Positions 1 through 64,000 of a stretch of DNA of 64,000 nt are shown piece after piece. The translations under genes and the position numbers were made by a program. The notes beneath the pieces were generated by a model. That model saw only the letters and a program-made list of their open reading frames with translations, did no database searches and was not told the origin of the DNA. This stretch comes from Streptomyces tateyamensis (GTDB lineage Bacteria; Actinomycetota; Actinomycetes; Streptomycetales; Streptomycetaceae): positions 62,001 through 126,000 of the forward strand of contig NZ_PYBW01000049.1 in the NCBI RefSeq assembly GCF_003205575.1, written 5' to 3'. Within the stretch, counting starts at the first letter, position 1, and each line of letters opens with the position of its first letter.

Positions 1-468
1 ACCCTGTACCGCCGCTGGCACGGGGTGCACGAGGTGCTCGGGGCGCTCACCACCCGGGAGTGGACCACGCTCGCCCTGGACGCGATGCCCGAGGACGGCT
101 CCCCGCTCGGGCGGTCCGAGCTGGTGGACGGCGTGGTGCGGCTGGCCCGGGGGATCCGGGTGCACCCGCTGCTGCGGCGGATCGTCGAGCTGGACCCGGA
201 GTTCCTCACCCCGTACCTGCTGACCCGGCGCGGCACCAACACCAACCACCAGCTCGACCTGCTGGAGCAGGCGCTGCGCCAGGCGATGGCCGAGGGCTCG
301 GTGCGGGCCGGGGATGCGGAGCTGCTGGCCCGCTCGGTGCTGCTCACGGTCTGGTCGTTCACCCTGACCGGGCCGGTGTTCACCGGGTCGCCGACCGGTA
401 CGGGCGCCGAACTCGACCGCTTGGACGAGGAGTTGCGGCTGCTGCTCGACCGTTACCTGGCCCCCTGA
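1..468 (+). CDS. TetR-family regulator, C-terminal part (5' end outside window)
   Basis: The reading frame is open from base 1, so only the last 155 residues are visible. It begins with LYRRWHG, which matches the end of the TetR DNA-recognition helix (usually LYxHFxxKxxL or LYRRW), so the HTH is mostly cut off. The rest is the all-helical ligand-binding and dimerisation domain. It ends 20 bases before glpD on the same strand, so it may be cotranscribed with glpD and may sense a lipid or glycerol-related ligand; that role is inference from position only. Family assignment is fairly sure, the target is unknown. Confidence 0.7.
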   Translation, partial: TLYRRWHGVHEVLGALTTREWTTLALDAMPEDGSPLGRSELVDGVVRLARGIRVHPLLRRIVELDPEFLTPYLLTRRGTNTNHQLDLLEQALRQAMAEGSVRAGDAELLARSVLLTVWSFTLTGPVFTGSPTGTGAELDRLDEELRLLLDRYLAP

Positions 469-488
469 ACCACTGAGGAAACCCGCTG

Positions 489-2060
489 ATGAGCACCGCC
501 TCTCATGCTGCCCCGAACACCGCCTGGAACACCGCCTGGAACGCCGCCCCGAACACCGCCCTGAACGCCGCCCGACGCGCTCGCGAGCTGGCCGCACTCG
601 CCGAGGCCGGCGCCGGGCCGGTGGACGTGCTGGTGATCGGGGGCGGGGTGACCGGCGCGGGTGTGGCGCTGGACGCCGCCGCGCGCGGGCTGTCGGTGGT
701 GCTCGCCGAGAAGCAGGACCTGGCGTTCGGCACCAGCCGGTGGAGCTCCAAGCTGGTGCACGGGGGGCTGCGGTACCTGGCCTCGGGTGCGGTGGGGATC
801 GCCCGGGAGAGCGCGGTGGAGCGGGACATCCTGCTGCGCCGCACCGCTCCGCACCTGGTCCAGGCGCTGCCGCAGATCGTGCCGCTGCTGCCCGGGACGG
901 GGTTCGCCTCGGCCGCCCTGGTACGGGTCGGGTTCCTGGCCGGCGACGCGCTGCGGATCTCGGCCGGGACGCCGGGCTCGGTGCTGCCGCGCTCGCGCCG
1001 GCTGGGGCCGGCGGAGGTGCTGCGGTACGCGCCGACCGTGGCGGCCGCCGGGCTGCGCGGCGGGCTCGCCTTCTGGGACGGACAGCTGACGGACGATGCG
1101 CGGCTGGTGGTCGCGCTGGCCCGGACGGCGGCCGGGCTGGGCGCGAAGGTGCTGACGCAGTGCGAGGCGTCGCAGGCCACGGGGGAGGGGGCGCTGCTGA
1201 CGGACCGGCTGTCGGGCGAGTCGGTCCGGGTCCGGGCCCGGACCGTGATCAACGCGGCGGGGGTCTGGGCGGGGGAGGTGGTTCCCGGGATCACCCTGCG
1301 GCCCAGCCGGGGGACGCACCTGGTCTTCCCGCAGTCGGCGTTCGGCGGCCTGAACGCCGGGCTGACCGTGCCGGTGCCCGGGGAGACCAACCGCTTCGTC
1401 TTCGCGCTGCCGGCGCCGGACGGGCGGGTGTACGTGGGGCTCACCGACGAGGCCGCGCCGGGACCGGTTCCTGACGTGCCGTCACCGTCCGCCGCCGAGG
1501 TCGAGTTCCTGCTCGACACCATCAACTCGGCGCTGCGGGTGCCGCTGTCCGTCGCCGACCTGCTCGGCACCTTCGCCGGCCTGCGTCCGCTGCTGGACGA
1601 CGGGACGGGGCGCACGGCCGACGTCTCGCGCAAGCACGCCGTGCTCACCGATCCCAGCGGCGTGGTCACCGTGGTGGGCGGCAAGCTGACCACCTACCGC
1701 AAGATGGCCGAGGACGCGCTGGACGCGGCGCTGGCCCGCACCCCGCTGGCCGCCGCGCCCTGCCGCACCCGGAACCTGCCGTTGGTGGGCGCGGCCGGGC
1801 CGGCCGCCCTCTCCGCGATCCCGGCCCCGCTGCGCCTGGTCCGCCGCTACGGCACCGAGGCCCCCGCCGTCCTCGCCGCGGGCCCCGCCACCCCCGTCGC
1901 GCCCGGCCTGGACACCACCCTCGCCGAACTCCACTTCGCCACCACCCACGAGGGCGCCCTCACCGTCGCGGACCTGCTGGACCGCCGCACCCGGGTAGGC
2001 CTCTCCCCGGCCGCCCGCACCGCCGCCATGGACTTCGCCGAGGCAGCCCTCCTCCTCTGA
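489..2060 (+). CDS. glpD: Glycerol-3-phosphate dehydrogenase, FAD-dependent
   Basis: Oxidises sn-glycerol-3-phosphate to dihydroxyacetone phosphate at the membrane, passing electrons to quinone. The 523-residue product has the FAD dinucleotide-binding motif GGGVTGAGVALDAAARG near residues 51-67, followed by the GlpD signature GTSRWSSKLVHGGLRYL, and VVGGKLTTYRKMAEDA near residue 400, where FAD-dependent GlpD proteins carry the GGKxTTYR motif. Length is near the family norm (about 510-570). The first 35 residues are low-complexity (repeats of N-T/A-A-W/P/L) encoded by 12-bp DNA repeats and lie before the conserved domain, so a later start is possible. A GAGGA ribosome site precedes the chosen ATG. 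It follows the TetR gene by 20 bases. Confidence 0.93.
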   Translation: MSTASHAAPNTAWNTAWNAAPNTALNAARRARELAALAEAGAGPVDVLVIGGGVTGAGVALDAAARGLSVVLAEKQDLAFGTSRWSSKLVHGGLRYLASGAVGIARESAVERDILLRRTAPHLVQALPQIVPLLPGTGFASAALVRVGFLAGDALRISAGTPGSVLPRSRRLGPAEVLRYAPTVAAAGLRGGLAFWDGQLTDDARLVVALARTAAGLGAKVLTQCEASQATGEGALLTDRLSGESVRVRARTVINAAGVWAGEVVPGITLRPSRGTHLVFPQSAFGGLNAGLTVPVPGETNRFVFALPAPDGRVYVGLTDEAAPGPVPDVPSPSAAEVEFLLDTINSALRVPLSVADLLGTFAGLRPLLDDGTGRTADVSRKHAVLTDPSGVVTVVGGKLTTYRKMAEDALDAALARTPLAAAPCRTRNLPLVGAAGPAALSAIPAPLRLVRRYGTEAPAVLAAGPATPVAPGLDTTLAELHFATTHEGALTVADLLDRRTRVGLSPAARTAAMDFAEAALLL

Positions 2061-2066
2061 CCCCTC

Positions 2067-2264
2067 ACTCACCGTGCTCCGCCGCAGCTCGGTGCACCGG
2101 GTGAGCTCGTAGGGGAACCAGTGCAGGCGGTGGGAGGTGTACGGGGTGAACTCCTCCAGGCTGCGCATGCCACCGATCTCCGGCGGAACGCGCACCAGGT
2201 TGCTGCCGTACAGCACGAGGTGCTTCACCGAGGTGAGCTTGGCGATAGGGCAGCTGACGAAGCA
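2067..2264 (-). pseudogene. Remnant of a leucine-rich-repeat protein gene
   Basis: One minus-strand frame reads PIAKLTSVKHLVLYGSNLV, then PPEIGGMRSLEEFTPY, then HRLHWFPYELTRCTELR, ending near STVS. Spacing of leucines and the PPEIGG turn are typical of leucine-rich-repeat proteins of streptomycetes. A stop (TGA) lies just upstream in this frame and no start or further repeats exist; downstream the frame runs into the antisense of glpD. This is therefore a piece of about 65 codons of a larger gene, left between glpD and the LanC-like gene. Its 5' end overlaps the last codons of the LanC-like gene in another frame. Family resemblance is from memory, not a search. Confidence 0.6.
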
Positions 2265-3502
2265 TCACCACCACTGACCGGCCAGCGAAAGGCATACCCG
2301 GCGTCCCGCCCCGTCACCAGCCGCTCGTGCCGCAGCAGTTCGCGGATGATCCCGGCGCTGCCCATCGCCCACCCGGTGGCGGGTTCCAACGCACTGGGCA
2401 CGGAACGATGCTCGGTGTTCGACCAGCGGGCGCCGGCGGCGTCCACGGTGGCCCGGGCAGCCAGGTCGGCGGCCAGCAGGCCGGCGAACTCCCGGGCGCC
2501 CTCGGTGCCGGCCACCGCCCGATCCAGGGCGAAGGCCAGCACCCCGGCGGTGCCGCAGCAGTGGCCGCTGTTGTCCCAGAACCCGGGCCGCAGCCGCCGG
2601 GGCAGGCCGGAGCGGGTGACGGTGTGCCAGCAACGGTCCGTCAGCGCCGACCAGTCGGTCTCGCCCGACACCGCCCCCAGCACCTGGAACACCTCCGCAT
2701 CCCCGGTCGGTCCGTTGCACCAGCCGTAGCTGTAACGCTCGTTGCGGTCCGGCAGGTCCTGCGGGTCGGAGTGCGGGACGAGGAACCCGGCCGGCCCGGC
2801 CTCGGCGCGGGCCACCACATCGAGCGCGCCGGCCCGGGCCAGCTCCAGCAGCTCGGGGCGACCGGTGGCGCTGCCGACGGCGGCGAGCGCCTGGACCACG
2901 CCGAGGGTGCCGTGCGCCACGTGGTGCAGGCGGGCGGGCCGGCCCGCCCGGGTCTCCCAGGTGACCCCGGCGGGGGTGGGCTCGGCGGTGCGCAGGTACG
3001 GGGTGACGGCGAGCAGGGCCAGCTCGGGGTCCCCGGCTGCCAGTGCGCCCAGCGCGATGCCCGCGTTGCCGCCGAGCAGGTCGAACTGCGGGGCCCAGCG
3101 GGTGCCGTCGAAGCGGGCCCGGGCCTCGGCCAGGGCGCGGTCGGCGGCGGTCCCGGCGGCGGTGTCACCGAGCAGGACGGCCACGGCGCGCAGGGCCACC
3201 GCGCGGCCGGTGAGGCCGAAGTGCAGCGAGCTGAGCTCCCAGCCGTTGGGCTCTACGGCGAGCGCCCGGGCCGCGCGCAGGGCCGCCTCCGCGTACCGGA
3301 CCGCGCAGCCGTTCGCGCCGAAGTGCTGGTGGGCCTCCAGCAGGGTCAGCACGATGCCTGCGGCGCCGCTGTACAGGACGGGGTTGGCCTCGCGCTCCGA
3401 GGGGCGGGTGGGCCAGCTCAAGCCACCGCCCCCGGCGGGGGTCCGGCGGGCCTGGGCGAGCAGCCAGTCCAGGCCGCGCACCGCGAGCTCGCCGCTGTCC
3501 AC
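2225..3502 (-). CDS. LanC-like lanthionine cyclase-family protein, standalone
   Basis: LanC proteins are alpha-toroid zinc enzymes that add cysteine thiols to dehydroamino acids; LanC-like proteins without precursor genes may act on other thiols. This 425-residue protein has the inner-barrel glycine repeats (LYSGAAGI, HFGLTGRA, LLGGNAGIALG, VAHGTLGVV), then GWCNGPTG with Cys262 and GHCCGTAG with Cys315-Cys316, which give three Cys zinc ligands as in the CCG subtype rather than the Cys-Cys-His set. The GTG start at 3502 was chosen because AAGGGG lies before it; a TTG 7 codons upstream is the alternative. It follows the DUF6204 gene by 27 bases. The last 14 residues (GDASSAALSPSSPR) are read from the LRR remnant, suggesting a lost native 3' end. 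No precursor peptide was found nearby. Confidence 0.82.
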   Translation of the reverse strand: MDSGELAVRGLDWLLAQARRTPAGGGGLSWPTRPSEREANPVLYSGAAGIVLTLLEAHQHFGANGCAVRYAEAALRAARALAVEPNGWELSSLHFGLTGRAVALRAVAVLLGDTAAGTAADRALAEARARFDGTRWAPQFDLLGGNAGIALGALAAGDPELALLAVTPYLRTAEPTPAGVTWETRAGRPARLHHVAHGTLGVVQALAAVGSATGRPELLELARAGALDVVARAEAGPAGFLVPHSDPQDLPDRNERYSYGWCNGPTGDAEVFQVLGAVSGETDWSALTDRCWHTVTRSGLPRRLRPGFWDNSGHCCGTAGVLAFALDRAVAGTEGAREFAGLLAADLAARATVDAAGARWSNTEHRSVPSALEPATGWAMGSAGIIRELLRHERLVTGRDAGYAFRWPVSGGDASSAALSPSSPR

Positions 3503-3529
3503 CGTGCGGGACCCCTTCTGCAACGAACG

Positions 3530-3883
3530 TCAGCCGGCCGCCCGCTCGCGGCGCTGCCGCTTGCCCAGCGCGGCCTTGGACAGGTCCTCGGCCGTGGAGC
3601 GCAGGTTCCTGTACCCGTAGCCGCGCTGCTCCAGCCACTCCATCGCGCTCGCCTCGGCCTGCGCGGTGGCGGGCAGCAGGTCCTCGTCGGCGGCGCCGGT
3701 GGCCAGGTAGCGGAAGGTGAAGTCGGCCCGGGCCCGCAGGTCGTAGCTGAGGTGGCCCTCGGGGGTGAAGCGGGCGAACAGCATGTCGTGGTCGGCGGCC
3801 GCGGCCAGCAGCTCGGCGCGCTGCTCCTGCGTGAGGCCTTCGAAGGCACCCCGGACCATGATGCGGAACGTACGGTCGGTCAT
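3530..3883 (-). CDS. DUF6204 family protein
   Basis: A 117-residue cytosolic protein of unknown function. The core reads FRIMVRGAFEGLTQEQRAELL, then HDMLFARFTPEGHLSYD, typical of the small DUF6204 family common in streptomycetes (recognised from memory). A Lys/Arg-rich tail (LGKRQRRERAAG) ends the protein. It is the first gene of a probable two-gene unit with the LanC-like gene, which starts 27 bases after its stop. No catalytic motif is evident. Confidence 0.65.
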   Translation of the reverse strand: MTDRTFRIMVRGAFEGLTQEQRAELLAAAADHDMLFARFTPEGHLSYDLRARADFTFRYLATGAADEDLLPATAQAEASAMEWLEQRGYGYRNLRSTAEDLSKAALGKRQRRERAAG

Positions 3884-3948
3884 GCCGCGACCCTAATCGG
3901 GCGAAGGGGAGGGGACCACCGGATTAACCGCCCCACCCGACCGCCCCC

Positions 3949-5283
3949 TCAGAGGTCCTCCGCCGCCACCGCCCCGCCCTCGATCGCGGCCACCAGGGCG
4001 GCGTGGTCCGCCTCGGTCTGGTCGGCGTAGCGCATGGCGAACTCGGCGATGGCCTGGTCGAAGGCGTCACTGGCCCCCAGGTACCCGGAGATGGCGATCC
4101 GGTCCCCCGAGCGGGCATGGGCGCGGGCCAGGGCGGTGCCGCACAGGGCGGCGTACTGGCGCAGCCCGCCGGGCGTCATCTGCTCCACCTCCGCCGAGCC
4201 CTTCATGTCGCGCAGCTGGCGCCCGTAGAAGTGCCGGCCCGCGGGGCCGCTGGTCCAGCCGAGGAAGATGTCGCTGGCCGCCTGCAGCAGCCGCTGCCCG
4301 GCCACCACCCGGTGGCCCTGGTGGGCCGGCACCGGACCGGCGGCGTGCCGGGCCAGTACCGAGGGCTGGGCCTCCTTGAGCTGGAGGAAGAGCGGGTCGT
4401 CCGCGTCCCGGCCCTGCAGCAGCAGGATGTAGCAGCGGGTCCCGACGCTGCCGACCCCGACCACTTTGCGCGCCGCGTCGGTGAGCTGGAACCGGTCCAG
4501 CAGCACCTTGCGTTCGTCCGGCAGGCTGGCCCGGTACTGGCTGAACACCTTGCCGACCATCTGGTAGTCCGTCAGCTCGACCGGCTCCACCAGCGGCGGG
4601 TCGGCCACGATCCGGGGCCGGCCGTCGCGCGGTTCGGTGAGCTTGGCGAAGGCCTGCAGGCTGTTGCGGCGGCGGGCGTGCTCGAGGTTCTTCGTCGCCC
4701 GGCGCTGCCGCTTGCCCTTGAGCAGCGGCAGCAGGTCTTCGGTGTCCAGCATCTCGTACCAGACGTCGAGTTCGCCCAGTCCGGCGAGCCGGTGCAGGTG
4801 CAGCCGGTAGGCCTGGGCGGCGGCCTGAGCGGCGGCGCGGGCCTTCTCGTCGGGGTCGCCGTTGTCCCGGGCGGCCACCGCGACGCTGGCGGCCAGCCGC
4901 TTGACGTCCCACTCGAACGGGCCGGGGTGGGTCTCGTCGAAGTCGTTCAGGTCGAAGAGCAGGGAGCGCTCCGGGGAGGCGTACACGCCGAAGTTCAACA
5001 GGTGTGCGTCTCCGCAGAGTTGGACGATCAACCCGCTGTCGGGGCCGGCCGCCAGGTCGGCGGCGAGCACGGCGGCTGCGCCGCGCAGGAAGGTGAAGGG
5101 GGTGCGGGCCATCCGGCCGTGACGGATCGGCAGCAGTTCCTGGACCCGGTCGGCGCCCTGCTCGAGCAGCACCGCGACCGGGTCCGGACGGTCCGCGGCG
5201 GGGACCCACTGGCCCTGCGCCCGCCGCCCGATCCGGCGGCGGGCGGCCCGCCCCTGCTTGACCCGTTCCGCCGGAGTGGTCAC
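3949..5283 (-). CDS. DUF2252 family protein
   Basis: A 444-residue cytosolic protein. The N-terminal half has the family signature FTFLRGAAAVLAADLA, then LCGDAHLLNFGVYASPER and FDLNDFDETHPGPFEWDVKR. The HxxNFG and DxNDFD motifs resemble the catalytic and metal-binding loops of the aminoglycoside-phosphotransferase/kinase fold, so a kinase-like activity is plausible, but no substrate is known. Translation starts at GTG 5283. The gene stands 121 bases from the S4 gene and is not clearly in an operon. Length matches the family (about 430-460). Confidence 0.85.
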   Translation of the reverse strand: MTTPAERVKQGRAARRRIGRRAQGQWVPAADRPDPVAVLLEQGADRVQELLPIRHGRMARTPFTFLRGAAAVLAADLAAGPDSGLIVQLCGDAHLLNFGVYASPERSLLFDLNDFDETHPGPFEWDVKRLAASVAVAARDNGDPDEKARAAAQAAAQAYRLHLHRLAGLGELDVWYEMLDTEDLLPLLKGKRQRRATKNLEHARRRNSLQAFAKLTEPRDGRPRIVADPPLVEPVELTDYQMVGKVFSQYRASLPDERKVLLDRFQLTDAARKVVGVGSVGTRCYILLLQGRDADDPLFLQLKEAQPSVLARHAAGPVPAHQGHRVVAGQRLLQAASDIFLGWTSGPAGRHFYGRQLRDMKGSAEVEQMTPGGLRQYAALCGTALARAHARSGDRIAISGYLGASDAFDQAIAEFAMRYADQTEADHAALVAAIEGGAVAAEDL

Positions 5284-5404
5284 GCTGCGCCTCCCAGTGA
5301 TCGAGCACCTGGCGCAATTGTGGGCGGGGCCGCCAGCGCCCGCACCCGGGCGCGACCGGACGGGCGACCGCCGCCATCCCCCAGGAGGCTCACCCGCCCG
5401 GGCG

Positions 5405-5815
5405 TCACTTGGACGGGCGGCCCGCCTGCCGGGCCCCGAGCACCTTGTCCAGCGCCCGCCGGTCCTGCTTGGTGGGCCGGCCGGCGCCGCGGTCGCGGAC
5501 GGCGAACATGCCCGCCTGGTCGCCGGTGGGGCGCGGCAGGCTCTTGTCCACGTAGCACTCCACGGCGACCGAGGCGCCGACCCGCTTGCTGATCAGCCGG
5601 GAGACGATCACCACCCGGTCCCAGTTCTCCTGCCGCACCCGCACCTCGTCGCCCACCCGCAGGGCCTGGGCGGGCTTGGCCCGTTCCCCGTTCACCCGCA
5701 CGTGTCCGGCCCGGCAGTCGGCGGCTGCCGCGGAGCGGGTCTTGGCCAGGCGCACCGCCCAGATCCACGCGTCCACCCGGGCGGAGCCGGTGGTGGAACC
5801 TTCGTCTACAGCCAT
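5405..5815 (-). CDS. S4-domain RNA-binding protein, Hsp15-like
   Basis: A 136-residue protein with one S4 RNA-binding domain at residues 10-70 (RVDAWIWAVRLAKTRSAA, GHVRVNGERAKPAQALRVGD), followed by a basic tail. Proteins of this type bind ribosomal RNA; the E. coli relative Hsp15 rescues stalled 50S subunits with attached nascent chain. The ATG at 5815 is chosen because the S4 domain starts ten residues later; an upstream ATG at 5884 would add a non-conserved 23-residue extension. Role as a ribosome-recycling factor is inferred from the family only. Confidence 0.85.
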   Translation of the reverse strand: MAVDEGSTTGSARVDAWIWAVRLAKTRSAAAADCRAGHVRVNGERAKPAQALRVGDEVRVRQENWDRVVIVSRLISKRVGASVAVECYVDKSLPRPTGDQAGMFAVRDRGAGRPTKQDRRALDKVLGARQAGRPSK

Positions 5816-5948
5816 GGCTCCGACTCTACCCGCGCCCCGGATCCGCCCGGGCGGCGTTTCCCGCGTGATCCGGGTCAGCCGCACTCGTGCCGTGGGTGCG
5901 GGTGCGGTCAGTCTCGGTGTCCGGCCGGGTGCATGCCAGTCGGATCAG

Positions 5949-6011
5949 CAACTGACCGCGAATCAGCATCTGTTCAACTGCGGACAGATACTGATTCGCG
6001 GTCAGGAGTTG
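5949..6011. terminator. Long imperfect inverted repeat, probable terminator
   Basis: The arms CAACTGACCGCGAATCAG (from 5949) and CTGATTCGCGGTCAGGAGTTG (to 6011) pair over about 25 positions around a short loop, with one two-base bulge and one mismatch. It starts 7 bases after the stop of the leftward gene at 6018, so it most likely ends that transcript. No clear U-run follows, as is usual in streptomycetes. The perfect CTGACCGCGAATCAG core is long enough to act also as a protein-binding site. Confidence 0.65.
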
Positions 6012-6017
6012 GAGCGG

Positions 6018-7403
6018 TCAGGTTTTGGGCGACGTGGGCCCCGGGTACTTGCAGGCGGCCTCGGAGGCGTACGGGGTCTCCTGCGGGGTCAGGGTGTTGG
6101 GTACGGCCGAGGCGGGCGGGGCCGAGGGGTCGGTGGCGGGCTGGTCGGGCGGCAGCAGGTGGGAGTCCAGCACGCCGGTGGGGCCGCCGCCGCCCAGGCA
6201 GGCCACCGCCACCACCGGGATCTGCGCGGTCGGCTGGGCGTTGCGCACCGGGGTGATCCGCCAGTTGTAGGCGAACTGGCCGTTCTGCAGGGTGACCAGG
6301 TCCAGGTGGTGCCAGCTCGGCGGGCCGTTGGGGACGTCGGCGAACTTGGCGGCGAAGCCGACCAGGCCCAGGTGGCTGCCCGTGGCGCTCACCTGCACGG
6401 TGTCCGTGGCGTTCGGGGCGGTGCCCAGCGTGAGGGCGATCGAGGCGGGCGGCGGGGCGTCGTCCGGGCAGTGGCTGGCGGTCACGGAGCCGGGCGGGTT
6501 GTTGTGCACGATGGCGGAGGCCACCACGCCGCCGCTGGAGAGCTCGAACCAGCGCATGTCCGGCGAGCCGCCGAAGGCGTCGAACACCACGTCGCCCAGG
6601 CAGTAGCCGGAGAAGTGCAGCTGGCAGCCGGGCGGGACGGTGCGCAGGGTCGGGGAGTTGGTGGTGGCGCCGGCCCGGATGTGGGCGCCGGCACCGTAGG
6701 TCATGCCGGTGAACTTGGTCTTGGCATCGTCGGCCGGGGATATGGTCGCGTCCACGCCGCAGTCCGGCGCCTTGGAGGCGGAGACGGTGTTGCTGACGGG
6801 CGCGGCGGTGGTCTTCTCGTTGCCGGCCTGGCTGGCGACCAGGCTGGCGAACAGCGCGATCACGGCGGCACCGGCGGCGACCAGCATGCCGACGCTGGGG
6901 CGGCGGCGCCGGCGGACCTGGGGCTCGTCCGCGGGGTCGGCGCCGCTCTCCAGGGTGTCGAGGTCGACGGAGCGGTCGTCGGGGTGGTCATCATGGTGGC
7001 CGTCGACCGAGGCGGGGTCGGGGCCCGGGGCCGGGTCGGGGAACACGACGGCTGCCGTCTCGACTGCCGCGGCACTGGCAGCCGCGGCCTCCGCCTCGGA
7101 TGCCGGCTCCGGCGCGGCGGGCGGTCGGGGGGAGGCGTTGAGCACCGCGTTGAGTTCGTTCCACCGCTCCTCCCAGGCCGCCACGTCACCCCCGCAGGCG
7201 CCGACGTAGGCCAGGGTGACCTCCAGCGTGGGCTGGCGCATGCCGCCCGCCGCGTCGCTGAGGGTGCTGGCACTGAACCCGGCGGTCACGGCGAGGGCTC
7301 GGTAGGTGGGATTCCCTGCCTGTTCGCGCACGGAGCGCAGCTCGTGTGCGAAGGCTTGCAGGGGACCCTCGGTGGGGTCGATGGGACGTGGTTTGCGGGC
7401 CAA
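6018..7403 (-). CDS. Membrane-anchored XRE-type HTH protein
   Basis: A 461-residue protein. Residues 1-80 form a helix-turn-helix domain (LQAFAHELRSVREQAGNPTY, then FSASTLSDAAGGMRQPTLEV and ACGGDVAAWEERW), the type found at the N-terminus of many actinobacterial regulators and NTPases. A Pro/Ala/Asp-rich linker is followed by one membrane segment (VGMLVAAGAAVIALFASLVA), then an outside domain of about 270 residues with paired cysteines. The layout suggests a cytoplasmic DNA-binding head and an extracellular sensor or binding domain. Start: TTG at 7403, with AGGAG six bases upstream; the open frame extends further but without a ribosome site. It is divergent from the S53 protease gene. Confidence 0.72.
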   Translation of the reverse strand: MARKPRPIDPTEGPLQAFAHELRSVREQAGNPTYRALAVTAGFSASTLSDAAGGMRQPTLEVTLAYVGACGGDVAAWEERWNELNAVLNASPRPPAAPEPASEAEAAAASAAAVETAAVVFPDPAPGPDPASVDGHHDDHPDDRSVDLDTLESGADPADEPQVRRRRRPSVGMLVAAGAAVIALFASLVASQAGNEKTTAAPVSNTVSASKAPDCGVDATISPADDAKTKFTGMTYGAGAHIRAGATTNSPTLRTVPPGCQLHFSGYCLGDVVFDAFGGSPDMRWFELSSGGVVASAIVHNNPPGSVTASHCPDDAPPPASIALTLGTAPNATDTVQVSATGSHLGLVGFAAKFADVPNGPPSWHHLDLVTLQNGQFAYNWRITPVRNAQPTAQIPVVAVACLGGGGPTGVLDSHLLPPDQPATDPSAPPASAVPNTLTPQETPYASEAACKYPGPTSPKT

Positions 7404-7887
7404 CGAGTCTCCTGGGCTCTGCCCGTGCCGCCGCTGCTGTAGACGGCCGGGTCTGTCGTCCGAACGCGCGTACCTGGTCGTGCGGGTCGTACCTACTGAT
7501 GGCAAGTCAGTCCGGCGCAGTGATGGTACTCGGCCATCTTTCGGGCTCGCGACCACGCAGGGCGGCAGCACGGTGTTACGGGGCCGCATACGGGATGTAA
7601 CGGGCGATCATCCTCCGATGTCCCCTGGTAAACCGATCGTTGAATTCTGATCGAACCCTTGTTGACCTGGGCATGCCTAGCTAGCTTTGTCGCGAGCCGC
7701 CGACGAACAGCGTTCGGACAGCTCGTCATCGCCCCACACGTCGTCATCCGCACACGTCGTCATTCCCCACGCGTCGTGTTCCCCCCACGTCGTGATCCCC
7801 CACACGTCGTCATCCCCCGCGTGCCCAGGGCACGACCGTGCCCGCAGGCACTTGTGCACGCCCCTCACCGACCCCAGGAGGAAGTTC
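7404..7887. other. 484-base divergent intergenic region
   Basis: Lies between the TTG start of the leftward XRE-type gene and the GTG start of the rightward S53 protease gene, so it must hold both promoters. Visible features are a TTGACC hexamer near 7661 that could be a -35 box for the protease, an AGGAGG site at 7876, and the 17-bp tandem repeats at 7735-7817. No RNA gene or convincing small coding region was seen; frames open here are read through the repeats and have no ribosome site. Confidence 0.5.
7735..7817. repeat. Five imperfect 16-17 bp tandem repeats upstream of protease gene
   Basis: Units begin at 7735, 7751, 7768, 7785 and 7801 and follow the pattern CACACGTCGTCATCCCC with one to four changes each. 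Each unit carries an ACGTCGT or GCGTCGT core. The array ends 70 bases before the protease start codon. It is too short and irregular for CRISPR. It may be a multi-site regulator-binding region or simple slippage-derived sequence. Confidence 0.7.
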
Positions 7888-9141
7888 GTGTTCAGCTCTC
7901 CCGCCGCCACTCGGATCAGCCGGCTCTCCCTCGCCCTGACCGGCAGCGCCGTGCTCGCCCTGTCCGGCCTGGCCACCGCCGCTCCCGCCGGTGCTGCGAC
8001 CGACACCGTCTACACCAAGGGCGGGACCTCCTGGGTCCGTTCCTGCGCCACCCTGGCCAAGGGCGACACCATGGCCTGCAACGCGCTCAAGGTGACCAGC
8101 GTGGTGCAGCCGCAGGCCCTCACCCCGGACGCGACCCCGAACGCCACTCCGTCCGGCTTCGGCCCGAGCGACCTGCTCAGCGCCTACAAGCTGCCGGCCA
8201 ACGGGGGCGCGGGCCAGACCGTGGCCATCGTCGACGCCTACAACGACCCCAACGCCGCCGCCGACATGGCGGCCTACCGCGCCCAGTACGGGCTGCCCGC
8301 CTGCACCGTGGCCAGCGGCTGCTTCAAGCAGGTCAGCCAGACCGGCAGCACCACCAACCTGCCGGCCAACAACACCGGCTGGGCCGGCGAGATATCGCTC
8401 GACCTGGACATGGTCTCGGCGATCGCCCCGAACGCGCACATCATCCTGGTCGAGGCCAAGACGGCCAGCATGGCCAATCTGGGCACCGCGGTGAACGAGG
8501 CGGTCAAGCTGGGCGCCAAGTTCGTCTCCAACAGCTACGGCGGCGGCGAGTCCTCCGCCGACACCAGCTACGACAGCACGTACTTCAACCACCCGGGCGT
8601 GGCCATCACGGTCTCCTCCGGCGACTCCGGCTACGGCGTGGAGTACCCGGCGGCCTCCAAGTACGTCACGGCGGTCGGCGGCACGGCGCTCAAGCGGGAC
8701 TCCAGTGCCCGTGGTTGGAGCGAGTCGGTCTGGTCCACCTCCAGCTCGGAAGGGGCCGGCTCCGGCTGCTCCTCCTACGACGCCAAGCCGAGCTGGCAGA
8801 CGGACACCGGCTGCGCCCGGCGCACCGTCGCCGACGTCTCGGCGGTCGCCGACCCGGCCACCGGTGTCGCGGTGTACCAGACCTACGGCGCCTCCGGCTG
8901 GGCGGTCTACGGCGGCACCAGCGTGGCGGCCCCGCTGATCGCGGGCGTCTACGCGGACGCGGGCACCCCGAGCGCGGCCGTCCCGGCGGCCGACGCGTAC
9001 GCCCACCCCGGCGCGCTGAACGACGTGACCACCGGCGCCACCACCTCCTGCTCCCCGGCGTACCTGTGCACGGCGGGCGCGGGCTACGACGGTCCGACGG
9101 GCCTCGGCACCCCGAACGGGCTGGCGGCCTTCACCGGCTGA
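7888..9141 (+). CDS. Secreted S53 family (sedolisin-like) serine-carboxyl peptidase
   Basis: Sedolisins cleave proteins using a Ser-Glu-Asp triad, usually at acid pH. The 417-residue precursor starts at GTG 7888 behind AGGAGG and has a signal peptide ending near APAGA (residue 36). The catalytic motifs are in the right order: GEISLDLD gives Glu168 and Asp172, SSGDSG gives oxyanion Asp246, and GGTSVAAP gives Ser345. The pro-region is short (about 55 residues), unlike the 150-200 residue pro-domain of classical kumamolisin-type enzymes, so activation may differ. The reading frame remains open upstream through the repeats, but no ribosome site supports that. A strong hairpin terminator follows. 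Confidence 0.9.
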   Translation: MFSSPAATRISRLSLALTGSAVLALSGLATAAPAGAATDTVYTKGGTSWVRSCATLAKGDTMACNALKVTSVVQPQALTPDATPNATPSGFGPSDLLSAYKLPANGGAGQTVAIVDAYNDPNAAADMAAYRAQYGLPACTVASGCFKQVSQTGSTTNLPANNTGWAGEISLDLDMVSAIAPNAHIILVEAKTASMANLGTAVNEAVKLGAKFVSNSYGGGESSADTSYDSTYFNHPGVAITVSSGDSGYGVEYPAASKYVTAVGGTALKRDSSARGWSESVWSTSSSEGAGSGCSSYDAKPSWQTDTGCARRTVADVSAVADPATGVAVYQTYGASGWAVYGGTSVAAPLIAGVYADAGTPSAAVPAADAYAHPGALNDVTTGATTSCSPAYLCTAGAGYDGPTGLGTPNGLAAFTG

Positions 9142-9159
9142 CGCACCGGCGGTCCAGCG

Positions 9160-9197
9160 CGCGGGGTCCGGCACCTGTTGGGGTGCCGGACCCCGCG
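9160..9197 (+). terminator. Intrinsic-type terminator after S53 peptidase gene
   Basis: GCGGGGTCCGGCACC at 9161 pairs perfectly with GGTGCCGGACCCCGC ending at 9196, one more C-G pair closes the stem, and the loop is six bases. It begins 19 bases after the protease stop. Confidence 0.85.
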
Positions 9198-9324
9198 TGG
9201 CTCGTTCCGGACCCCCGGTGTCAGCGGAGGAGGGCTAACCGAACGGGAGCGACCGCGAGGACGGCACGCGGCGGCAGAATCCAGCGGAGTACGCACCCTT
9301 CCATCCTTTCGAACAAGGAGAACC

Positions 9325-10362
9325 GTGCACCTCGATCGCCTGGTCCGCAGTCGCCTCGGCCGCCGCATCAGCGTGCTCCGCCGCGGCAGCCTGGTCCGCC
9401 GGATACCCGTCTGGACCGCCCTGGTCCTGATGGCCGCTCTGCTCGGCGCCGCCGCCCCGGCGACGGCCTCGGCCGCCACGCCCACCGGCAGTGCCGCGGC
9501 CGCCCTGGCCACCGCCAACGTCGGCAAGACCGCGGGCAGCTGTGCCAACACCCCGACCACCAACTCGCTGGGCGGCACCCAGTTCGAGACCAGCTGCTCG
9601 GGCGGCGGCTCCGGCGGCCCGGAGTACTGGTGCGCCGACTTCGCCATGTGGGTCTGGGCCAACAGCGGCTTCTCCACCGTCGGGCTGGACGCCGGCGCCG
9701 TCAGCTTCCAGACCTACGGGCAGCGCAACGGCACCCAGCACACCGCGACCTCCTACCTGCCGCAGGTCGGCGACGCGGTCGAGTACGGCTCGACCAAGGA
9801 CTCCGCGATCCACCACGTCGGCATCGTCACCGCGGTGCACGCCGACGGCTCGGTCACCACCGCGAACGGCGACTGGAACGGCGACCCGAGCACCACCACG
9901 ATGGCGGCCTGGGCGGTCAGCTCCTCGGTGGTCTCGGTGACCCTGCCGGCCGGTCAGACGGCGGTGGGCAGCGAGCCCAGCACGGTCGACCCGGCCGACG
10001 GCTACGTGATCGCGGGCTACACCACCCCCGTCGCGGCCGGCAGCAACCCGTACACCCCGAGCCAGGTCTGCGGCACCGGCTTCAACGTGGTCGACTCGCA
10101 CAACCTCGGCGGCGCGCAGGTCTACCTGCTCTACTCCTCCACCACCGGCCAGAACTGCGTGACCACCCTGGTGACCAACCCGACCACCCAGGCCGCGCTG
10201 AACGCCACCCTGGCGGTGCAGGGCGGCGCCAGCGCGAAGGACCCAGGGAACTACACCTACTACGCCGGACCGGTGAAGCTGGCCGCGCCGGGCGTCTGCG
10301 TGCAGTGGGGCGGCAGCTACCAGGGTGTCAGCTGGACCAGCCCGTGGAGCCACTGCGGCTGA
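9325..10362 (+). CDS. Secreted CHAP-domain protein (putative peptidoglycan amidase/endopeptidase)
   Basis: CHAP enzymes cut peptidoglycan cross-bridges or stem peptides with a Cys-His pair. The 345-residue precursor starts at GTG 9325 behind AAGGAG. It has a long basic signal region and a membrane-crossing stretch ending at TASA (about residue 50). The CHAP domain spans roughly residues 70-200 with EYWCADFAMWVW (Cys103) and IHHVGIVTAV (His163/164). The remaining 140 residues form a Cys-containing domain I do not recognise. The gene is separated from the protease by a terminator, so the two are independent exported proteins. Confidence 0.85.
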   Translation: MHLDRLVRSRLGRRISVLRRGSLVRRIPVWTALVLMAALLGAAAPATASAATPTGSAAAALATANVGKTAGSCANTPTTNSLGGTQFETSCSGGGSGGPEYWCADFAMWVWANSGFSTVGLDAGAVSFQTYGQRNGTQHTATSYLPQVGDAVEYGSTKDSAIHHVGIVTAVHADGSVTTANGDWNGDPSTTTMAAWAVSSSVVSVTLPAGQTAVGSEPSTVDPADGYVIAGYTTPVAAGSNPYTPSQVCGTGFNVVDSHNLGGAQVYLLYSSTTGQNCVTTLVTNPTTQAALNATLAVQGGASAKDPGNYTYYAGPVKLAAPGVCVQWGGSYQGVSWTSPWSHCG

Positions 10363-10546
10363 CGTCCGGTCAGGCCCTCGGCGGTTCAGTGGGTTGGCGG
10401 CTCAGTGGCTCGGTGGCTCGGCCGATCGGTGGAATCTCCGGGCGGGCGGGAATGAACGGGGCGGGGCGGACGCTCGGGACCGCCGCACCGTTCGACTGCA
10501 CCCTTGCCCGCAGGGCAGGCACCGCACGCTAGGAGAGCAAGCAGAG

Positions 10547-11194
10547 ATGAAGATCGCCGTTCTGGGTACTGGTGAGGTCGGGCGCCGGATCGCCGGCAAG
10601 CTCGTCGAGCTCGGCCACCAGGTCACCCTCGGGTCCCGCACGGCACAGAACCCGGCCGCCGCCGAGTGGGCGGCCGGGTCCGGCGGTGCGCACGGCACCT
10701 TCGCCCAGGCGGCGGCCGACGCCGAGCTGGTGGTCAACGCGACCGGCGGCCTGGTCTCGCTCGCGGCGCTGACGGCGGCGGGCGAGGAGCACCTGAGCGG
10801 CAAGGTCGTGATCGACGTGGCCAACCCGCTCGACTTCTCCGGCGGCTTCCCGCCCAAGGTCGTCCAGACCGAAGGCCTGAGCCTGGCCGAGCAGATCCAG
10901 CGCGCCTTCCCGCAGGCCCGGGTGGTCAAGACGCTCAACACCATGAACAACGCCGTCATGGTCGAGCCCGGCTTGGTCCCCGGCCACCACACCGTCTTCC
11001 TCAGCGGCGACGACGAGCAGGCCAAGACCGTGGTGGCCGGCCTGCTCCAGGAGATCGGCTGGCGGCCGGACCAGATCACCGACCTGGGCGCCCTGCACAC
11101 CGCCCGCGCCACCGAGCAACTGCTCCCGCTTTGGCTCCACGTCTACGGCACCCAGGGCGAGGTCCCGTTCAACTTCGCCATCGCCTCGGCCTGA
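10547..11194 (+). CDS. NADPH-dependent F420 reductase-like / NAD(P)-binding oxidoreductase
   Basis: A 215-residue Rossmann protein beginning MKIAVLGTGEVGRRIAGKL, with GSR following beta-2 (typical of NADP specificity), then VIDVANPLDFSGGFPP and TLNTMNNAVMV, as in the F420-dependent NADP reductase and related family (hydride transfer between F420 and NADP). Many streptomycete paralogues are of unknown substrate. The ATG at 10547 is preceded by AGGAG at 10531; the open frame extends 74 codons further upstream but lacks conserved sequence. It is monocistronic. Confidence 0.82.
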   Translation: MKIAVLGTGEVGRRIAGKLVELGHQVTLGSRTAQNPAAAEWAAGSGGAHGTFAQAAADAELVVNATGGLVSLAALTAAGEEHLSGKVVIDVANPLDFSGGFPPKVVQTEGLSLAEQIQRAFPQARVVKTLNTMNNAVMVEPGLVPGHHTVFLSGDDEQAKTVVAGLLQEIGWRPDQITDLGALHTARATEQLLPLWLHVYGTQGEVPFNFAIASA

Positions 11195-11223
11195 CGGCTG
11201 CGCCCAGCTCCCACCCACCTGGA

Positions 11224-11256
11224 CCGGCCCCTACCCCCTCGGGCAGCGGGGGCCGG
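11224..11256 (+). terminator. Possible terminator after oxidoreductase gene
   Basis: CCGGCCCC at 11224-11231 can pair with GGGGCCGG at 11249-11256 around a 17-base loop, 29 bases after the stop codon. It is weak evidence, with no U-run. Confidence 0.4.
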
Positions 11257-11304
11257 CCCGCTCCACCCGTAACCCGCTGCGCTCGCCCTCGCTGCGCTCG
11301 CCCC

Positions 11305-11538
11305 GAGGAGATCCTTGGCGCACTGCACCAAGTGCTCTCGGACGACTGGATGGGACTGCCCGTCTGGGCCCGCAATCTGGCGTTCCGGCTGGCCTGCCTC
11401 CAGCGCCCGGACGACCCGGCGCTACACCGCGAAGCCGCCGCAGACCTGCTGTCCTTCGGGCCGGACTGGGACGACAGAGCCAATGCCATGTTCCAGCAGG
11501 CAGAAGCGATGGAAGGACAGCCGCCAACCGGCGGGTGA
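11305..11538 (+). pseudogene. Small or truncated conserved protein (C-terminal piece)
   Basis: The frame reads EEILGALHQVLSDDWMGLP, then VWARNLAFRLACLQRPDDPA, then AADLLSFGPDWDD. This looks like real protein sequence and resembles the C-terminal end of streptomycete proteins of unknown function. Upstream the frame runs into two direct CGCTGCGCTCGCCC repeats (11276-11303) and loses coding character, so the 5' part seems lost. An internal ATG at 11350 could still give a 62-residue product. No ribosome site is obvious. Confidence 0.45.
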
Positions 11539-11694
11539 GGAAGGCCGGCCACGGCCCAGCTGTCCGGCAGGCAAGCGCAGTGCACCTCTCTGGCCAGGTC
11601 AGCCCGACAACGACTCCCGTCGAAGGTGACTACCAGCCAGCCCCTGAGCACTCGCCAAGATCACGATCTACGCTGGAGTACTAGGCTTCTGCCC

Positions 11695-12354
11695 GTGTCC
11701 ACTGAACCCGACTTCCTGCGTACGACCCGGGCCTCCTACGATGCCGTCGCCGAGGACTACACCGTCCGGTTCGTGGACGAGTTGGCGATCAAGCCGCTGG
11801 ACCGCGCGATGCTGGCCGCCTTCGCCGGGTACGTGTGCGCGGGGGAACCGGGGCCGGTGGCGGACCTGGGTTGTGGGCCGGGGCGGGTGACGGACCATCT
11901 GCGCGGGCTCGGGGTGGACGCCTTCGGGGTGGACCTGTCGCCGCGGATGGTGGAGCAGGCCAGGCGGATCTATCCCGAGCTGCGGTTCGAGGTCGGCTCG
12001 ATGACCGAGCTGAGCGGCTTCGCGGACGGCTCGCTCGCCGGGATCGTGGCCTGGTACTCACTGATCCACCTGCCGACCGATCAGCTGCCGGCGGTGCTGG
12101 CGGAGTTCCACCGGATCCTGGCGCCGGGCGGGCACTTCCTGACGGCCTTCCAGGTGGGCGACGAACTGCGCCACCGCACCGAGGCCTTCGGGCATCCGAT
12201 CGACCTGACCTTCCGCCGCCGCCGCCCCGAGCAGCTGATCGCCCTGCTCGCCGCCGCCGGCCTCGAACTGCGCGCGCAGATGGTCCGCGAGCCGGCGGCG
12301 GACGGCATGGAGACGGTGCCCCAGGCCTTCCTGCTGGCAGTCAAGCAGGCCTAG
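11695..12354 (+). CDS. Class I SAM-dependent methyltransferase
   Basis: A 219-residue methyltransferase with motif I VADLGCGPGRVTDHLRGLG (about residues 58-76), the acidic loop VDLSPRMVEQAR, and motif IV/post-I IVAWYSLIHLP, matching Methyltransf_11/25. Substrate unknown. The GTG at 11695 is chosen because TAGGCT at 11682 would put transcription start on it (leaderless mRNA); the upstream start at 11626 would overlap that promoter. It stands alone, 12 bases ahead of an unrelated hypothetical gene. Confidence 0.82.
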   Translation: MSTEPDFLRTTRASYDAVAEDYTVRFVDELAIKPLDRAMLAAFAGYVCAGEPGPVADLGCGPGRVTDHLRGLGVDAFGVDLSPRMVEQARRIYPELRFEVGSMTELSGFADGSLAGIVAWYSLIHLPTDQLPAVLAEFHRILAPGGHFLTAFQVGDELRHRTEAFGHPIDLTFRRRRPEQLIALLAAAGLELRAQMVREPAADGMETVPQAFLLAVKQA

Positions 12355-12366
12355 GTCGGGCGCGGG

Positions 12367-12873
12367 GTGGGCAGGCAGGTGAGACGGGAGCTGCGGCTCG
12401 CCGCTGTCGTAGCGCTCGGCGAGCTCGGGGGGAGCCACGACTACCGGGACCGCGCGGATGCCGGTGGTGGCCTGGCAGGGTTCGCCGAGATGCCGGAGGC
12501 CCGTGGGCCGTTGCTGGAGCTCCCGCTCGACCCTGGTGACACCTTCGTCACCAGGGCGACCGCCGAAGCACTGCTCCGGCGAAGGGACCGGGCCGGACTT
12601 GCGACAGTCGCGTCCGCACTGGCGGCCGCCGACCCGAATCCCGGGGACTGGATCCTCACCGCAGTCGTCGACGTCTTCGGCATCTTCTCCGATGACCGGG
12701 ACGACGTGACCCGGTTGTGCGGGGAGCTGTCCCAGGACGCTGACGACCGCGTTGCCCGAGGGGCCCGTCAGCTGCACGAACTACTGACCGGGATCGATCC
12801 CGTGCTCGGCCCCGCTCAGGCTCGGTCCGCCGGGTCACGGTCTGAGCCCGGGGGCCCGGTGCCGCCCAGGTAG
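12367..12873 (+). CDS. Conserved hypothetical protein, HEAT-repeat-like
   Basis: A 168-residue, mainly helical protein. The start LRLAAVVALGELG and later WILTAVVDVFGIFSD and VARGARQLHELL resemble HEAT-type helix pairs, and the central part TRATAEALLRRRDRAGLATV is alternating helix. No catalytic motif or membrane segment. Start taken at GTG 12367; GTG 12379 is an equally good alternative, and neither has a clear ribosome site. The last 30 residues are low-complexity. It follows the methyltransferase gene by 12 bases and may be cotranscribed. Confidence 0.6.
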   Translation: MGRQVRRELRLAAVVALGELGGSHDYRDRADAGGGLAGFAEMPEARGPLLELPLDPGDTFVTRATAEALLRRRDRAGLATVASALAAADPNPGDWILTAVVDVFGIFSDDRDDVTRLCGELSQDADDRVARGARQLHELLTGIDPVLGPAQARSAGSRSEPGGPVPPR

Positions 12874-12886
12874 ATCGGGGGCGGCT

Positions 12887-13267
12887 CTAGTCGGCGGCCA
12901 GCGCGATCGCGTCGATCGACACCCGCCGGCCGCCTGCGAGGCCCACCACTGCGGCTGAGCGGGCCGGTGGGGTGGTCGGGAACGCGGCTGCGTAGGCCTC
13001 GTTGATCGCGGGGAGGTCGGCCGGGTCGGTGTAGAAGAGGGTGGTTCGCACCACGGAGTCCAGGCTGCGATCCGCTGCGGCCAGCACGGTGGCGAGGTTG
13101 GCCAGCGCCTGTCGGCACTCGGCGCCCGCGCCGCCGGGTGGGAGGGTGCCGGTGGCGGGGTCCAGGCCGGTCTGGGCGGAGACGAAGAGCAGGCCGCCCG
13201 CCCGCACGGCGGGGGAGTAGGGGCCGTGCACCGGGAGGTCGGGATGGTGGACGGTATCGCGGGTCAT
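12887..13267 (-). CDS. RidA/YjgF family protein (Rid subfamily)
   Basis: Rid proteins hydrolyse reactive enamine/imine intermediates; many are pathway-specific variants. This 126-residue protein has the core order of the family: AGGLLFVSAQTGLDPATG, ECRQALANLATVLAAAD, VVRTTLFYTD, and PARSAAVVGLAGGRRVSIDA. In RidA proper the catalytic Arg sits in the motif before the C-terminus (R-A-A-V); here PARSAAV keeps Arg. Start ATG 13267 has GAAGGAG seven bases upstream. It is divergent from the SDR gene across an 89-base region with a palindrome. Confidence 0.87.
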   Translation of the reverse strand: MTRDTVHHPDLPVHGPYSPAVRAGGLLFVSAQTGLDPATGTLPPGGAGAECRQALANLATVLAAADRSLDSVVRTTLFYTDPADLPAINEAYAAAFPTTPPARSAAVVGLAGGRRVSIDAIALAAD

Positions 13268-13292
13268 TGTGGCTCCTTCGCCGTTGCGGGCT

Positions 13293-13309
13293 GGTGGATA
13301 TGATCCACC
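13293..13309. promoter_or_regulatory. Palindrome between RidA and SDR genes, candidate operator
   Basis: GGTGGAT-ATG-ATCCACC is a perfect 7-bp inverted repeat with a 3-base centre, placed 25 bases before the RidA start and 47 before the SDR start. This is the position and size expected for a dimeric repressor site controlling both genes. No regulator gene adjoins it. Confidence 0.5.
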
Positions 13310-13356
13310 GTCAGGTGATCGGAAAAGCTTCAAGAAGTAGGAAAACAGGGGGAGCC

Positions 13357-14112
13357 ATGACCGAGCAGCCCGTCCGGGACCTGACTGGCAGGATCGCACT
13401 CGTGGTCGGCGGCAGCCGCAACCAGGGTGCCGCGATCGCCGAGAACCTCGCCGCCCGGGGTGCCACGGTGGTGATCAGCTACGCGGGCAGCGCCGAGGCG
13501 GCGGAGGGGACGGTGGCCGCGCTGCGCAAGCACGGGGTGACCGCCGAGGCGGTGCGCTCCGACGCCACGGTGTCGGCGGAGGTCGGCGAGCTGTTCGACG
13601 GGGTGCTGGCCCGGCACGGTCGGCTGGACATCGTGGTGCACACCCCCGGCATGGTGCTCAAGAAGGCGATCGCCGAGACCACCGACGAGGACTTCGACCG
13701 GATGATCGGCGCCAACACCCGCAGCGCCTTCCTCACCCTGCGCGCGGCTGCCCGTTCGCTGGCCGACAACGGGCGGTACGTGATCATCTCCACCACCCTC
13801 ACCTCGGTGATGACCGGCACGTACGGTCTGTACTCGGGCAGCAAGGCGGCGGTGGAGCGGATGGTGCTGGCGGCGGCCAAGGAGCTGGGCGCGCGCGGCA
13901 TCACGGTGAACGCGGTGGCCCCGGGGCCGGTGGATACCGACTCCTATCGCGAGGCGGAGACCCCGGAGTCGATCGCCGCCGCGACCGACCACAGCCCGCG
14001 CGGGCGGCTCGGGCAGCCCGAGGACATCGCGCCGGTGGTGGGCTGGCTGGTCGGTGCCGAGGCGGGCTGGGTCTCGGGGCAGACGGTCCGGGCCAACGGG
14101 GCCATGTTCTGA
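13357..14112 (+). CDS. Short-chain dehydrogenase/reductase
   Basis: A 251-residue SDR. The cofactor loop is VVGGSRNQGAAIAENLAARG (a GGSxNxG variant of TGxxxGxG), with catalytic Tyr159 and Lys163 in YSGSK and Ser/Thr in VIISTTLTS. The C-terminal region (PGPVDTDSY, WVSGQTVRANGAMF) is typical of classical FabG-like SDRs. ATG 13357 is preceded by GGGGGAG. The divergent RidA-like gene suggests a shared pathway for an amino- or keto-metabolite; substrate unknown. Confidence 0.88.
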   Translation: MTEQPVRDLTGRIALVVGGSRNQGAAIAENLAARGATVVISYAGSAEAAEGTVAALRKHGVTAEAVRSDATVSAEVGELFDGVLARHGRLDIVVHTPGMVLKKAIAETTDEDFDRMIGANTRSAFLTLRAAARSLADNGRYVIISTTLTSVMTGTYGLYSGSKAAVERMVLAAAKELGARGITVNAVAPGPVDTDSYREAETPESIAAATDHSPRGRLGQPEDIAPVVGWLVGAEAGWVSGQTVRANGAMF

Positions 14113-14183
14113 GCGGCAGGGGGCAACTGCCGGGTGCCAGGTGGCCGGGTCGCAGGTGCCTGACATGTGAGCACTCGAGCTGA

Positions 14184-14210
14184 GGGCAGCCGCAGTCCTC
14201 TAGGCTGCCC
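14184..14210 (+). terminator. Hairpin after SDR gene, overlapping the next promoter
   Basis: GGGCAGCC (14184-14191) pairs with GGCTGCCC (14203-14210) over eight bases with an 11-base loop. TAGGCT at 14201-14206, a likely -10 box of the next unit, lies inside the 3' arm, so terminator and promoter are interleaved. Confidence 0.5.
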
Positions 14211-14213
14211 CCC

Positions 14214-14264
14214 ATGTTGCGCGATATGACCATCGGACCGGAGGCGGGGGCTGCCCATGGCTAG
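14214..14264 (+). CDS. Leaderless 16-codon upstream ORF
   Basis: ATG 14214 lies seven bases after the -10-like TAGGCT (14201-14206), as in leaderless streptomycete transcripts. It encodes MLRDMTIGPEAGAAHG, and its TAG stop (14262-14264) overlaps the first codons of the next gene (ATG 14257). The ribosome site GGAGG of that gene lies inside it. It may couple translation of the downstream gene. Coding is inferred from this geometry alone. Confidence 0.4.
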   Translation: MLRDMTIGPEAGAAHG

Positions 14265-14898
14265 CTGGGACTGGGCGAACATCTCCGCCCTGGCCACGGC
14301 CGGCGGCACCCTGGTGCTGGCGGGGGCCTCGTTCGCCTCGATCCGCTCGGCGGACCGGGCCGCGCTCTCCGCCGAGCGCGCGGTGCTGGCCTCGCTGCGC
14401 CCGCTGCTGGTCGGCTCCCCGCTGGAGGCGCCGAGTCAGAAGCTGATCTGGATGGACGGGCACGCGTGCCACCTGACGGGCAGCAGGGGCTACCTGCGGA
14501 TCGTGGACGACAACCTCTACCTGGCCGCCTCGCTCCGCAACATCGGGCCCGGCCTCGGGGTGATCCACGGGTGGTGGCCGGCGGGCCCGGAGACGTACCA
14601 CCAGACGGAGCACGCCGACCCGGCCGACTTCCGCCGCCAGGCCCGCGACCTCTACGTGGCCCCGGGCGACACCGGCTTTTGGCACTCGGCGCTGCGCGAC
14701 CCGCAGGACCCGGACTTCCTGGCCCTGCTGGACCCGGTGAAGAACCGCACCCGGGTCAACGTCGACCTGCTCTACGGGGACGCCGAGGGCGGCCAGCGCA
14801 CCATCAGCCGGTTCTCGCTGATCCCGGTCGGCGACGAGGACGCCTGGATCTGCCAGGTGGTCCGGCACTGGAACGTGGACCGGCCCGACCCCCGGTAG
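14257..14898 (+). CDS. Hypothetical protein with one N-terminal membrane segment
   Basis: A 213-residue protein. Residues 5-30 (WANISALATAGGTLVLAGASF) form one hydrophobic segment, followed by AERAVLASLRPLLVG and a mixed domain with LRNIGPGLGVIHGWW and FWHSALRDPQDPDF. This pattern is seen in streptomycete proteins of unknown function that seem to be membrane-tethered with a cytoplasmic beta-rich domain. ATG 14257 is preceded by GGAGG. No motif supports an enzyme role. Confidence 0.65.
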   Translation: MASWDWANISALATAGGTLVLAGASFASIRSADRAALSAERAVLASLRPLLVGSPLEAPSQKLIWMDGHACHLTGSRGYLRIVDDNLYLAASLRNIGPGLGVIHGWWPAGPETYHQTEHADPADFRRQARDLYVAPGDTGFWHSALRDPQDPDFLALLDPVKNRTRVNVDLLYGDAEGGQRTISRFSLIPVGDEDAWICQVVRHWNVDRPDPR

Positions 14899-15162
14899 TG
14901 CCCGAGTGCCCGAGTGCCCGAGCGGCCGAGCCGCGGACGTGGACAGAACTCCCGCGCACACCCGGGGCGCGTGACCAACTCTGCGCGCCCCCTTCGGGTC
15001 AGCCCGACGCGGTGGCCCGCCCGGGGCCGCAGGAGCGCCAACGGCAACCCAACTGCACTCGAACTACATTGCAGGGCGTGAGAATTCAACGATTCCCCAG
15101 TTCTCGGACACCTCCGTGATCTAGCCTTCGCAGCGGCCAAACGGTCGCTCCTGGGAGGGGAA

Positions 15163-16794
15163 TTGACGATCATGCAGACCACTCGCCGAGTCCGGCGCCT
15201 ACCCGCCGCACTCGTCGCGTCAGCGGCCCTGCTGCTGGTGTCCACCAGCGTGGCCACCCCGGTGTCGGCGGCCGCGCCGCCGACCGCCGTGACCGCCACC
15301 GTGCCGGTGGGCAGCGATCCGATCGCCACCGTGCTGTCCGCCGACGGCAGCCGGCTCTACACCGCCAACTCCGGTGACAACACGGTCAGCGTGCTGGACA
15401 CCGCCGCGGCCAAGGTACTGGCCACCGTGCCGGTCGGCGCCCAGCCGGTGGCCCTGGCGGTCAGCCCGGACGGCAGCCGTCTCTACGTCGCCGACAAGGG
15501 CGACAACACGGTCGACGTCATCACCACCGCCTTCGGCACGGTGACCGCCACCCTGAGCGGCTTCAACCAGCCGCAGGGTCTGGCCCTCAGCCCGGACGGC
15601 GGCCAACTGCTGGTCAGCAACAACGGCGACACCACCGTCACCGTGCTGGACACCGCCTCCTCCGCCGTGGTCCGCACCGACCAGGTCGGCGCCTACCCGG
15701 CCGGCCTGGCGATCGCCGCGGACGGCCACTACGCCTACGTGGTCAGCCCGTTCAGCGACACCCTGACGGTGCTGGACCGCACCGCGGGCGACAGCCCGGT
15801 GGCCACCGTCGCGGTCGGCCCGCAGTCCTTCGCGCTCGCCCTGGCGCCGGACGGGTCCAAGGTCTACGTCACGGACGGCGCCGGCAACGCCCTCACCGTG
15901 GTGGACACCGCCACCCGCACCGTGACCGCCACCGTGCCGGTCGGCGGCCTGCCGCTGGGCGTGGCCGCGAGCACCGACGGCGCCTACGTCTACCTGGCCA
16001 ACGCCGCCGACCACACGGTGAGCGTGCTGAGCACCGCCACCCTGACCGTCGCCGGCACCCTGTCGGTGCCGGCCGGCGCGGTCGCGGTGGCGCTGGACCC
16101 GGCCCTGCAGCACGCCTACGTACTGGGCGGCGGCATGGTCTCGCTGCTCACCCCGGTCCCGCAGGTCACGGCGGTCAGCCCGGCCTCCGGGTTCACCACC
16201 GGCGGCACCCAGGTCACCATCACCGGCAGCGCGCTGTTCGGCGCCACCGCGGTGATCTTCGGTACCGTGCCCGCCACCGCCTTCTCCTGCACCGCCACCT
16301 CGTGCACCGCCACCGCCCCCGCGGAGCCGGCCAGCACCGTGGACGTGCGGGTCACCACCGCGGCGGGGACCAGCGCGGCGGTGGCCGGCGACCACTTCGG
16401 GTACGTGGTGCCGACTGCCGACCTGTCGGTCGCCCTGGGCGTCACCGCGCACCCGGCGCTGCTCGGGGCGCACCTGGACTACACCGTCACGGTCACCAAC
16501 CACGGTCCGGCGGCCGGCACCTCCGGCACGGTGCAGATCCCGCTGCCGGCCGGCATCCGGGCCACCAGCACGGACTGCACGGTGACGGCGGGTCAGCTCA
16601 GCTGCGCGACCGGAGCGCTGGCCAACGGCGCGTCGGTGGTGCGGCACTTCACCGTCCCGGTCGGGTTGCTGGGGATCAACGTGACCCTCACCGCCACCCG
16701 CACCGCAAGCGCCCCGGCGGACCCGGTGGCAGCCGACGACAGCGACCACCGCAAGTGCTCGGGCGTCACCTCACTCGCCATCACCTGCTCGTAG
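15163..16794 (+). CDS. Secreted YVTN beta-propeller protein with IPT/TIG and DUF11 domains
   Basis: A 543-residue exported protein. After a signal peptide (ending near VSAAAPP, residue 39) come about seven repeats of the type SRLYTANSGDNTVSVLDT, AVSPDGSRLYVADKGDNTV, VPVGAQPVALAV, which form a YVTN/NHL-like beta-propeller (to about residue 325). An IPT/TIG domain follows (VSPASGFTTGGTQVTITG, about 330-425), then a DUF11 domain (LDYTVTVTNHGPAAGTSGTV, about 430-540). Such proteins are surface or secreted binding proteins; ligand unknown. Start TTG 15163 follows GGGAGGGG; ATG 15172 is an alternative. A palindromic terminator follows. Confidence 0.85.
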   Translation: MTIMQTTRRVRRLPAALVASAALLLVSTSVATPVSAAAPPTAVTATVPVGSDPIATVLSADGSRLYTANSGDNTVSVLDTAAAKVLATVPVGAQPVALAVSPDGSRLYVADKGDNTVDVITTAFGTVTATLSGFNQPQGLALSPDGGQLLVSNNGDTTVTVLDTASSAVVRTDQVGAYPAGLAIAADGHYAYVVSPFSDTLTVLDRTAGDSPVATVAVGPQSFALALAPDGSKVYVTDGAGNALTVVDTATRTVTATVPVGGLPLGVAASTDGAYVYLANAADHTVSVLSTATLTVAGTLSVPAGAVAVALDPALQHAYVLGGGMVSLLTPVPQVTAVSPASGFTTGGTQVTITGSALFGATAVIFGTVPATAFSCTATSCTATAPAEPASTVDVRVTTAAGTSAAVAGDHFGYVVPTADLSVALGVTAHPALLGAHLDYTVTVTNHGPAAGTSGTVQIPLPAGIRATSTDCTVTAGQLSCATGALANGASVVRHFTVPVGLLGINVTLTATRTASAPADPVAADDSDHRKCSGVTSLAITCS

Positions 16795-16806
16795 CGCACC
16801 GTCGAA

Positions 16807-16852
16807 CGGCGAGCGGGCCCTGCCGGGTGCACCCGGCAGGGCCCGCTCGCCG
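16807..16852. terminator. Bidirectional palindromic terminator
   Basis: A perfect 46-base palindrome: CGGCGAGCGGGCCCTGCCGG and its complement meet at GTGCAC. It lies between the convergent ends of the beta-propeller gene (16794) and the MFS gene (16862), so it can stop both. Confidence 0.9.
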
Positions 16853-16861
16853 TATACCGCG

Positions 16862-18223
16862 TCAGGCATCGGCCGCCGCCACGTCGGCACGGGCCGCCCG
16901 GGCCGCGCCCGCCGCGCCGGAGCTCGCCGCCACCGCCGCCAGGTCCCGGCCCCGGGTCTCCCGGGCGAAGGCCACCGCCGCCAGGGTGAGCACCGCCGCC
17001 AGCGCCACGTACACCGCGATCGGCGTCGCGCTGCCGTAGTCCTTGAGCAGCGCGGTGGCGATCAGCGGGGCCGGCGCACCGGCGGCCACCGAGGAGAACT
17101 GGGCCCCGATCGAGGCGCCGGAGTACCGCACCCGGGTTCCGAACAGCTCGGCGAAGAAGGCCGCCTGCGGGGCGTACATCGCGCTGTGGAAGACCAGGCC
17201 CACCGTCACCGCGAGCACCAGCTCGCCGAAGGAGTGCGCGTCCACCAGCCGGAAGAAGGCGAACGCCCAGGCCCCCACCCCGGCCGCGCCCACCAGGTAC
17301 ACCGGCTTGCGGCCCACCTTGTCGGAGAGCGCGCCGAAGAGCGGGATCAGCGCGAACTGGATCGCCGAGCCGATCAGCACCGCGTTGAGCGCGCTCTGCT
17401 TGTGGAAGTGCGCGTGCGACACCGCGTACACCAGCACGAACGTGGTCATCACGTAGTACGAGATGTTCTCCGCGAGCCGGGCGCCCATCGCGATCAGCAC
17501 GTCCCGCCAGTGGTCGCGCAGCACCGCCAGCAGCGGCGTCGCCTCGGCCCGGCTCTGCTCCTCGCGGGCCTTGGCGGCGGCCAGCGCCTGCTTGAACAGC
17601 GGGGACTCGTCCACCCCGAGCCGGATCCACAGGCCCACCAGCACCAGCACCGCCGAGAGCAGGAACGGCACCCGCCAGCCCCAGGCCAGGAACTGCTGCT
17701 CCGACTGCACCCCGGTGAGCAGCGAGAGCACCCCGGCCGCCAGCAGGTTGCCGGCGGGCGCGCCGCCCTGCGGCCAGGAGGCCCAGAAGCCGCGCCGGCG
17801 CTGGTCGCCGTGCTCGGAGACCAGCAGCACCGCGCCGCCCCACTCGCCGCCCAGCGCGAAGCCCTGGACCAGGCGCAGCACGGTGAGCAGCACCGGGGCG
17901 GCCACGCCCACCTGGTTGTAGGTCGGCAGGACGCCGATCAGCGTGGTGGCGCTGCCCATCAGCAGCAGGCTGAGCACCAGCAGTCGCTTGCGGCCGATCC
18001 GGTCGCCGTAGTGGCCGAAGACCAGGGCGCCCAGCGGGCGGGCCGCGAAGCCGAGCGCGTAGGTGACGAAGGCGAGCAGGGTGCCGGTGAGCGGGTCGCT
18101 GTGCGGGAAGAACACCTTGCCGAAGACGAGGGCGGCGGCGGTGCCGTAGAGGAAGTAGTCGTACCACTCGACGGTGGTGCCGATCAGGCTGGCGCCGACC
18201 ACGCGGCTGAGGGAGCGGGACAT
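16862..18223 (-). CDS. MFS transporter, metabolite:H+ symporter (MHS) type
   Basis: A 453-residue inner-membrane protein with 12 predicted helices. TM1 has EWYDYFLYG, and the loop 2-3 motif GHYGDRIGRKR and QGFALGGEWGGAVLLVSEH identify the MHS branch (ProP, ShiA, KgtP relatives), which imports organic acids or osmolytes with protons. It starts at ATG 18223, 92 bases downstream of the 3-hydroxybutyrate dehydrogenase stop on the same strand, so the pair may form an operon for uptake and oxidation of a hydroxy or keto acid; this is inference. Confidence 0.88.
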   Translation of the reverse strand: MSRSLSRVVGASLIGTTVEWYDYFLYGTAAALVFGKVFFPHSDPLTGTLLAFVTYALGFAARPLGALVFGHYGDRIGRKRLLVLSLLLMGSATTLIGVLPTYNQVGVAAPVLLTVLRLVQGFALGGEWGGAVLLVSEHGDQRRRGFWASWPQGGAPAGNLLAAGVLSLLTGVQSEQQFLAWGWRVPFLLSAVLVLVGLWIRLGVDESPLFKQALAAAKAREEQSRAEATPLLAVLRDHWRDVLIAMGARLAENISYYVMTTFVLVYAVSHAHFHKQSALNAVLIGSAIQFALIPLFGALSDKVGRKPVYLVGAAGVGAWAFAFFRLVDAHSFGELVLAVTVGLVFHSAMYAPQAAFFAELFGTRVRYSGASIGAQFSSVAAGAPAPLIATALLKDYGSATPIAVYVALAAVLTLAAVAFARETRGRDLAAVAASSGAAGAARAARADVAAADA

Positions 18224-18315
18224 GCGGGAACCGTCCTGGGGGTGGGGAGGGGGAGTACCCGGGGGGAGTACCGGGGGTGAGCTGCCGGGTGAGCGGCGGG
18301 GTGAGTGACGGGAAG

Positions 18316-19101
18316 TCAGTGGGCGGTCCAGCCGCCGTCCATGGTGAGCGAGGTGCCGGTGATGTAGCCGGCGGCGGCGGAGCAGAGCCAGAGCACCGCC
18401 TGGGCGACCTCGTCCGGCTCGATCAGGCGCTTGATCGCGGGGCGCTCCAGCAGCACCTGGGTCAGCACCTGCTCGACCGGGATGCCGTGGGCGGCCGCCT
18501 GGTCGGCGAGCTGGCGCTCCACCAGCGGGGTGCGCACGTAGCCCGGGTTGACGCAGTTGCTGGTCACGCCGTGCGGCGCGCCCTCCAGCGCGACCACCTT
18601 GCTGAGCCCTTCCAGGGCGTGCTTGGCGGTCACGTAGGCGGCCTTGTAGGCACTGGCCCGCAGGCCGTGCACCGAGGAGAGGTTCACCACCCGGCCCCAG
18701 CCCTGCTGGTACATGTGCGGCAGGGTGCGGCGCAGGATCCGGAACGGCGCCTCCACCATCACCCGCTGGATCAGGGCGAACTTCTCCACCGGGAACTCGT
18801 GCAGCGGCGCCACGTACTGCAGCCCGGCGTTGTTGACCACGATGTCCGCGTCGGCGGGCAGCGCTTCCACGGCCTGCGGGTCGGCCAGGTCAACCGGCAC
18901 GGCGGTGCCGCCGATCTCGGCCGCCAGCGCCGCCGCGGCCTCGGCGGCCAGGTCCACCACGTAGACCCGGGCGCCGGCTGCCGCCAGGGTCTGGGCGCAG
19001 GCCCGGCCGATGCCGCCGGCCGCGCCGGTGACCAGCGCGGTGCGGCCGGCCAGCTCCAGGACCGGGGCGGCGGGCTGGGCTGTTGACTCGGTGCTCTCCA
19101 T
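18316..19101 (-). CDS. 3-hydroxybutyrate dehydrogenase (SDR)
   Basis: Interconverts (R)-3-hydroxybutyrate and acetoacetate with NAD. The 261-residue protein has TGAAGGIG (25-32), NNAG (90-93), Ser in NLSSVHGLRAS and the catalytic pair Tyr156/Lys160 in YVTAK. LQYVAPLHEFP, and EVLTQVLLERPAIKRLIEPDEVA are characteristic of bacterial BdhA; the conserved Gln and Lys of the BdhA active site appear in the NAGLQ motif and KAAYVTAK region. ATG 19101 is used; the open frame continues upstream without conserved sequence. The MHS transporter gene follows. Confidence 0.85.
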   Translation of the reverse strand: MESTESTAQPAAPVLELAGRTALVTGAAGGIGRACAQTLAAAGARVYVVDLAAEAAAALAAEIGGTAVPVDLADPQAVEALPADADIVVNNAGLQYVAPLHEFPVEKFALIQRVMVEAPFRILRRTLPHMYQQGWGRVVNLSSVHGLRASAYKAAYVTAKHALEGLSKVVALEGAPHGVTSNCVNPGYVRTPLVERQLADQAAAHGIPVEQVLTQVLLERPAIKRLIEPDEVAQAVLWLCSAAAGYITGTSLTMDGGWTAH

Positions 19102-19276
19102 GGGCCGAAACGGTAAGGAGCGCGGCGCCCGACACCCATGTGAGCCGGGACCACTAAACCCGCGCGGTCTGTGGGCGCCACCGCCATATCCCGCCCGACG
19201 CGCTGGCGGGATCTTGATGGAAGGTGGCACCGCCGCCACTGGCCGACCGGGGGCGCCGACCGGCAGGCTTGGGCCC

Positions 19277-19837
19277 ATGGACAGCGCAGAGCACACCACC
19301 GACGCGATCGTCGCGGACACCAAGGACTGGACCTGGGTACTGGAGCGGGCCTGCCCCGACTGCGGCCTGGACACCCCGGCCGTGCCCCCCACCGAGGTGC
19401 CCGCGCTGGTGCGGGCCAACGCCGCCGCCTGGGCCGCGCTGCTGGCCGGCGACCCCGCCGCGCTGGCCCGGCGGCCCGACCCGGCCACCTGGTCGGCCCT
19501 CGAGTACGCCTGCCACGTGCGCGACGTGTTCCGCCTCTTCGCCTACCGGCTGGACCTGATGCTCACTCAGGACGGCCCGCTCTTCCCCAGCTGGGACCAG
19601 GACGAGACCGCGCTGGCCGAGCGCTACCACGAGCAGGACCCGGCCCTGGTCGGCCCCGAGCTGGCCGAGGCCGGCGAGCGGATCGCCGCCGCCTTCGAGC
19701 AGGTCGCCGACGACCAGTGGCAGCGCACCGGCGGCCGCTCCGACGGCGCCCGCTTCACCGTCGCCACCTTCGCGCAGTACTTCCTGCACGACCCGGTGCA
19801 CCACCTGTACGACGTCACCGGCGAGCGGGCGGGCTGA
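19277..19837 (+). CDS. DinB / maleylpyruvate-isomerase N-domain family protein
   Basis: A 186-residue four-helix-bundle protein. The motif WSALEYACHVRDVFRLFAYRL carries the His expected on helix 2, and the C-terminal YFLHDPVHHLYDV supplies the remaining metal-binding histidines of the DinB_2/MDMPI superfamily (mycothiol-dependent enzymes). An internal DCGLDTP is common in the actinobacterial subgroup. ATG 19277 sits seven bases after CAGGCT, so the mRNA may be leaderless. Substrate unknown. Confidence 0.8.
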   Translation: MDSAEHTTDAIVADTKDWTWVLERACPDCGLDTPAVPPTEVPALVRANAAAWAALLAGDPAALARRPDPATWSALEYACHVRDVFRLFAYRLDLMLTQDGPLFPSWDQDETALAERYHEQDPALVGPELAEAGERIAAAFEQVADDQWQRTGGRSDGARFTVATFAQYFLHDPVHHLYDVTGERAG

Positions 19838-19909
19838 CCGGGGCGGGCCACCCGGACCACGCCGGCCGGTGACCGGCGGCCACGGGCCGGCAGGTCACCG
19901 GCCGGCGGG

Positions 19910-20602
19910 TCACTCCTCGATCGCGCCGCCGACCCGGCGCAGGTGCTCGCGGAAGGTCAGCGCGGGCTCGGCGGCGCGCGCGGCCAGGAAGGCGTCGAAG
20001 CCGACCTGCTCGCGCAACGGGCGGCCCTGGTGGATCAGCTCGGCCTGGCGTCGCTCGGTGTCGCGGATCGCCTCTGCCAGCTCCAGCAGTTCGGGCAGCC
20101 GGTCGGCGGGCAGCAGGAGCGCACCGTCCTCGTCGGCCACCAGGTAGTCGGCGGTCGTGGCGGTCCACTCGCCGACCCGGGCGGCGCTGAGCGCGTCCGC
20201 CGCCCGCTCGCGCGCGGCGAGCGGGCCGGTGGGCAGCGAGCCGAGGCTGAACACGGGCAGGCCGATCGCCCGCAGGTCGGCGCTGTCCCGGTGCAGTCCC
20301 CAGATCAGCAGGCCGGCGAGCCCGGCCGCCCGGGCCTCCAGCGCGACCAGGTCGCCGACGCAGCTCTCGTCCAGCCGGCCCGCGTTGTCCACCACCAGCA
20401 CCTCGCCGGGGGCGGCCAGGGTGAGCGCCTCCAGGAAGACGTCCACGCTGCCCGCGTGCCGGGCGGGCCGCACCGGCCCGGCCAGGCGGGTGCCCGGAAC
20501 CAGCGCCCGGGTGCCGGCCGGCGCGCAGCGCACGGGCAGGCCGGCCCGCAGGCAGGCATCGGCGAGGTGGGCGCAGGTCAGCTCGGCGATTCGCTTGTCC
20601 AT
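19910..20602 (-). CDS. RraA-like / HMG aldolase-fold family protein
   Basis: A 230-residue protein of the RraA family, which contains regulators of RNase E and class II HMG/CHA aldolases. It shows TRLAGPVRPARHAGS, GEVLVVDNAGRLDESCVGDL (substrate/metal loop, usually G-x-VxVxD), and LLIWGLHRDSADLRAIGLPVF, equivalent to the family's GxxRDxxxL motif with Arg-Asp retained. The tail LREQVGFDAFLAAR is longer than RraA proper, favouring an aldolase-like enzyme. Start ATG 20602 lies six bases after TATAAA (minus strand), so it is probably leaderless, sharing a 29-base promoter region with the ThrRS leader. Confidence 0.75.
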   Translation of the reverse strand: MDKRIAELTCAHLADACLRAGLPVRCAPAGTRALVPGTRLAGPVRPARHAGSVDVFLEALTLAAPGEVLVVDNAGRLDESCVGDLVALEARAAGLAGLLIWGLHRDSADLRAIGLPVFSLGSLPTGPLAARERAADALSAARVGEWTATTADYLVADEDGALLLPADRLPELLELAEAIRDTERRQAELIHQGRPLREQVGFDAFLAARAAEPALTFREHLRRVGGAIEE

Positions 20603-20608
20603 ATCGGC

Positions 20609-20616
20609 TTTATAGC
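20609..20616. promoter_or_regulatory. Overlapping divergent -10 region (RraA-like and ThrRS leader)
   Basis: TTTATA at 20609-20614 reads TATAAA on the minus strand, six bases from the RraA-like ATG; TATAGC at 20611-20616 could serve as -10 on the plus strand, 15 bases before the leader-peptide ATG. Two divergent transcription units thus share one AT-rich box in a region of only 29 bases between start codons. Confidence 0.5.
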
Positions 20617-20631
20617 AGTACGGTGGCCGGC

Positions 20632-20688
20632 ATGAAGCGCGCTTGCATCGCCATGACGACGACGCCGGACACCGTCCCGGCGCGCTGA
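20632..20688 (+). CDS. Threonine-rich leader peptide of the ThrRS attenuator
   Basis: Encodes the 18-residue peptide MKRACIAMTTTPDTVPAR with four threonine codons (three consecutive ACG, one ACC). It lies 91 bases upstream of a threonyl-tRNA synthetase gene and just before alternative hairpins, the arrangement of an amino-acid biosynthesis leader. Part of its own coding region (GCCGGAC at 20664 and GTCCCGGC at 20674) can pair as an early hairpin, so a ribosome stalled at the ACG codons would change downstream folding. Product itself has no other expected role. Confidence 0.65.
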   Translation: MKRACIAMTTTPDTVPAR

Positions 20689-20703
20689 CTGCTGACCTGG
20701 TCC

Positions 20704-20754
20704 GAAGCCCCGGGGCGAACGCCCCGGGGCTTCGTGCTGTGCGGCGTTCGCCCC
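20704..20754 (+). promoter_or_regulatory. Candidate transcription attenuator with alternative hairpins
   Basis: GAAGCCCCGGGGC (20704-20716) pairs perfectly with GCCCCGGGGCTTC (20721-20733) around a GAAC loop: a 13-bp terminator-like stem. The segment GGGGCGAACGCC (20712-20723) can instead pair with GGCGTTCGCCCC (20743-20754). The two structures are mutually exclusive. The second arm lies 13 bases before the GAGGGAG ribosome site of the synthetase gene. Together with the Thr-rich leader this fits control by charged tRNA-Thr levels. There is no clear U-run after the first stem, so translation-level control is also possible. Confidence 0.6.
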
Positions 20755-20779
20755 CCAGAACGTCTTGAGGGAGAACGCC

Positions 20780-22000
20780 ATGCCCGACCACCGCAAGCTC
20801 GGCCGCGAGTTGGAGCTCTTCGACACCGACCCGCTGATCGGCGCCGGCCTGCCGTACTGGCTGCCGGCCGGGGCCGCGATCCGGCACAGCCTGGAGGAGT
20901 ACATCCGGCGCGAGGAGCGCCGGGCCGGGTACCAGCACGTGTACTCGCCGGTGCTGGGCAAACGCGAACTCTACGAACTCTCCGGCCACTGGGCGCACTA
21001 CCGCGAGGACATGTTCCCACCGATGGAGCTGGGCGCCGAGGAGGAGCTGGTCCTGCGTCCGAGCCTGTGTCCGCACCATGCGGTGATGTTCCGCTCCCGG
21101 TCCCGCAGTTACCGCGAACTGCCGCTGCGGATGGCGGAACTGGGCGGCATGTACCGCTCCGAGCGGTCCGGGGTGCTGGGCGGGCTGACCCGGGTGCGGG
21201 CCATCCAGCTGAACGACGCGCACATCTTCTGCACCGTCGAGCAGGTGGCCGAGGAGGCGCGCGGCGCGCTGGAGCTGATCCGGCGGGCGCACCGGGCGCT
21301 GGGCATCGGGCCGGTCCGCTACCGGCTCTCGCTCGCGGGGGACGGGGCCAAGTACGTGGCCGACCCCGAACTGTGGCGCCGCTCGGCCGAGTTGCTGGAA
21401 CAGGCGCTGGACGGGCTGGGCATCGAGTACGAGCGCGCGAAGGGCGAGGCCGCCTTCTACGGTCCGAAGATCGATGTGCAGATCACCGACAGCGCGGGCC
21501 GGGAGGCCACCCTGTCCACCGTCCAGGTCGACTTCCACCAGCCGGCCCGGTTCGACCTGCACTACGTCGGACCGGACGGCGCCAAGCACCGACCGGTGAT
21601 GGTGCACCGCAGCATCATCGGCAGCGTGGAGCGGGCGGTGGCCCAGCTGATCGAGCAGCACGGCGGGGCGTTCCCGGCCTGGCTGGCCCCGGTCCAGCTG
21701 GCAGTGCTGCCGGTCTCCGAGGAGCAACTGCCGGCCGCGCGGGCGCTGCTGGCCCGGGCCCGGGAGCTGGACCTGCGGGCCGAGCTGGCCGACCCGCGCG
21801 AGGGCAGCCTGGGCGCCCGGATCCGGGAGCACCGCCTGGTGCCCTACCAGGCGGTGCTGGGCGCCAAGGAGGCGGCGGACGGTGCGGCGGCCCTACGGCT
21901 GCGCGACGGCCGGCGGCTCGAACCGCTGCCGGTGGAGCGGGTGCTGGCCGAGCTCGGCGCGGTGGTCGCCGACCAGCGCGCCGAGCTGTGGCCGCACTGA
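20780..22000 (+). CDS. thrS: Threonyl-tRNA synthetase, short form without TGS and editing domains
   Basis: Charges tRNA-Thr with threonine. At 406 residues it lacks the about 240-residue N-terminal TGS and editing domains of the housekeeping enzyme. The class II catalytic core (about 15-300) keeps the three zinc ligands that recognise threonine: Cys97 in LRPSLCPHH, His148 in NDAHIFC, and His276 in PVMVHRSIIGS. Motif 2 (RELPLRMAELGGMYRSE) and motif 3 (HRSIIGSVERAVAQLIE) are present. The anticodon-binding domain covers about 300-400. The usual TQDD before AHIFC is IQLND. ATG 20780 follows GAGGGAG. Such second copies can be stress or resistance forms, for example against ThrRS inhibitors. It is controlled by the leader described at 20632-20754. 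Confidence 0.9.
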   Translation: MPDHRKLGRELELFDTDPLIGAGLPYWLPAGAAIRHSLEEYIRREERRAGYQHVYSPVLGKRELYELSGHWAHYREDMFPPMELGAEEELVLRPSLCPHHAVMFRSRSRSYRELPLRMAELGGMYRSERSGVLGGLTRVRAIQLNDAHIFCTVEQVAEEARGALELIRRAHRALGIGPVRYRLSLAGDGAKYVADPELWRRSAELLEQALDGLGIEYERAKGEAAFYGPKIDVQITDSAGREATLSTVQVDFHQPARFDLHYVGPDGAKHRPVMVHRSIIGSVERAVAQLIEQHGGAFPAWLAPVQLAVLPVSEEQLPAARALLARARELDLRAELADPREGSLGARIREHRLVPYQAVLGAKEAADGAAALRLRDGRRLEPLPVERVLAELGAVVADQRAELWPH

Positions 22001-22201
22001 CGCGCAGTCGGGCCGAGCGGCTGCGGTGCCCGTGGCCAGCGGCACTGCGGTGCTGAGTGTGCGGTACCTGAGACGCCATCAAAGTTCGCGCCGCTGCCCA
22101 GGCGAGCCCCCTTCCTGGGCCGAGCGGGTGACTTCGTCGGCGCCGTTGAAGCCAGGCACGGCGGGCTGCGGCATGATCGATTCCGGCAGGCAGTACCACT
22201 G

Positions 22202-22272
22202 GGTGGAGTGGCCGAGGGGCGAGGCAACGGCCCGCAATGCCGTGCACATAGGTTCGAATCCTGTCTCCACCT
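22202..22272 (+). tRNA. tRNA-Cys (GCA), aberrant anticodon loop
   Basis: A 71-base cloverleaf: acceptor GGTGGAG pairs with CTCCACC, discriminator U73 (Cys identity element), anticodon stem ACGGC/GCCGT, T-arm ATAGG-TTCGAAT-CCTGT, no encoded CCA. The anticodon loop is CCGCAAT with GCA at 22234-22236. Position 33 is C instead of the near-universal U, and position 38 is T instead of A. The T-stem also differs from the usual streptomycete tRNA-Cys. It may be a tRNA pseudogene or a specialised minor cysteine tRNA. It lies 200 bases after the short thrS and just before a strong hairpin. Confidence 0.8.
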
Positions 22273-22282
22273 CAGGAAACGA

Positions 22283-22327
22283 CGAGGGCCGGTCGGCCGG
22301 GGGAATCCCCGGACCGACCGGCCCTCG
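22283..22327. terminator. Bidirectional hairpin between tRNA and alpha-galactosidase
   Basis: CGAGGGCCGGTCGG at 22283 pairs with CCGACCGGCCCTCG ending 22327, with CCGGGG/CCCCGG extending the stem inwards. It sits 10 bases after the tRNA and 15 bases beyond the stop of the leftward alpha-galactosidase gene. Confidence 0.88.
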
Positions 22328-22342
22328 CGCCGGGCCTGCTGG

Positions 22343-23992
22343 TCAGCTCAGCGTGAACTTCTGGTTGCTGCCGCCGTTGCACGTCCACAGCTCCAGCAGG
22401 GTGCCGTCCGTGGTGGTGGCACCGGTCGCGTCCAGGCACAGGCCTGACTGCACGCCCGTGATGCTGCCGTCCGCGTTGAACTTCCACTGCTGGTTGGTCT
22501 GCCCGTTGCAGGTCCAGGTCTGCACCTTGGTGCCTGCGGTGGTCTGGTTGTTGAAGGCGTCCAGGCAGAGGGTGGCCGCGCCGGTGTAGAGGGTGATCTG
22601 GTTGGCGGCGGTGCGGGTGAAGACCTGGTTGGTGCTGCCCTTGCAGGTGAAGAGCTGCAGCTGCACGCCCGTGACGGGGTTGGTGTCACCGTGCGGCTGG
22701 TCCAGGCACTTGCCGCTGCCGGCCCCGTTCAGCACACCGGCGTTGAGCGCGGTGGCGTTGCCGCCGGAGAGGCGGTAGACGACGGTGCCGTGGGCCGGGA
22801 CGGAGGCGCTGATCGCACCGGTGGTGGAGCTGGTGGCGCCGCTCCACAGGTCGGTCAGGCCGTAGGAGGCGGCGCCGGTCTTGCCGACCGCGGCCGCGCT
22901 GGTGGAGATGGTCGCGGTGCTGCCGCCCTCGTTGAACAGCGCCACCGCCACGTCACCGCCCGCCAGCGGCTTGGCCAGCACGTCCAGCCCGCCGGCGGCG
23001 TCGACCAGGTGCGCCTGCTGACTCAGCGAGTCCTGGTCGACCGCGATCAGCCGGGCGTTGGTCAGGGTGGCCAGCGCGTCGGGGCTGGTCCTGCCGAAGT
23101 CGTTGCCGGCGATCAGCGGCGCGGCCATCATCGACCAGAGGCTGAACTCGGAGCGGTCCTCGATGGCGGACATCCCGTTGCCCACCTCGAGCATGTCCGG
23201 GTCGTTCCAGTGGTGCGGACCGGCCCAGGCGCCCAGGCCCACGTTGGCGTGGAAGATCGACAGCATGCTGCCGTAGCTGGCGTTGATGTCGCCGGTGGTG
23301 CGCCAGGAGTTACCGGTCGCGGCGCCCCAGATCCAGGGCGAGTCCTCGCCCCAGTTGCAGATGCTGTACAGGATGTGGTGGCCGGTGGCGGCCAGCGCGT
23401 CGCGCATCGCGGTGTAGCGCTGCCGCGAGGGAACGCCGTTGTTGTAGCAGTTGTCGTACTTGAGGTAGTCCACGCCCCAGGCGGCGAACAGGTTGGCGTC
23501 CTGGCCCTCGTGGCCCAGGCTGCCGGGGAACTGCTGGCAGGTCATGGTGCCGGCGGACTCGTAGATGCCGAGCTTGAGGCCGAGCGAGTGGACGTAGTCG
23601 GCGACGCCGTTGATCCCGTCCGGGAACCGGGCCGGGTCGGCGACCAGGTTCCCGTTGCCGTCCCGGTCGTGGGTCATCCAGCAGTCGTCGATGTTGATGT
23701 AGGTGTAGCCGGCGGCCTGCATCCCGTTGCTGTGGATGGCATCGGCGGTCGACTTGATCAGCGCCTCGGTGGGACCGGGCTTGCCGTCGACCCCCGGGGC
23801 GCAGCCGAAGGCGTTCCAGGTGTTGAACCCCAGCTGCGGGGTGGTGGCCACGGTACTGTCCGGCGCGGCGGCGGCGGCGACCGGCGCGGTGGCCAGCGCG
23901 ACGGCGGGCACCGCGGGCACCACGAGGGCGAGGACGGCCACCGCTGCGGCCTTGCGGCGCAGCAGCGAGCTGGCTGCCTGGCGAATGTGCAT
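22343..23992 (-). CDS. Secreted GH27 alpha-galactosidase with ricin-type lectin domain
   Basis: Removes alpha-linked galactose from galactomannans and oligosaccharides outside the cell. The 549-residue precursor has a signal peptide (about 1-43), a GH27 (alpha/beta)8 barrel (about 50-340) with LGFNTWNAFGC, YINIDDCWM, nucleophile Asp180 in YLKYDNCYNNG and acid/base Asp235 in RTTGDINASYG, a beta-sandwich domain (about 340-425), and a C-terminal R-type lectin (about 425-549) with three QxW-type repeats (NQVF, NQQWKF, NQKFTL). ATG 23992 follows GGGGAG. The promoter side shows TTGACG as possible -35. No substrate-specific regulator adjoins it. Confidence 0.94.
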   Translation of the reverse strand: MHIRQAASSLLRRKAAAVAVLALVVPAVPAVALATAPVAAAAAPDSTVATTPQLGFNTWNAFGCAPGVDGKPGPTEALIKSTADAIHSNGMQAAGYTYINIDDCWMTHDRDGNGNLVADPARFPDGINGVADYVHSLGLKLGIYESAGTMTCQQFPGSLGHEGQDANLFAAWGVDYLKYDNCYNNGVPSRQRYTAMRDALAATGHHILYSICNWGEDSPWIWGAATGNSWRTTGDINASYGSMLSIFHANVGLGAWAGPHHWNDPDMLEVGNGMSAIEDRSEFSLWSMMAAPLIAGNDFGRTSPDALATLTNARLIAVDQDSLSQQAHLVDAAGGLDVLAKPLAGGDVAVALFNEGGSTATISTSAAAVGKTGAASYGLTDLWSGATSSTTGAISASVPAHGTVVYRLSGGNATALNAGVLNGAGSGKCLDQPHGDTNPVTGVQLQLFTCKGSTNQVFTRTAANQITLYTGAATLCLDAFNNQTTAGTKVQTWTCNGQTNQQWKFNADGSITGVQSGLCLDATGATTTDGTLLELWTCNGGSNQKFTLS

Positions 23993-24144
23993 CAATTCTC
24001 CCCTGAAATGGATGCGGCATTGTGAAGATGCGTCAAATATCCACAAAGTGCGGCGTCAGCGTAGCAGTTGGGGATCTTCGTGCACACCGGATTCACCACC
24101 CGCGGCCGAGGGGGCCTCGGTCGCAGCGCGCCTGGCCGGTCAGT

Positions 24145-25320
24145 CTACGAAGAGCTCAGCTCGCGCTCCAGCGGAGTCCGGAACCGCGGTGTCACCCGGA
24201 CCGCACCGAGCCAGCCGGACAGCCGCTCGGCCTGCGCCTCGACGGCCGCCCGCCCCTCGGCGCCGGGGTCGGTGAACAGGCGCCAGACCAGTTCGCCGTC
24301 AGCCCGCTGCGCCCAGCCGCCGATCACCCGGCCGTTCCACCAGACGGTCGGCCCGGCGTTGCCCGCCCGGTCGAACAGGGCCGGCACGTCCTCCGGGCGC
24401 AGGTACCAGCCGCGCTCCCGCCAGCCCATCATGGTCGGGTCCAGTGACGGCAGCAGCGCGGCCCACGGCTGCGGAGGAGCCGCCCCGGGCTCCTCGTCGC
24501 CGGGCAGCACCAGCCCTGCCACCCCGCCGGCCAGCTCGACCCGGATGGCCGCCAGGTCGGCCAGCGCCTTGCGGGTGTCGCCCAGCGTCCAGCCGGTCCA
24601 CCACTTCAGATCCGTCTCGGTGGCCGGGCCGAACGAGGCCAGCCAGCGCCGGGCCACCTCGGCCTTGGCCTCGCGCACCGGCAGATCGGGCAACTGCGGT
24701 ACCAGCGCCCAGGGATAACTGCTGCTCAGCCAGGAGCCGCGCGGGCGGCAGCGGCGCACGTGCCCGTCCGAGGCGAGCAGCCGCAGCAGCCGGCTGCCGA
24801 TGCTCTGCCGCGCCTCGTACGGCTTGCCCGGGGCCATCAGGATGGTCTCGCGCAGCGCGGGGACATCCTCGGCGAGCTGGCTGGTGGTGGCCTCACCGCG
24901 CTCGCCGAGGGCGGTCAGCACCGCGCGCTCGGTCGCGGCCAGCCGCGCCTCGGTCCAGCCCTCGCCGCCCTCCACCAGGTGCTTCATCAGGGTGGCGCGC
25001 TCCTTGGCCGCGATCGCCCTGGCGGTGGAGGAGCTGACGTACGGGGCGAACTCCTCGGTCACCGCGAAGATGGTGCGCCGCATCGAGAGCAGCTTGACCA
25101 GCGAGACGTCCTCGTACAGGGCCCGGTCCACCGCCTGCGCCGACGGCTCGGCGAGGCGGGCGCAGGCACTGAGGTAGACGGTGGCGGCGTCGGTGGCGTG
25201 CAGGCCGACCAGGGCGTCCGCCACCTGCGGCACACCGGTGACCCGGTCGGCCGCCGCCAGCAGGTGGCGGCGGCCGAGCCGGGACCGGCGCTCTTCGTCG
25301 GTGACCAGGAGAGGAGGCAT
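24145..25320 (-). CDS. HTH_42 winged-helix protein (AlkZ/YcaQ-related)
   Basis: A 391-residue protein of tandem winged-helix fold. The segment RHLLAAADRVTGVPQVADAL, then LVGLHATDAATVYLSA, and later SMRRTIFAVTEEF, RWLASFGPATETDLKWWTG and NAGPTVWWNGRVIGGWAQR match the HTH_42 family. Some members are DNA glycosylases that unhook crosslinks (AlkZ, YcaQ) using a Q-x-Q or Q-x-D motif. At the aligned place (GLHATD) this protein has His-Ala-Thr, so glycosylase activity is uncertain. Start ATG 25320 follows AGGAG; the longer frame upstream is antisense to the His-rich permease tail. Ends 152 bases from the alpha-galactosidase promoter side. Confidence 0.8.
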   Translation of the reverse strand: MPPLLVTDEERRSRLGRRHLLAAADRVTGVPQVADALVGLHATDAATVYLSACARLAEPSAQAVDRALYEDVSLVKLLSMRRTIFAVTEEFAPYVSSSTARAIAAKERATLMKHLVEGGEGWTEARLAATERAVLTALGERGEATTSQLAEDVPALRETILMAPGKPYEARQSIGSRLLRLLASDGHVRRCRPRGSWLSSSYPWALVPQLPDLPVREAKAEVARRWLASFGPATETDLKWWTGWTLGDTRKALADLAAIRVELAGGVAGLVLPGDEEPGAAPPQPWAALLPSLDPTMMGWRERGWYLRPEDVPALFDRAGNAGPTVWWNGRVIGGWAQRADGELVWRLFTDPGAEGRAAVEAQAERLSGWLGAVRVTPRFRTPLERELSSS

Positions 25321-25345
25321 GGCGCGAGGGTAGCTTGAGGGTGTG

Positions 25346-26608
25346 TCAGTGGTGGTCGTGGTGCTGGTGGTGTCCCTCATGCCCCTCGGGCGCGCCATGT
25401 CCCTCATGCGGGCCGTGCCCCGCGTGCCCGTCGTGCCCGCTGTGGTCCGTATGCCCCGCGTGTCCGCTGTGGTCCGTGTCCGGGGAGCCACCCATCATTC
25501 GCAGCATGGCCCGGCCGCCGGTGCGCAGGAACCGCACCACCAGCACCCCGGCCAGCAGCAGGAAGACGATGTTCAGCCAGGTGGTGTAGTTCCAGCTGAT
25601 CCCCTCCATCGGCACCGTCGCGTCGCGCTGGTCCGGTACCAGTCCCAGGCCGCCGAAGAGGAACTCCACCAGGTACCCGGCCAGCACCATCGCCAGGTAG
25701 AAGGTGCCGGCCAGGAAGGCGGCCATCCGCAGCCCGTAGTACTTCCGGTAGATGTTCAGGATCGGCAGGATCAGCAGGTCCGCGAAGATGAAGGCGACCA
25801 CGCCGCCGAAGCTGATCCCGCCCTTCCAGAGCACCACCGCCAGCGGCACGTTGCCGATCGAGCAGACGAACGAGACCACCGCCACCAGTGGCCCGACCAG
25901 CGGTCCCCAGAGCTTGCCGGCCAGCGGGTGCCCGGCGAAGAAGAACGAGTGCCAGAAGCTGTCCGGCACCCAGGCGGCGATCGCTCCGGCGATCAGCAGG
26001 CCGCCCACCAGGTCCTTGAGGATCGCCGCCCACTCCATCACGAAGACGTGCGCGGTGGCGGTGAACCCGGCGGGGGAGAGCAGTCGGCGGCCGAGCGGGC
26101 CCTCGCCCGCCACCGACATGTCCATCGCGGCGTGCCCCTCCATCGACCCGGCCAGCCCCCGGTCGGCCTGCTCCCGGGCCTCGCGCAGCAGTTTGGACCG
26201 CAGGAAGAGGCGGAACAGCAGGGCCAGCAGCAGGATCATCACCGGCCCGCCGACGAACTCCGCCGCGGTGAACTGCCAGCCCATCAGCAGGGCCAGGATC
26301 ACGCCGAGCTCGACCACCAGGTTGGTGGAGGCGATCTCGAAGGCCATCGCCGCGGTGAAGTTCGCCCCCTTGCGGAAGAGCGAGCGGGCCAGCGCCACCG
26401 CGGCGTACGAGCAGGAGGACGAGGCGGCGCCGAGCAGCGAGGCGACGGCCAGGGTGCGCGGCCGGTCGTCGCCCAGCAGCCGGACCACGGTGGACCTGCG
26501 CACCACCGCCTGGACGATCGCGGAGAGCAGGAAGCCCAGGATCAGCGCCCAGGTGATCTGCCAGGTCATCGAGCCGGTGATGGAGAGGGCGTGTCGGATC
26601 GCGTCCAT
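25346..26608 (-). CDS. Permease of UPF0718/DUF318 (ArsP-like) family with His-rich tail
   Basis: A 420-residue integral membrane protein with 8-10 helices in two related halves. Each half has the family loop: LLGAASSSCSYAAVALARSL (conserved Cys pair) and VCSIGNVPLAVVLWKGG (SxGNVP). Members export metals or metalloids, such as ArsP for organoarsenicals and related copper/zinc permeases. The last 45 residues (MMGGSPDTDHSGHAGHTDH, then many more His) hold about 18 histidines plus acidic residues, as in metal-buffering tails. A CsoR-type operator stands 50 bases upstream, which points to copper control. No chaperone or CsoR gene is in the window. Confidence 0.85.
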   Translation of the reverse strand: MDAIRHALSITGSMTWQITWALILGFLLSAIVQAVVRRSTVVRLLGDDRPRTLAVASLLGAASSSCSYAAVALARSLFRKGANFTAAMAFEIASTNLVVELGVILALLMGWQFTAAEFVGGPVMILLLALLFRLFLRSKLLREAREQADRGLAGSMEGHAAMDMSVAGEGPLGRRLLSPAGFTATAHVFVMEWAAILKDLVGGLLIAGAIAAWVPDSFWHSFFFAGHPLAGKLWGPLVGPLVAVVSFVCSIGNVPLAVVLWKGGISFGGVVAFIFADLLILPILNIYRKYYGLRMAAFLAGTFYLAMVLAGYLVEFLFGGLGLVPDQRDATVPMEGISWNYTTWLNIVFLLLAGVLVVRFLRTGGRAMLRMMGGSPDTDHSGHAGHTDHSGHDGHAGHGPHEGHGAPEGHEGHHQHHDHH

Positions 26609-26657
26609 GGCGTCGGCCTCCGCTTTCCTGGGGGTGGGTGAGCGACGCCGCCTATGT

Positions 26658-26676
26658 TATACCCCCGGGGGGTACC
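26658..26676. promoter_or_regulatory. CsoR-type (Cu-responsive) operator
   Basis: TATACCCCCGGGGGGTACC is a near-perfect inverted repeat of the form TACCC(N)GGGTA with G/C tract, the DNA type bound by CsoR/RcnR-family tetramers. It lies 50-68 bases before the His-rich permease ATG (26608) and just after the stop of the upstream gene (26685), so it belongs to the permease promoter. Confidence 0.75.
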
Positions 26677-26684
26677 TTCCTCGG

Positions 26685-28058
26685 TCAGACCGTCGCCGTG
26701 GCCGTCTTCTGCCGCCCCACCTCGCGCACCCGCTCGCCGAGCCGCCGCACCACCCGGCTGCCCGACTGCGTGGCCACGCTGCGCCGCAGCACGTCGAAGT
26801 GCTCGTCGCCGCGCGCGGTGGACAGCGTCGTGTAGTCGTTCAGGAACTCGTGCCAGGTGGTGGCGGCCGCCTCCACGTGGCCCAGCTCCCACTGACGGGA
26901 CGCCAGCACCCCGTTGGCGTGCAGCCGGCCCTGGCGCTCGTTGGCCGGGCGGACCCGGTTGGACTGGCGCATGGCCTGGATCGACCTGGGCAGGTCGCCG
27001 AGCGCGTACAGCACGCTGCTCACGTGGAAGTGGTAGGCCGCCCAGTCGTAGCCGCCCACCGCGTCGTTGCGGCCGTCGGCCTTGGCCAGCGCCGCCTCGG
27101 TCTGGTTCAGGCGGGTGAAGGCCAGGCGCTGGTCGTGCACCAGGGCGGCGCCGTGCGCCTGCTGGCCGCGCAGGAAGGCGGTGAGCCTGGGGCCGGCGGC
27201 GGGCGCGCACTCGGCGGCGGCGTCCGCGTACTCCAGGGCACGCGGCCCGTAGCCGAGGTTGGCGGCCTGCAGCGACATGCCGCGCAGGGTGCGGCAGTAC
27301 GTCACGTGGTCCTGGCCGTCCTGGGCCAGGTTGAGCGCCTCGCCGAAGTACTGCTGGCCCAGGCCGTGCGCTCGTTCGTACATCGCCATCCAGCCGGTCA
27401 GGTACACCAGGTCGGAGGCGGCGGCCAGCATCGACTTCTTCACCGCAGGGGTGCCGTCGGCACTCAGCCACGGCATCACGGTGTTGGCCAGGAAGGCGGC
27501 GCTCATCGGGCGGGCGTGGCCGCCGCCGAGCTCGTCCAGGATCGCGGCGATCCGCTCGGTCATCGCGCGAACCGTCTCGACCTCGCTCTCCCCGATCCGC
27601 ACCGTGCGCCCGGCGCGCACCTCCGCGCGTGCGCCGTCCAACCGGTGTGCGAGTTCGGTGTAGCCGGGCACCAGCATCGCGGCGGAGTAGAGTCCGGCGG
27701 CCAGCATGCTGCGGCGGGACGGGTCCATGTCGTCCCTGACCAGGTCCGACAGGTCGGCCAGCGCCGACTGCGCCGACTGGGTGCCGCCCTCGGCCCGGCC
27801 GGCCGGGGCCGCACCGAAGCCGGCCTGCTGCGAGGTGACCGGCCGCGCGAGCCGGCGGGCGAAGGCCTCGGCGATCACCGGCCGGACGGCTGCGCGCGGG
27901 CGCACGCCCTTGAGCCAGTGCGAGACCGCGGAGTGGTCGTAGGTCAGTTCCAGGCCGGTCTCCCGGCCGATCCGGTTGACCGCCCGGGCCAGCTGGTCGT
28001 TGCCCCAGCGGGCCTCGGCCAGTAGGTCGGCGAGTTCTCTGTTCGGCGTGCGTGCCAT
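26685..28058 (-). CDS. HTH/TPR regulator of streptomycete type
   Basis: A 457-residue cytosolic protein. The N-terminus (ARTPNRELADLLAEARWGND, QLARAVNRIG, HSAVSHWLKGVRPR) is a helix-turn-helix domain with the SHWLKG recognition signature found in many streptomycete regulators. The rest (about 180-440) is alpha-helical with TPR-like repeats (YFGEALNLAQDG, ALEYADAAAECAP, DLPRSIQAMRQSNRVRP). Relatives affect development or antibiotic production. ATG 28058 follows GGGGGAG. Divergent from the HATPase gene at 28201, which might be a functional partner; this is inference. Confidence 0.75.
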   Translation of the reverse strand: MARTPNRELADLLAEARWGNDQLARAVNRIGRETGLELTYDHSAVSHWLKGVRPRAAVRPVIAEAFARRLARPVTSQQAGFGAAPAGRAEGGTQSAQSALADLSDLVRDDMDPSRRSMLAAGLYSAAMLVPGYTELAHRLDGARAEVRAGRTVRIGESEVETVRAMTERIAAILDELGGGHARPMSAAFLANTVMPWLSADGTPAVKKSMLAAASDLVYLTGWMAMYERAHGLGQQYFGEALNLAQDGQDHVTYCRTLRGMSLQAANLGYGPRALEYADAAAECAPAAGPRLTAFLRGQQAHGAALVHDQRLAFTRLNQTEAALAKADGRNDAVGGYDWAAYHFHVSSVLYALGDLPRSIQAMRQSNRVRPANERQGRLHANGVLASRQWELGHVEAAATTWHEFLNDYTTLSTARGDEHFDVLRRSVATQSGSRVVRRLGERVREVGRQKTATATV

Positions 28059-28200
28059 GGCTCCCCCGTGATTCACGTCATTCACGACTCAGTCCAGCAT
28101 GGACCGTTCTCTTCGTCGGCGTAAGTCGGTTGACTGTGTATCAGTCGTGGGGGAGGAGCGTGCACCTCGTCCGCCCCCGGTTCGCCGAGGAGATGCCGAG

Positions 28201-28677
28201 ATGGAGCGCGAGTACCGTCCCGAGCGGGACGAATTTTCCGTCACCGCCGGTGCCGGGGCCGTCCGCAGGGCCCGCGACCGGGTGGTCGCGGCGGCCGCGC
28301 GCTGGCGGCTGCCGTTCTCCCGGGACACGCTGGAGGACCTGCGGCTGTGCACCAGCGAACTGGTGGCCAACGCGCTCGAACACGGGGGCGGCCAGTGCGA
28401 GGTGACGGTGAGCTGGAGCGGTCGGCTGCTACTGGTGGAAGTCGCCGACCGCCCCCCCCACCCGCCGGTGCCGCTGGTGGCGGGCGACGAACTGCCCTCC
28501 GGGCGCGGCCTGGTGCTGGTGGACGCGCTGGCGGGCGGCTGGGGCTGGCGGCCCGCCGACCGCGGGAAGGTGGTGCACTTCGGCTTCGCGCCGGACCCGG
28601 CGGCCGCGGGGGCGGCCGGGTCGGCGGGCTCGACCGGCGCGGCAGCACGTGCCCGGGAGCTGACTGCCCGTCAGTGA
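28201..28677 (+). CDS. HATPase_c protein, RsbW-like anti-sigma kinase
   Basis: A 158-residue soluble GHKL ATPase of the anti-sigma-factor type. The N box is LCTSELVANALEHGGG (Asn binds Mg-ATP), G1 is VEVADRPP and G2 is GRGLVLVDALAGGWGW. Such proteins in streptomycetes phosphorylate anti-anti-sigma proteins or bind sigma factors; the partner is not in the window. ATG 28201 follows GAGGAG at 28188. Promoter side has GACTG-TGTAT-CAGTC at 28132-28146. It overlaps the convergent epimerase gene by seven bases. Confidence 0.85.
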   Translation: MEREYRPERDEFSVTAGAGAVRRARDRVVAAAARWRLPFSRDTLEDLRLCTSELVANALEHGGGQCEVTVSWSGRLLLVEVADRPPHPPVPLVAGDELPSGRGLVLVDALAGGWGWRPADRGKVVHFGFAPDPAAAGAAGSAGSTGAAARARELTARQ

Positions 28678-29660
28678 CCCCGGCTCAGCAACTCGGCGGC
28701 CAGCTCCGGGGTGATCCCGGTGGGCGAGTGCTCGGTGCCCGCGGGCTGCCGGCCAGGCAGTTCGCGCTGCCAGGCCCAGGTGTCGGCGACGGTCTCGGCC
28801 AGCGGTCGGCACGTCAGACCGGCCGCCACCGCCTTGGCCACCGTCGCCTGGTGCATGATGGAGTGCAGCTCGCCCGGCGGGATCCAGATCGGCAGCTGGG
28901 TCCACGGCTCGACACCCGCCGCGGTCAGCAGCTCCGGCTCCACCCAGCGCAGTTCGGCCCCGGCACCGGTGGCCTCGACGCAGGCCTCGAGCAGTTCGCC
29001 CATGGTGGCGTGTCCGCGCGGGCTGACCAGGTTGTACGCGCCGCTGCGCCCCTCGGCGGCCGCTTCCAGGCACCAGATCGCCAGGTCGCGGGCGTCGATG
29101 TACTGGATCGGCAGCTCGCGCGGCCCGGGCGCCAGTACGTCGCCGCCGCGCGCCACCCAGTTCAGCCACCAGGGCAGCCGGCCCACGTTCTCGCCCGGCC
29201 CGAGCACCAGGCCGGCCCGGGCCAGCAGCGCCCGGTCCCCGAACTCCGCGAGCGCGGCCAGCTCGCCGCCGCGCTTGGCACCCGCGTAGGCGGTGTCGGT
29301 GGAGTCGGGGTCGCCGGGCTCCAGCGGGCCGTCCTCGTCCAGGCCGGGCGCGGCGGGGTAGGCGTAGACGGAGCGGCTGGAGACATAGGTGTAGTGGCGG
29401 GCGCGCTCCTTGAGCAGCCGGGCGGCCCGACGGACGTGGACCGGCGCGCCCCGCCAGGTGTCCACCACCAGGTCCCATTCGCCGGCCTCGAGAGCGGCCG
29501 GCCCGTCGGGCGCGGTGCGGTCCCCGTGCAGGACGGTCACGTGTGCGGGGGCGGGGTGGCGGCCGCGGTGGAAGACGGTCACCTCCCAGCCGCGGGAGCG
29601 GGCTTCGTCGGCGAAGGCGCGGCCGACGAACTCGGTGCCGCCGAGGATCAGGAGTCTCAT
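28671..29660 (-). CDS. NAD-dependent epimerase/dehydratase family protein
   Basis: A 329-residue extended SDR. The start MRLLILGGTEFVGRAFADEA gives the GGTxFVG nucleotide loop, and VSSRSVYAYPA plus AYAGAKRGGE hold the catalytic Ser and YxxxK. The GGTEFVGR start and QYIDARDLAIWCL are typical of the chloroplast/bacterial CSP41-like and reductase-like subgroup rather than sugar-nucleotide epimerases. Substrate unknown. Monocistronic. Confidence 0.83.
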   Translation of the reverse strand: MRLLILGGTEFVGRAFADEARSRGWEVTVFHRGRHPAPAHVTVLHGDRTAPDGPAALEAGEWDLVVDTWRGAPVHVRRAARLLKERARHYTYVSSRSVYAYPAAPGLDEDGPLEPGDPDSTDTAYAGAKRGGELAALAEFGDRALLARAGLVLGPGENVGRLPWWLNWVARGGDVLAPGPRELPIQYIDARDLAIWCLEAAAEGRSGAYNLVSPRGHATMGELLEACVEATGAGAELRWVEPELLTAAGVEPWTQLPIWIPPGELHSIMHQATVAKAVAAGLTCRPLAETVADTWAWQRELPGRQPAGTEHSPTGITPELAAELLSRGH

Positions 29661-29783
29661 GCGACCGACTCTGCCCGCCGGTCGCGCCCGGTGGAACCCC
29701 GCGACGCTCTCAGCGCAATCGCCGTCAGCTGAACCCGCTCCCGGGCCGCTCCACCCTGACCCGCCCCTTCAGTTCCAGGTTTC

Positions 29784-31271
29784 TCAGCCCCCCAGTGCGC
29801 GGAACCGGTCGAGCCGGGCCCCCGGTACTGCCAGGCCTGCCGCCAGCCGCAGCTCGTCGGCCAGCACGCCCACCACGCGGCGGGTGAAGTCCGCTGCGTC
29901 CTCGTCCGCCGGTTCCGGGAGGATCCGGTCCACCACGCCCTCCCGCAGCAACTGCGCGGCGTTGATCCGCTGCTGGTCCGCCAGCTGCGGGGCCAGGTCG
30001 GGGGTTCGGTGCAGGATCACCGAGGCGCCCTCCGGCGGGAGCGGCGAGAGCCAGGCGTGCTCCATCGCCAGCGCGCGGTCGGCCGGCAGCAGCGCCAGCG
30101 CCGCACCGCCCGCACCCTCGCCGAGCAGCAGGGTCACCACCGGGACGGGCACCGTGCTCTGCGCCGCCACGCAGCGGGCGATCTCCCCGGCCAGCGCGCC
30201 CTCCTCGGCCGCCTGGCTCAGCACCGCGCCGTGGGTGTCGATCACGGTCAGCAGCGGCAGCCGCAGCTCCGCGGCCAGCCGCATGCCGCGCCGTGCGGTG
30301 CGCAGCGCGCCCGGTCCCACCGGCCCGTGCGCGGCTGCCGCCGCCCGGTCGTGGCCGACCACCACGCAGCTGACCCCGTCCAGCCGGGCCAGCGCCAGCC
30401 GCAACGCGTCGTCCCGCTCGCCCGCCCCGGTGCCGGACAGCGGCACCACCGCCTCGGCCTGCGCCAGCAGCTCGGCCAGCCCGGGACGGCCTGGATCGCG
30501 GGTCAGCGTGACGGACCGCCAGGCGGGCTCGCCCACCGGTGGGGGTGACACCAGGTCAGCCGCAGCCGGAGCAGCGCCGGCCTGAGGCGACGTCAGGATC
30601 CCCAGCGCCGGAATCAACCGCTCCCGCAGCGCGCCCGGCTCCAGTACCGCGTCCACCGTGCCGAACCGTTCCAGGTGCTCCGCCTGCTGTACCCCCTCCG
30701 GGAAAGGCGCACCGTACAGCGCCTGGTACACCCGCGGCCCGAGGAACCCGACCAGGGCGCCCGGCTCCGCCGTGGTGGACTGCCCGAGCGAGCCCCAGGA
30801 GGCCAGCACCCCGCCGGTGGTGGGGTGCCGCAGGTGCACCAGGTACGGCAGCCCGGCCGCCTTGTGCGCGGTGACGGCGTTGGCGATCGCGATCATGCGG
30901 ACGAAGGCGGGCGTGCCCTCCTGCATCCGGGTGCCGCCGGAGGCGGGGAAGGCGAGCAGCGGCAGCCGTTCGGCCGTCGCCCGTTCGACGGCGGCGAGCA
31001 GCCGGGCTGCGGTTGCGGTGCCGATCGAGCCGGCCAGGAAGGTGAACTCGCTCAGCAGCACCGCCACCCGGTGTCCGCCGACGGTCCCCTCCCCGGTGAG
31101 GGCGGCCTCGTCGGCCCCGCTGCGGGCCCGGGCCCGGGCCAGGTCCGCGTCGTAGGGGGTGGCGGAGCGGTCGTAGACCGGCGGCGCGTCCCAGCTGCGG
31201 AACGAGTCGGGGTCCAGCACCTGGTCCGCGAAGACCAGGGCCGCGGGGCGGGCGGGCGTCGAGGGCGTCAT
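29784..31271 (-). CDS. Acyl-CoA/acetyl-CoA carboxylase carboxyltransferase, fused beta-alpha type
   Basis: Carboxyltransferases move CO2 from carboxybiotin to an acyl-CoA. The 495-residue protein has two crotonase-fold halves. The first contains VLLSEFTFLAGSIGTATAAR, LPLLAFPASGGTRMQEGTPA and LGQSTTAEPGALVGFLGPR, as in AccD; the second contains LPLLTVIDTHGAVLSQAAEE and VTLLLGEGAGGAALALLPAD, as in AccA. No zinc-ribbon precedes it. No biotin carboxylase or biotin carrier gene is nearby, so it must use subunits encoded elsewhere. ATG 31271 is chosen; the frame begins further upstream without conserved residues. Confidence 0.82.
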   Translation of the reverse strand: MTPSTPARPAALVFADQVLDPDSFRSWDAPPVYDRSATPYDADLARARARSGADEAALTGEGTVGGHRVAVLLSEFTFLAGSIGTATAARLLAAVERATAERLPLLAFPASGGTRMQEGTPAFVRMIAIANAVTAHKAAGLPYLVHLRHPTTGGVLASWGSLGQSTTAEPGALVGFLGPRVYQALYGAPFPEGVQQAEHLERFGTVDAVLEPGALRERLIPALGILTSPQAGAAPAAADLVSPPPVGEPAWRSVTLTRDPGRPGLAELLAQAEAVVPLSGTGAGERDDALRLALARLDGVSCVVVGHDRAAAAAHGPVGPGALRTARRGMRLAAELRLPLLTVIDTHGAVLSQAAEEGALAGEIARCVAAQSTVPVPVVTLLLGEGAGGAALALLPADRALAMEHAWLSPLPPEGASVILHRTPDLAPQLADQQRINAAQLLREGVVDRILPEPADEDAADFTRRVVGVLADELRLAAGLAVPGARLDRFRALGG

Positions 31272-31683
31272 GTCCACGTGACCAGTCTTCGGGCACCCGG
31301 ACACCGGGGACAACCCCCGAATCGATCACACTGCCCCGGCTCCAGCGCTCCGCCGGCCGGACCTCAGCGCGGGTCCACCCGCACGCGACGCGCGCAACGC
31401 GGTCCTCACGCACGGTGCGATCCGCCCCGTCCTGGCGGCCGACTTCCTGCACCTGCTCGGCCGAGGCAGCCCGGCACTGCGCGCGCACCAAGAGCTGAGC
31501 GGCGGGCATCCGGCCTGACCTGCCGTCAGGGGAATCCGCGTCAGTTGGAAGCATTGACACGGACTGGTCCAGACCGGTTCAGTGGTCTGGACCAGTCCGG
31601 GGCCGGTGCCGGGGTCCCGTCCTGCCCTGTCCCGGGGGTGGTCTTCCCCCACGTGAGACAGTCCGAGGCAGGAGCATCCCCAC
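31272..31683. other. 412-base intergenic region with chitinase promoter
   Basis: Lies between the divergently transcribed carboxyltransferase and chitinase genes. The right part (31554-31596) holds a TTGACA -35 box and the two DasR-like sites. A plus-strand frame ending at 31519 (RNAVLTHGAIRPVLAADF, then LHLLGRGSPALRAHQELSGG) looks protein-like and may be a very short gene remnant. The rest shows nothing I can name. Confidence 0.5.
31554..31596 (+). promoter_or_regulatory. Chitinase promoter with two DasR-type (dre) operators
   Basis: TTGACA (31554-31559) is a consensus -35. ACTGGTCCAGACCGGT (31563-31578) and AGTGGTCTGGACCAGT (31581-31596) each match the dre pattern ACTGGTCTAGACCACT. The reverse complement of the first differs from the second at only two positions, so they are an inverted pair centred 18 bases apart. 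They cover the spacer and -10 region, so DasR would block RNA polymerase until glucosamine-6-phosphate releases it (known for chitin genes). Confidence 0.82.
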
Positions 31684-33417
31684 ATGCGCAGTCTCAACAG
31701 AGCCGGTCGGCCGCGCCCGCGCGCCGGATCCCGGACCACTGAATCCCCCAGTGCCGAATCCGGCACCGCCCGACCCCGCCCCCGCGCCCGGCGCCAACTC
31801 GCCGCGCTGGGCACCGCCTGCGCGGTCACCATCGCCGGCGCGGTCGGCCTCACCGTCGGCCTGGCCGGCACCGCTGCGGCCGGCGAGTACCTGGTCAACG
31901 GCGGCTTCGAGACCGGCACGCTGACCGGTTGGAGCTGCTCCGGCGGCACCGGCAGCGTGGTCACCGGCCATGCACACAGCGGCAGTTACGCCCTCGCGGG
32001 GGCGGCGAGCTCCGCCGACAACGCGCAGTGCACGCAGACCGTCACGGTGCAGCCGAACACCGCGTACACGCTGAGCTCCTACGTCAACGGCGCGTACGTC
32101 TACCTGGGCGTCAACGGCGGCACCAGCACCTGGACCCCGAGCACCGGCGGCGGCTACCAGCAGCTCTCGGTCAGCTTCACCACCGCGGCCAACCAGACCA
32201 GCGCCACGGTCTTCCTGCACGGGTGGTACGGACAGGGCACCTACTACGCGGACGACGTCTCGCTCGCGGGCCCGGGCAACCCGAGCACCTCCCCGACCCC
32301 GACGCCGACACCCACGCCCACCCCCACCCCCACGCCCACGCCCACCCCGACACCCACGCCGACCCCCAGCCCCACCACCACCCCGCCTCCCGGCGGCGGC
32401 CTGCCCACCCATGCGCTGGTCGGCTACCTGCACGCCAGCTTCGCCAACGGCGCCGGCTACATGCGGATGGCGGACGTGCCGGACACCTGGGACGTCATCG
32501 ACCTCGCCTTCGGCGAGCCCGACTCGGTGACCTCCGGCAACATCCACTTCAACCGCTGCTCGGTCAGCGAGTGCCCGACCGTCGAGAGCGACGCCGACTT
32601 CAAGGCCGCGATTGCCACCAAGCAGGCCAAGGGCAAGAAGGTCCTGCTCTCGATCGGCGGTCAGAACGGCGAGGTGCAGCTCACCACCACCCAGGCCCGG
32701 GACGCCTTCGTCAGCTCGGTCTCCGCGATCATCGACAAGTGGGGCCTGGACGGCCTGGACGTCGACTTCGAGGGCCACTCGCTCTCGCTGAACACCGGTG
32801 ACACCGACTTCAAGAACCCGACCACCCCGGTGATCGTCAACACCATCTCCGCGCTGCAGACCCTCAAGGCCAAGTACGGCTCGAAGTTCGTGCTGACCAT
32901 GGCCCCGGAGACCTTCTTCGTCCAACTCGGCTACCAGTACTACGGTTCCGGCCCGTTCGGCGGCCAGGACCCGCGGGCCGGCGCCTTCCTGCCGGTGATC
33001 TACGCACTGCGCAACTCGCTGACCCTGCTGCACGTCCAGGACTACAACTCCGGTTCCATCATGGGCCTGGACAACCAGTACCACTCGATGGGCGGCGCGG
33101 ACTTCCACATCGCGATGACCGACATGCTGCTGACCGGCTTCCCGGTGGCGGGCAACACCGGCAACATGTTCCCGGCGCTGGCCCCGTCCCAGGTGGCGAT
33201 CGGCATGCCGGCCGACAGCTATGCGGGCAACGGCTACGTGGCCCCGGCCGCGGTCGACCAGGCGCTGGACTGCCTGACCAAGGGCAGCAACTGCGGCAGT
33301 TACGCGCTGCGCGGCGGCACCCACTCCACCCTGCGCGGGCTGATGACCTGGTCGATCAACTGGGACAAGTACAGCAACAACGAGTTCGCCACCAACTTCC
33401 ACAGCTACTTCGGCTAG
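31684..33417 (+). CDS. Secreted GH18 chitinase with N-terminal carbohydrate-binding domain
   Basis: Hydrolyses chitin with retention. The 577-residue precursor has a long Arg-rich start and hydrophobic segment (about 40-66), then a beta-sandwich CBM (EYLVNGGFETGTLTGWSC, about 68-198), a Pro-Thr linker (about 202-236), and a GH18 barrel (about 240-577). Catalytic motif DGLDVDFEG contains acid Glu363; other barrel motifs are LLSIGGQNGEV, VLTMAPETFFVQ and GLMTWSINWDK with the substrate-stacking Trp. Domain order matches Streptomyces ChiC/ChiD-type enzymes. ATG 31684 follows AGGAGC. Controlled by the DasR-type sites upstream. Confidence 0.94.
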   Translation: MRSLNRAGRPRPRAGSRTTESPSAESGTARPRPRARRQLAALGTACAVTIAGAVGLTVGLAGTAAAGEYLVNGGFETGTLTGWSCSGGTGSVVTGHAHSGSYALAGAASSADNAQCTQTVTVQPNTAYTLSSYVNGAYVYLGVNGGTSTWTPSTGGGYQQLSVSFTTAANQTSATVFLHGWYGQGTYYADDVSLAGPGNPSTSPTPTPTPTPTPTPTPTPTPTPTPTPSPTTTPPPGGGLPTHALVGYLHASFANGAGYMRMADVPDTWDVIDLAFGEPDSVTSGNIHFNRCSVSECPTVESDADFKAAIATKQAKGKKVLLSIGGQNGEVQLTTTQARDAFVSSVSAIIDKWGLDGLDVDFEGHSLSLNTGDTDFKNPTTPVIVNTISALQTLKAKYGSKFVLTMAPETFFVQLGYQYYGSGPFGGQDPRAGAFLPVIYALRNSLTLLHVQDYNSGSIMGLDNQYHSMGGADFHIAMTDMLLTGFPVAGNTGNMFPALAPSQVAIGMPADSYAGNGYVAPAAVDQALDCLTKGSNCGSYALRGGTHSTLRGLMTWSINWDKYSNNEFATNFHSYFG

Positions 33418-33461
33418 TCAGCACGCACGCCATGGCCGGCTGCCGGCCCGACCGCTCCCGA

Positions 33462-33509
33462 GCCCCGTTCCGGGCCCCGTTCCGGGCCCCGTTCCGGGCC
33501 CCGTTCCGG
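33462..33509. repeat. Four perfect 12-bp tandem repeats
   Basis: The unit GCCCCGTTCCGG occurs four times without change from 33462 to 33509, between the chitinase and the hydrolase start. In one plus frame it would read APFR four times, but this lies before the likely start codon at 33588. It is a simple-sequence tract. Confidence 0.85.
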
Positions 33510-33587
33510 CCCCTACGGCCCCGAGCCCCGGTGGTCTGGACCGGTAAGGGCTGGCAGTCGAGCCGCAGCCGTGCCAGGGTGTCCGCC

Positions 33588-34445
33588 ATGCCGATCTTCT
33601 CCTCGTACGACGGAACCAAGCTCTGGTACGAGCCGCTCGGCACCGGTGACGGTGCGCCGCTGATCGTGCTCCCGGGCGGGCCGGGTACCGACCTGCGCTA
33701 CCTGGGCACGGTCGGCGGCCTCGACCAGGACCGTCCGCTGGTACTGCTCGACCCGCGCGCCACCGGCCGCTCGGCGGTCCCGGAGGACCGGGCCGCCGTC
33801 GCCTTCGCCCAACAGGCCCGGGATGTCGAGGCGTTGCGCGAGCACCTGGGCCTGGCCCGGATCGACCTGCTGGCCCACTCGGCCGGCACCCTGATCGCCC
33901 AGCAGTACGCGGCCGCCCACCCGGACCGGGTGCGCCGAATGGTCCTGGTCACCCCGGTCGGTCGGGCCGCCCGCGAGCCCGACCCGGCGGAGCTGGCCGC
34001 GCTGCGCGCCGCCCGCTCCGGCGAACCCTGGTACCAGCGCGCGGTCAACGCCGAACTGCGCCTGGAGAGCGAGCAGTTGCCGCCGGAGCAGGAGAGTTTC
34101 CTGCGGGCCGTGCTGCTGCCCTTCTCCTGGCACAGCTGGAGCCGGGACCGGTTGGCCGAGTACGTGCCGGGCCACAGCAGCACCTTCCCCTGGCTGCGCG
34201 ACGCCTTCTACGCGGGGTCCACCACCGACCCCGCCGACCTGGCCCGGCTGGCCGTCACCGACCTGCCGGTCCTGGTGGTGGCCGGCGCCTCCGACGGCCT
34301 GCTCGGCACCGCCCCCGCCCGCGCGGTGGCCGCCCTCCACCCGGGCGCCCGGCTCGCCGTCCTGGACCGGTCCGGCCACCGTCCGTGGGTCGAACAGCCG
34401 CAGGAGTTCCGGGAGTTGGTGAACTCATTCCTCGCCGAACAGTAG
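33588..34445 (+). CDS. Alpha/beta hydrolase (proline iminopeptidase-like)
   Basis: A 285-residue hydrolase. It has the oxyanion HGGPG-like loop as LPGGPGTDLRYLG, the nucleophile elbow LLAHSAGTLIAQQYA (Ser in HSAG), acid loop VVAGASDGLLGT and catalytic His in LDRSGHRPWVEQPQEF. The GGPG plus elbow pattern is shared with proline iminopeptidases and epoxide hydrolases; the substrate is unknown. ATG 33588 is chosen because CAGGGT at 33575 fits a leaderless promoter and the domain starts at once; the longer frame would include the 12-bp repeats. Confidence 0.85.
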   Translation: MPIFSSYDGTKLWYEPLGTGDGAPLIVLPGGPGTDLRYLGTVGGLDQDRPLVLLDPRATGRSAVPEDRAAVAFAQQARDVEALREHLGLARIDLLAHSAGTLIAQQYAAAHPDRVRRMVLVTPVGRAAREPDPAELAALRAARSGEPWYQRAVNAELRLESEQLPPEQESFLRAVLLPFSWHSWSRDRLAEYVPGHSSTFPWLRDAFYAGSTTDPADLARLAVTDLPVLVVAGASDGLLGTAPARAVAALHPGARLAVLDRSGHRPWVEQPQEFRELVNSFLAEQ

Positions 34446-34468
34446 CCGCGCCGGCGCTGGTTCGGGCT

Positions 34469-35290
34469 CTAGCTCCGGCTCTGGTTCCGGCTCTCGCCCT
34501 TCACTCCGTGCACCCGGGCGTACTCGGCGGCCAGCCACGGGCCGAGCTCGTCCAGCAGCAGGGCCGGCACCGCCGGATCCGCGCTGCCGACCCGGGCTGC
34601 GGCTGCGGCCCGGCGCATCCGGGGCGCCTGTTCGGGGTAGTAGGCGGCGAACACCTCGGCGGAGTGCGCCAGGTCGCTGGTCCACCCGCCCCAGCGCCCC
34701 ATCACCAGGGTGAGCCCGGTGCGCACCAGCTTGCGGGCCGCTCCCCGGGTGAGTGCCACCGGGTCGGCCCCGGCGGCGGCCCGCTCGCGCCAGCGGGGTA
34801 GCCAGTCGGCGATCTCGCCGTTGGTCTCCCGGGCGAGCGCAGTGTCCTCGGGGCGGTAGCGAGGCAGTTGCTTGGCCAGGTCGGGCCCGAGCAGCGGGAT
34901 GCACAGGCAGGCCAGGAACCAGCCCAGGTCGTACCGTTCGGCCTCGCTGAGCAGTCGCTCGACCGGGAGGAGCAGCGCACCCACCCCGGTGATCTGCGTG
35001 AACTGCTCGTCCAACGCGGCTGACAGGGCGTCGACCGCGGCCCGGTCGGCCGGGCCGGGCGGCTGACGGAGCGCCAGCAGCAGGTCCAGGTCCGAGCGAC
35101 CGGCCTCGGCGGCGCCGCGCGGGATCGAGCCGTACAGGTAGGCGCTGTGCAGCCGGTCCGGCCCGAACGCCGCCTGCACCGCCTCGACCGCCGCCGCCAC
35201 CACCGGCGCGAACTCCGCGCCGACCCGGTCCGGCGAGCCCTCGCGGACGAAGTACCCCGCCGCGTCCGTCCCGGGGCGCGGCCCGGCCAT
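34469..35290 (-). CDS. Nucleotidyltransferase-domain protein
   Basis: A 273-residue protein. LHSAYLYGSIPRGAAEAGRS, then DLDLLL carries the pol-beta-superfamily signature (GS...R...SDxDL) with two metal-binding Asp residues, as in aminoglycoside nucleotidyltransferases (ANT) and minimal NTases. The C-terminal half is helical (LVRTGLTLVMGRWGGWTSDL, HSAEVFAAYYPEQAP), like a KNTase/HEPN-type domain. It could adenylylate a small molecule or protein. Start ATG 35290 is chosen since the NTase domain follows; the frame continues upstream into the shifted cupin gene with no stop. Confidence 0.75.
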   Translation of the reverse strand: MAGPRPGTDAAGYFVREGSPDRVGAEFAPVVAAAVEAVQAAFGPDRLHSAYLYGSIPRGAAEAGRSDLDLLLALRQPPGPADRAAVDALSAALDEQFTQITGVGALLLPVERLLSEAERYDLGWFLACLCIPLLGPDLAKQLPRYRPEDTALARETNGEIADWLPRWRERAAAGADPVALTRGAARKLVRTGLTLVMGRWGGWTSDLAHSAEVFAAYYPEQAPRMRRAAAAARVGSADPAVPALLLDELGPWLAAEYARVHGVKGESRNQSRS

Positions 35291-35609
35291 CGGCCAGCGC
35301 CCCGGGACCTCCCACGCCTCCTCGGAAGTCCCCGGCCACGGGGGAGCGGTGACCCCGAGCACCGCGAGGCCGTCCGGGCCGGCCCGGTACTGGAAGTGGG
35401 TGCCGAGCGGGGATGGTCACCGTGACCCCGGGCAGCAGTTCGGTGACCTCCTCGCACGCGTCCTGCCGGCGCCAGAGCCGGCCCGACCCGGTGAGCACGT
35501 GCCACAGCTCGGCCACGCTGCGGTGGGTGACCGGACGGCTCACCTGACCGGCCGTCAGCTCGAACCGCGCCGCACTGGCCGCGGCGGCCAGCACCCCGAG
35601 CGGGCGCAC
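35291..35609 (-). pseudogene. Cupin-domain gene with a one-base frameshift
   Basis: The first frame reads RFELTAGQVSRPVTHRSVAE, then LWHVLTGSGRLWRR and GVTVTIPA, a clear cupin_2 barrel. At about 35405 an extra base breaks it; the rest, GTHFQYRAGPDGLAVLGVTA, then PPWPG, continues in the frame of the NTase gene. Without the extra base the cupin would read on into the NTase, so the two may once have been separate or fused. Either the gene is dead or the assembly has an error. GTG 35609 is a possible start. Confidence 0.7.
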
Positions 35610-35738
35610 TGCCGCTCCGTCAGGTGCCTGCTCGCTGGGCAGTCGCTCGGGCAGCAGGGTCTGGAAGGGGTCCCTTCGGCCCTCCGTACCCGGCCGTCCG
35701 CTCGCGCCCTACCCGCTCGCACCCTGCCCTCCCGCGGC

Positions 35739-36875
35739 CTACCCTTCCGCGCGGGCCTGCCAGCGGCGGGCGGCCGCGATCCGGCGGGCCGTGCTCGGGT
35801 GGGTGGCGAAGAGCAGCTCCAGGATCCGGGGCGGATCGACGTCCGCCACGTTGGTCAGCGCCAGGCGCCGCTGCATCGCGACGAACTGCTCCGGGTCCCC
35901 GGTCAGCTCCAGCGCGTGCCGGTCCGCCCGGGCCTCCACCCGCCGGCTCACCGCCGCCTGCACCGGCCCGGTCAGCGCTCCCAGTACCGCCGCGCAGGCG
36001 GCCAGCAGCGGCAACGAGCGCGGGTCGGCGAGATCGGTGGCCCCGGCCGCGTCCAGCAGCGGCCGCCAACCGGCCATCAGGGCCAGCACGGCCACGCCGA
36101 CGGCAGCCCCGACGGCGCCGAGCGCGGTGCCCAGCGGGACGTCCCGGTGCTTCACGTGCCCCAGCTCGTGCGCCACCACCAACTCCACCTCGCGCGGGTC
36201 GGCGGTGGTCAGCAGGGTGTCGTAGGCGACGATCCGCCGGGTCGCGCCCAGCCCGGAGACGTACGCGTTGAGTGCGGTGGTCCGGCGTGAGGCGTCCGCG
36301 ACCAGCACGTCCCGCACCACGACGCGGTCCCGCTCGGCCAGCGCCAGCAGCGCGGTGCGCTGCTCCCCGTCCGGCATCGGGGTGAACCGGTTGAACAGCG
36401 GCTCCACCAGCAGCGGGAACAGGAACGAGAGGAGCACCGTGAGCAGGGCCGCCGCGCCCGCCGCCGGCACCCACCACCACCGGGTGGACCACCCGGTCAG
36501 CGCGTACACCCCGAGCGCGGCCGGCAGGGTGAGCGCCAGGGTCAGCAGCGTCGAGCGCACCTGGTCCACCGCCCAACCGCGCCAGCCCTGGGTGACCAGC
36601 CCGTACCGCTGCCGGACCACCCGCACCCGGGCCCCGAACGGCAGCGCCAGCACCTGTCCGAGCAGCACCAGCACCGCAGCCCCGCCCAGCACCCGGGCCG
36701 CCCAGGAACCGCCGAACCGCTCGACCAGCCAGGCCCCGGCCGGGGTCAGCCCGAGCACCAGGGTGAGCCCGAGCCCGGCCACCCGCCCGCCGAGCACCCA
36801 GGGCAGCAGGGCCCGCCGCAGATCCCGGCCGCGGGCGAGCTGCTCGGGCGTGAAGTCGGGCGTAGAGGTGGTCAC
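35739..36875 (-). CDS. M48-family membrane metalloprotease (Ste24/CAAX protease-like)
   Basis: A 378-residue integral membrane zinc protease. HELGHVKHRD starts at residue 236 (two His ligands plus catalytic Glu), and EARADRHALEL about 70 residues later gives the third ligand Glu. At least five hydrophobic helices flank the site (for example LGLTLVLGLTPAGAW, VLGGAAVLVLLGQVLAL). The C-terminus ATHPSTARRIAAA is the family's substrate-cleft motif. In bacteria such proteases act in membrane-protein quality control. Monocistronic, starts at ATG 36875. Confidence 0.9.
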   Translation of the reverse strand: MTTSTPDFTPEQLARGRDLRRALLPWVLGGRVAGLGLTLVLGLTPAGAWLVERFGGSWAARVLGGAAVLVLLGQVLALPFGARVRVVRQRYGLVTQGWRGWAVDQVRSTLLTLALTLPAALGVYALTGWSTRWWWVPAAGAAALLTVLLSFLFPLLVEPLFNRFTPMPDGEQRTALLALAERDRVVVRDVLVADASRRTTALNAYVSGLGATRRIVAYDTLLTTADPREVELVVAHELGHVKHRDVPLGTALGAVGAAVGVAVLALMAGWRPLLDAAGATDLADPRSLPLLAACAAVLGALTGPVQAAVSRRVEARADRHALELTGDPEQFVAMQRRLALTNVADVDPPRILELLFATHPSTARRIAAARRWQARAEG

Positions 36876-36967
36876 CCGGCTACGGTAGCGGCCGCCACTG
36901 ATCCGCCGTCACCTGTTCCGCAGGCCCCGCGCCGCCGCCTGCTCCCTGGCCGCCCGCTCCGCCGGGC

Positions 36968-38356
36968 CTACCCAGTCTCGACCTGCGCGGCCGCTTCATG
37001 CTCCGTCGCGACCTCCCCCTCCGTCGCCCCCTGCTCCGTCGTCCCCTGCTCCGCCGCGACCTCGCCCTCTACCGTCCCCTGCTCCGCCGCGACCTCGCCC
37101 TCTACCGTCCCCTGCTCCGCCGCGACCTCGCCCTCTACCGTCCCCTGCTCCGCCGCCACCCGTTCCAGGGCCACCATCGCGGCGTCGTCGCCCAGCCGCC
37201 CGCCCGCGTAGCCGAGCAGGTCGCGGCGCAGGTGCTGGAGCAGCGCGGCGGGGCGCTCGGTGGCCCAGGCGCGGATCCGCTCGGTGAGGGGGTAGAAGTC
37301 GCGGTCGCCGTTGCGGGCCTCCACTACGCCGTCGGTGTACAGCAGCAGCCGGTCACCACCGGCGAACGGGAAGACGTCCGCCTCGTACCGCGGCTCGACC
37401 AGCCCGCCCAGCCCCAGCGGTGGGGCAGGCCGGGCCGCGTCCAGGCTGTGCACCTGGCCGGCGTGCAGCAGCAGCGGCGGCGGGTGGCCGCAGTTGATCA
37501 CCTGGATCTGGCCGCCGTGGTCCGGGATGTCCAGGATGACCGCGGTGATGAACGACTCGCCCGCGTCCGACGGCTTCACGTCGCCGGCGCCGTCGCCGCT
37601 ACCGCCACCCCCGTCCTCCTCCCCGCCCCCACCGTCCGGCGGCGGCTCGGGGTCGCCGTCGTCGCCGCCATCGGCGCTGGCGGCGGCCGCCAGGTCCCAG
37701 CTCACGCTGCCGTCCAGGTAGGCGGCCAGCTCCGGCAGCGTCGCCTGCAGGTGCGCGGCAGCCCGGAAGGCGCCGAGCAGCAGGGCCGCCTCGCCCAGCG
37801 AGGTGAGCCCCTTGCCTCGCACGTCGCCGACGATCAGCCGGGTGCCGGTGCTGGTGCGGGACGCCGCGTACAGGTCGCCGCCGATCTGCGCCTCGGCCTC
37901 GGCAGCCAGGTAGACCGAGGCGATCCGCAGCGGCCCGATCCGGGTGGGCAGCGGGCGCAGCAGCACCCGCTGGGTGGCCTCGGAGACCGAGCGGACCTGC
38001 ACCAGCTCCCTGGTATGTCGGTCCCGCAGTGCGCGGAAGGCCACCACCAGCGCCGAGACAAGGATCAGCGCGGCCAGCTGGGTCTCGTGGTTGGAGGTGG
38101 TGAGGCCGTCCCGCATCACGCCGATCACCACCAGCGCGGCCACCCCGATCACTCCGACCAGGGCGGTCAGCCGGGCGCCGGCGAACGAGGCGGTGATCGC
38201 GGGGGCGACCACCAGCAGCGGGCCCAGGTGGATGTTCGGCGGGCTGAGGATGTCCGCCACGGTGATCACCGCAATGAGTGCAAGCGGCAGGAGCACCAGG
38301 GCGCGGCCGGATCGCCGGGGCCGGGAGTGCACGTCGGATCGCCGCCGGACAGGCAC
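36968..38356 (-). CDS. PP2C/SpoIIE-type serine phosphatase, membrane-anchored
   Basis: Dephosphorylates anti-anti-sigma or related Ser/Thr phosphoproteins using two Mn/Mg ions. The 462-residue protein has three or four membrane helices (about 20-110), then the SpoIIE domain with AEAEAQIGGDLYAASR (metal Asp), IVGDVRGKGLTSLGEAALLL, VINCGHPPPLLLHAG, LLLYTDGVVEARN and LGDDAAMVALE. A Gly/Asp/Glu-rich insert lies between about 230 and 265. The C-terminal 60 residues are acidic 11-residue repeats EVAAEQGTVEG made by 33-bp DNA repeats. Stimulus sensed by the membrane part is unknown. Confidence 0.88.
   Translation of the reverse strand: MPVRRRSDVHSRPRRSGRALVLLPLALIAVITVADILSPPNIHLGPLLVVAPAITASFAGARLTALVGVIGVAALVVIGVMRDGLTTSNHETQLAALILVSALVVAFRALRDRHTRELVQVRSVSEATQRVLLRPLPTRIGPLRIASVYLAAEAEAQIGGDLYAASRTSTGTRLIVGDVRGKGLTSLGEAALLLGAFRAAAHLQATLPELAAYLDGSVSWDLAAAASADGGDDGDPEPPPDGGGGEEDGGGGSGDGAGDVKPSDAGESFITAVILDIPDHGGQIQVINCGHPPPLLLHAGQVHSLDAARPAPPLGLGGLVEPRYEADVFPFAGGDRLLLYTDGVVEARNGDRDFYPLTERIRAWATERPAALLQHLRRDLLGYAGGRLGDDAAMVALERVAAEQGTVEGEVAAEQGTVEGEVAAEQGTVEGEVAAEQGTTEQGATEGEVATEHEAAAQVETG
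37041..37139. repeat. Three perfect 33-bp tandem repeats in phosphatase gene
   Basis: The 33-bp unit beginning GTCCCCTGCTCCGCCGCGAC occurs at 37041, 37074 and 37107, followed by a partial fourth copy at 37140 and diverged copies before. It is in frame and encodes 11-residue acidic repeats, so copy number can vary without frame loss. Confidence 0.9.
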
Positions 38357-38459
38357 CTTTCCTCTCTACACCCCGCCCGGCCCCCGCGCAGCGCGAGCTT
38401 CGTCCCGGGGCCGGTCCCGGCGTGGGAGCGGGGGGCGGCTGCCCCTAGGATGCGGGACC

Positions 38460-39478
38460 ATGATCAGACGCGGCCTGACCTCGGCCCTTGCGATATCCCT
38501 CTGCTCGCTGACGGGTGCCGGTGTGGCGCACGCGGACTCGTGCACCACGCCGGTGACCGGGACCTGGCGGATCGACGGTGTCTACGGGCAGGTCCCCCAG
38601 TCCCCGATGGGCGGGTCACGGACGATCGACAACGTGCTGCACCTGGACGCCCCGGACCTGAGCAACACCACCTGGGACGTCGAGGTGGTCCCGACCGACC
38701 AGCAGGGCGGCTACCCGCACGGGCCGGCGCCGTCCGTCCGGCTGAGCATCGACGGGGAGCCGCGCACGGGTTCGGGCTCTCCCGGTTCACGCCGCCGATC
38801 GCCGGGACCATGTCGCAGTGGAACTCCGACCGCCTCCAGCTGGGCGGGCTCACCCGGGGGGACCACGTCCTGCACGAGACCCTGTCGGTGCCGGACGGCA
38901 ACCCGGCCGGGAGCTACGAGCTGATCGTCGAAATGCTCATGGACGGGTGCAACCGGGTCTCCGGTACCAAGGACGGCCCGGTGACCGTCTGGTTCGGCGC
39001 CGTCCCGGGCAAGGCGCCGGCCGGCGCGCCCACCGGCGGGGGCACCACGGGTGGGACCGCCACCCGCAAGGCGAGTGCCAGCGCGACGCGCCCCAGCCCG
39101 AACACTGACTCCCCGTCACCCTCGCCCTCGGACTCGCCCTCCCCGAGCGCCGGCGCGAGCCCCTCGGACTCGCCGACCCCGAGCCCGTCCGCCTCGCCGA
39201 GCGCCGTTGCCTCGCCGACCGAGCCCGCCTCGCCGGCCGCCGTCCCGCTGGCGGCTTCGCCTGCCGCGCACAGCGGCTCGGCGCTGCCGTGGATGCTGGG
39301 CGCACTGGCGGCGGTGGCCGTCCTGGTTGCGGGCGGGGTGCTCGTGTGGCGCCGTCGCCGCGAGGTGGCTCCCGAGCCCGCGGCGGCCGAGACCGCCGTC
39401 CTGCCGGTGGTGCCCGCCGAGCCCGAGAGCCCCCAGGAGCCCGAGTCCGAGCCGAAGCCCGAGCCCAAGACGGACTGA
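38460..39478 (+). pseudogene. Surface-anchored protein gene with a one-base frameshift
   Basis: From ATG 38460 (TAGGAT -10 eight bases upstream, leaderless) the product has a signal peptide (ALAISLCSLTGAGVAHA) and a Cys-containing domain (TWRIDGVYGQVPQSP, TTWDVEVVPTDQQGG) up to SIDGEP. Near 38762 one base seems missing; the next frame continues smoothly with GFGLSRFTPPIAGTMSQWN, DRLQLGGL, a Ser/Pro-rich stalk, one membrane helix (LPWMLGALAAVAVLVAGGVL), RRRR stop-transfer and an acidic tail. This is a typical streptomycete wall/membrane-anchored protein. Dead gene or sequencing error cannot be told apart here. Confidence 0.72.
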
Positions 39479-39515
39479 CCTCGGGGACACGCCTGCGGCG
39501 TCAGCTCACCGGGGC

Positions 39516-39546
39516 TTGCCTAGAGTGCACTCGAAGGTCTTAGCGT
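39516..39546 (+). promoter_or_regulatory. MerR-type promoter with 19-bp spacer
   Basis: TTGCCT (39516-39521) and TAGCGT (39541-39546) are separated by 19 bp, the elongated spacer that MerR proteins untwist. The spacer contains the dyad GAGTGCACTC. The -10 lies eight bases before ATG 39554, so the regulator's own mRNA is probably leaderless and autoregulated. Confidence 0.78.
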
Positions 39547-39553
39547 GGACGCC

Positions 39554-40006
39554 ATGACGGTGATCGAGAGCATCCCAGCGACCGACCTGCTCGACCCGAC
39601 GCCCTGTGCGACCCCGCCGTCGGCCTACCTGCGGCCGGACGGCGAGGACCGGTACACCATCGGCGAGGTCGCCCAGTTCACCGGCCTGAGCGCGCACACC
39701 CTGCGCTGGTACGAGCAGATCGGCCTGCTCGGGCAGGTCGAGCGCTCGCACACCGGACAGCGCCGCTTCTGCAACCGCGACCTGGACTGGTTGGAGCTGG
39801 TCGGGAAGCTGCGGCTGACCGGCATGGCGGTGGCCGACATGGTCCGCTACGCCGAACTGGTCCGCCAGGGCGAGTCCACCTTCGACGAGCGCCGCGAGAT
39901 CCTGCTCGCAACCCGCCGCCAGGTGCTCGCCCGGATCGCGGAGCTGCACGGCACCCTCGCCGTCCTCGACTACAAGATCGACTACTACGGCGGTTCCGGT
40001 AGGTGA
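39554..40006 (+). CDS. MerR-family transcriptional regulator
   Basis: A 150-residue regulator. YTIGEVAQFTGLSAHTLRWY, EQIGLLGQVER and RRFCNRDLDWLELVGKLRLT form the winged HTH of MerR (about 33-100), followed by a dimer helix (about 105-140) and a short tail without metal-binding cysteine clusters, like the subgroup that controls oxidoreductase genes. No such target follows; instead a hairpin ends the unit. The start at 39554 is preferred over GTG 39545, which lies within the -10 box. Confidence 0.88.
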   Translation: MTVIESIPATDLLDPTPCATPPSAYLRPDGEDRYTIGEVAQFTGLSAHTLRWYEQIGLLGQVERSHTGQRRFCNRDLDWLELVGKLRLTGMAVADMVRYAELVRQGESTFDERREILLATRRQVLARIAELHGTLAVLDYKIDYYGGSGR

Positions 40007-40033
40007 AAGATTCGGCGGACGCACGATGGCTTG

Positions 40034-40077
40034 GAGCGACAGGACAGCTACTGATAGTTGCTGACCCCGTGTCGCTC
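40034..40077 (+). terminator. Imperfect hairpin after merR gene
   Basis: GAGCGAC (40034) pairs with GTCGCTC (to 40077), and inner CAGC/GCTG segments extend the stem with bulges. Placed 28 bases after the MerR stop. Confidence 0.5.
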
Positions 40078-40184
40078 GTGTAGGGGGAAGCGTCACCTGA
40101 ATGGCTATGATCAAGCGCGCGGGCACGCTCTCTCAAGATCCGAGTCCGCCAAGCTGATTCAGAGCCTGACGAGAGGAATGGACG

Positions 40185-40427
40185 ATGACCGTTCGCCTGA
40201 GCCTGTCGATCCCGGCCTCGGTCAAGAGCAGCTACTCCCAGGGCGACAGCGGCAACTGCATCGAGTGGGCCCCCGCATTCGCCCCCCTCGGCGTCGTCCC
40301 CGTCCGTGACTCCAAGGACCCGAACGGTCCCGCGCTCCACTTCACCACCGCCACCTGGACGGCGTTCACCAGCGCGGTTCAGGGCGAGGCGAATCGCTTT
40401 CAGCAGGGAGCTCGGCTTCCCGAATGA
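40185..40427 (+). CDS. DUF397 domain protein
   Basis: An 80-residue protein with the DUF397 core SGNCIEWAPAF, VPVRDSKDPNGPALHFT, WTAFTSAV. In streptomycetes DUF397 genes nearly always stand beside an XRE-type regulator gene and act as its partner in development or antibiotic control. No such regulator is next to it here. ATG 40185 follows GAGAGGAATGG. Its stop overlaps the next start (ATGA). Confidence 0.88.
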   Translation: MTVRLSLSIPASVKSSYSQGDSGNCIEWAPAFAPLGVVPVRDSKDPNGPALHFTTATWTAFTSAVQGEANRFQQGARLPE

Positions 40428-40993
40428 TCGAGAGCGAGCGGGCGGCGCTGACGGAGTTGTGGCAGCAGCGGTGGCCGGCGTGCCCTCCCCTCGGGCACCT
40501 GCTTCGGGGCCCGTACCGGGATGTCTGGGTGCGCTTCCACAGTCTGCCGGAGTCGAAGCGGTACGCCGAGGACGAGGCCGAGTATGCGACCGTCCTCGGA
40601 CGCTACAACGCTGTACTGGATGAGCTGTTCGCGGGCGGCGAGGTGTACGTGATCACGCCTGCCTTCACGGCCAGCCCCGACGTCCCGTCACACCAGTCAG
40701 GCGCGGACCACTGGCAGACGCTGGTGGTGCAGGAAGACTTCGACCCGGAGTTCCGCTCCTACGCCCACCTCTTCGTGGTCCGGCGGGCCTGGCAGCACGG
40801 CTGCCTTGACGGCCTGCTGCGCGAGGTGGCGGACGATCAGGTCGCGGGTGTACTCGTCACCGATCTCCAGTTGCTCCGCCTCCACCATCCTTACGACGGT
40901 GGTGCTGACGTGTTCCTCCCCACCACCGAGGAGCGCGACCGGCTGAGGGAACGGCACGCCGGGTGGCTGTCCAGGTACCCGGGCGGTCTCTGA
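40424..40993 (+). CDS. DUF3885 domain protein
   Basis: A 189-residue soluble protein. VWVRFHSLPESKRYAEDEAE, LDELFAGGEVYVIT, and VLVTDLQLLRLHHPYDGGAD match DUF3885, a family of unknown function often met in streptomycetes and in some immunity-protein-like contexts. It overlaps the DUF397 gene by four bases (ATGA), so translation is coupled. Confidence 0.75.
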   Translation: MIESERAALTELWQQRWPACPPLGHLLRGPYRDVWVRFHSLPESKRYAEDEAEYATVLGRYNAVLDELFAGGEVYVITPAFTASPDVPSHQSGADHWQTLVVQEDFDPEFRSYAHLFVVRRAWQHGCLDGLLREVADDQVAGVLVTDLQLLRLHHPYDGGADVFLPTTEERDRLRERHAGWLSRYPGGL

Positions 40994-41024
40994 CCGGTCC
41001 GAGCGGGACGGCTCCGGCCGCGGG

Positions 41025-41438
41025 TCACGCGTCCCGCCAGTCCCCCGAGGTGATCAGTGACGGGTGCTGCGCCAGTTCCGCTGCCACTGCCGGGCCGGCC
41101 AGGTAGACCCAGGCGTCGAGGAGTTCGCCCGTGGTCAGCAGGGTGACCGGGAGGGGCTGGCGCACGTACAGGCCGTTGCCGGTGGGGAGGCACTCCTCCA
41201 GCTCGTCCAGGGTGGCCAGGACGGCGGGGTAGTCGGTCGGGCGGACCGTGATCAGGTCGCCGAGCACCGTGTGGCCCGGGGCGGGGAGGGCGTAGGGGTA
41301 GCCGGGGCCGGCGTGCAGGGCGGTGTGGGGGAGGGCGGCCGGGCGGGCGGTGAGGGTGTGGGCGGCCAGGTGGCGGGCGAAGTTGCGGTGGCCCGGGCGC
41401 AGGGTGCCGTAGGCGAAGAAGGGGAGCTGCTCGGACAC
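41025..41438 (-). CDS. Gamma-glutamylcyclotransferase-like protein
   Basis: A 137-residue GGCT/AIG2-fold protein. The start LPFFAYGTLRPGHRNF is the YGTLRxG glycine-loop signature; LDELEECLPTGNGLYVR supplies the family's acidic region. The catalytic Glu of GGCT enzymes is usually in this ExxE region. Such proteins release 5-oxoproline from gamma-glutamyl amines or peptides. ATG 41438. Confidence 0.85.
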   Translation of the reverse strand: MSEQLPFFAYGTLRPGHRNFARHLAAHTLTARPAALPHTALHAGPGYPYALPAPGHTVLGDLITVRPTDYPAVLATLDELEECLPTGNGLYVRQPLPVTLLTTGELLDAWVYLAGPAVAAELAQHPSLITSGDWRDA

Positions 41439-41529
41439 GGTCTCTTCTCCTGGAACGGGCTGGCGCGCGCGACCCCCGATGCGCTCTGATAAGGCCGCGA
41501 GAGTACAGCACCAACCCTAGGAGAGACCC

Positions 41530-42480
41530 ATGACATCGGTCGGCACCCCCACCTCCGCGCCGGCCGGGAGCGGGTCTGTGACCGCCGCCCGAATATCCGG
41601 TCCGGTCTGGGCGGCACTGGCCATGCTGTACGTGGTCTGGGGGTCCACCTACCTGGGGATCCGGGTGGTGGTGGAGACCATGCCGGCGCTCTTCTCGGGC
41701 GCGGTGCGGTTCCTCGCCGCGGGGGCGCTGCTGCTCGGGTTGCTGGCGGTGAAGGAAGGGTCGGCGGCGCTGCGGGTGACCGGGCGTCAGCTGGCCTCGG
41801 CGGGCCTGGTCGGCCTGCTGCTCCTGGTCGGCGGCAACGGGATGGTGGTCATCGCCGAGGGCCGGGTGCCCTCGGGTCTGACGGCGCTGCTGGTGGCCGC
41901 CGTGCCGCTGTACGTGGTGGTGCTGCGGGCCGCCTTCGGCGACCGGCCGGGGTGGACCGCGTTGGCGGGGGTGCTGTTGGGGCTGGCCGGGCTGGCGGTG
42001 CTCGCGGTCCCGGGGAGCAGCGGCAGCGTGAAGCTGGGCGGGGTGCTGCTGGTGCTGGCGGCCGCGGTGTCCTGGTCGGTCGGCTCCTTCCTCTCGAGCA
42101 AGCTGCCGATGCCGGGCAACCCGCTGGTGGCCAGCGCCTACGAGATGCTGATCGGCGGCGCGGGCTGCGCGGTGGTCGCGCTGGCCCGCGGCGAGCAGCA
42201 CGGGCTGGACCTGGCGGCGGTCTCCACCCGCTCCTGGGTCGCGCTGGCCTACCTGGTGCTGGTCGGCTCGCTGGTCGGGTTCACCGCCTACGCCTGGCTG
42301 CTCCAGCGGGCGCCGCTCGGACTGGTGTCGACTTATGCCTATGTGAACCCGGTGGTCGCGGTCTTCCTCGGCTGGCTGGTGCTGGGCGAGAAGCTGACCG
42401 GGATCGAGCTGGCGGGCGGCCTGGTCGTGGTGGCCGCGGTCTGCGTGGTGGTGAGCACGGAGCGTCGCGGACGCAGGTGA
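41530..42480 (+). CDS. EamA/DMT-family exporter
   Basis: A 316-residue inner-membrane protein with ten helices in two EamA repeats. Repeat one begins LAMLYVVWGSTYLGIRVVVE; repeat two begins GGVLLVLAAAVSWSVGSFLS and ends AYVNPVVAVFLGWLVLGEKL. These drug/metabolite transporters export amino acids or small metabolites. ATG 41530 follows AGGAGAG. Divergent from the GGCT-like gene. Confidence 0.9.
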   Translation: MTSVGTPTSAPAGSGSVTAARISGPVWAALAMLYVVWGSTYLGIRVVVETMPALFSGAVRFLAAGALLLGLLAVKEGSAALRVTGRQLASAGLVGLLLLVGGNGMVVIAEGRVPSGLTALLVAAVPLYVVVLRAAFGDRPGWTALAGVLLGLAGLAVLAVPGSSGSVKLGGVLLVLAAAVSWSVGSFLSSKLPMPGNPLVASAYEMLIGGAGCAVVALARGEQHGLDLAAVSTRSWVALAYLVLVGSLVGFTAYAWLLQRAPLGLVSTYAYVNPVVAVFLGWLVLGEKLTGIELAGGLVVVAAVCVVVSTERRGRR

Positions 42481-42560
42481 CGCGGGATTCGACCCACCGG
42501 GCGGCGGCGCCGATCCGACGGGCCTACCGTGGAGACGGAACCAGCGAAGGGAGACGCGCC

Positions 42561-42800
42561 ATGCCTGGATCCGTCACCATCGGCCACATCGAGGCCGCAG
42601 CCATGGTCGAGCACGGCGAGGCCGACCGGCTGGCCGTGCTGCTGGACGAGTTGGGGCACCTGCTGGCCGTCGAGGGGCCGAACCGGCTCTCCGACGAGCA
42701 GGTCGCCGCGCTGTGCGCGGGCGCGGGCATGCCGCGGCGGCGCGCGGACCTGGCGCACTGGTGCCGCGGCACGGCGGCGCAGCTGCACGAGCGGCACTGA
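42561..42800 (+). CDS. Small conserved hypothetical protein
   Basis: A 79-residue soluble, helical protein (ADRLAVLLDELGHLLAVEG, SDEQVAALCAGAGMP, LAHWCRGTAAQLHER). ATG 42561 is preceded by GAAGGGAG at an ideal distance. GC-frame bias supports coding. Function unknown; no motif recognised. Confidence 0.6.
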   Translation: MPGSVTIGHIEAAAMVEHGEADRLAVLLDELGHLLAVEGPNRLSDEQVAALCAGAGMPRRRADLAHWCRGTAAQLHERH

Positions 42801-43034
42801 GCGCTCCACCCACCCCGAACGCCCGGCCGACCACCCGCGCCGCCCACCCAGCAGACCCCGTACCCGAACACCGCCGACGGCCCACCCCACCCAGGCCGTC
42901 GGCGGTCGGCCGTCCGGGCCCGCTCGTCCCGTCCCCCTGCTCGCCGCGCTGTTCCCCCCGCTCGCCCCAGCCGTCCCACCGTCAACCACGGCCCCAAGCA
43001 GACCTCTTGACACTGCTCACAGCCCTGTGAGTAC

Positions 43035-44822
43035 ATGCCAACCGTGCTGACACCCTCCCCCCGCACCCTCGCTACGGCGGCCCGCACCCTGGCCGCCCTC
43101 GCCCTCGCCGCTGCGGCCGCCTTCACCGCCCCCGCCACCGCGAACGCGACCACCGCCGCCGCCACCAGGGCCGCCACCCCCGCCGCCGCCAACGCCACCG
43201 CGGCCACCCACGTGGAGACCGACTACGCCGATCCGGTGACGGCGTTGCCGCCGATATCGCGGCCGGACACCAAGCACTGCACGGTCACCGCGATGCAGCA
43301 CGACTTCGCCAACAGCTACGGCCAGCCCTTCACCGGCACCCTCACCCCGCCCGCCGACTGCGCGGGCCCGTGGAACAAGGTGGTGCTCGACTGGTCCGGC
43401 AGCGTGGCCGGCCGCCAGTACGACCGGCTCGCCGGGGTCTGGATCGGCGGCGCCGAGGTGCTGCGCACCAGCACGCCGGAGCCCGACCCGTCCGGCATCA
43501 GCTGGCACGTGGACCAGGACCTGACCCCGTTCGTCCCGCTGCTGCGCACCGCCCAGCCGCTGGTGGTGGACCTGGGCAACATCGTCAACGACACGTACAC
43601 CGGCATTTACCACATGACCTTGACGGTCACCTACTACCAGGCGGACCGCGCGCACCCGGCCGCCGCCACCGCCGACCAGGTGCTGCCGGTCTCCCAGTCC
43701 AGCACCGCGGCGGGCTGGTGGACGCTGTCCAAGGGGCAGACCGCGAGCACCGCCCTGCGGTTCCCGCGCAACCTGACCGGGGCCAAGCTCCAGGTCTACG
43801 CCCGCGGCGGCGGCTGCGAGGAGTTCTGGTACAGCAACGTGCCGGACGACGTCGCGGCCGCGCACCCCGACTGGGGCATGTGCGGCGGCGGCACCTACCG
43901 GGAGGTGCAGGTGCTGGTGGACGGTCGCCCGGCCGGCACCGTGCAGCCGTTCCCGGCGATCTACACGGGCGGGATCAGCCCGCTGCTGTGGCGGCCGATC
44001 CCCGGCATCGACGCCTTCCGCACCCAGCCGTACCAGGTCGACCTGACCCCGTTCGCCGGCACTCTGACCGACGGGGCCGCACACACCGTGACCATCGTCC
44101 CGCCGGCCGGGATCAGCGACGGCTGGACGGTGGACGGCTCGCTCTTCCTGGACACCGACCCGCTGCTCGCCCAGACCAGTGGCGCGGTCACCACCGACAC
44201 CGTGACGGCCGACCCGAAGGTGACCACCACCGAGGCCGCCCAGGCCGACGGCAGCGAGCTGATCACGGCCGGCGCCACCCGGGACTGGACGGTGGCCGGC
44301 TACGTGAACACCTCGCACGGGCGGATCGACACCCGGATCGACCACCACGGCGACTACCGCAACTCCGACACGCTCAGCCAGCAGGGCCAGGTCCAGGTGA
44401 CCAGCCAGCGCGACAGCGGCTGGACGGTGACCAGCACCGACCGGGACGGGCGCGGCCCGCACCAGCAGCAGCGCAGCACCTGGTCCTACCCGCTGGACGT
44501 GACCAGCACCTACGTCCCCAGCGCGACCGGTTACCTGGTGCGCGGTCAGGTCACGGTGGCCCGCGACCTGACCGAGGAGGGCCGGCGCGGCGAGGGCCGC
44601 TGGCTGCCGCAGGCCGGCAGCAGCGACCACCTCACCGCGCAGGGCGTCCTGGAGCGGCAGAACGGCCAGACCGTGCAGGCGGACGGCAGCGCCACCGAGC
44701 AGTACGTGGGCACGGTCGACGGCGGCTGCTACGACCACCTGCTCAGCGCCGACCACGGCTACCTGACCCTGGACCGGGTCACCACCTCGTCGGCCCCGGG
44801 CAACCGCGGGGCCTGCGGGTGA
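43035..44822 (+). CDS. Secreted PNGase A-like peptide-N-glycosidase
   Basis: Releases N-glycans from glycoproteins by cleaving the Asn-GlcNAc amide bond. The 595-residue precursor has an Ala/Thr-rich signal region (1-55), then the characteristic start of the PNGase A family (ETDYADPVTALPPISRPDTK, CTVTAMQHDFANSYGQPF) with two jelly-roll domains: WNKVVLDWSGSVAGRQYDR, VWIGGAEVLRTSTPEP, then IYTGGISPLLWRPIPGIDAF and DLTPFAGTLTDG. Bacterial members are uncommon outside Actinobacteria and a few others. Monocistronic; a hairpin follows about 100 bases later. Confidence 0.85.
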   Translation: MPTVLTPSPRTLATAARTLAALALAAAAAFTAPATANATTAAATRAATPAAANATAATHVETDYADPVTALPPISRPDTKHCTVTAMQHDFANSYGQPFTGTLTPPADCAGPWNKVVLDWSGSVAGRQYDRLAGVWIGGAEVLRTSTPEPDPSGISWHVDQDLTPFVPLLRTAQPLVVDLGNIVNDTYTGIYHMTLTVTYYQADRAHPAAATADQVLPVSQSSTAAGWWTLSKGQTASTALRFPRNLTGAKLQVYARGGGCEEFWYSNVPDDVAAAHPDWGMCGGGTYREVQVLVDGRPAGTVQPFPAIYTGGISPLLWRPIPGIDAFRTQPYQVDLTPFAGTLTDGAAHTVTIVPPAGISDGWTVDGSLFLDTDPLLAQTSGAVTTDTVTADPKVTTTEAAQADGSELITAGATRDWTVAGYVNTSHGRIDTRIDHHGDYRNSDTLSQQGQVQVTSQRDSGWTVTSTDRDGRGPHQQQRSTWSYPLDVTSTYVPSATGYLVRGQVTVARDLTEEGRRGEGRWLPQAGSSDHLTAQGVLERQNGQTVQADGSATEQYVGTVDGGCYDHLLSADHGYLTLDRVTTSSAPGNRGACG

Positions 44823-45227
44823 CGCGCCTGTAAAGCCTTCAGGAATTGTGCGCACCCGATAGTTCCGGCCCGTTTTGACGAGCTGTTACGGCTCCGTTAA
44901 GGCGGGTCGGAACGCTCCTTGGCAGCGTGTCAGTTCAGTTTTGAACACGCTGCCGAGGAGAGTGAGATCTCCGTCACACTCGCCGCGGCCCGCGCTTTCG
45001 CCAGGGTGCTGATGATGCGTCCATGACCTGGGGAAACGCGGCGTGGCAGGGGCGTCCCGCGGTCGACCGCACCGGTGCGAGAACTGAGTTGATCTTGTTC
45101 TCCGGAGTGTTCTGCGCTTCACTTTTGCCGGTGTCAGCGGCGGAGCGGGGGCGGCCGACTTTCCCGAAGTGCGATCAGGGCTGGAGACAGTCCTGGTACT
45201 TGATGCTTTGACGAGAATGAGAAGCCC
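44823..45227. other. 405-base intergenic region before the conservon
   Basis: Contains the inverted repeat at 44921-44954 near the PNGase side. The rest must hold the conservon promoter; TTGATC near 45090 and TTGACG near 45209 are possible -35 boxes, neither convincing. A 62-codon frame (45023-45211) lacks a ribosome site and coding bias. Confidence 0.5.
44921..44954. terminator. Hairpin downstream of PNGase gene
   Basis: GGCAGCGTGT (44921-44930) pairs perfectly with ACACGCTGCC (44945-44954), with a 14-base loop that includes TTTT. It may end the PNGase transcript. Confidence 0.6.
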
Positions 45228-47231
45228 TTGCCGAACCCGTCGCCGAAGCGCCTGACCCTGAAGCTGCCCGCCGGCTCCGCGAAGCCGCCCGTCGGCTCCT
45301 CGCGCGAGGGGCGGGTCGCGCGGCGGCTGGCCAGAGCCCTGGTCGCGCTGCCGGCCCTCGCTACCCTCACGGGGTGCGGCGTCACCGGTCAGGGCGGTTC
45401 CCAGCTCTGGGCCACCGGCGGTGCGGCGGCCGTGGTGCTGGTCGGCGGCACGGCCGTGGTGGTGCGCCGGGTCACCGCGCGGCCGCTGGAGCGGGCCCGC
45501 GACCAGGCCGCCCGCAGCCTGGCCCAACTGCTCGACGAGCGGGCGGGACTGCTGGCCGAGCGCGACCGGCTGGGCGCCGAGCGGGACACCAACGCCACGC
45601 TGGCCCAGGCCTTGAACGGCGAGCGCCAGCAACTGCTCCAGGAGTACCAGGAGCTGCAGCGCACCCAGCAGGAGCTGAACCGCCGGCTGGAGGAGGCGGC
45701 GGGGCTGAGCCGGGAGAGCGACCAGCGGCAGGAGGAGCTGCTGCGCGAGTGCGAACTGCTGCTCGCCGAGCGGGACGGCCTGGCCAAGGAGCGCGACGAG
45801 CTGCAGGGCAGCGTGGACGCCACCTTCGTCAACCTGGCCATGCGCACCCTGACCCTGGTCGAGCGGCAGCTGGTGCTGATCGAGGCGCTGGAGGGCCGGG
45901 AGGCCGACTCCGCGCAGCTGGAGAGCCTGTTCCGGCTCGACCACCTGGCCACCCGGATGCGCCGCAACAGCGAGAACATGCTGCTGCTGGCCGGGTTGGA
46001 GAACAGCCAGCGCAGCCGCAAGACGGTCACCCTGCTGGACGTGGTGCGGGCCGGGGTCTCCGAGATCGAGCGCTATGAGCGGGTCAAGCTCGGCTTCCTG
46101 GCCGCCGTCCGGCTGACCGGCGCGGTCGCCGACGACACCAGCCATCTGCTGGCCGAACTGCTGGAGAACGCCACCGCCTTCTCCCCGCCCCAGGAGCAGG
46201 TCGAGATCGGCGGCTGGCTGCTGGACAACGGCGAGCTGATGGTCTCGGTCAGCGACCGGGGCATCGGCCTGCCCGCCGACCGGCTGCGCGCGCTCAACGA
46301 GCAGCTGGCCGAGCCGGTGCTGGGCGACCCGGCGCAGCGCCGCGACGCGCTGCTGGCCGGCGCGCTGACCGGGCGCAGCATGGGCCTGTTCGTGGTGGCC
46401 CGACTGGCCGCCCGGCACGGGATCCGGGTGCAGCTGCGGGAGAACGGGCAGGGCGGCGGGGTCACCGCGATGGTGGTGCTGCCGCGCGAGGCGCTGCACC
46501 AGGACGGGATCAGCACGGCGGACCTGGACGACCAGCGGCGGGCCGAGCGGACCGCGGCCGTGCACGCGGCGCGGGCGGCGGAGGACGCCGAGGTGGTCGC
46601 GGTTCCCCCGAGGGTGGCGGCCCCCGCATCCGCCCCGCCGGCGGCGCGCGCTGCGGAGCTGCCGGAGCTGCCACGTCGACGGCCGGCGGGAGCCGCTGCC
46701 GGACCGGTCGCGGGTGCTGCGCCGGCCGCCGCTGCCGCGGCCGAGCCTGCGCCCGAACCCACGGCCGGGCCGAGACCCGAGCGGGGCGCGGAACAGGGCG
46801 CCGAGCAGGGTGCCGAGCACCCCCTGGACACCCCGACCCGCGAACTGACACTCCCTCAGTTCACGCCGCCCCGGGCCGAGACGGCCGCACCCGAGCTGCC
46901 CCGCCGGGTGCCCAGCGGCAACGGCCTGCCCGGCACCGGCGAGGCGCCGACCTCCGGGCTGCGCCGGGTCACCACCGAGCCCACTGCGATCCCCGCGCCG
47001 GCCGCGACCCCCGACCCCGACCAGCCGACCGCGCCTGCCTCAACCCCCGACCCGACCGCCGGGCCCGCTGCCGACCCGGCCGCGGACTCCGACCAGGTCC
47101 GGGCGGGCGCCGAGGAGTTGCGCCGCCGGCTCGGCGGCTTCCAGCGCGGGCTGCGCCAGGCGGCCCAGGAGAGCGCCGCGGCCGCCGGGGCTGCGCAGTC
47201 GGCCGAACTCGTCCAGGAGCAGGACCGATGA
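45228..47231 (+). CDS. cvnA: Conservon sensor kinase-like protein (CvnA)
   Basis: First gene of a streptomycete conservon, which works like a membrane G-protein-coupled sensor. The 667-residue protein has an N-terminal basic region, a lipobox-like LTGC (Cys50), a membrane helix (about 62-80), a long coiled coil (about 85-195), then LDHLATRMRRNSENMLLL (His239, DHp-like) and an ATP-binding domain with N box LLAELLENATAFSPP, G1 SDRGIGLPADRL and G2 GRSMGLFVVARLAARHG. The last 180 residues are Pro/Ala-rich. Start TTG 45228; no better start is seen. Overlaps cvnB by four bases. Confidence 0.88.
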   Translation: MPNPSPKRLTLKLPAGSAKPPVGSSREGRVARRLARALVALPALATLTGCGVTGQGGSQLWATGGAAAVVLVGGTAVVVRRVTARPLERARDQAARSLAQLLDERAGLLAERDRLGAERDTNATLAQALNGERQQLLQEYQELQRTQQELNRRLEEAAGLSRESDQRQEELLRECELLLAERDGLAKERDELQGSVDATFVNLAMRTLTLVERQLVLIEALEGREADSAQLESLFRLDHLATRMRRNSENMLLLAGLENSQRSRKTVTLLDVVRAGVSEIERYERVKLGFLAAVRLTGAVADDTSHLLAELLENATAFSPPQEQVEIGGWLLDNGELMVSVSDRGIGLPADRLRALNEQLAEPVLGDPAQRRDALLAGALTGRSMGLFVVARLAARHGIRVQLRENGQGGGVTAMVVLPREALHQDGISTADLDDQRRAERTAAVHAARAAEDAEVVAVPPRVAAPASAPPAARAAELPELPRRRPAGAAAGPVAGAAPAAAAAAEPAPEPTAGPRPERGAEQGAEQGAEHPLDTPTRELTLPQFTPPRAETAAPELPRRVPSGNGLPGTGEAPTSGLRRVTTEPTAIPAPAATPDPDQPTAPASTPDPTAGPAADPAADSDQVRAGAEELRRRLGGFQRGLRQAAQESAAAAGAAQSAELVQEQDR

Positions 47232-47698
47232 CCGATCCGACGCCCAGTACCCCCGCCGCCGCCGGGCGCCCCGCTTCCCAAGGCGCCGTCAGCCAGGCCG
47301 CGATGAACGTGCGCTGGCTGCTGGCCAACCTGCTCGGCGCGGTCCCCGGGGTGAGCGAGGCCGTGGTGGTCTCCTCCGACGGGCTGCTCCTCGCCGACTC
47401 CGAGCAGGGCCGCAAGGCCGACCAGCTCTCCGCGATCATCTCGGCGCTGACCAGCCTGACCTGTGGTCTGGCGCAGGTGGTCGAGTGCGGTTCGGTGCGG
47501 CAGACCATGGTCACCATGGGCCAGGGCCACCTGGTGGTGATGGCCATCAGCGACGGCTCCTGCCTGGGGGTCTACGCCTCGCTCGACTGCGACCTGGGCG
47601 TGCTGGCCTACCAGATGGCGCTGCTGGTGGAGCGGGCCGGCCACGCGCTGACCCCGCAGGTGCGCAGCGAGCTCCACCGGGCGATGGCCGTCCGATGA
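47228..47698 (+). CDS. cvnB: Conservon Roadblock/LC7 protein (CvnB)
   Basis: A 156-residue protein with a Roadblock/LC7 domain: AAMNVRWLLANLLGAVPGVSE, AVVVSSDGLLLADSEQG, GHLVVMAISDGSCLGVYASL and LGVLAYQMALLVERAG. Roadblock proteins act as GTPase-activating or scaffold partners of small GTPases, here CvnD. ATG 47228 overlaps the cvnA stop (ATGA) and its own stop overlaps cvnC (ATGA), so the genes are translationally coupled. Confidence 0.93.
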   Translation: MTDPTPSTPAAAGRPASQGAVSQAAMNVRWLLANLLGAVPGVSEAVVVSSDGLLLADSEQGRKADQLSAIISALTSLTCGLAQVVECGSVRQTMVTMGQGHLVVMAISDGSCLGVYASLDCDLGVLAYQMALLVERAGHALTPQVRSELHRAMAVR

Positions 47699-48237
47699 CC
47701 GAGCAGCAGGAGGTAGGGAAGATGTCCGGCTCTGCCGGTACCAACACAGTCCGCTCCGCCGGTGCCGGCGCGGCCGGAACGGCCCAAGCGGGCAGCGCTG
47801 CCGGCGCGGTCGGCAGCAGTGCCCCGGTCGGCCACGGCCTGCGGACCGACAGCGTCCGCTCCGGCCATGGCCGTTCCGCCCGGGTGCGCCCCTACGCGAT
47901 CACCCGGGGCCGGACCAGGTTCGGCCGGGTGCTGCTGGTGGAGACCCTGGTCTCGGCGCTGAACCGGCCCGCCGACCCGGAGGACCGCAGCCTGCCCGAG
48001 CTGGCGATGATCTGCGACGTGACGCGCGGTCAGATGCGCTCGATCGCGGAGATCTCCGCGCTGCTGCGGATCCCGCTCGGCGTGGTCAAGGTGCTGGTCA
48101 GCGACTTGGCCGACCAGGGTCGGGTGCGGGTGCACGGAGCGGACTCGGCCGAGCTGGTGGAGGGTCCGGAGAGTGAGGTGCCCGCGACCAAGCGGGTGCT
48201 GCTGGAGAGGGTGCTGGGTGGACTTCGCAAGCTCTGA
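47695..48237 (+). CDS. cvnC: Conservon DUF742 protein (CvnC)
   Basis: A 180-residue protein. A Gly/Ser/Ala-rich N-terminal third is followed by the DUF742 domain: VRPYAITRGRTRF, LPELAMICDVTRGQMRSIAE and ISALLRIPLGVVKVLVSDLA, which has a winged-helix look. It is the third conservon component, probably an adaptor or DNA-binding partner. Coupled to cvnB (ATGA); cvnD starts within its last seven codons. Confidence 0.9.
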   Translation: MTEQQEVGKMSGSAGTNTVRSAGAGAAGTAQAGSAAGAVGSSAPVGHGLRTDSVRSGHGRSARVRPYAITRGRTRFGRVLLVETLVSALNRPADPEDRSLPELAMICDVTRGQMRSIAEISALLRIPLGVVKVLVSDLADQGRVRVHGADSAELVEGPESEVPATKRVLLERVLGGLRKL

Positions 48238-48820
48238 GGCCGTTCCCGGGGTCCCGCTGGTCGCGGGCTCGGCAACGTCCACCAAGATCGTGGTGGCGGG
48301 CGGCTTCGGTGTCGGAAAGACCACGTTCGTCCGGTCGGTCTCCGAGATCCCGCCGCTGACCACCGAGGCGGTGATGACCGAGGCCGGCGCCGGGGTGGAC
48401 GACGCCAGTGCCGTGCCGCAGAAGAAGTCCACCACGGTGGCGATGGACTTCGGGCGGATCAGCCTGGCGCCGGACCTGGTGCTCTACCTGTTCGGCACCC
48501 CCGGGCAGGGGCGGTTCTGGTTCATGTGGGACGACCTGGTGCGCGGTGCGGTGGGCGCGGTGGTGCTCGCCGACACCCGGCGGCTGGCCGACTCGTTCCC
48601 GGCCCTGGACTACTTCGAGGGCAGCGGTCTGCCGTTCGTGGTGGCGGTCAACCAGTTCGACGACGCCCCGGTCTACACACCCGACGCGGTGCGTGACGCG
48701 CTCGGGGTGGCGGCCCGGGTGCCGGTGCTGATCTGCGACGCCCGGCACCGCGCGGCCACCGTCGAGGTGCTCACCGCCCTGGTGGAGCACGCCCTGGCCG
48801 CGGAGCCGGCCGCGGTCTGA
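48218..48820 (+). CDS. cvnD: Conservon small GTPase (CvnD)
   Basis: A 200-residue Ras-like GTPase of the MglA/conservon type. Walker A is VVAGGFGVGKTTFVRSV, switch II region LYLFGTPGQGRFWFMWDDL replaces DTPG, and NQFD serves as NKxD. These proteins cycle between GTP and GDP forms and pass the CvnA signal on. Start GTG 48218 overlaps cvnC by 20 bases; the earlier frame start is not conserved. Confidence 0.93.
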   Translation: MDFASSEAVPGVPLVAGSATSTKIVVAGGFGVGKTTFVRSVSEIPPLTTEAVMTEAGAGVDDASAVPQKKSTTVAMDFGRISLAPDLVLYLFGTPGQGRFWFMWDDLVRGAVGAVVLADTRRLADSFPALDYFEGSGLPFVVAVNQFDDAPVYTPDAVRDALGVAARVPVLICDARHRAATVEVLTALVEHALAAEPAAV

Positions 48821-48922
48821 CGGTCCGTTGCCCGGCCGGGTCGTCCGCTCTGCCGGGCGGTCCGCCCTGGCACCCCGTTCACCACCTCTCTCCCAGCACA
48901 ACGAGCAAGAAGGCAGGCAGCG

Positions 48923-50155
48923 ATGCGCAAGATACTGATCGTCGGAGCCGGGCAGGCCGGACTCCAGCTGGCGCTGGGCCTCCAGTCCAACGGCTACGAC
49001 GTCACGGTGATGACCAACCGCACCGCGGACGAGGTGCGCGACGGCCGGGTGCTCTCGACCCAGTGCATGTTCGACACCGCGCTCGGTCTGGAGCGCAAGC
49101 TGGGCCTCAACTTCTGGGAGGAGGCCGCGCCGAAGGTCGAGGGGCTGGGTGTCTCGGTCTCCGGTCCCGAGTCGCAGAGGGTGATCGACTGGGTCGGCAG
49201 ACTGGACGGCCACGCGCAGTCGGTCGACCAGCGGATCAAGATGGCCGGCTGGATGGAGGCCTTCGAGCAGCGCGGCGGCAAGCTGGTGATCCACGGCGTC
49301 GCCGTCTCCGACCTGGACTACTTCTCGCGCAGCCACGACCTGATCCTGGTCGCGGCCGGCAAGGGCGAGCTGGTCTCGATGTTCGGCCGGGACGCCGCCC
49401 GCTCCCCGTACGAGACCCCGCAGCGCGCGCTCGCCGTGTCCTACGTGCACGGCCTGGGCCCGCGCCCGGAGCACGACTTCCAGGCGGTGCGCTGCAACCT
49501 GGTGCCCGGGGTCGGCGAGCTCTTCATGATCCCCGCGCTGACCGGCACCGGCCCGTGCGACATCATGTTCTGGGAGGGCATCCCGGGCGGTCCGGTGGAC
49601 GTCTTCGGCGAGGTCAAGGACCCGGCCGAGCACCTGAAGCTCACCCTGGACCTGATGAAGACCTACACCCCGTGGGAGTACGAGCGCACCTTGGGCGGGG
49701 TCGAGCTCACCGACGCGGGCGCCACGCTGGCCGGCCGATACGCACCGGTGGTGCGCAACCCGATCGGTGAACTGCCCGGTGGCGGCCTGGTGCTGGGCGT
49801 GGCCGACGTGGTGGTGGCGAACGACCCGATCACCGGGCAGGGCTCCAACAACGCCGCCAAGTGCGCCGCCGTCTACCTGGAGGCGATCCTGGCGCACGGC
49901 GACCGGCCGTTCGACCGCGCGTTCATGCAGGACGCCTTCGACCGCTACTGGGACGACGCCCAGCACGTCACCAAGTGGACCAACGCGATGCTGGCCCCGC
50001 CGCCGGAGCACGTGCTCAACCTGATCGGCGCCGCCGGTCAGCTGGCGCCGGTGGCACACCGGTTCGCCAACGGCTTCGACAACCCGGCCGACTTCGAGCA
50101 GTGGTTCTACGAGCCGGAGAAGGCGGGGGCGTACCTGTCCTCGATCACCGGCTGA
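48923..50155 (+). CDS. Styrene/indole monooxygenase-like flavoprotein (StyA family)
   Basis: A 410-residue FAD-binding monooxygenase. The start KILIVGAGQAGLQLALGLQS is the Rossmann loop; VMTNRTADEVRDGRVLSTQC, CDIMFWEGIPGGPVDVF and VVVANDPITGQGSNNAAKCA match the StyA/SMO group, which epoxidises styrene or indole using FADH2 from a separate reductase (StyB). No reductase gene is nearby. ATG 48923 follows AAGGCAGGCAGCG. It comes 102 bases after cvnD on the same strand, so the conservon may control it or share its transcript. Confidence 0.87.
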   Translation: MRKILIVGAGQAGLQLALGLQSNGYDVTVMTNRTADEVRDGRVLSTQCMFDTALGLERKLGLNFWEEAAPKVEGLGVSVSGPESQRVIDWVGRLDGHAQSVDQRIKMAGWMEAFEQRGGKLVIHGVAVSDLDYFSRSHDLILVAAGKGELVSMFGRDAARSPYETPQRALAVSYVHGLGPRPEHDFQAVRCNLVPGVGELFMIPALTGTGPCDIMFWEGIPGGPVDVFGEVKDPAEHLKLTLDLMKTYTPWEYERTLGGVELTDAGATLAGRYAPVVRNPIGELPGGGLVLGVADVVVANDPITGQGSNNAAKCAAVYLEAILAHGDRPFDRAFMQDAFDRYWDDAQHVTKWTNAMLAPPPEHVLNLIGAAGQLAPVAHRFANGFDNPADFEQWFYEPEKAGAYLSSITG

Positions 50156-50217
50156 CGGGCGCTCACCGCTCCACCACCCGTTCAGCGCACCATCCCCACC
50201 ATCGGCTAGAGTCCGGC

Positions 50218-50256
50218 GTGATCGAACAGCTGATGGTGGGGGAGCGGGACCGATGA
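50218..50256 (+). CDS. Leaderless 12-codon upstream ORF
   Basis: GTG 50218 stands five bases after TAGAGT (50207-50212), a likely -10 box. It encodes MIEQLMVGERDR and its TGA overlaps the ATG of the next gene (ATGA at 50253). GGGGGAG inside it is the ribosome site of that gene. The geometry repeats that at 14214-14264. Confidence 0.4.
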   Translation: MIEQLMVGERDR

Positions 50257-51383
50257 GCACGGACGACACGACGCCGAATCCGTGGGCGGCGCCGACCGCG
50301 CCTTCTGCGCCCACTGCGCCGACGGTCCCGGTGCAGGGGGCGCCGGTGCAGGGCGCGCCGAGCCCGTGGCTGCCGCCCGGCGGCTCGCCCCCGCCGGGCT
50401 GGGACCCGCGGGGGCTGCGCCCGCAGCACTCCGGTACCAACGGCCTCGCCATCGCCTCGCTGGTCACCGGCCTCAGCTGCTGCCTGTGGCCCGCCGCCCT
50501 CGGGCTGGGCATCGGTGCGCTGGTCCAGCTGCGCAAGCGCCACCAGCGCGGCAAGGGGCTGGCCATCGCGGGCGTGGCGCTGGGCTTGCTGGGCCTGCTC
50601 GTCGGGATCGTCTCGACCACGCTGGTGGTCGTCAAGGGCAGGATCAGCCTCACCGGCAAGACGAAGACCACCGAGCAGTTGCGGGTCGGCGACTGCTTCA
50701 CCAGGTCGCCGTTCGGCAGCCAGGTGGTCACCGTCGCCTGCGACATGCACCACGACGCCGAGGTCGCCGCGGTGGTCCACCTCTCCGCGTCGAGCTTCCC
50801 CGGTTCGGCGGCGGCCCAGGCCGACGCCCAGCAGCTGTGCGATGCCGCGGACTTCTCCTACGTCTACGACCTGTGGGCCTGGAGCCGGACCCTGCGGGCC
50901 GGCGAGTACGCGCCGACCAGCCAGGCGCAGTGGAACACGGCCAAGGGCACCGCGGTCTGCTACCTGACCGACAGTGCCACCGGCGGGCGGACCAGGCCGG
51001 TGCGGGACGACGCGAGCACGCTGAGCACGGATCAGTACGCCTTCCTGAACGCCGTGCACAATCTCGACCTCGATGCCAGGTTGGCCGGCCGGGACCGGGT
51101 CAAGGCGGTGGCGAGCGACCTGCGCAACGCGCAGGCGGCCCTGGAGCGGGTCCGGTGGACCGGTGCGCGCCCGGCCGCGGTCACCACGTACATCGCCCAG
51201 CTCGCCGCCGACCAGCCCAGCTGGCAGGCGGCGGCCCAGGACACCACCACCCCGGTGGTACAGCTGCTCACCCGGCTCACCCCGCAGGACCCGACCGTCT
51301 ACGAGAGTGCCGCCCGCACCGCCCTCGGCCTGCCGGACCGCGACGGCTCGGACCTCACCGTCCCGCTGCCGCAGGCGCTGTGA
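50253..51383 (+). CDS. DUF4190 / septum-formation-like membrane protein
   Basis: A 376-residue protein. A Pro-rich cytoplasmic start (1-65) precedes two membrane helices (IASLVTGLSCCLWPAALGLG, AGVALGLLGLLVGIVSTTLV) joined by RKRHQRGKG: the DUF4190 layout. The outside part begins LRVGDCFTRSPFGSQVVTVA, then CDMHHDAEVAAVV, the septum-formation (Septum_form) motif GDCF...V.C...H.AEV. Similar proteins are exported or membrane-tethered with unknown function. The GNAT gene overlaps its stop by four bases. Confidence 0.8.
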   Translation: MSTDDTTPNPWAAPTAPSAPTAPTVPVQGAPVQGAPSPWLPPGGSPPPGWDPRGLRPQHSGTNGLAIASLVTGLSCCLWPAALGLGIGALVQLRKRHQRGKGLAIAGVALGLLGLLVGIVSTTLVVVKGRISLTGKTKTTEQLRVGDCFTRSPFGSQVVTVACDMHHDAEVAAVVHLSASSFPGSAAAQADAQQLCDAADFSYVYDLWAWSRTLRAGEYAPTSQAQWNTAKGTAVCYLTDSATGGRTRPVRDDASTLSTDQYAFLNAVHNLDLDARLAGRDRVKAVASDLRNAQAALERVRWTGARPAAVTTYIAQLAADQPSWQAAAQDTTTPVVQLLTRLTPQDPTVYESAARTALGLPDRDGSDLTVPLPQAL

Positions 51384-51916
51384 CGGCCACGGGAGCTGTG
51401 ACGGGCGCAGCGGTCCGACGCCGCAGGCTCGCCGATCTGCCCGGCTGCGAGCGCGCGATGCTGGCCGTGCACCGGGCGGACGGGTACCCGGCGCAGTGGC
51501 CGACCCGGCCCTCGCACTTCCTCCGCCCGGCGGACCAACTGGCCGCCTGGGTAGCGGTGTCGGGGGCCGGCGAGGTGCTCGGCCACGTGGCCCTCGGGCG
51601 CGACTCCTCGGCCGGCGAGCAGTGGACCGGCCTGCACGGCGGCGACGGCACGGTGGCGGTCAGCCGGCTCTTCGTGGACCCGGCGGCCCGCGGACAGGGC
51701 CTGGGCGAGCGGCTGCTGGCCGCGGCCGTGCGCCAGGTCCGGCACTGGGGGCTGGTCCCGGTGCTGGACGTGGTGGCCGGCAGCACCCCCGCGCTGCACC
51801 TCTACCGCTCGCTCGGCTGGCAGGAGTTGGCGGTGGTGACGCAGGAGTGGTCCGGCGGTGTGACCGTGCCGGTGCACTGCTTTGCGCTCAACTCCCCAGC
51901 GGACGACGGGCGATGA
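51380..51916 (+). CDS. GNAT-family N-acetyltransferase
   Basis: A 178-residue acetyltransferase. Motif A is VSRLFVDPAARGQGLGERLL, which binds the acetyl-CoA pyrophosphate, preceded by EVLGHVALGRD and followed by LDVVAGSTPALHLYRSLGWQ. Substrate unknown. GTG 51380 overlaps the previous stop (GTGA). Its 3' end overlaps the convergent methyltransferase gene by 29 bases. Confidence 0.88.
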   Translation: MTATGAVTGAAVRRRRLADLPGCERAMLAVHRADGYPAQWPTRPSHFLRPADQLAAWVAVSGAGEVLGHVALGRDSSAGEQWTGLHGGDGTVAVSRLFVDPAARGQGLGERLLAAAVRQVRHWGLVPVLDVVAGSTPALHLYRSLGWQELAVVTQEWSGGVTVPVHCFALNSPADDGR

Positions 51917-52496
51917 CGTCGAACAGGTGCCAGTGCTTGGGGCCGCGGAACGAGTCGCCGTCCGCGTCCTGCTCGTCCAGCCGCACCACCTCCAACCCGT
52001 CGAACAGCTCCTCGATCTGACGTCCGGTCAGATAGCTGCCCGGCTGCTGCCCCCGGTACGAGTCGTGCTCGCCGAAGAGGTTGACCGCCAGCCATCCCCC
52101 TGGGCGCAGGGTACGGCGGACGAGTGCCCACAGGCGCGGGAGTTCGGCCGGGTCGGCGTACGGGAGGGAGTAGCCCGCGTAGACCAGGTGGGCGTGCGGC
52201 AGCGCCCGGACCAGGCCGAACGGGACGGCATGCACGGTGAGGCGTTGCTGGTCCTCGGCGCGGGTGTGTGCCCGTACCTTCTCCGCCGTGTCCGGCGCCA
52301 TGTCCACCGCGTGGACGAGGTAACCGGCCCGCAGCAGCGCGTCGGTCTCCCGGCCCAGCCCGCAGCCGAGGTCGATCGCGGTGCGCCCCGCCCCCGGGCC
52401 CGCCAGGGCCAGCGCCTCCCGCAGCAGCGGGCGGACCTCACGGGTCTGCTGGGCGTCGTTGTACTCGGTCCAGTGGGCTCGCGCGTAGCTCGTCAC
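51888..52496 (-). CDS. Class I SAM-dependent methyltransferase
   Basis: A 202-residue enzyme with motif I AIDLGCGLGRETDALLRAGY, acidic loop VHAVDMAPDTAEKVRA and motif post-I LVYAGYSLPYADP; LRPGGWLAVNLFGEHDS is the usual beta-5 region. Similar to TehB-like/thiopurine methyltransferase-type proteins. GTG 52496 is preferred: the conserved sequence starts VTSYARAHWTEYND, and TAACTT nine bases upstream fits a leaderless promoter. ATG 52544 would add 16 unconserved residues and share its bases with the divergent start. Confidence 0.82.
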   Translation of the reverse strand: MTSYARAHWTEYNDAQQTREVRPLLREALALAGPGAGRTAIDLGCGLGRETDALLRAGYLVHAVDMAPDTAEKVRAHTRAEDQQRLTVHAVPFGLVRALPHAHLVYAGYSLPYADPAELPRLWALVRRTLRPGGWLAVNLFGEHDSYRGQQPGSYLTGRQIEELFDGLEVVRLDEQDADGDSFRGPKHWHLFDVIARRPLGS

Positions 52497-52542
52497 GGAA
52501 AAGAAGTTACCGGCGGGGCAATCGGCTTGGTAGCGTCCGGAC

Positions 52543-53208
52543 ATGCTTGATCATCGTGCGCCCGTCACCCCGTCCGACCTCACCGCGGCAGTGGACTGCC
52601 TGCTGGCAGCCCTGGGCCCGGCGGCCGCCACCGCCGGCCCGGCCGACTGGTCGGTGCCGGCCCGGGAGTCGGACTGGACCTGCTGGGAGGCGCTGGAGCA
52701 CCTGGCCGACTGCCTGCTCGCTTACGCGCTCCAACTCGGCCCGCAGCAGCCGCCGCTGGACGACTACGTGCCGCTCGCCTGGGCCCACCGGCGGGACGGC
52801 GGCCCCGGGACGGCGATCGCGGTGGACCCCTCCTCGGGCCCCGTCGGCCTGCTGGAGGCGATCGCGGCCACCGGCGGGGTGGCAGTGGCGATCGCGGGCG
52901 CACGGGGGCCGCAGGTGCGGGCCAAGCACAGCTACGGGATCGCGGACCCGGAGGCGTTCGCGGCGATGGGCGTGGTGGAGACGCTGGTGCACGGGTACGA
53001 CGTCTGCGCGGCGCTCGGCGTCGAACTGCGGCCGCCGGCCGAGCTGTGCGCCCGCACCCTGGCCCGGCTGTTCCCCGAGGTCCCGGTCGGCGAGGACCCC
53101 TGGCAGGCCCTGCTCTGGGCCACCGGCCGGATCGACCTGCCCGCCCTGGGCGAGGGGCGGCGCACCTTCACCACCTGGCACAGTGCGCCGCTGCACGAGG
53201 GGGAGTAG
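52543..53208 (+). CDS. DinB / mycothiol-dependent maleylpyruvate isomerase-like protein
   Basis: A 221-residue MDMPI-N/DinB-type four-helix protein. The helix 2 motif WEALEHLADCLLAYALQLG carries His, and VVETLVHGYDVCAALGVEL supplies the HxxD metal/thiol region typical of the TIGR03083/MDMPI group. ATG 52543 follows TAGCGT by six bases with TTACCG 18 bases further up, indicating a leaderless mRNA. A small gene follows after four bases. Confidence 0.78.
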   Translation: MLDHRAPVTPSDLTAAVDCLLAALGPAAATAGPADWSVPARESDWTCWEALEHLADCLLAYALQLGPQQPPLDDYVPLAWAHRRDGGPGTAIAVDPSSGPVGLLEAIAATGGVAVAIAGARGPQVRAKHSYGIADPEAFAAMGVVETLVHGYDVCAALGVELRPPAELCARTLARLFPEVPVGEDPWQALLWATGRIDLPALGEGRRTFTTWHSAPLHEGE

Positions 53209-53212
53209 TCGC

Positions 53213-53638
53213 GTGTCGCTCCGCAGGCTCACCCTCGCCGCCGGGCGCGAGCTCTCGCTGTTCGAGTACCGGATGAAGGCTACCTACGCCGGCCTCCTGG
53301 AGGGCTACCCGAACGCCCGGCTGAACGAGAACCGCCTGCGCCTGCTGGAGCGCAGGGCCGCCGAGGCGTTCCCCGGCAGCCCCGTCCACCTGATCCCGCC
53401 GGTCGTCAGCTACCCGGACACGCGGCCGGGCGCCTTCGGCCCCGTCGCGGAACTGCCGTTCGTCGCCTGCCTCGCGCACTTCGAGTCCGGGCCGGTGGAG
53501 CCGGGGCACGATGCCGTCTCCTACCGCTCGGCGCTGACCGTCCTGTGGTTCCAGGACGACCTCGACACCGCGCTCGAGGACGTCCCCGGCCTGCTGGCCC
53601 TGCCGTGGGAGGAGCTGGCGGCGGACTACGAGTGGTAG
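53213..53638 (+). CDS. Conserved hypothetical protein
   Basis: A 141-residue soluble protein (LFEYRMKATYAGLLEGYPNA, RLRLLERRAAEAFPGSPVHL, TVLWFQDDLDTALEDVPGLL). The pattern suggests a streptomycete family of unknown function; no catalytic motif is clear. GTG 53213 lies five bases after the previous stop and is preceded by GAGGGGGAG, so it is in an operon with the DinB-like gene. Confidence 0.65.
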   Translation: MSLRRLTLAAGRELSLFEYRMKATYAGLLEGYPNARLNENRLRLLERRAAEAFPGSPVHLIPPVVSYPDTRPGAFGPVAELPFVACLAHFESGPVEPGHDAVSYRSALTVLWFQDDLDTALEDVPGLLALPWEELAADYEW

Positions 53639-53865
53639 GGGTCGCCAGCGGGGCTTGCGGAGTGCCCACTGGCAGGGGGCGAAGTCCGGCCCGTCCAGGG
53701 AACAGGTCACTCACCCCAACAACTGGGTACTCGCGCACCACCTCCGGGACCGCGCTCGTCCAGGACCCGTGCCACCTGCTCGTCGGCGCTCAGGCCCCGG
53801 TTCCGGCAGAGCAGGGTCCGGCGATGCGACTGCCGCGGAGTGATCGGCGGACGGGGCTCGACAGA

Positions 53866-53884
53866 TACCTCTTACTGAGAGCTA
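53866..53884. promoter_or_regulatory. Candidate MarR operator
   Basis: TACCTCT-TACTG-AGAGCTA is a 7-bp inverted repeat (one mismatch) with a 5-base centre, directly before TAAACT and 11 bases ahead of the marR start. The position fits autorepression of the marR-ABC operon. Confidence 0.6.
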
Positions 53885-53894
53885 AACTGGACCC

Positions 53895-54347
53895 ATGAGC
53901 GAATCCACCGACGACCTCGCCGACGAGTTCTCCGACCTGCTGGTCGGGGTCCGGCGGTTGGTGCGGCGCAGGCTGCGGGAGGGGCAGATGGAGCCGCGGC
54001 TGCGGGGGGCGCAGGTGGAGTTGCTGCGGCTGGTGATGCACACCCCCGGACTGCGGGTGTCGGAGGCCGCCAAGGAGCTGTTCCTGGCGGGCAACTCGGT
54101 GTCCACGCTGGTCAACCAGCTGGTCACGGCCGGTCTGCTGGTCCGCGAGGTGGACCCGCAGGACCGTCGCGCTGCCCGGTTGCAGGTCACCGAGCAGGCG
54201 GTGGCGCGGCTGGCCGCCTGGCGGGCCAGGCGGCAGGCCGTGATGGCGCAGGCGGTGGCCGGCCTGCCGGCGGAGCAGCAGGCGGCCCTGGCGGCCGCGC
54301 TGCCCGCGCTGCGCGGCCTGGTCGAAGAGCTGAGGCAGGAGGGGTGA
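53895..54347 (+). CDS. MarR-family transcriptional regulator
   Basis: A 150-residue winged-helix regulator. AQVELLRLVMHTPGLRVSEA, then KELFLAGNSVSTLVNQLVTA, LLVREVDPQDRRAARLQVTE gives the HTH and the DxRxxxLxLT wing. It overlaps the ABC ATPase gene by four bases and probably represses its own operon through the inverted repeat upstream. Ligand unknown, possibly the exported compound. Confidence 0.9.
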   Translation: MSESTDDLADEFSDLLVGVRRLVRRRLREGQMEPRLRGAQVELLRLVMHTPGLRVSEAAKELFLAGNSVSTLVNQLVTAGLLVREVDPQDRRAARLQVTEQAVARLAAWRARRQAVMAQAVAGLPAEQQAALAAALPALRGLVEELRQEG

Positions 54348-55216
54348 CGATGGGGCAGGACGAGGACGAGGACGAGCCCGGCGCGGCCGTGGTCTGCGAG
54401 GGGCTCGAGTTCGAGTTCCGGCACGGCAAGGGCCAGAGCACCAAGGCCGTGGACGGGGTGGACCTGACGGTGCGCGCCGGTGAGGTGTTCGGGCTGCTCG
54501 GGCCGAACGGGGCGGGCAAGACCACCACGATCCGCGCCATCACCACGCTGCTGCCGGTGCCCGCCGGCATGGTGCGGGTGTTCGGGCACGACGCTGCCCG
54601 GCATCGGATGCAGGTCCGCCGACTGCTCGGCTACGTGCCGCAACAGCTCTCGGCGGACGGCGGGTTGACGGGGCGGGAGAACGTCGCCCTGTTCGCCCGG
54701 GTCTTCGACGTGCCGCGCGCCGAGCGGGCCGCCCGGGTGTCCCAGGCGATCGCGGCGGTGGACCTGACCGAGGCGGCGGACCGGATGGCGTCCAGCTACT
54801 CGGGCGGCATGGTGCGCCGGCTGGAGCTGGCCCAGGCCCTGGTCAGCGCCCCGCGCCTGCTGGTACTGGACGAGCCCACCATCGGCCTGGACCCGATCGC
54901 CCGCACCAGCGTCTGGGACTGCGTGGACGCGGTGCGCAAGGCCACCGGGATGACGGTGCTGGTCACCACCCACTACATGGACGAGGCGGACCACTACTGC
55001 GACCGGATCGGTCTGATGGACCGTGGACGGATCCGCGCGCTCGGCACGCCCGCCGAACTCAAGGCCCAGGTCAGCGCCCAGGATGCGGCGCTGGACAACC
55101 CCACCCTGGACGACGTGTTCCGGTTCTACGCCGGGCGCGACCTGGGGCACAGCGAGAAGGAAGGAGAGTTCAGCGATGTCCGCCGCACCCGCCGCACCGC
55201 GTCCCGCGTCGGCTGA
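54344..55216 (+). CDS. ABC exporter ATP-binding protein (DrrA-like)
   Basis: A 290-residue ATPase driving the membrane exporter. Walker A GPNGAGKT (53-60), Q-loop YVPQQLSADGGLTGRENV, signature SYSGGMVRRLELAQAL, Walker B LLVLDEPTIGLDP and H-loop VTTHYMDEADHYCDRI. The C-terminal TLDDVFRFYAGRDL is the DrrA-type tail. The adjoining permease overlaps it by 41 bases and is truncated by the integrative element, so the exporter is presumably inactive unless the element excises. Confidence 0.94.
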   Translation: MTMGQDEDEDEPGAAVVCEGLEFEFRHGKGQSTKAVDGVDLTVRAGEVFGLLGPNGAGKTTTIRAITTLLPVPAGMVRVFGHDAARHRMQVRRLLGYVPQQLSADGGLTGRENVALFARVFDVPRAERAARVSQAIAAVDLTEAADRMASSYSGGMVRRLELAQALVSAPRLLVLDEPTIGLDPIARTSVWDCVDAVRKATGMTVLVTTHYMDEADHYCDRIGLMDRGRIRALGTPAELKAQVSAQDAALDNPTLDDVFRFYAGRDLGHSEKEGEFSDVRRTRRTASRVG

Positions 55217-55820
55217 GCCCGCCCGGCTCCCCGATCTGAGCCTGCTCCTGGTCCCGCCGCCCGCCCGCAGCGGCTGGCGCCTGGTGCCGGCCCGCGTGCA
55301 GGCGATGTGCGCGGTCGAGCTGCAGAAGCTGCGCCACGACCGGACCGAGCTGTACACCCGCGCCGTCCAGCCCGCGCTCTGGCTGCTGATCTTCGGTGAG
55401 ACCTTCAACCGCCTGCACGCGATACCCACCGGCGGGGTCCCGTACCTGGACTACCTCGCCCCGGGGATCATCGCGCAGTCGGCGATGTTCATCGCGATCT
55501 TCTACGGAATCATGATCATCTGGGAGCGCGATTCCGGCGTGCTGACCAAGCTCCTGGTCACCCCGACCCCGCGCGCGGCCCTGGTCACCGGCAAGGCCTT
55601 CGCGGCTGGGGTGAAGGCGGTCCTGCAAGCGGTGGTGGTCGTCGTGATCGCCGCCCTGCTCGGGGTGGGCATGACCTGGAACCCTCTGCGGCTGCTGGGA
55701 GTTGCCCTCGCCGTCCTGCTCGGCTCGGCCTTCTTCTCCTGCCTCTCCATGAGCATCGCCGGCATCGTCCTCACCCGGGACAGGCTGATGGGAATCGGCC
55801 AGGCCATGGCTCTCCCGTAA
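55176..55820 (+). pseudogene. ABC-2 type permease, interrupted by the integrative element
   Basis: The 214 visible residues show an ABC-2 permease: RVQAMCAVELQKLRHDRTEL, then helices LWLLIFGETFNRL, GIIAQSAMFIAIFYGIMIIW, VVVVVIAALLGVGMTW and SCLSMSIAGIVLTRD. Homologues run to about 260-290 residues and continue MGIGQ-(A/L)-(I/M)-T-M-P-L-F-F; here MGIGQAMALP is followed by stop at 55818-55820. So about 50-70 residues (two helices) are lost at the insertion. The remaining 3' part should lie beyond the right end of the window. ATG 55176 follows AAGGAGAG. Confidence 0.85.
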
Positions 55821-55829
55821 CCTATTTAC
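55785..55829. other. Left attachment junction (attL)
   Basis: Host coding similarity of the permease ends around GGAATCGGCCAGGCCATG (55790-55807), after which element sequence CTCTCCCGTAACC leads straight into the recombinase gene (55830). The core crossover dinucleotide cannot be told from one end. Serine recombinases commonly sit directly beside their site, as here. Confidence 0.6.
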
Positions 55830-57335
55830 ATGGATGAAGGGGAGAACCAGACAGACCGTCAGCCGGAACGAGCGCGGCGCCTTGCGAAGTTCGTGGTGCC
55901 CCGTCAGCGGGGACACGCGCGTGTCGACTGGTCCGGGGAGACAGCCGCACTGTACTGCCGCATCTCGCACGCCAGCGACGACGATCAGACCGGCGTTGAC
56001 CGCCAGGAACGCATCTGCCGAGACATTGCGGAACGCCTGGGGTTGGAGGTCGTTGCCGATTGGGTGTTCGTGGACAACAACCGGTCGGCATGGAACCGAA
56101 ACCGCAAGCGGCCTGGGTGGGACGGCCTGCTCAACGCCGTTCGAGGCGGGCGCGTCCGGCACATCATCACGTACCACCCTGACCGCCTCATGCGTCAGCC
56201 GCACGATCTTGAAGAGCTTTTGCACCTCTCTGACGAGCACGACATCACTCTTCACGGGCAGGCGAACCGGCGGAACTTGGCCGACCCGGACGACCGCTTC
56301 TTTCTGCGCATCGAGGTAGCTCACTCGTGCCGGTCCAGTGATGACACGTCACGTCGACTGCTGGATGAGATGGTTGACCGCGCCCGGGACGGGAAGCCGC
56401 ACGGCGGGAAGCGCCGCTACGGCTACACCCCGTCGGGGCTGGAGATCGTAGCCGCCGAGGCGACCATCGTTCGTGAGGTCTTCTCCAGGTACCTTGACGG
56501 AGACACACCCCAGAAGATCGCCAACGACCTGAACCAGCGGAACGAGCTAACCGCACTCGGCAAGGAGTGGAACCCCCACACCGTGCGTGCCCTGCTGGAC
56601 AGCCCGCACGTGGCGGGCATCCGGGTCTTCCGAGGCGAGGAGATTGGTTCCGGGGAGTGGCCGGCCATCATCGCCCGAGGACTCTGGGAAGAGGTTCGCG
56701 ACCGCCGGTCCTACCGTGCCAAGGCCGAGCCCGCGATCCAGAGCCAGCCTGACCGGTTCTACCTCTTGCGTGGAGTGGTGGTCTGCAAGCGATGCGCCGT
56801 GCGCATGGCGGGATCTGACGGTAAGTACCTCTGCGGACGCAGCCAGCGCACCGACTCGGCCTCATGCGGCCGGAGCGTCTCGGCTGCCACCTTGGAAGCC
56901 TTCGTGAGGGATGCCGCAATCAAGATTCTGGAGCGCTTGGACGTCACCGGGAGCGATGCACCGGCCCGCCTCTCCGCGAGTGATCAGGCAGCCATTGAGG
57001 CCGACCGCCAGGAGCTGAGTGATCTCAAAGAAATGTGGGACGCACGCGAGCTGACTACCCGTGAGTACCGCGCCATGCGCAAGACCGTCGAGGACCGCAT
57101 TGCGGCGGTTCAGAAAAAGCTGATCGTTCGTCCGGTGGTCGAAGTCTTGGCCGGGCTGGTCGGCCCAGACGCCGAGCGCAGTTGGAAGGCCCTTGAGGAG
57201 GCGAAGGCCTATCAGCGGATGAACGCAGTCATGCGGTTCCTGTTCTCAGCAGTGATCATCGATGCGTCGAGCCTTCGAGGCCGGACCTTTGATTACGGCC
57301 GAGTTGAGATCGAGCCCAATCCCATCTTCACCTGA
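55830..57335 (+). CDS. Large serine recombinase (integrase)
   Basis: Catalyses site-specific integration and, with a directionality factor, excision. The 501-residue protein has a 37-residue extension, then the resolvase domain: LYCRISHASDDDQTGVDRQE with nucleophile Ser46, TYHPDRLMRQPHDLEELL with active-site Arg, and KPHGGKRRYGY at the hinge. The recombinase domain (LNQRNELTALGKEWNPHTVR, ALLDSPHVAG) is followed by a zinc ribbon (VVCKRCAVRM, CGRSQ, ASCGRSV) and a coiled coil (about 390-430). It is at the boundary, nine bases after the broken permease. A strong terminator follows. Confidence 0.95.
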   Translation: MDEGENQTDRQPERARRLAKFVVPRQRGHARVDWSGETAALYCRISHASDDDQTGVDRQERICRDIAERLGLEVVADWVFVDNNRSAWNRNRKRPGWDGLLNAVRGGRVRHIITYHPDRLMRQPHDLEELLHLSDEHDITLHGQANRRNLADPDDRFFLRIEVAHSCRSSDDTSRRLLDEMVDRARDGKPHGGKRRYGYTPSGLEIVAAEATIVREVFSRYLDGDTPQKIANDLNQRNELTALGKEWNPHTVRALLDSPHVAGIRVFRGEEIGSGEWPAIIARGLWEEVRDRRSYRAKAEPAIQSQPDRFYLLRGVVVCKRCAVRMAGSDGKYLCGRSQRTDSASCGRSVSAATLEAFVRDAAIKILERLDVTGSDAPARLSASDQAAIEADRQELSDLKEMWDARELTTREYRAMRKTVEDRIAAVQKKLIVRPVVEVLAGLVGPDAERSWKALEEAKAYQRMNAVMRFLFSAVIIDASSLRGRTFDYGRVEIEPNPIFT

Positions 57336-57340
57336 CCAAC

Positions 57341-57384
57341 GACAGCCGGTTGGGATCCTTGGAGAAGGATCCCAACCGGCTGTC
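57341..57384. terminator. Perfect 20-bp hairpin, bidirectional terminator
   Basis: GACAGCCGGTTGGGATCCTT (57341-57360) pairs without mismatch with the segment 57365-57384 around a GGAG loop. It lies six bases after the recombinase stop and touches the stop codon of the leftward 60-codon gene, so it ends both transcripts. Confidence 0.93.
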
Positions 57385-57565
57385 AGTCGCTTTCTACGTC
57401 CTGGCATAGCTCCAGGAGTCGCGCCAACCGCTCTGCGCTCTCAAAACTGATCTTGCGGGGAAACCGAGCGCACACCCGTTCCAAGTGCCATTCACGGCTT
57501 TGGCGTTCGGCACTTGGTCCGTTCGTGTCAGTGGCCGGCCTACGCCCCGCCGCCTCAGGTTCCAT
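57383..57565 (-). CDS. Small hypothetical protein next to rep (candidate directionality factor)
   Basis: A 60-residue, charged protein; the C-terminal half (LERVCARFPRKISFESAERL, ARLLELCQDVESD) is probably helical. Its ATG 57565 lies inside the last codons of the rep gene (11-base overlap), so it is translated by coupling. In pSAM2 the excisionase gene xis sits at the same place between repSA and int, but this sequence does not show the MerR-like Xis HTH. Serine recombinases need an unrelated, often small directionality factor, so this is a positional candidate only. Confidence 0.55.
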   Translation of the reverse strand: MEPEAAGRRPATDTNGPSAERQSREWHLERVCARFPRKISFESAERLARLLELCQDVESD

Positions 57566-59054
57566 GATCAGCCCCCGCCTGCCGAGGCCGCTCAGCCCCG
57601 CCGGATCCCCGCCGCGCCCCACCCACCCACCCTGGGATCAGGTAGTGCCTGGCGAGGTCGCGTGCCCGCTTACGCTCAGCGGCCATTCCGGCAGCGATCT
57701 CGGCTTCCGCGACCGTGTGCCCCGAGCCCGCGAACCACCAGGTCGACACCGTGACTTCGTCCACCCCGGCCGGGGCCAGCCCCTTGGCCACCCGCACCCA
57801 GGCCTGCCGCTCAGCCCGCAAGCTCTTGAACGTGGTCGAGAACACCCGGGTCTTCGTCAGGCAGTGCCCCCGGTACCCGAGCTGGTGAGCCACCGCCCGA
57901 AGCCGCAGCCCGGCCAGCTCCACCAGGCCGCCCAGCCGCCAACACGTCCCGATCAACGCCCGCACATGCCCTGTGACGGACAGTGAGGCGATCTGTTCCG
58001 CTCCGCGGATTGGCCGATCGACCGACCCCGCACCGTCCACACCCTTGGTGGTGTACTTCGCCAGATACGCGGCAACCTTCTCGTCCACCGCCCCCTGATC
58101 ACCCGTGCTCGTGATCGCGTGCACATCCAACTGCGTGCCGAACCCGAGCCGCCGAGCCCCGACCGCCGCCGACTCCGGCACCCGCAACGCCACCGCCAAC
58201 GCGGCCGAACGGACCACCTGACCCAGCAGCCCGGCCGACGCCCATCCCGGCGGAGCCTCACCCGGACCGGACGGCCCGTCGAACCGCAGCACCGCATGGA
58301 AGTGGACCAGGCCCCGGCGCTGGTACTCCGCAACCTTCGCCGCCGACACCCGCACCAGCCGCCGCACCTCGCTGCGACCGACCCCCGCATGCCGCGCAAC
58401 GTGGTGGTACAGGTTGTCGGTGAACGCCTTCCACAAGGCCCCGGCGTGCGCGTTCCACAGCACGTGCCCCGTGTAGTCGTAGCAGCCGGCGCACAGCGGC
58501 TGACCCACCACCGGATCCGTCTCGGTGTGCTGGCCGCCACAACCGAGCGAACGCCCGTGCTCGCAGCTGGCCCGGCGGTACCGGTGACAGACGCCCGCCC
58601 GGTGCACCGCCCCGAAGCTCGGAGCCGTGAGCGTGGCGAACACCATCGGCCGCCGTGCCACCGCCCCCGGGACGCCCTTGCCGCCCACCAGCCCGGAGCG
58701 GACCACCTGCCACGCATCCCCCTGATACAGGCGCGAGCACGGCTCACAGCGCGTCGCCCGACGGTTGCGGCACCGCACCGCCAACCGGCCCCCCGGCTCA
58801 TCACGGGTCGAGTACCGGCGCACCAACTCACCCGTCACCCGGTCGAACGTCTGCGAGCCCCCGGCCAGGTACACCGGATGAGCACACCCACCCGTCGCCG
58901 CGATCTGCTCCAACCACCGCTCACGGCCCGGCATCTGCCCCAGCCGCACCAGATCCCGATCACACTCACTCAGGGCCCGAAGCCGCGCGTCCCGGGCCAG
59001 GAACGCGCGGCGGGCCACCACCGAATCGAACGGACTACCGCTGTGCACCGTCAT
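57555..59054 (-). CDS. RepSA-like replication initiator (HUH type)
   Basis: A 499-residue rolling-circle initiator of AICEs. It has Cys-rich N-terminal zinc motifs (CRNRRATRCEPC, CHRYRRASCEHG, LCAGC), the HUH motif LVHFHAVLRFDG (His251, His253), and YLAKYTTKG with candidate nicking tyrosines Tyr330 and Tyr334. This matches RepSA of pSAM2, which nicks and replicates the excised circle. Start ATG 59054 overlaps the stop of the 37-codon gene (ATGA). The small gene at 57383-57565 follows with an 11-base overlap. Confidence 0.92.
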   Translation of the reverse strand: MTVHSGSPFDSVVARRAFLARDARLRALSECDRDLVRLGQMPGRERWLEQIAATGGCAHPVYLAGGSQTFDRVTGELVRRYSTRDEPGGRLAVRCRNRRATRCEPCSRLYQGDAWQVVRSGLVGGKGVPGAVARRPMVFATLTAPSFGAVHRAGVCHRYRRASCEHGRSLGCGGQHTETDPVVGQPLCAGCYDYTGHVLWNAHAGALWKAFTDNLYHHVARHAGVGRSEVRRLVRVSAAKVAEYQRRGLVHFHAVLRFDGPSGPGEAPPGWASAGLLGQVVRSAALAVALRVPESAAVGARRLGFGTQLDVHAITSTGDQGAVDEKVAAYLAKYTTKGVDGAGSVDRPIRGAEQIASLSVTGHVRALIGTCWRLGGLVELAGLRLRAVAHQLGYRGHCLTKTRVFSTTFKSLRAERQAWVRVAKGLAPAGVDEVTVSTWWFAGSGHTVAEAEIAAGMAAERKRARDLARHYLIPGWVGGARRGSGGAERPRQAGADHGT

Positions 59055-59164
59055 GGCGGATGACTCCACTCAAAGCAGGGCCGCCGCCCCGGCCGCACCA
59101 GGCACAACCCGGCACGGCCGAAAGCGACGAACGGACACGAGACAGGGATTGGTCGTGGTCGCAT
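59051..59164 (-). CDS. 37-residue protein coupled to rep
   Basis: Starts ATG 59164 behind CTGGAG and encodes a basic, Cys-containing peptide (MRPRPIPVSCPFVAFGRAGL, then CLVRPGRRPCFEWSH). Its TGA overlaps the rep start (ATGA), which argues that it is translated. The leader TCGAACTGGAGT before it is repeated before the 59325 gene. Small genes ahead of rep are common in AICEs; function unknown. Confidence 0.5.
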   Translation of the reverse strand: MRPRPIPVSCPFVAFGRAGLCLVRPGRRPCFEWSHPP

Positions 59165-59202
59165 GGGAACTCCAGTTCGAATAGAAGAAGGCAGGTCCGG
59201 GC

Positions 59203-59325
59203 TCACAAGTGCCGCAGCACCCACGTGACGATCGTGGTCACCGGCTCCACCAGGTGAGCTCGGTCCAGGTACAGCCGCAGCGCCCTGGCTACCGAGAGCC
59301 GCCAGGCGTGTGCAACACGCCACAT
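59203..59325 (-). CDS. 40-residue amphipathic or membrane peptide
   Basis: Starts ATG 59325 behind CTGGAG at seven bases. The sequence MWRVAHAWRLSVARALRLYL, then DRAHLVEPVTTIVTWVLRHL is basic with two amphipathic or membrane-active stretches. Position between the FtsK unit and rep is where AICEs and Streptomyces plasmids carry small Spd (spread) or transfer peptides. Coding is inferred from ribosome site and context. Confidence 0.5.
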   Translation of the reverse strand: MWRVAHAWRLSVARALRLYLDRAHLVEPVTTIVTWVLRHL

Positions 59326-59342
59326 GCGCACTCCAGTTCGAT

Positions 59343-59534
59343 TCAATAGGTGTGGGTCAGGCCCTGGAGCAGCCACTCCACGACCGCGAAGACCGGCGTG
59401 GCCAAAACCGTGCGGTCCAGGCACATCCCGAACAGGGTCAGCAGGACCAGCTGCCAGGTCAAGATCCAACCGACCCTGTTCAGCAGGACGATGGCCGCGA
59501 ACAGCAGGCCCACCAGCGGCAGGGACACGCTCAC
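59343..59534 (-). CDS. Small membrane protein of transfer operon
   Basis: A 63-residue protein with two hydrophobic helices (SLPLVGLLFAAIVLLNRVGW, LTWQLVLLTLFGMCL). GTG 59534 overlaps the FtsK-type stop (GTGA), so it is translationally coupled. Small membrane proteins of this sort follow tra genes in pSAM2-like elements and are thought to help intramycelial spreading; no direct motif supports this. Confidence 0.65.
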   Translation of the reverse strand: MSVSLPLVGLLFAAIVLLNRVGWILTWQLVLLTLFGMCLDRTVLATPVFAVVEWLLQGLTHTY

Positions 59535-60874
59535 GCCGCACCACCCCCGGCCGCCCACAACTCATCCAGCCCCGGGGCCAGGTGCGCGTACTCCTCCGCG
59601 ACCTTGCGCGCCTGCTCCACCGTGACCACGTGCGTGCGCGCCCGCAGGAACCCGCCCGTCGACGTGTCCGACACCAGCGCCGTGCCCGGCATGTCGGCAC
59701 TGATCGCCTGCACCGCGTCCACCGCATCCGGAGCCGTGTCACCCAGCACCATTTCTGCCGTGCCCTTGTCCAGCACCCGGAACGCGATCCGCCCCGCCAA
59801 CTGCGACCGGATCGCCGTTGCCCCAGGCCCCAGGTCCGAACCGAACCGCTGCCCCGCGACCACCAGGTGCACCCCCAGCGCCGCGCCGAGCTGACCGATC
59901 CGCAGCAGCGCCGTCGAACACTGCGCCACCTCGTTCTTCTCCGCGCTGCTGGCCATCAGGAACAACTCGGCCACCTCGTCCACGAACACCACGATCGGCA
60001 CCGGCTGCAACAGCCTGGGCAGCTCCCACACCGAGCGCACCCCCTCAGCCCGGCACCGCGCCATCCGACCAGTCATGATCTCCACCAGCCGATCCAGCAG
60101 CGGCCCCGCCTCAGCCCGACTCGACGCCAGCGCAGTCAGCCGGCGCTCGAACAGCCCCAGCTCCATCGCCCCCTTCAAGTCGATCCCCACCAGCGCGACC
60201 TTCTGACGCGCCAACTGCGCCACCAGCGCGGCGATCAGCGTCGACTTACCCGAACGAGTCGCGCCCACCGCCAGCACATGCGGGGTCTCACGCAGGTTCA
60301 CCCGCCACCACACACCCGTCTCCAGGATCCCGACCACCGCCGAGAGCCGGCCCGCCGAGCGCACCTGCGGCACGAACGGCACCGCCAGCGGATCCCACGC
60401 CTGGGCCCGCAACACCACGAACCCGCGCTTCTCACTGATCGCCCGCACCGCGAACACCCGCCACGCGTGCACCATCGCCTCAGCCGCCGCCGCGTACTGC
60501 TCCGGCACCTGCCCCGGGTGCAGCCGCACCACGACTTCCAGGCCGCCCAGGCGCCAGCGCGGGAGGGACAGCTTCGGCTTGACCAGCTTGAGCGCGCGAC
60601 CGCGCACCACCACCTGGTTCACGACCGCCAGTTGAGAACGCTTGGCCACCGACAGGTTCTGCACCTCCGCCAACCGGCGCCAGGTCCACAGCACCCGCGC
60701 CACCGCCACCGGGAACCCCGCCAGCGCCCACCACGCATGCGGGTGAGCCCGACGCAGCCACGGCGACGCCGACGCCAGACCCCCAACCACCAGCGCCCCG
60801 ACCACCAGCAGCCACAGCCCCAGCGGCACCCCGTGCCCCGCCGGCGCAGCCGCCAACCACGCGACCGTTCGCAT
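59531..60874 (-). CDS. FtsK/SpoIIIE-type DNA translocase (TraSA/TraB-like)
   Basis: Pumps double-stranded DNA between hyphae during AICE conjugation. The 447-residue protein has two N-terminal membrane helices (LGLWLLVVGALVVGGLAS, WWALAGFPVAVARVLW), Walker A GATRSGKST (204-212), Walker B PIVVFVDEVAELF and a sensor-like VAGQRFGSDLGPGA. It lacks an obvious gamma-type long C-terminal extension but has a helical end. The start ATG 60874 overlaps the RDD gene stop (TGATG). Confidence 0.92.
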   Translation of the reverse strand: MRTVAWLAAAPAGHGVPLGLWLLVVGALVVGGLASASPWLRRAHPHAWWALAGFPVAVARVLWTWRRLAEVQNLSVAKRSQLAVVNQVVVRGRALKLVKPKLSLPRWRLGGLEVVVRLHPGQVPEQYAAAAEAMVHAWRVFAVRAISEKRGFVVLRAQAWDPLAVPFVPQVRSAGRLSAVVGILETGVWWRVNLRETPHVLAVGATRSGKSTLIAALVAQLARQKVALVGIDLKGAMELGLFERRLTALASSRAEAGPLLDRLVEIMTGRMARCRAEGVRSVWELPRLLQPVPIVVFVDEVAELFLMASSAEKNEVAQCSTALLRIGQLGAALGVHLVVAGQRFGSDLGPGATAIRSQLAGRIAFRVLDKGTAEMVLGDTAPDAVDAVQAISADMPGTALVSDTSTGGFLRARTHVVTVEQARKVAEEYAHLAPGLDELWAAGGGAA

Positions 60875-61425
60875 CACTTCACCACCTCCGCCATCTGATT
60901 GATCACACTGATTTCCACCACGACCGTGCGCGCGACCTGGTCCGCGAACGTCTGACGCCGCACGTGCACCAGCGGCCTGATGAACCCGAAGAACAGCGGC
61001 GCCACGTCCACGAGATGCAGACCCAGGCGCACCAGCGAACGCGCCACCCCCACCGGACGACCCGTGTCCTCATCCACCGTCACAATCCCCAGCAGCCGCT
61101 GCCCCAGCGACTGACCCGTAGCCCCGCGCTCCGCCGCCTGCCACACCAGGAAGCCCAACCCACAGACCCAGTAACCGGACTGGAACCACGACTGCATCTG
61201 CACCCCCAGCAGCAGACCCACCGCCTGAACCAGCGCGAACACCGGCCGCGCCACGTACAGGAACGTCGTGTACGCGCTCATCACCCCTGTAGCGATGGAC
61301 AGTTCGAGCAGGGCCGCCGCCGCCCGCGCATTCGGCGACGCCAACCCCGGCAGCGCCTGCTGCCGCGCCTGTTTCGGTACCCGACCCGGGCCGATCAGCG
61401 CCCGCCACCGTGCCTCCTGACTCAC
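60874..61425 (-). CDS. RDD-family membrane protein
   Basis: A 183-residue protein with three or four hydrophobic helices (SIATGVMSAYTTFLYVARPV, FALVQAVGLLLGV, YWVCGLGFLVWQAA) and the RDD-type loop ATGQSLGQRLLGIVTVDEDT plus RQTFADQVARTVVV. Present in several AICE transfer operons; may assist the translocase. GTG 61425 overlaps the previous stop (GTGA). Confidence 0.8.
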   Translation of the reverse strand: MSQEARWRALIGPGRVPKQARQQALPGLASPNARAAAALLELSIATGVMSAYTTFLYVARPVFALVQAVGLLLGVQMQSWFQSGYWVCGLGFLVWQAAERGATGQSLGQRLLGIVTVDEDTGRPVGVARSLVRLGLHLVDVAPLFFGFIRPLVHVRRQTFADQVARTVVVEISVINQMAEVVK

Positions 61426-61718
61426 AACCCCTCCCACACCGCAGCAGAGTCGACGGCAGGCGCTGACGCGCCGGCCTCACCGTGCAGTCCGCCACCCAGG
61501 TCCATCGGGGGCAGCTCCACCCCGTGTTCGGTCGCCAGGCGCACCAACTCCGCTTCGAGCTGACCGGCCAGCACCGCCGCATCCTGGGCCATGACCGTGA
61601 TCACCGCGAACAGGAACCGGTACGTCCCCCACTCCAAGCCGGGCTCAATCTCGGCCGCCAACTCACCGATGTCCGCGAGCCGTTCGCGAAGGTGGGTCCA
61701 GTCCCGCTCGGCGCTCAC
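61422..61718 (-). CDS. Hypothetical protein of AICE transfer operon
   Basis: A 98-residue, mostly helical acidic protein (WTHLRERLADIGELAAEIEP, FLFAVITVMAQDAAVLAGQL, EAELVRLATEHG). No motif recognised. Overlaps both neighbours by four bases (GTGA), placing it firmly in the transfer operon. Confidence 0.7.
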   Translation of the reverse strand: MSAERDWTHLRERLADIGELAAEIEPGLEWGTYRFLFAVITVMAQDAAVLAGQLEAELVRLATEHGVELPPMDLGGGLHGEAGASAPAVDSAAVWEGL

Positions 61719-62083
61719 TTCTCCACCGCCCGCGCCGGACGAGGATCAGCCGGCGGACGGGGCGGCGTCTCCACCGCGACCGTCACCTTTTCGGCCCGGT
61801 AGGCCAGCCCCGTACGGCCGTTCATCTCCCACCAGAACGCGTCCAGGCCGTGAACCTCCACCACCCGGCCCGGCTCCACTCCCACCGGCTCACCCGCAAC
61901 CGAGATCTCCACCAGCGCCGTCTTGCGACCCTCCGGCCGCACCGCGACCGTCACCGCCCACACCTGCACACCCTCGGCGTTGGACTTGACCTCGCCCGTC
62001 TCCGGATCGACCTTCGCCTCCACCGAGACGCACATCGCCACCCCGAGCCGCCCCATGTCCAACGGCAGATTCTTCAAGGTCAC
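61715..62083 (-). CDS. SCO3933-family regulatory protein
   Basis: A 122-residue protein first in the leftward transfer operon. LPLDMGRLGVAMCVSVEAKV, DPETGEVKSN, VVEVHGLDAFWWEMNGRTGL, then AYRAEKVT match the small AICE proteins annotated as SCO3933 family, with an OB-like beta fold. Role thought to be regulatory; not established. GTG 62083 follows GGAGG. Confidence 0.8.
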   Translation of the reverse strand: MTLKNLPLDMGRLGVAMCVSVEAKVDPETGEVKSNAEGVQVWAVTVAVRPEGRKTALVEISVAGEPVGVEPGRVVEVHGLDAFWWEMNGRTGLAYRAEKVTVAVETPPRPPADPRPARAVEK

Positions 62084-62110
62084 AGCACACCTCCACCCCC
62101 GGACGACCGA

Positions 62111-62223
62111 CCTAACGTTAGGCAGTCGTCATGATGAATTTGCTTGGAGGTGAAGCATGCGCCCACTTGACTCCAAGCGCAAGCAGATTCATCCTGACAA
62201 CAACTGAATATGATCGTGATCAT
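62111..62223. promoter_or_regulatory. Divergent control region with three inverted repeats
   Basis: CCTAACGTTAGG (62111-62122) is a perfect 12-bp palindrome. GTCATGATGAATTTGCTTG (62128-62146) pairs with CAAGCAGATTCATCCTGAC (62180-62198) over 19 positions with two mismatches. ATGATC-GT-GATCAT (62210-62223) is a perfect 6+2+6 palindrome. They lie between the leftward transfer operon and the gntR gene, the place where KorSA-type repressors bind in pSAM2. Which repeat is the true operator is unknown. Confidence 0.65.
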
Positions 62224-62298
62224 GGCGTCTGATCAGCCAAGACGACCCAAAAATCTCGTTCGAAGACGACGCGACGACACCCACGGCAGGGGAAGCAC

Positions 62299-63048
62299 AT
62301 GGCGGTCCGACCCAACGCCCTCTATCAGCAGGTCGCAGCCGAGATGCGCAAGAAGATCAAGCGCGGCACCTGGAAGGCCGGCGAGCAGATCCCCACAGAG
62401 GAGAAGCTCACAGCCGCATTCGGCGTCTCCCGCCCCACCATCCGCCAAGCCGTCGCCGAGCTGCGCGCCGAAGGGCTCCTAGACGTCCAGCAGGGCCGAG
62501 GCAGCTACGTCCGCTACCTCGAACCACCCACAGAAACCGTCTGGATCGACCAGGCCGTCACTTGGGACGGCACCCGCTACGACCGCGTGACCCAGTGGCA
62601 CACCGAAGGCGACCCCACCACACTCCGCGTGCGGATCGATTCCGCGGCCGCCGACTGCCTGCACGTCGAAGAAGGCGAAGCCGCCTACCTGGTGTCCCGC
62701 ACCATGGTCCACGAGTCCAGCCGCACCCGGGCCAAGCACACCACGTTGTTGCCCATGGAAGCCATCGCCGGGACCCCGCTCGCCGACCACCCCGCCGTGT
62801 CCGCACCCGACGCCTACACCCAACTCCACGCCACACACGGCCCATTGCTCTGGCGCGAAGCCATCACCGCCCGAACCCCCGCTCCCGACGAACGCGCCGC
62901 ACTCCAACTCACCGACACCGTGCCGGTTTTGGTGTCACAACGCCTCACGATGGCCGACAACGGCACACGCCGACTCATCCTCGAAACCACCACCGTCGGA
63001 GCCAACGGCACGAACGTGATCTACACCCACGGGCCGAGCCCGCTCTGA
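62299..63048 (+). CDS. GntR-family regulator with UTRA domain (KorSA/TraR-like)
   Basis: A 249-residue repressor: N-terminal GntR winged helix (LYQQVAAEMRKKIKRGTWKA, GEQIPTEEKLTAAFGVSRPT, IRQAVAELRAEGLLDVQQGR), then a UTRA ligand domain (about 90-245). In pSAM2, KorSA is of this family and represses the activator of transfer and replication, keeping the element integrated. ATG 62299 follows AGGGGAAG. It faces inverted repeats that may be its operators. Confidence 0.92.
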   Translation: MAVRPNALYQQVAAEMRKKIKRGTWKAGEQIPTEEKLTAAFGVSRPTIRQAVAELRAEGLLDVQQGRGSYVRYLEPPTETVWIDQAVTWDGTRYDRVTQWHTEGDPTTLRVRIDSAAADCLHVEEGEAAYLVSRTMVHESSRTRAKHTTLLPMEAIAGTPLADHPAVSAPDAYTQLHATHGPLLWREAITARTPAPDERAALQLTDTVPVLVSQRLTMADNGTRRLILETTTVGANGTNVIYTHGPSPL

Positions 63049-63092
63049 TCTCTGCGCCCGGCAGCCGTCGAAAACTGTCTTTACCTTCTCAA

Positions 63093-63112
63093 GGCGGCGC
63101 GTTCGCGCCGCC
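63093..63112 (+). terminator. GC hairpin after gntR
   Basis: GGCGGCGC (63093) pairs with GCGCCGCC (to 63112) around GTTC, followed at once by a second GGGGCGGC/GCCGCCCC pairing (63114-63134). Located 45 bases after the gntR stop. Confidence 0.7.
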
Positions 63113-63214
63113 GGGGGCGGCCTTGCCGCCCCGACCGGGCTGCGGCCTGGCGGCCGGTCCCGGTCGGGCGGCCGGCTCGCCCCCGACCCACGAAGACCCC
63201 CAGAAGGCAAGCCA

Positions 63215-63544
63215 CTACGCAGAGCCCGGCTCCGGCTCACGCCGGCCGACCATTCGGTCGAGTACCTCGCACAGCCTCAGCGCCCCGGCCGGAGTCGCCT
63301 TCACGTGCACCACCCCAAGGCCGTCATCCGACCAACCCGCCTGCGCCCGAACCGCGTCCGGCCCCGTCAGGCCGAACTCACCCAGCGCCCGGTTCAGCCG
63401 GTCGGCAACGGCACGCGCCTCGCGCCACGCACCTGCGTAGTCCACCCCTGGCAAGACCGCACCACCGCCCCCGAGGAAGAATCTTCCCGCCTCGTCCCCC
63501 TCCTCAGGCGCATCCATCCCACCCGGCTCAAAGTGCTCGTTCAT
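63215..63544 (-). CDS. Hypothetical protein of the integrative element
   Basis: A 109-residue protein. The middle (VDYAGAWREARAVADRLNRA, LGEFGLTGPDAVRAQAGW) and DDGLGVVHVKATPAGALRLC, then EVLDRMVG suggest a mixed alpha/beta fold; a Gly-rich stretch precedes it. ATG 63544 is preceded by GGTGGGG. Similar small proteins occur in AICEs but I cannot name a family. Confidence 0.6.
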   Translation of the reverse strand: MNEHFEPGGMDAPEEGDEAGRFFLGGGGAVLPGVDYAGAWREARAVADRLNRALGEFGLTGPDAVRAQAGWSDDGLGVVHVKATPAGALRLCEVLDRMVGRREPEPGSA

Positions 63545-63706
63545 CCCCACCCGCCACACAGGTTGTTATCCGTTCAACAACACCCGAGCGACCCACTGTA
63601 ACAACGCGGTCACGGCACGCGGGGCCGCAGCGCGGTAAAACTCCTGTGTTTTTTGGCATATGCCAGAGCGCTAAGCAGGCGCAAGACGGGACGAAGCAAC
63701 GCAGAA

Positions 63707-63739
63707 GGCCCCGCTCGGCAGACATCGCCGAACGGGGCC
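63707..63739 (-). terminator. Hairpin after the zinc-finger-like gene
   Basis: GGCCCCGCTCGGC (63707-63719) pairs with GCCGAACGGGGCC (63727-63739) with one two-base internal mismatch. It lies 17 bases beyond the stop of the leftward gene at 63756, followed on that strand by a T-richer stretch. Confidence 0.75.
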
Positions 63740-63755
63740 CGGTGGGCAGCTGGTA

Positions 63756-63911
63756 CTACCGGTCGCCCAACAAGCGCCGCAGAATCGGGGCGCATCGCAG
63801 GCACGCCCACACCGCAAGTGCCGGACCGCTGCGCATCGGCAGCGCGCCCACGCGCACCGGGATCAACGGGACGGTGTAGCAGCGCACGCAGTGCGGGGGG
63901 TCGATCATCAT
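63756..63911 (-). CDS. 51-residue protein with two CxxC motifs
   Basis: ATG 63911 (second ATG at 63908) encodes a small protein with DPPHCVRCYTVPLIPV near the start and WACLRCAPILRR near the end, which could bind one zinc ion through four cysteines. Its start overlaps the stop of the upstream gene (ATGA), and a terminator follows, both supporting expression. Small zinc proteins are frequent in AICEs. Function unknown. Confidence 0.6.
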   Translation of the reverse strand: MMIDPPHCVRCYTVPLIPVRVGALPMRSGPALAVWACLRCAPILRRLLGDR

Positions 63912-64000
63912 GCCGCCGCCCCCCTCACGCTGTGCGCACCCGGGTACGTGTAGCCGGGGTCCGGCTCGCCTGCCGCCACGGCATCCAGCGCGTCACGGCG
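63908..64000 (-). CDS. C-terminal end of a protein running out of the window
   Basis: The minus-strand frame from the window edge reads RRDALDAVAAGEPDPGYTYP, then GAHSVRGAAA and stop (63908-63910), overlapping the next ATG as ATGA. Only 30 residues are visible, so family is unknown. Confidence 0.45.
   Translation of the reverse strand, partial: RRDALDAVAAGEPDPGYTYPGAHSVRGAAA

Follow-up and report, generated by a model that had tools for sequence, protein, structure and literature searches.

Results

A second threonyl-tRNA synthetase gene behind a short leader

The window, that is, the whole 64-kb stretch of DNA that was analysed, carries a threonyl-tRNA synthetase (ThrRS) gene, thrS2, at positions 20780-22000 of the forward strand, directly after the leader element described below. 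The encoded protein of 406 aa consists of the catalytic and anticodon-binding domains only, without the N-terminal or the editing domain. It scores 446 bits over cut-off against the curated ThrRS profile TIGR00418 (profile positions 172-561), and its only Pfam matches are tRNA-synt_2b and HGTP_anticodon. A full-length thrS, for which Pfam adds tRNA_SAD (the second additional/editing domain), is found on contig C423 of the same genome. The window gene is thus a second ThrRS gene, as the preliminary description of this DNA had proposed, and one without the editing domain. When aligned to solved ThrRS structures, its product keeps the LCPHH, NDAHIF and VHR segments, the sites of the zinc ligands.

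Several relatives (L014, L019, L045, L109, L150, L176) encode a ThrRS2 with a variable N-terminal extension in which Asp/His repeats abound, for example MSDHDHDHDHDH, which is absent from the window protein and is perhaps metal-related. For several of the thrS2 orthologues matched in a class-wide protein search, the match is given with one in-frame TGA, which may fall after the true stop. The leader ATG is separated by about 30 bp from the start of a divergent RraA-like gene (19913-20602, reverse strand); the two promoters must therefore overlap. The sole tRNA gene in the window, tRNA-Cys(GCA), lies about 200 bp 3' of thrS2 (22202-22273, forward strand).

A conserved leader ORF with clustered threonine codons

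An 18-codon ORF rich in Thr codons had been described upstream of the synthetase gene. It is present at 20632-20688 on the forward strand (here thrL, encoding MKRACIAMTTTPDTVPAR*), and contains ACG-ACG-ACG at 20656-20664, the proposed stall site, plus one more Thr codon, ACC. Four nearby genes use ACG as the minor Thr codon (13 times vs 82 for ACC), and three ACG in a row are therefore unlikely by chance (about 0.3%).

The DNA upstream of thrS2 was read in relatives as well as in 80 named genomes of actinobacteria, and the alignment for which the preliminary description had called revealed a conserved Thr-rich ORF. The 108 completely readable orthologous leaders are 15-28 codons long and represent 76 distinct peptides; every one of them contains TTTP, and 100 end in VPAR*. 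Since Thr makes up only 0.4% of the residues in the variable N-terminal part before TTTP, a chance origin of these codons is ruled out. Across 138 distinct codon contexts, selected by a filter that demanded at least two Thr of three, the first Thr codon is ACG in 133, ACC in 4 and ACT in 1, while the second and third are always ACG; the changes at the first codon comprise 5 synonymous and 0 non-synonymous ones. The element thus has a short, translated-looking ORF with clustered cognate codons and with a conserved start, stop and -10 element.

This -10 element, TACGGT (20619-20624, forward strand), lies 7 nt 5' of the leader ATG. In most of the 108 loci, the T and A of TANNNT stand at a constant distance from the ATG, and the orthologue in S. 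lividans is leaderless according to the RNA-seq data reported for it (PMC8079986). Together these point to a leaderless leader transcript in the window, with its 5' end at or beside the ATG.

Further upstream, 29 of the 108 loci (0.3 expected) carry a WblC-type GAAAWY box at a fixed distance from the leader ATG, about 45 nt 5' of it, and GAAA alone is found there in 67. In S. coelicolor, thrS2 is listed among the genes activated by WblC, an antibiotic-stress regulon (PMC7157823, Table 1), and sigma-E has been reported to bind at SCO3778, a ThrRS gene, under ethanol stress (PMC10771440); we equated the S. coelicolor and S. lividans genes with thrS2 by peptide similarity and locus-tag order. The box was not found upstream of the window leader or of that of its closest relative (L010), suggesting that the antibiotic-stress input has been lost or changed in their lineage.

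The boxes and the WblC regulon would be in keeping with a sensor of translation stress or drugs, in which the nascent TTTP..VPAR* peptide arrests ribosomes together with some antibiotic, independently of Thr-tRNA. We consider this highly improbable: the window and its closest relative are without the box, three divergent loci (L156, L177, L178) lose VPAR* yet keep their Thr codons together with the RNA stem, and the synonymous sites of the leader tail are invariant, which fits a constraint on the RNA. With VPAR* gone from divergent loci, a conserved peptide was also rejected as the primary signal.

Mutually exclusive hairpins predicted to depend on the position of the ribosome

The leader RNA is predicted to be 4.2 SD more stable than its dinucleotide shuffles, none of which (0/200) was as stable. 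Hairpin 1:2 (20663-20682, forward strand; 20663-20668 paired with 20677-20682, dG -10.8) overlaps the last Thr codon; it appears in the RNAalifold consensus of 27 sequences and is kept in the divergent L177, L178 and L156. The long, GC-rich hairpin 3:4 (20703-20734, forward strand; 20703-20716 with 20721-20734, dG -32.7 kcal/mol), which also appears in the consensus fold, had been described as a perfect 13-bp stem at 20704-20733; the stem stands but is one pair longer, with 14 bp closing a 4-nt loop. Between them, helix 2:3 (20673-20717, forward strand; 20673-20680 with 20710-20717) is predicted when a ribosome sits on the Thr codons, with a nascent dG of -22.9 in the window. Its sequence is almost invariant, which makes a covariation test impossible.

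In folding of the nascent RNA, the predicted structures differ between a stalled ribosome and one at the stop codon. With the ribosome at the first ACG, helix 2:3 forms ahead of the emergence of the 3' arm of hairpin 3:4, and does so in 108 of 108 species. At the stop codon the ribosome covers strand 2 (20673-20680), leaving the 5' arm free for hairpin 3:4. In these computations, the position of the ribosome sets which of several mutually exclusive structures can form, as 1:2, 2:3, 3:4 and the helices A:B and B:C described below share strands.

No terminator-like T-run was found within 20400-22400; an intrinsic terminator after hairpin 3:4 was rejected on this ground, and the combination of terminator hairpin and U-tract that marks the classical trp-type attenuator is absent. 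The order of 1:2, 2:3 and 3:4 and the nascent folding would nonetheless fit the trp paradigm, with 3:4 as a terminator lacking a U-tract, the stall-formed 2:3 as antiterminator, and the A/B/C pairings secondary; the S. lividans trpL2 is, according to the account given of it, terminated with hairpins and without a U-rich stretch (PMC8079986). Beside the missing T-run, termination at the S. lividans thrL itself is called 'not clear' in the passages on that leader (PMC8079986), and this reading would not explain why A:B and B:C, both situated past the decision point, covary. Classical transcription attenuation as the main output therefore appears unlikely to us, although not implausible.

A probable three-segment switch at the Shine-Dalgarno region

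Three segments on the forward strand are involved in a second set of exclusive pairings: A (20712-20723), an antisequestor strand buried in hairpin 3:4; B (20743-20754), which can pair with A or with C; and C (20767-20779), which comprises the Shine-Dalgarno region GAGGGAG and the spacer to the ATG of thrS2. An alternative pairing between A and B had been pointed out before, and it is indeed a perfect 12-bp match with a duplex energy of -26.2 kcal/mol. As a description of the switch, this pairing stood but was incomplete, because B also seals the Shine-Dalgarno region: in the minimum free energy (MFE) structure, 20743-20749 pair with 20773-20779 and 20751-20753 with 20769-20771. As B pairs with both, A would be a decoy of the Shine-Dalgarno flank.

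Covariation, which the preliminary description had proposed as a check, is clear for A:B. Compensatory changes were found in 8 cells at 5 of the 12 pairs, against 1.2 expected and with 0/500 shuffles reaching this level; slid controls were far worse, and in an 83-sequence set the result was 0/1000 shuffles. In the window and its nearest relative, for instance, GAACG/CGTTC replaces the common GAGTG/CACTC. An A.C mismatch breaks A:B in 11 of the 83 sequences, and two loci (L083 and L054) are without a clear B.

RNAalifold recovers the B:C helix unprompted. Usually CTCGC of B pairs with GCGAG(GAG) of C, and in one clade CCACTCG pairs with CGAGTGG(AG). Because the registers differ between clades, covariation of B:C measured in one fixed register is weak to modest (19/500 shuffles). 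In a register-free partner-swap test, the locus's own B beats swapped B segments as partner of A, and its own C beats swapped C segments as partner of B, each with 0/5000; among 46 divergent representatives the values are 0/5000 for A:B and 4/5000 for B:C. Shared ancestry inflates such swap and shuffle tests, and repeated, differing letter changes weigh more than the counts. The MFE fold, the consensus fold and the swap test agree on a helix at the ribosome-binding site that excludes an upstream helix, as in a translational attenuator.

The loci that diverge most, L177 and L178, read GAGCCC in A, GGGCTCC in B and GGAGCCC in C; hairpin 1:2 is kept here, and the codons of the Thr run are visible in L177 and lie outside the stretch examined in L178. 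These two loci rebuild A/B/C in other letters with the same logic.

About six bases are common to helices 2:3 and A:B, and the two cannot be complete at the same time. A pseudoknot in which A:B forms with hairpin 3:4 intact was considered and rejected. Its loop has only four bases and the complementarity of B reaches well into the 5' arm (C/U opposite G's), so we think that hairpin 3:4 must open for A:B to form.

A constitutive leader, in which the ORF does no more than supply thrS2 with ribosomes through coupling or reinitiation and the structures only tune basal expression, could draw on reinitiation at leader ORFs, a documented general effect (PMC4833913). The stop codon lies about 90 nt from the start codon, however, which is long for reinitiation, and neither the position-specific Thr codons nor the mutually exclusive, covarying helices would be explained; of all the readings considered, we hold this one to be the least probable.

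The leader and thrS2 occur together

The element is present at every thrS2 locus with enough upstream DNA among the relatives and the 80 named genomes, including records from Nocardia, Nocardiopsis, Streptosporangium, Streptoalloteichus, Crossiella and Actinocrispum. When 395 genomes of the class were searched both with a covariance model built on the leader and with the thrS2 protein, thrS2 was found in 62, a strong model score in 59, and both in 58. The one strong leader match without thrS2 (G286) is at a contig start. Of the genomes with thrS2 and no strong match, two (G203, G344) have no leader match and the gene at a contig end, and two (G252, G261), whose proteins are 54-56% identical, have a divergent version of the leader with the Thr codons retained.

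Outside the class but within the phylum, one genome (G484, locus L188) has a complete leader, a perfect match, before a thrS2 74% identical. This suggests that leader and thrS2 travel together, and looks like a transfer of the whole unit, or contamination.

Across the class there are also weak matches of about 32-37 bits: those at L157-L166 do not precede thrS2, and a further pair (L173, L175) is found close to genes resembling full-length thrS. In the source genome, no further copy came near the score of the thrS2 element. A search of the window at Rfam gathering thresholds returned only a tRNA and no T-box or other family, and a known RNA family of this kind was rejected at these thresholds. 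T-box leaders, although not matched here, and the E. coli thrS operator resemble the element in that a synthetase gene is controlled by cognate charging or by the enzyme. In the E. coli operator, ThrRS binds its own mRNA, which needs protein binding to tRNA-like arms.

Discussion

Relation to known attenuators

The preliminary description had regarded a peptide-type attenuator on thrS as something out of the ordinary. This does not hold, since a precedent exists: in S. lividans TK24, thrL (SLIV_19412; peptide MKRVRPFLETTPGFVPAR*) has been listed before thrS (SLIV_19410), and for Streptomyces trpS, leuS and alaS, too, upstream peptide attenuators have been published (PMC1262725, PMC8079986). 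As presented there, the S. lividans thrL resembles the window leader in its place before thrS, its 18 codons of the form MKR...TTP..VPAR*, its leaderless start, its single hairpin and the missing U-rich stretch, and differs in having two Thr codons rather than three. It is treated as a transcription attenuator, and the passages on thrL mention neither a switch at the Shine-Dalgarno region nor a comparison across species nor a phylogenetic range (PMC8079986).

The attenuators of Streptomyces trpE, trpS, leuS and alaS, as far as these sources describe them, likewise combine a short leader ORF, cognate codons and competing hairpins (PMC1262725, PMC8079986), and the amino-acid and synthetase attenuators of S. 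lividans are given as leaderless in most cases (PMC8079986). In the accounts of the well-supported ones (trp operon, leuS), a terminator hairpin is followed by a U-tract, whereas the window has no U-tract and its ribosome site is sealed by a helix that covaries. Among actinobacteria, a likeness by description is also found in the mycobacterial polycysteine ORFs, leaderless short ORFs with runs of cognate codons that are cited as regulating translation of downstream genes (Canestrari et al. 2020, via PMC9031893); their codons are for cysteine, not threonine, and their targets are other than a synthetase. The kind of system is thus already known, and what is new is the Shine-Dalgarno decoy switch with its covariation support and its range. 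We found no earlier description of the ribosome-binding-site switch in the open-access literature.

A model for the control of thrS2

The conserved Thr codons, the covarying switch helix and the near-complete co-occurrence with thrS2 make a Thr-codon leader attenuator of the backup ThrRS a well-supported reading of the sequences. We judge it probable, with some room for doubt, that this is a Thr-responsive, ribosome-mediated attenuator with mainly translational output. The Thr codons, A:B, B:C and the linkage to thrS2 are supported by comparison; stalling, the order of folding, the direction of regulation and a translational rather than transcriptional output are what we infer.

In the model, the leader ATG is where the transcript would begin. 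As long as Thr-tRNA suffices, ribosomes would pass ACG-ACG-ACG to the stop codon and cover strand 2, allowing hairpin 3:4 to form and bury A; B would then pair with C and seal the ribosome site of thrS2 (OFF). Under a shortage of Thr-tRNA or of ThrRS activity, a ribosome would stall on the ACG codons and break hairpin 1:2, strand 2 would take the 5' arm of 3:4, and the released A would pair with B, exposing the Shine-Dalgarno region (ON). Leader RNA that is not translated is predicted to fold mostly without 2:3, and would thus be OFF.

A translational output is probable because B lies downstream of the hairpin, after which there is no U-tract; lying beyond the hairpin, B could not influence intrinsic termination there through A:B. 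Termination at hairpin 3:4 in addition to translational control is possible. At equilibrium the OFF fold is still favoured in the stalled state (-61.5 vs -51.6 kcal/mol for forced A:B), so that ON would need co-transcriptional (kinetic) trapping.

A wider reading, which we advance tentatively and hold to be somewhat doubtful as a whole, is that of a widespread actinobacterial three-way RNA switch. A stall at Thr codons would free the hidden decoy A, which would strip the anti-Shine-Dalgarno segment B from the start site of the editing-domain-less backup ThrRS and so may provide on-demand tolerance of natural ThrRS inhibitors.

These results give a concrete, covariation-supported model for an element whose earlier listing, in one strain, did not settle how it works. 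They tie an editing-domain-less duplicate ThrRS to threonyl-tRNA shortage, and a role in tolerance of ThrRS inhibitors or in threonine stress is now testable. As the layout of the decoy is kept while its letters change completely, the element would offer a clean system for translational attenuators without a U-tract in high-GC bacteria.
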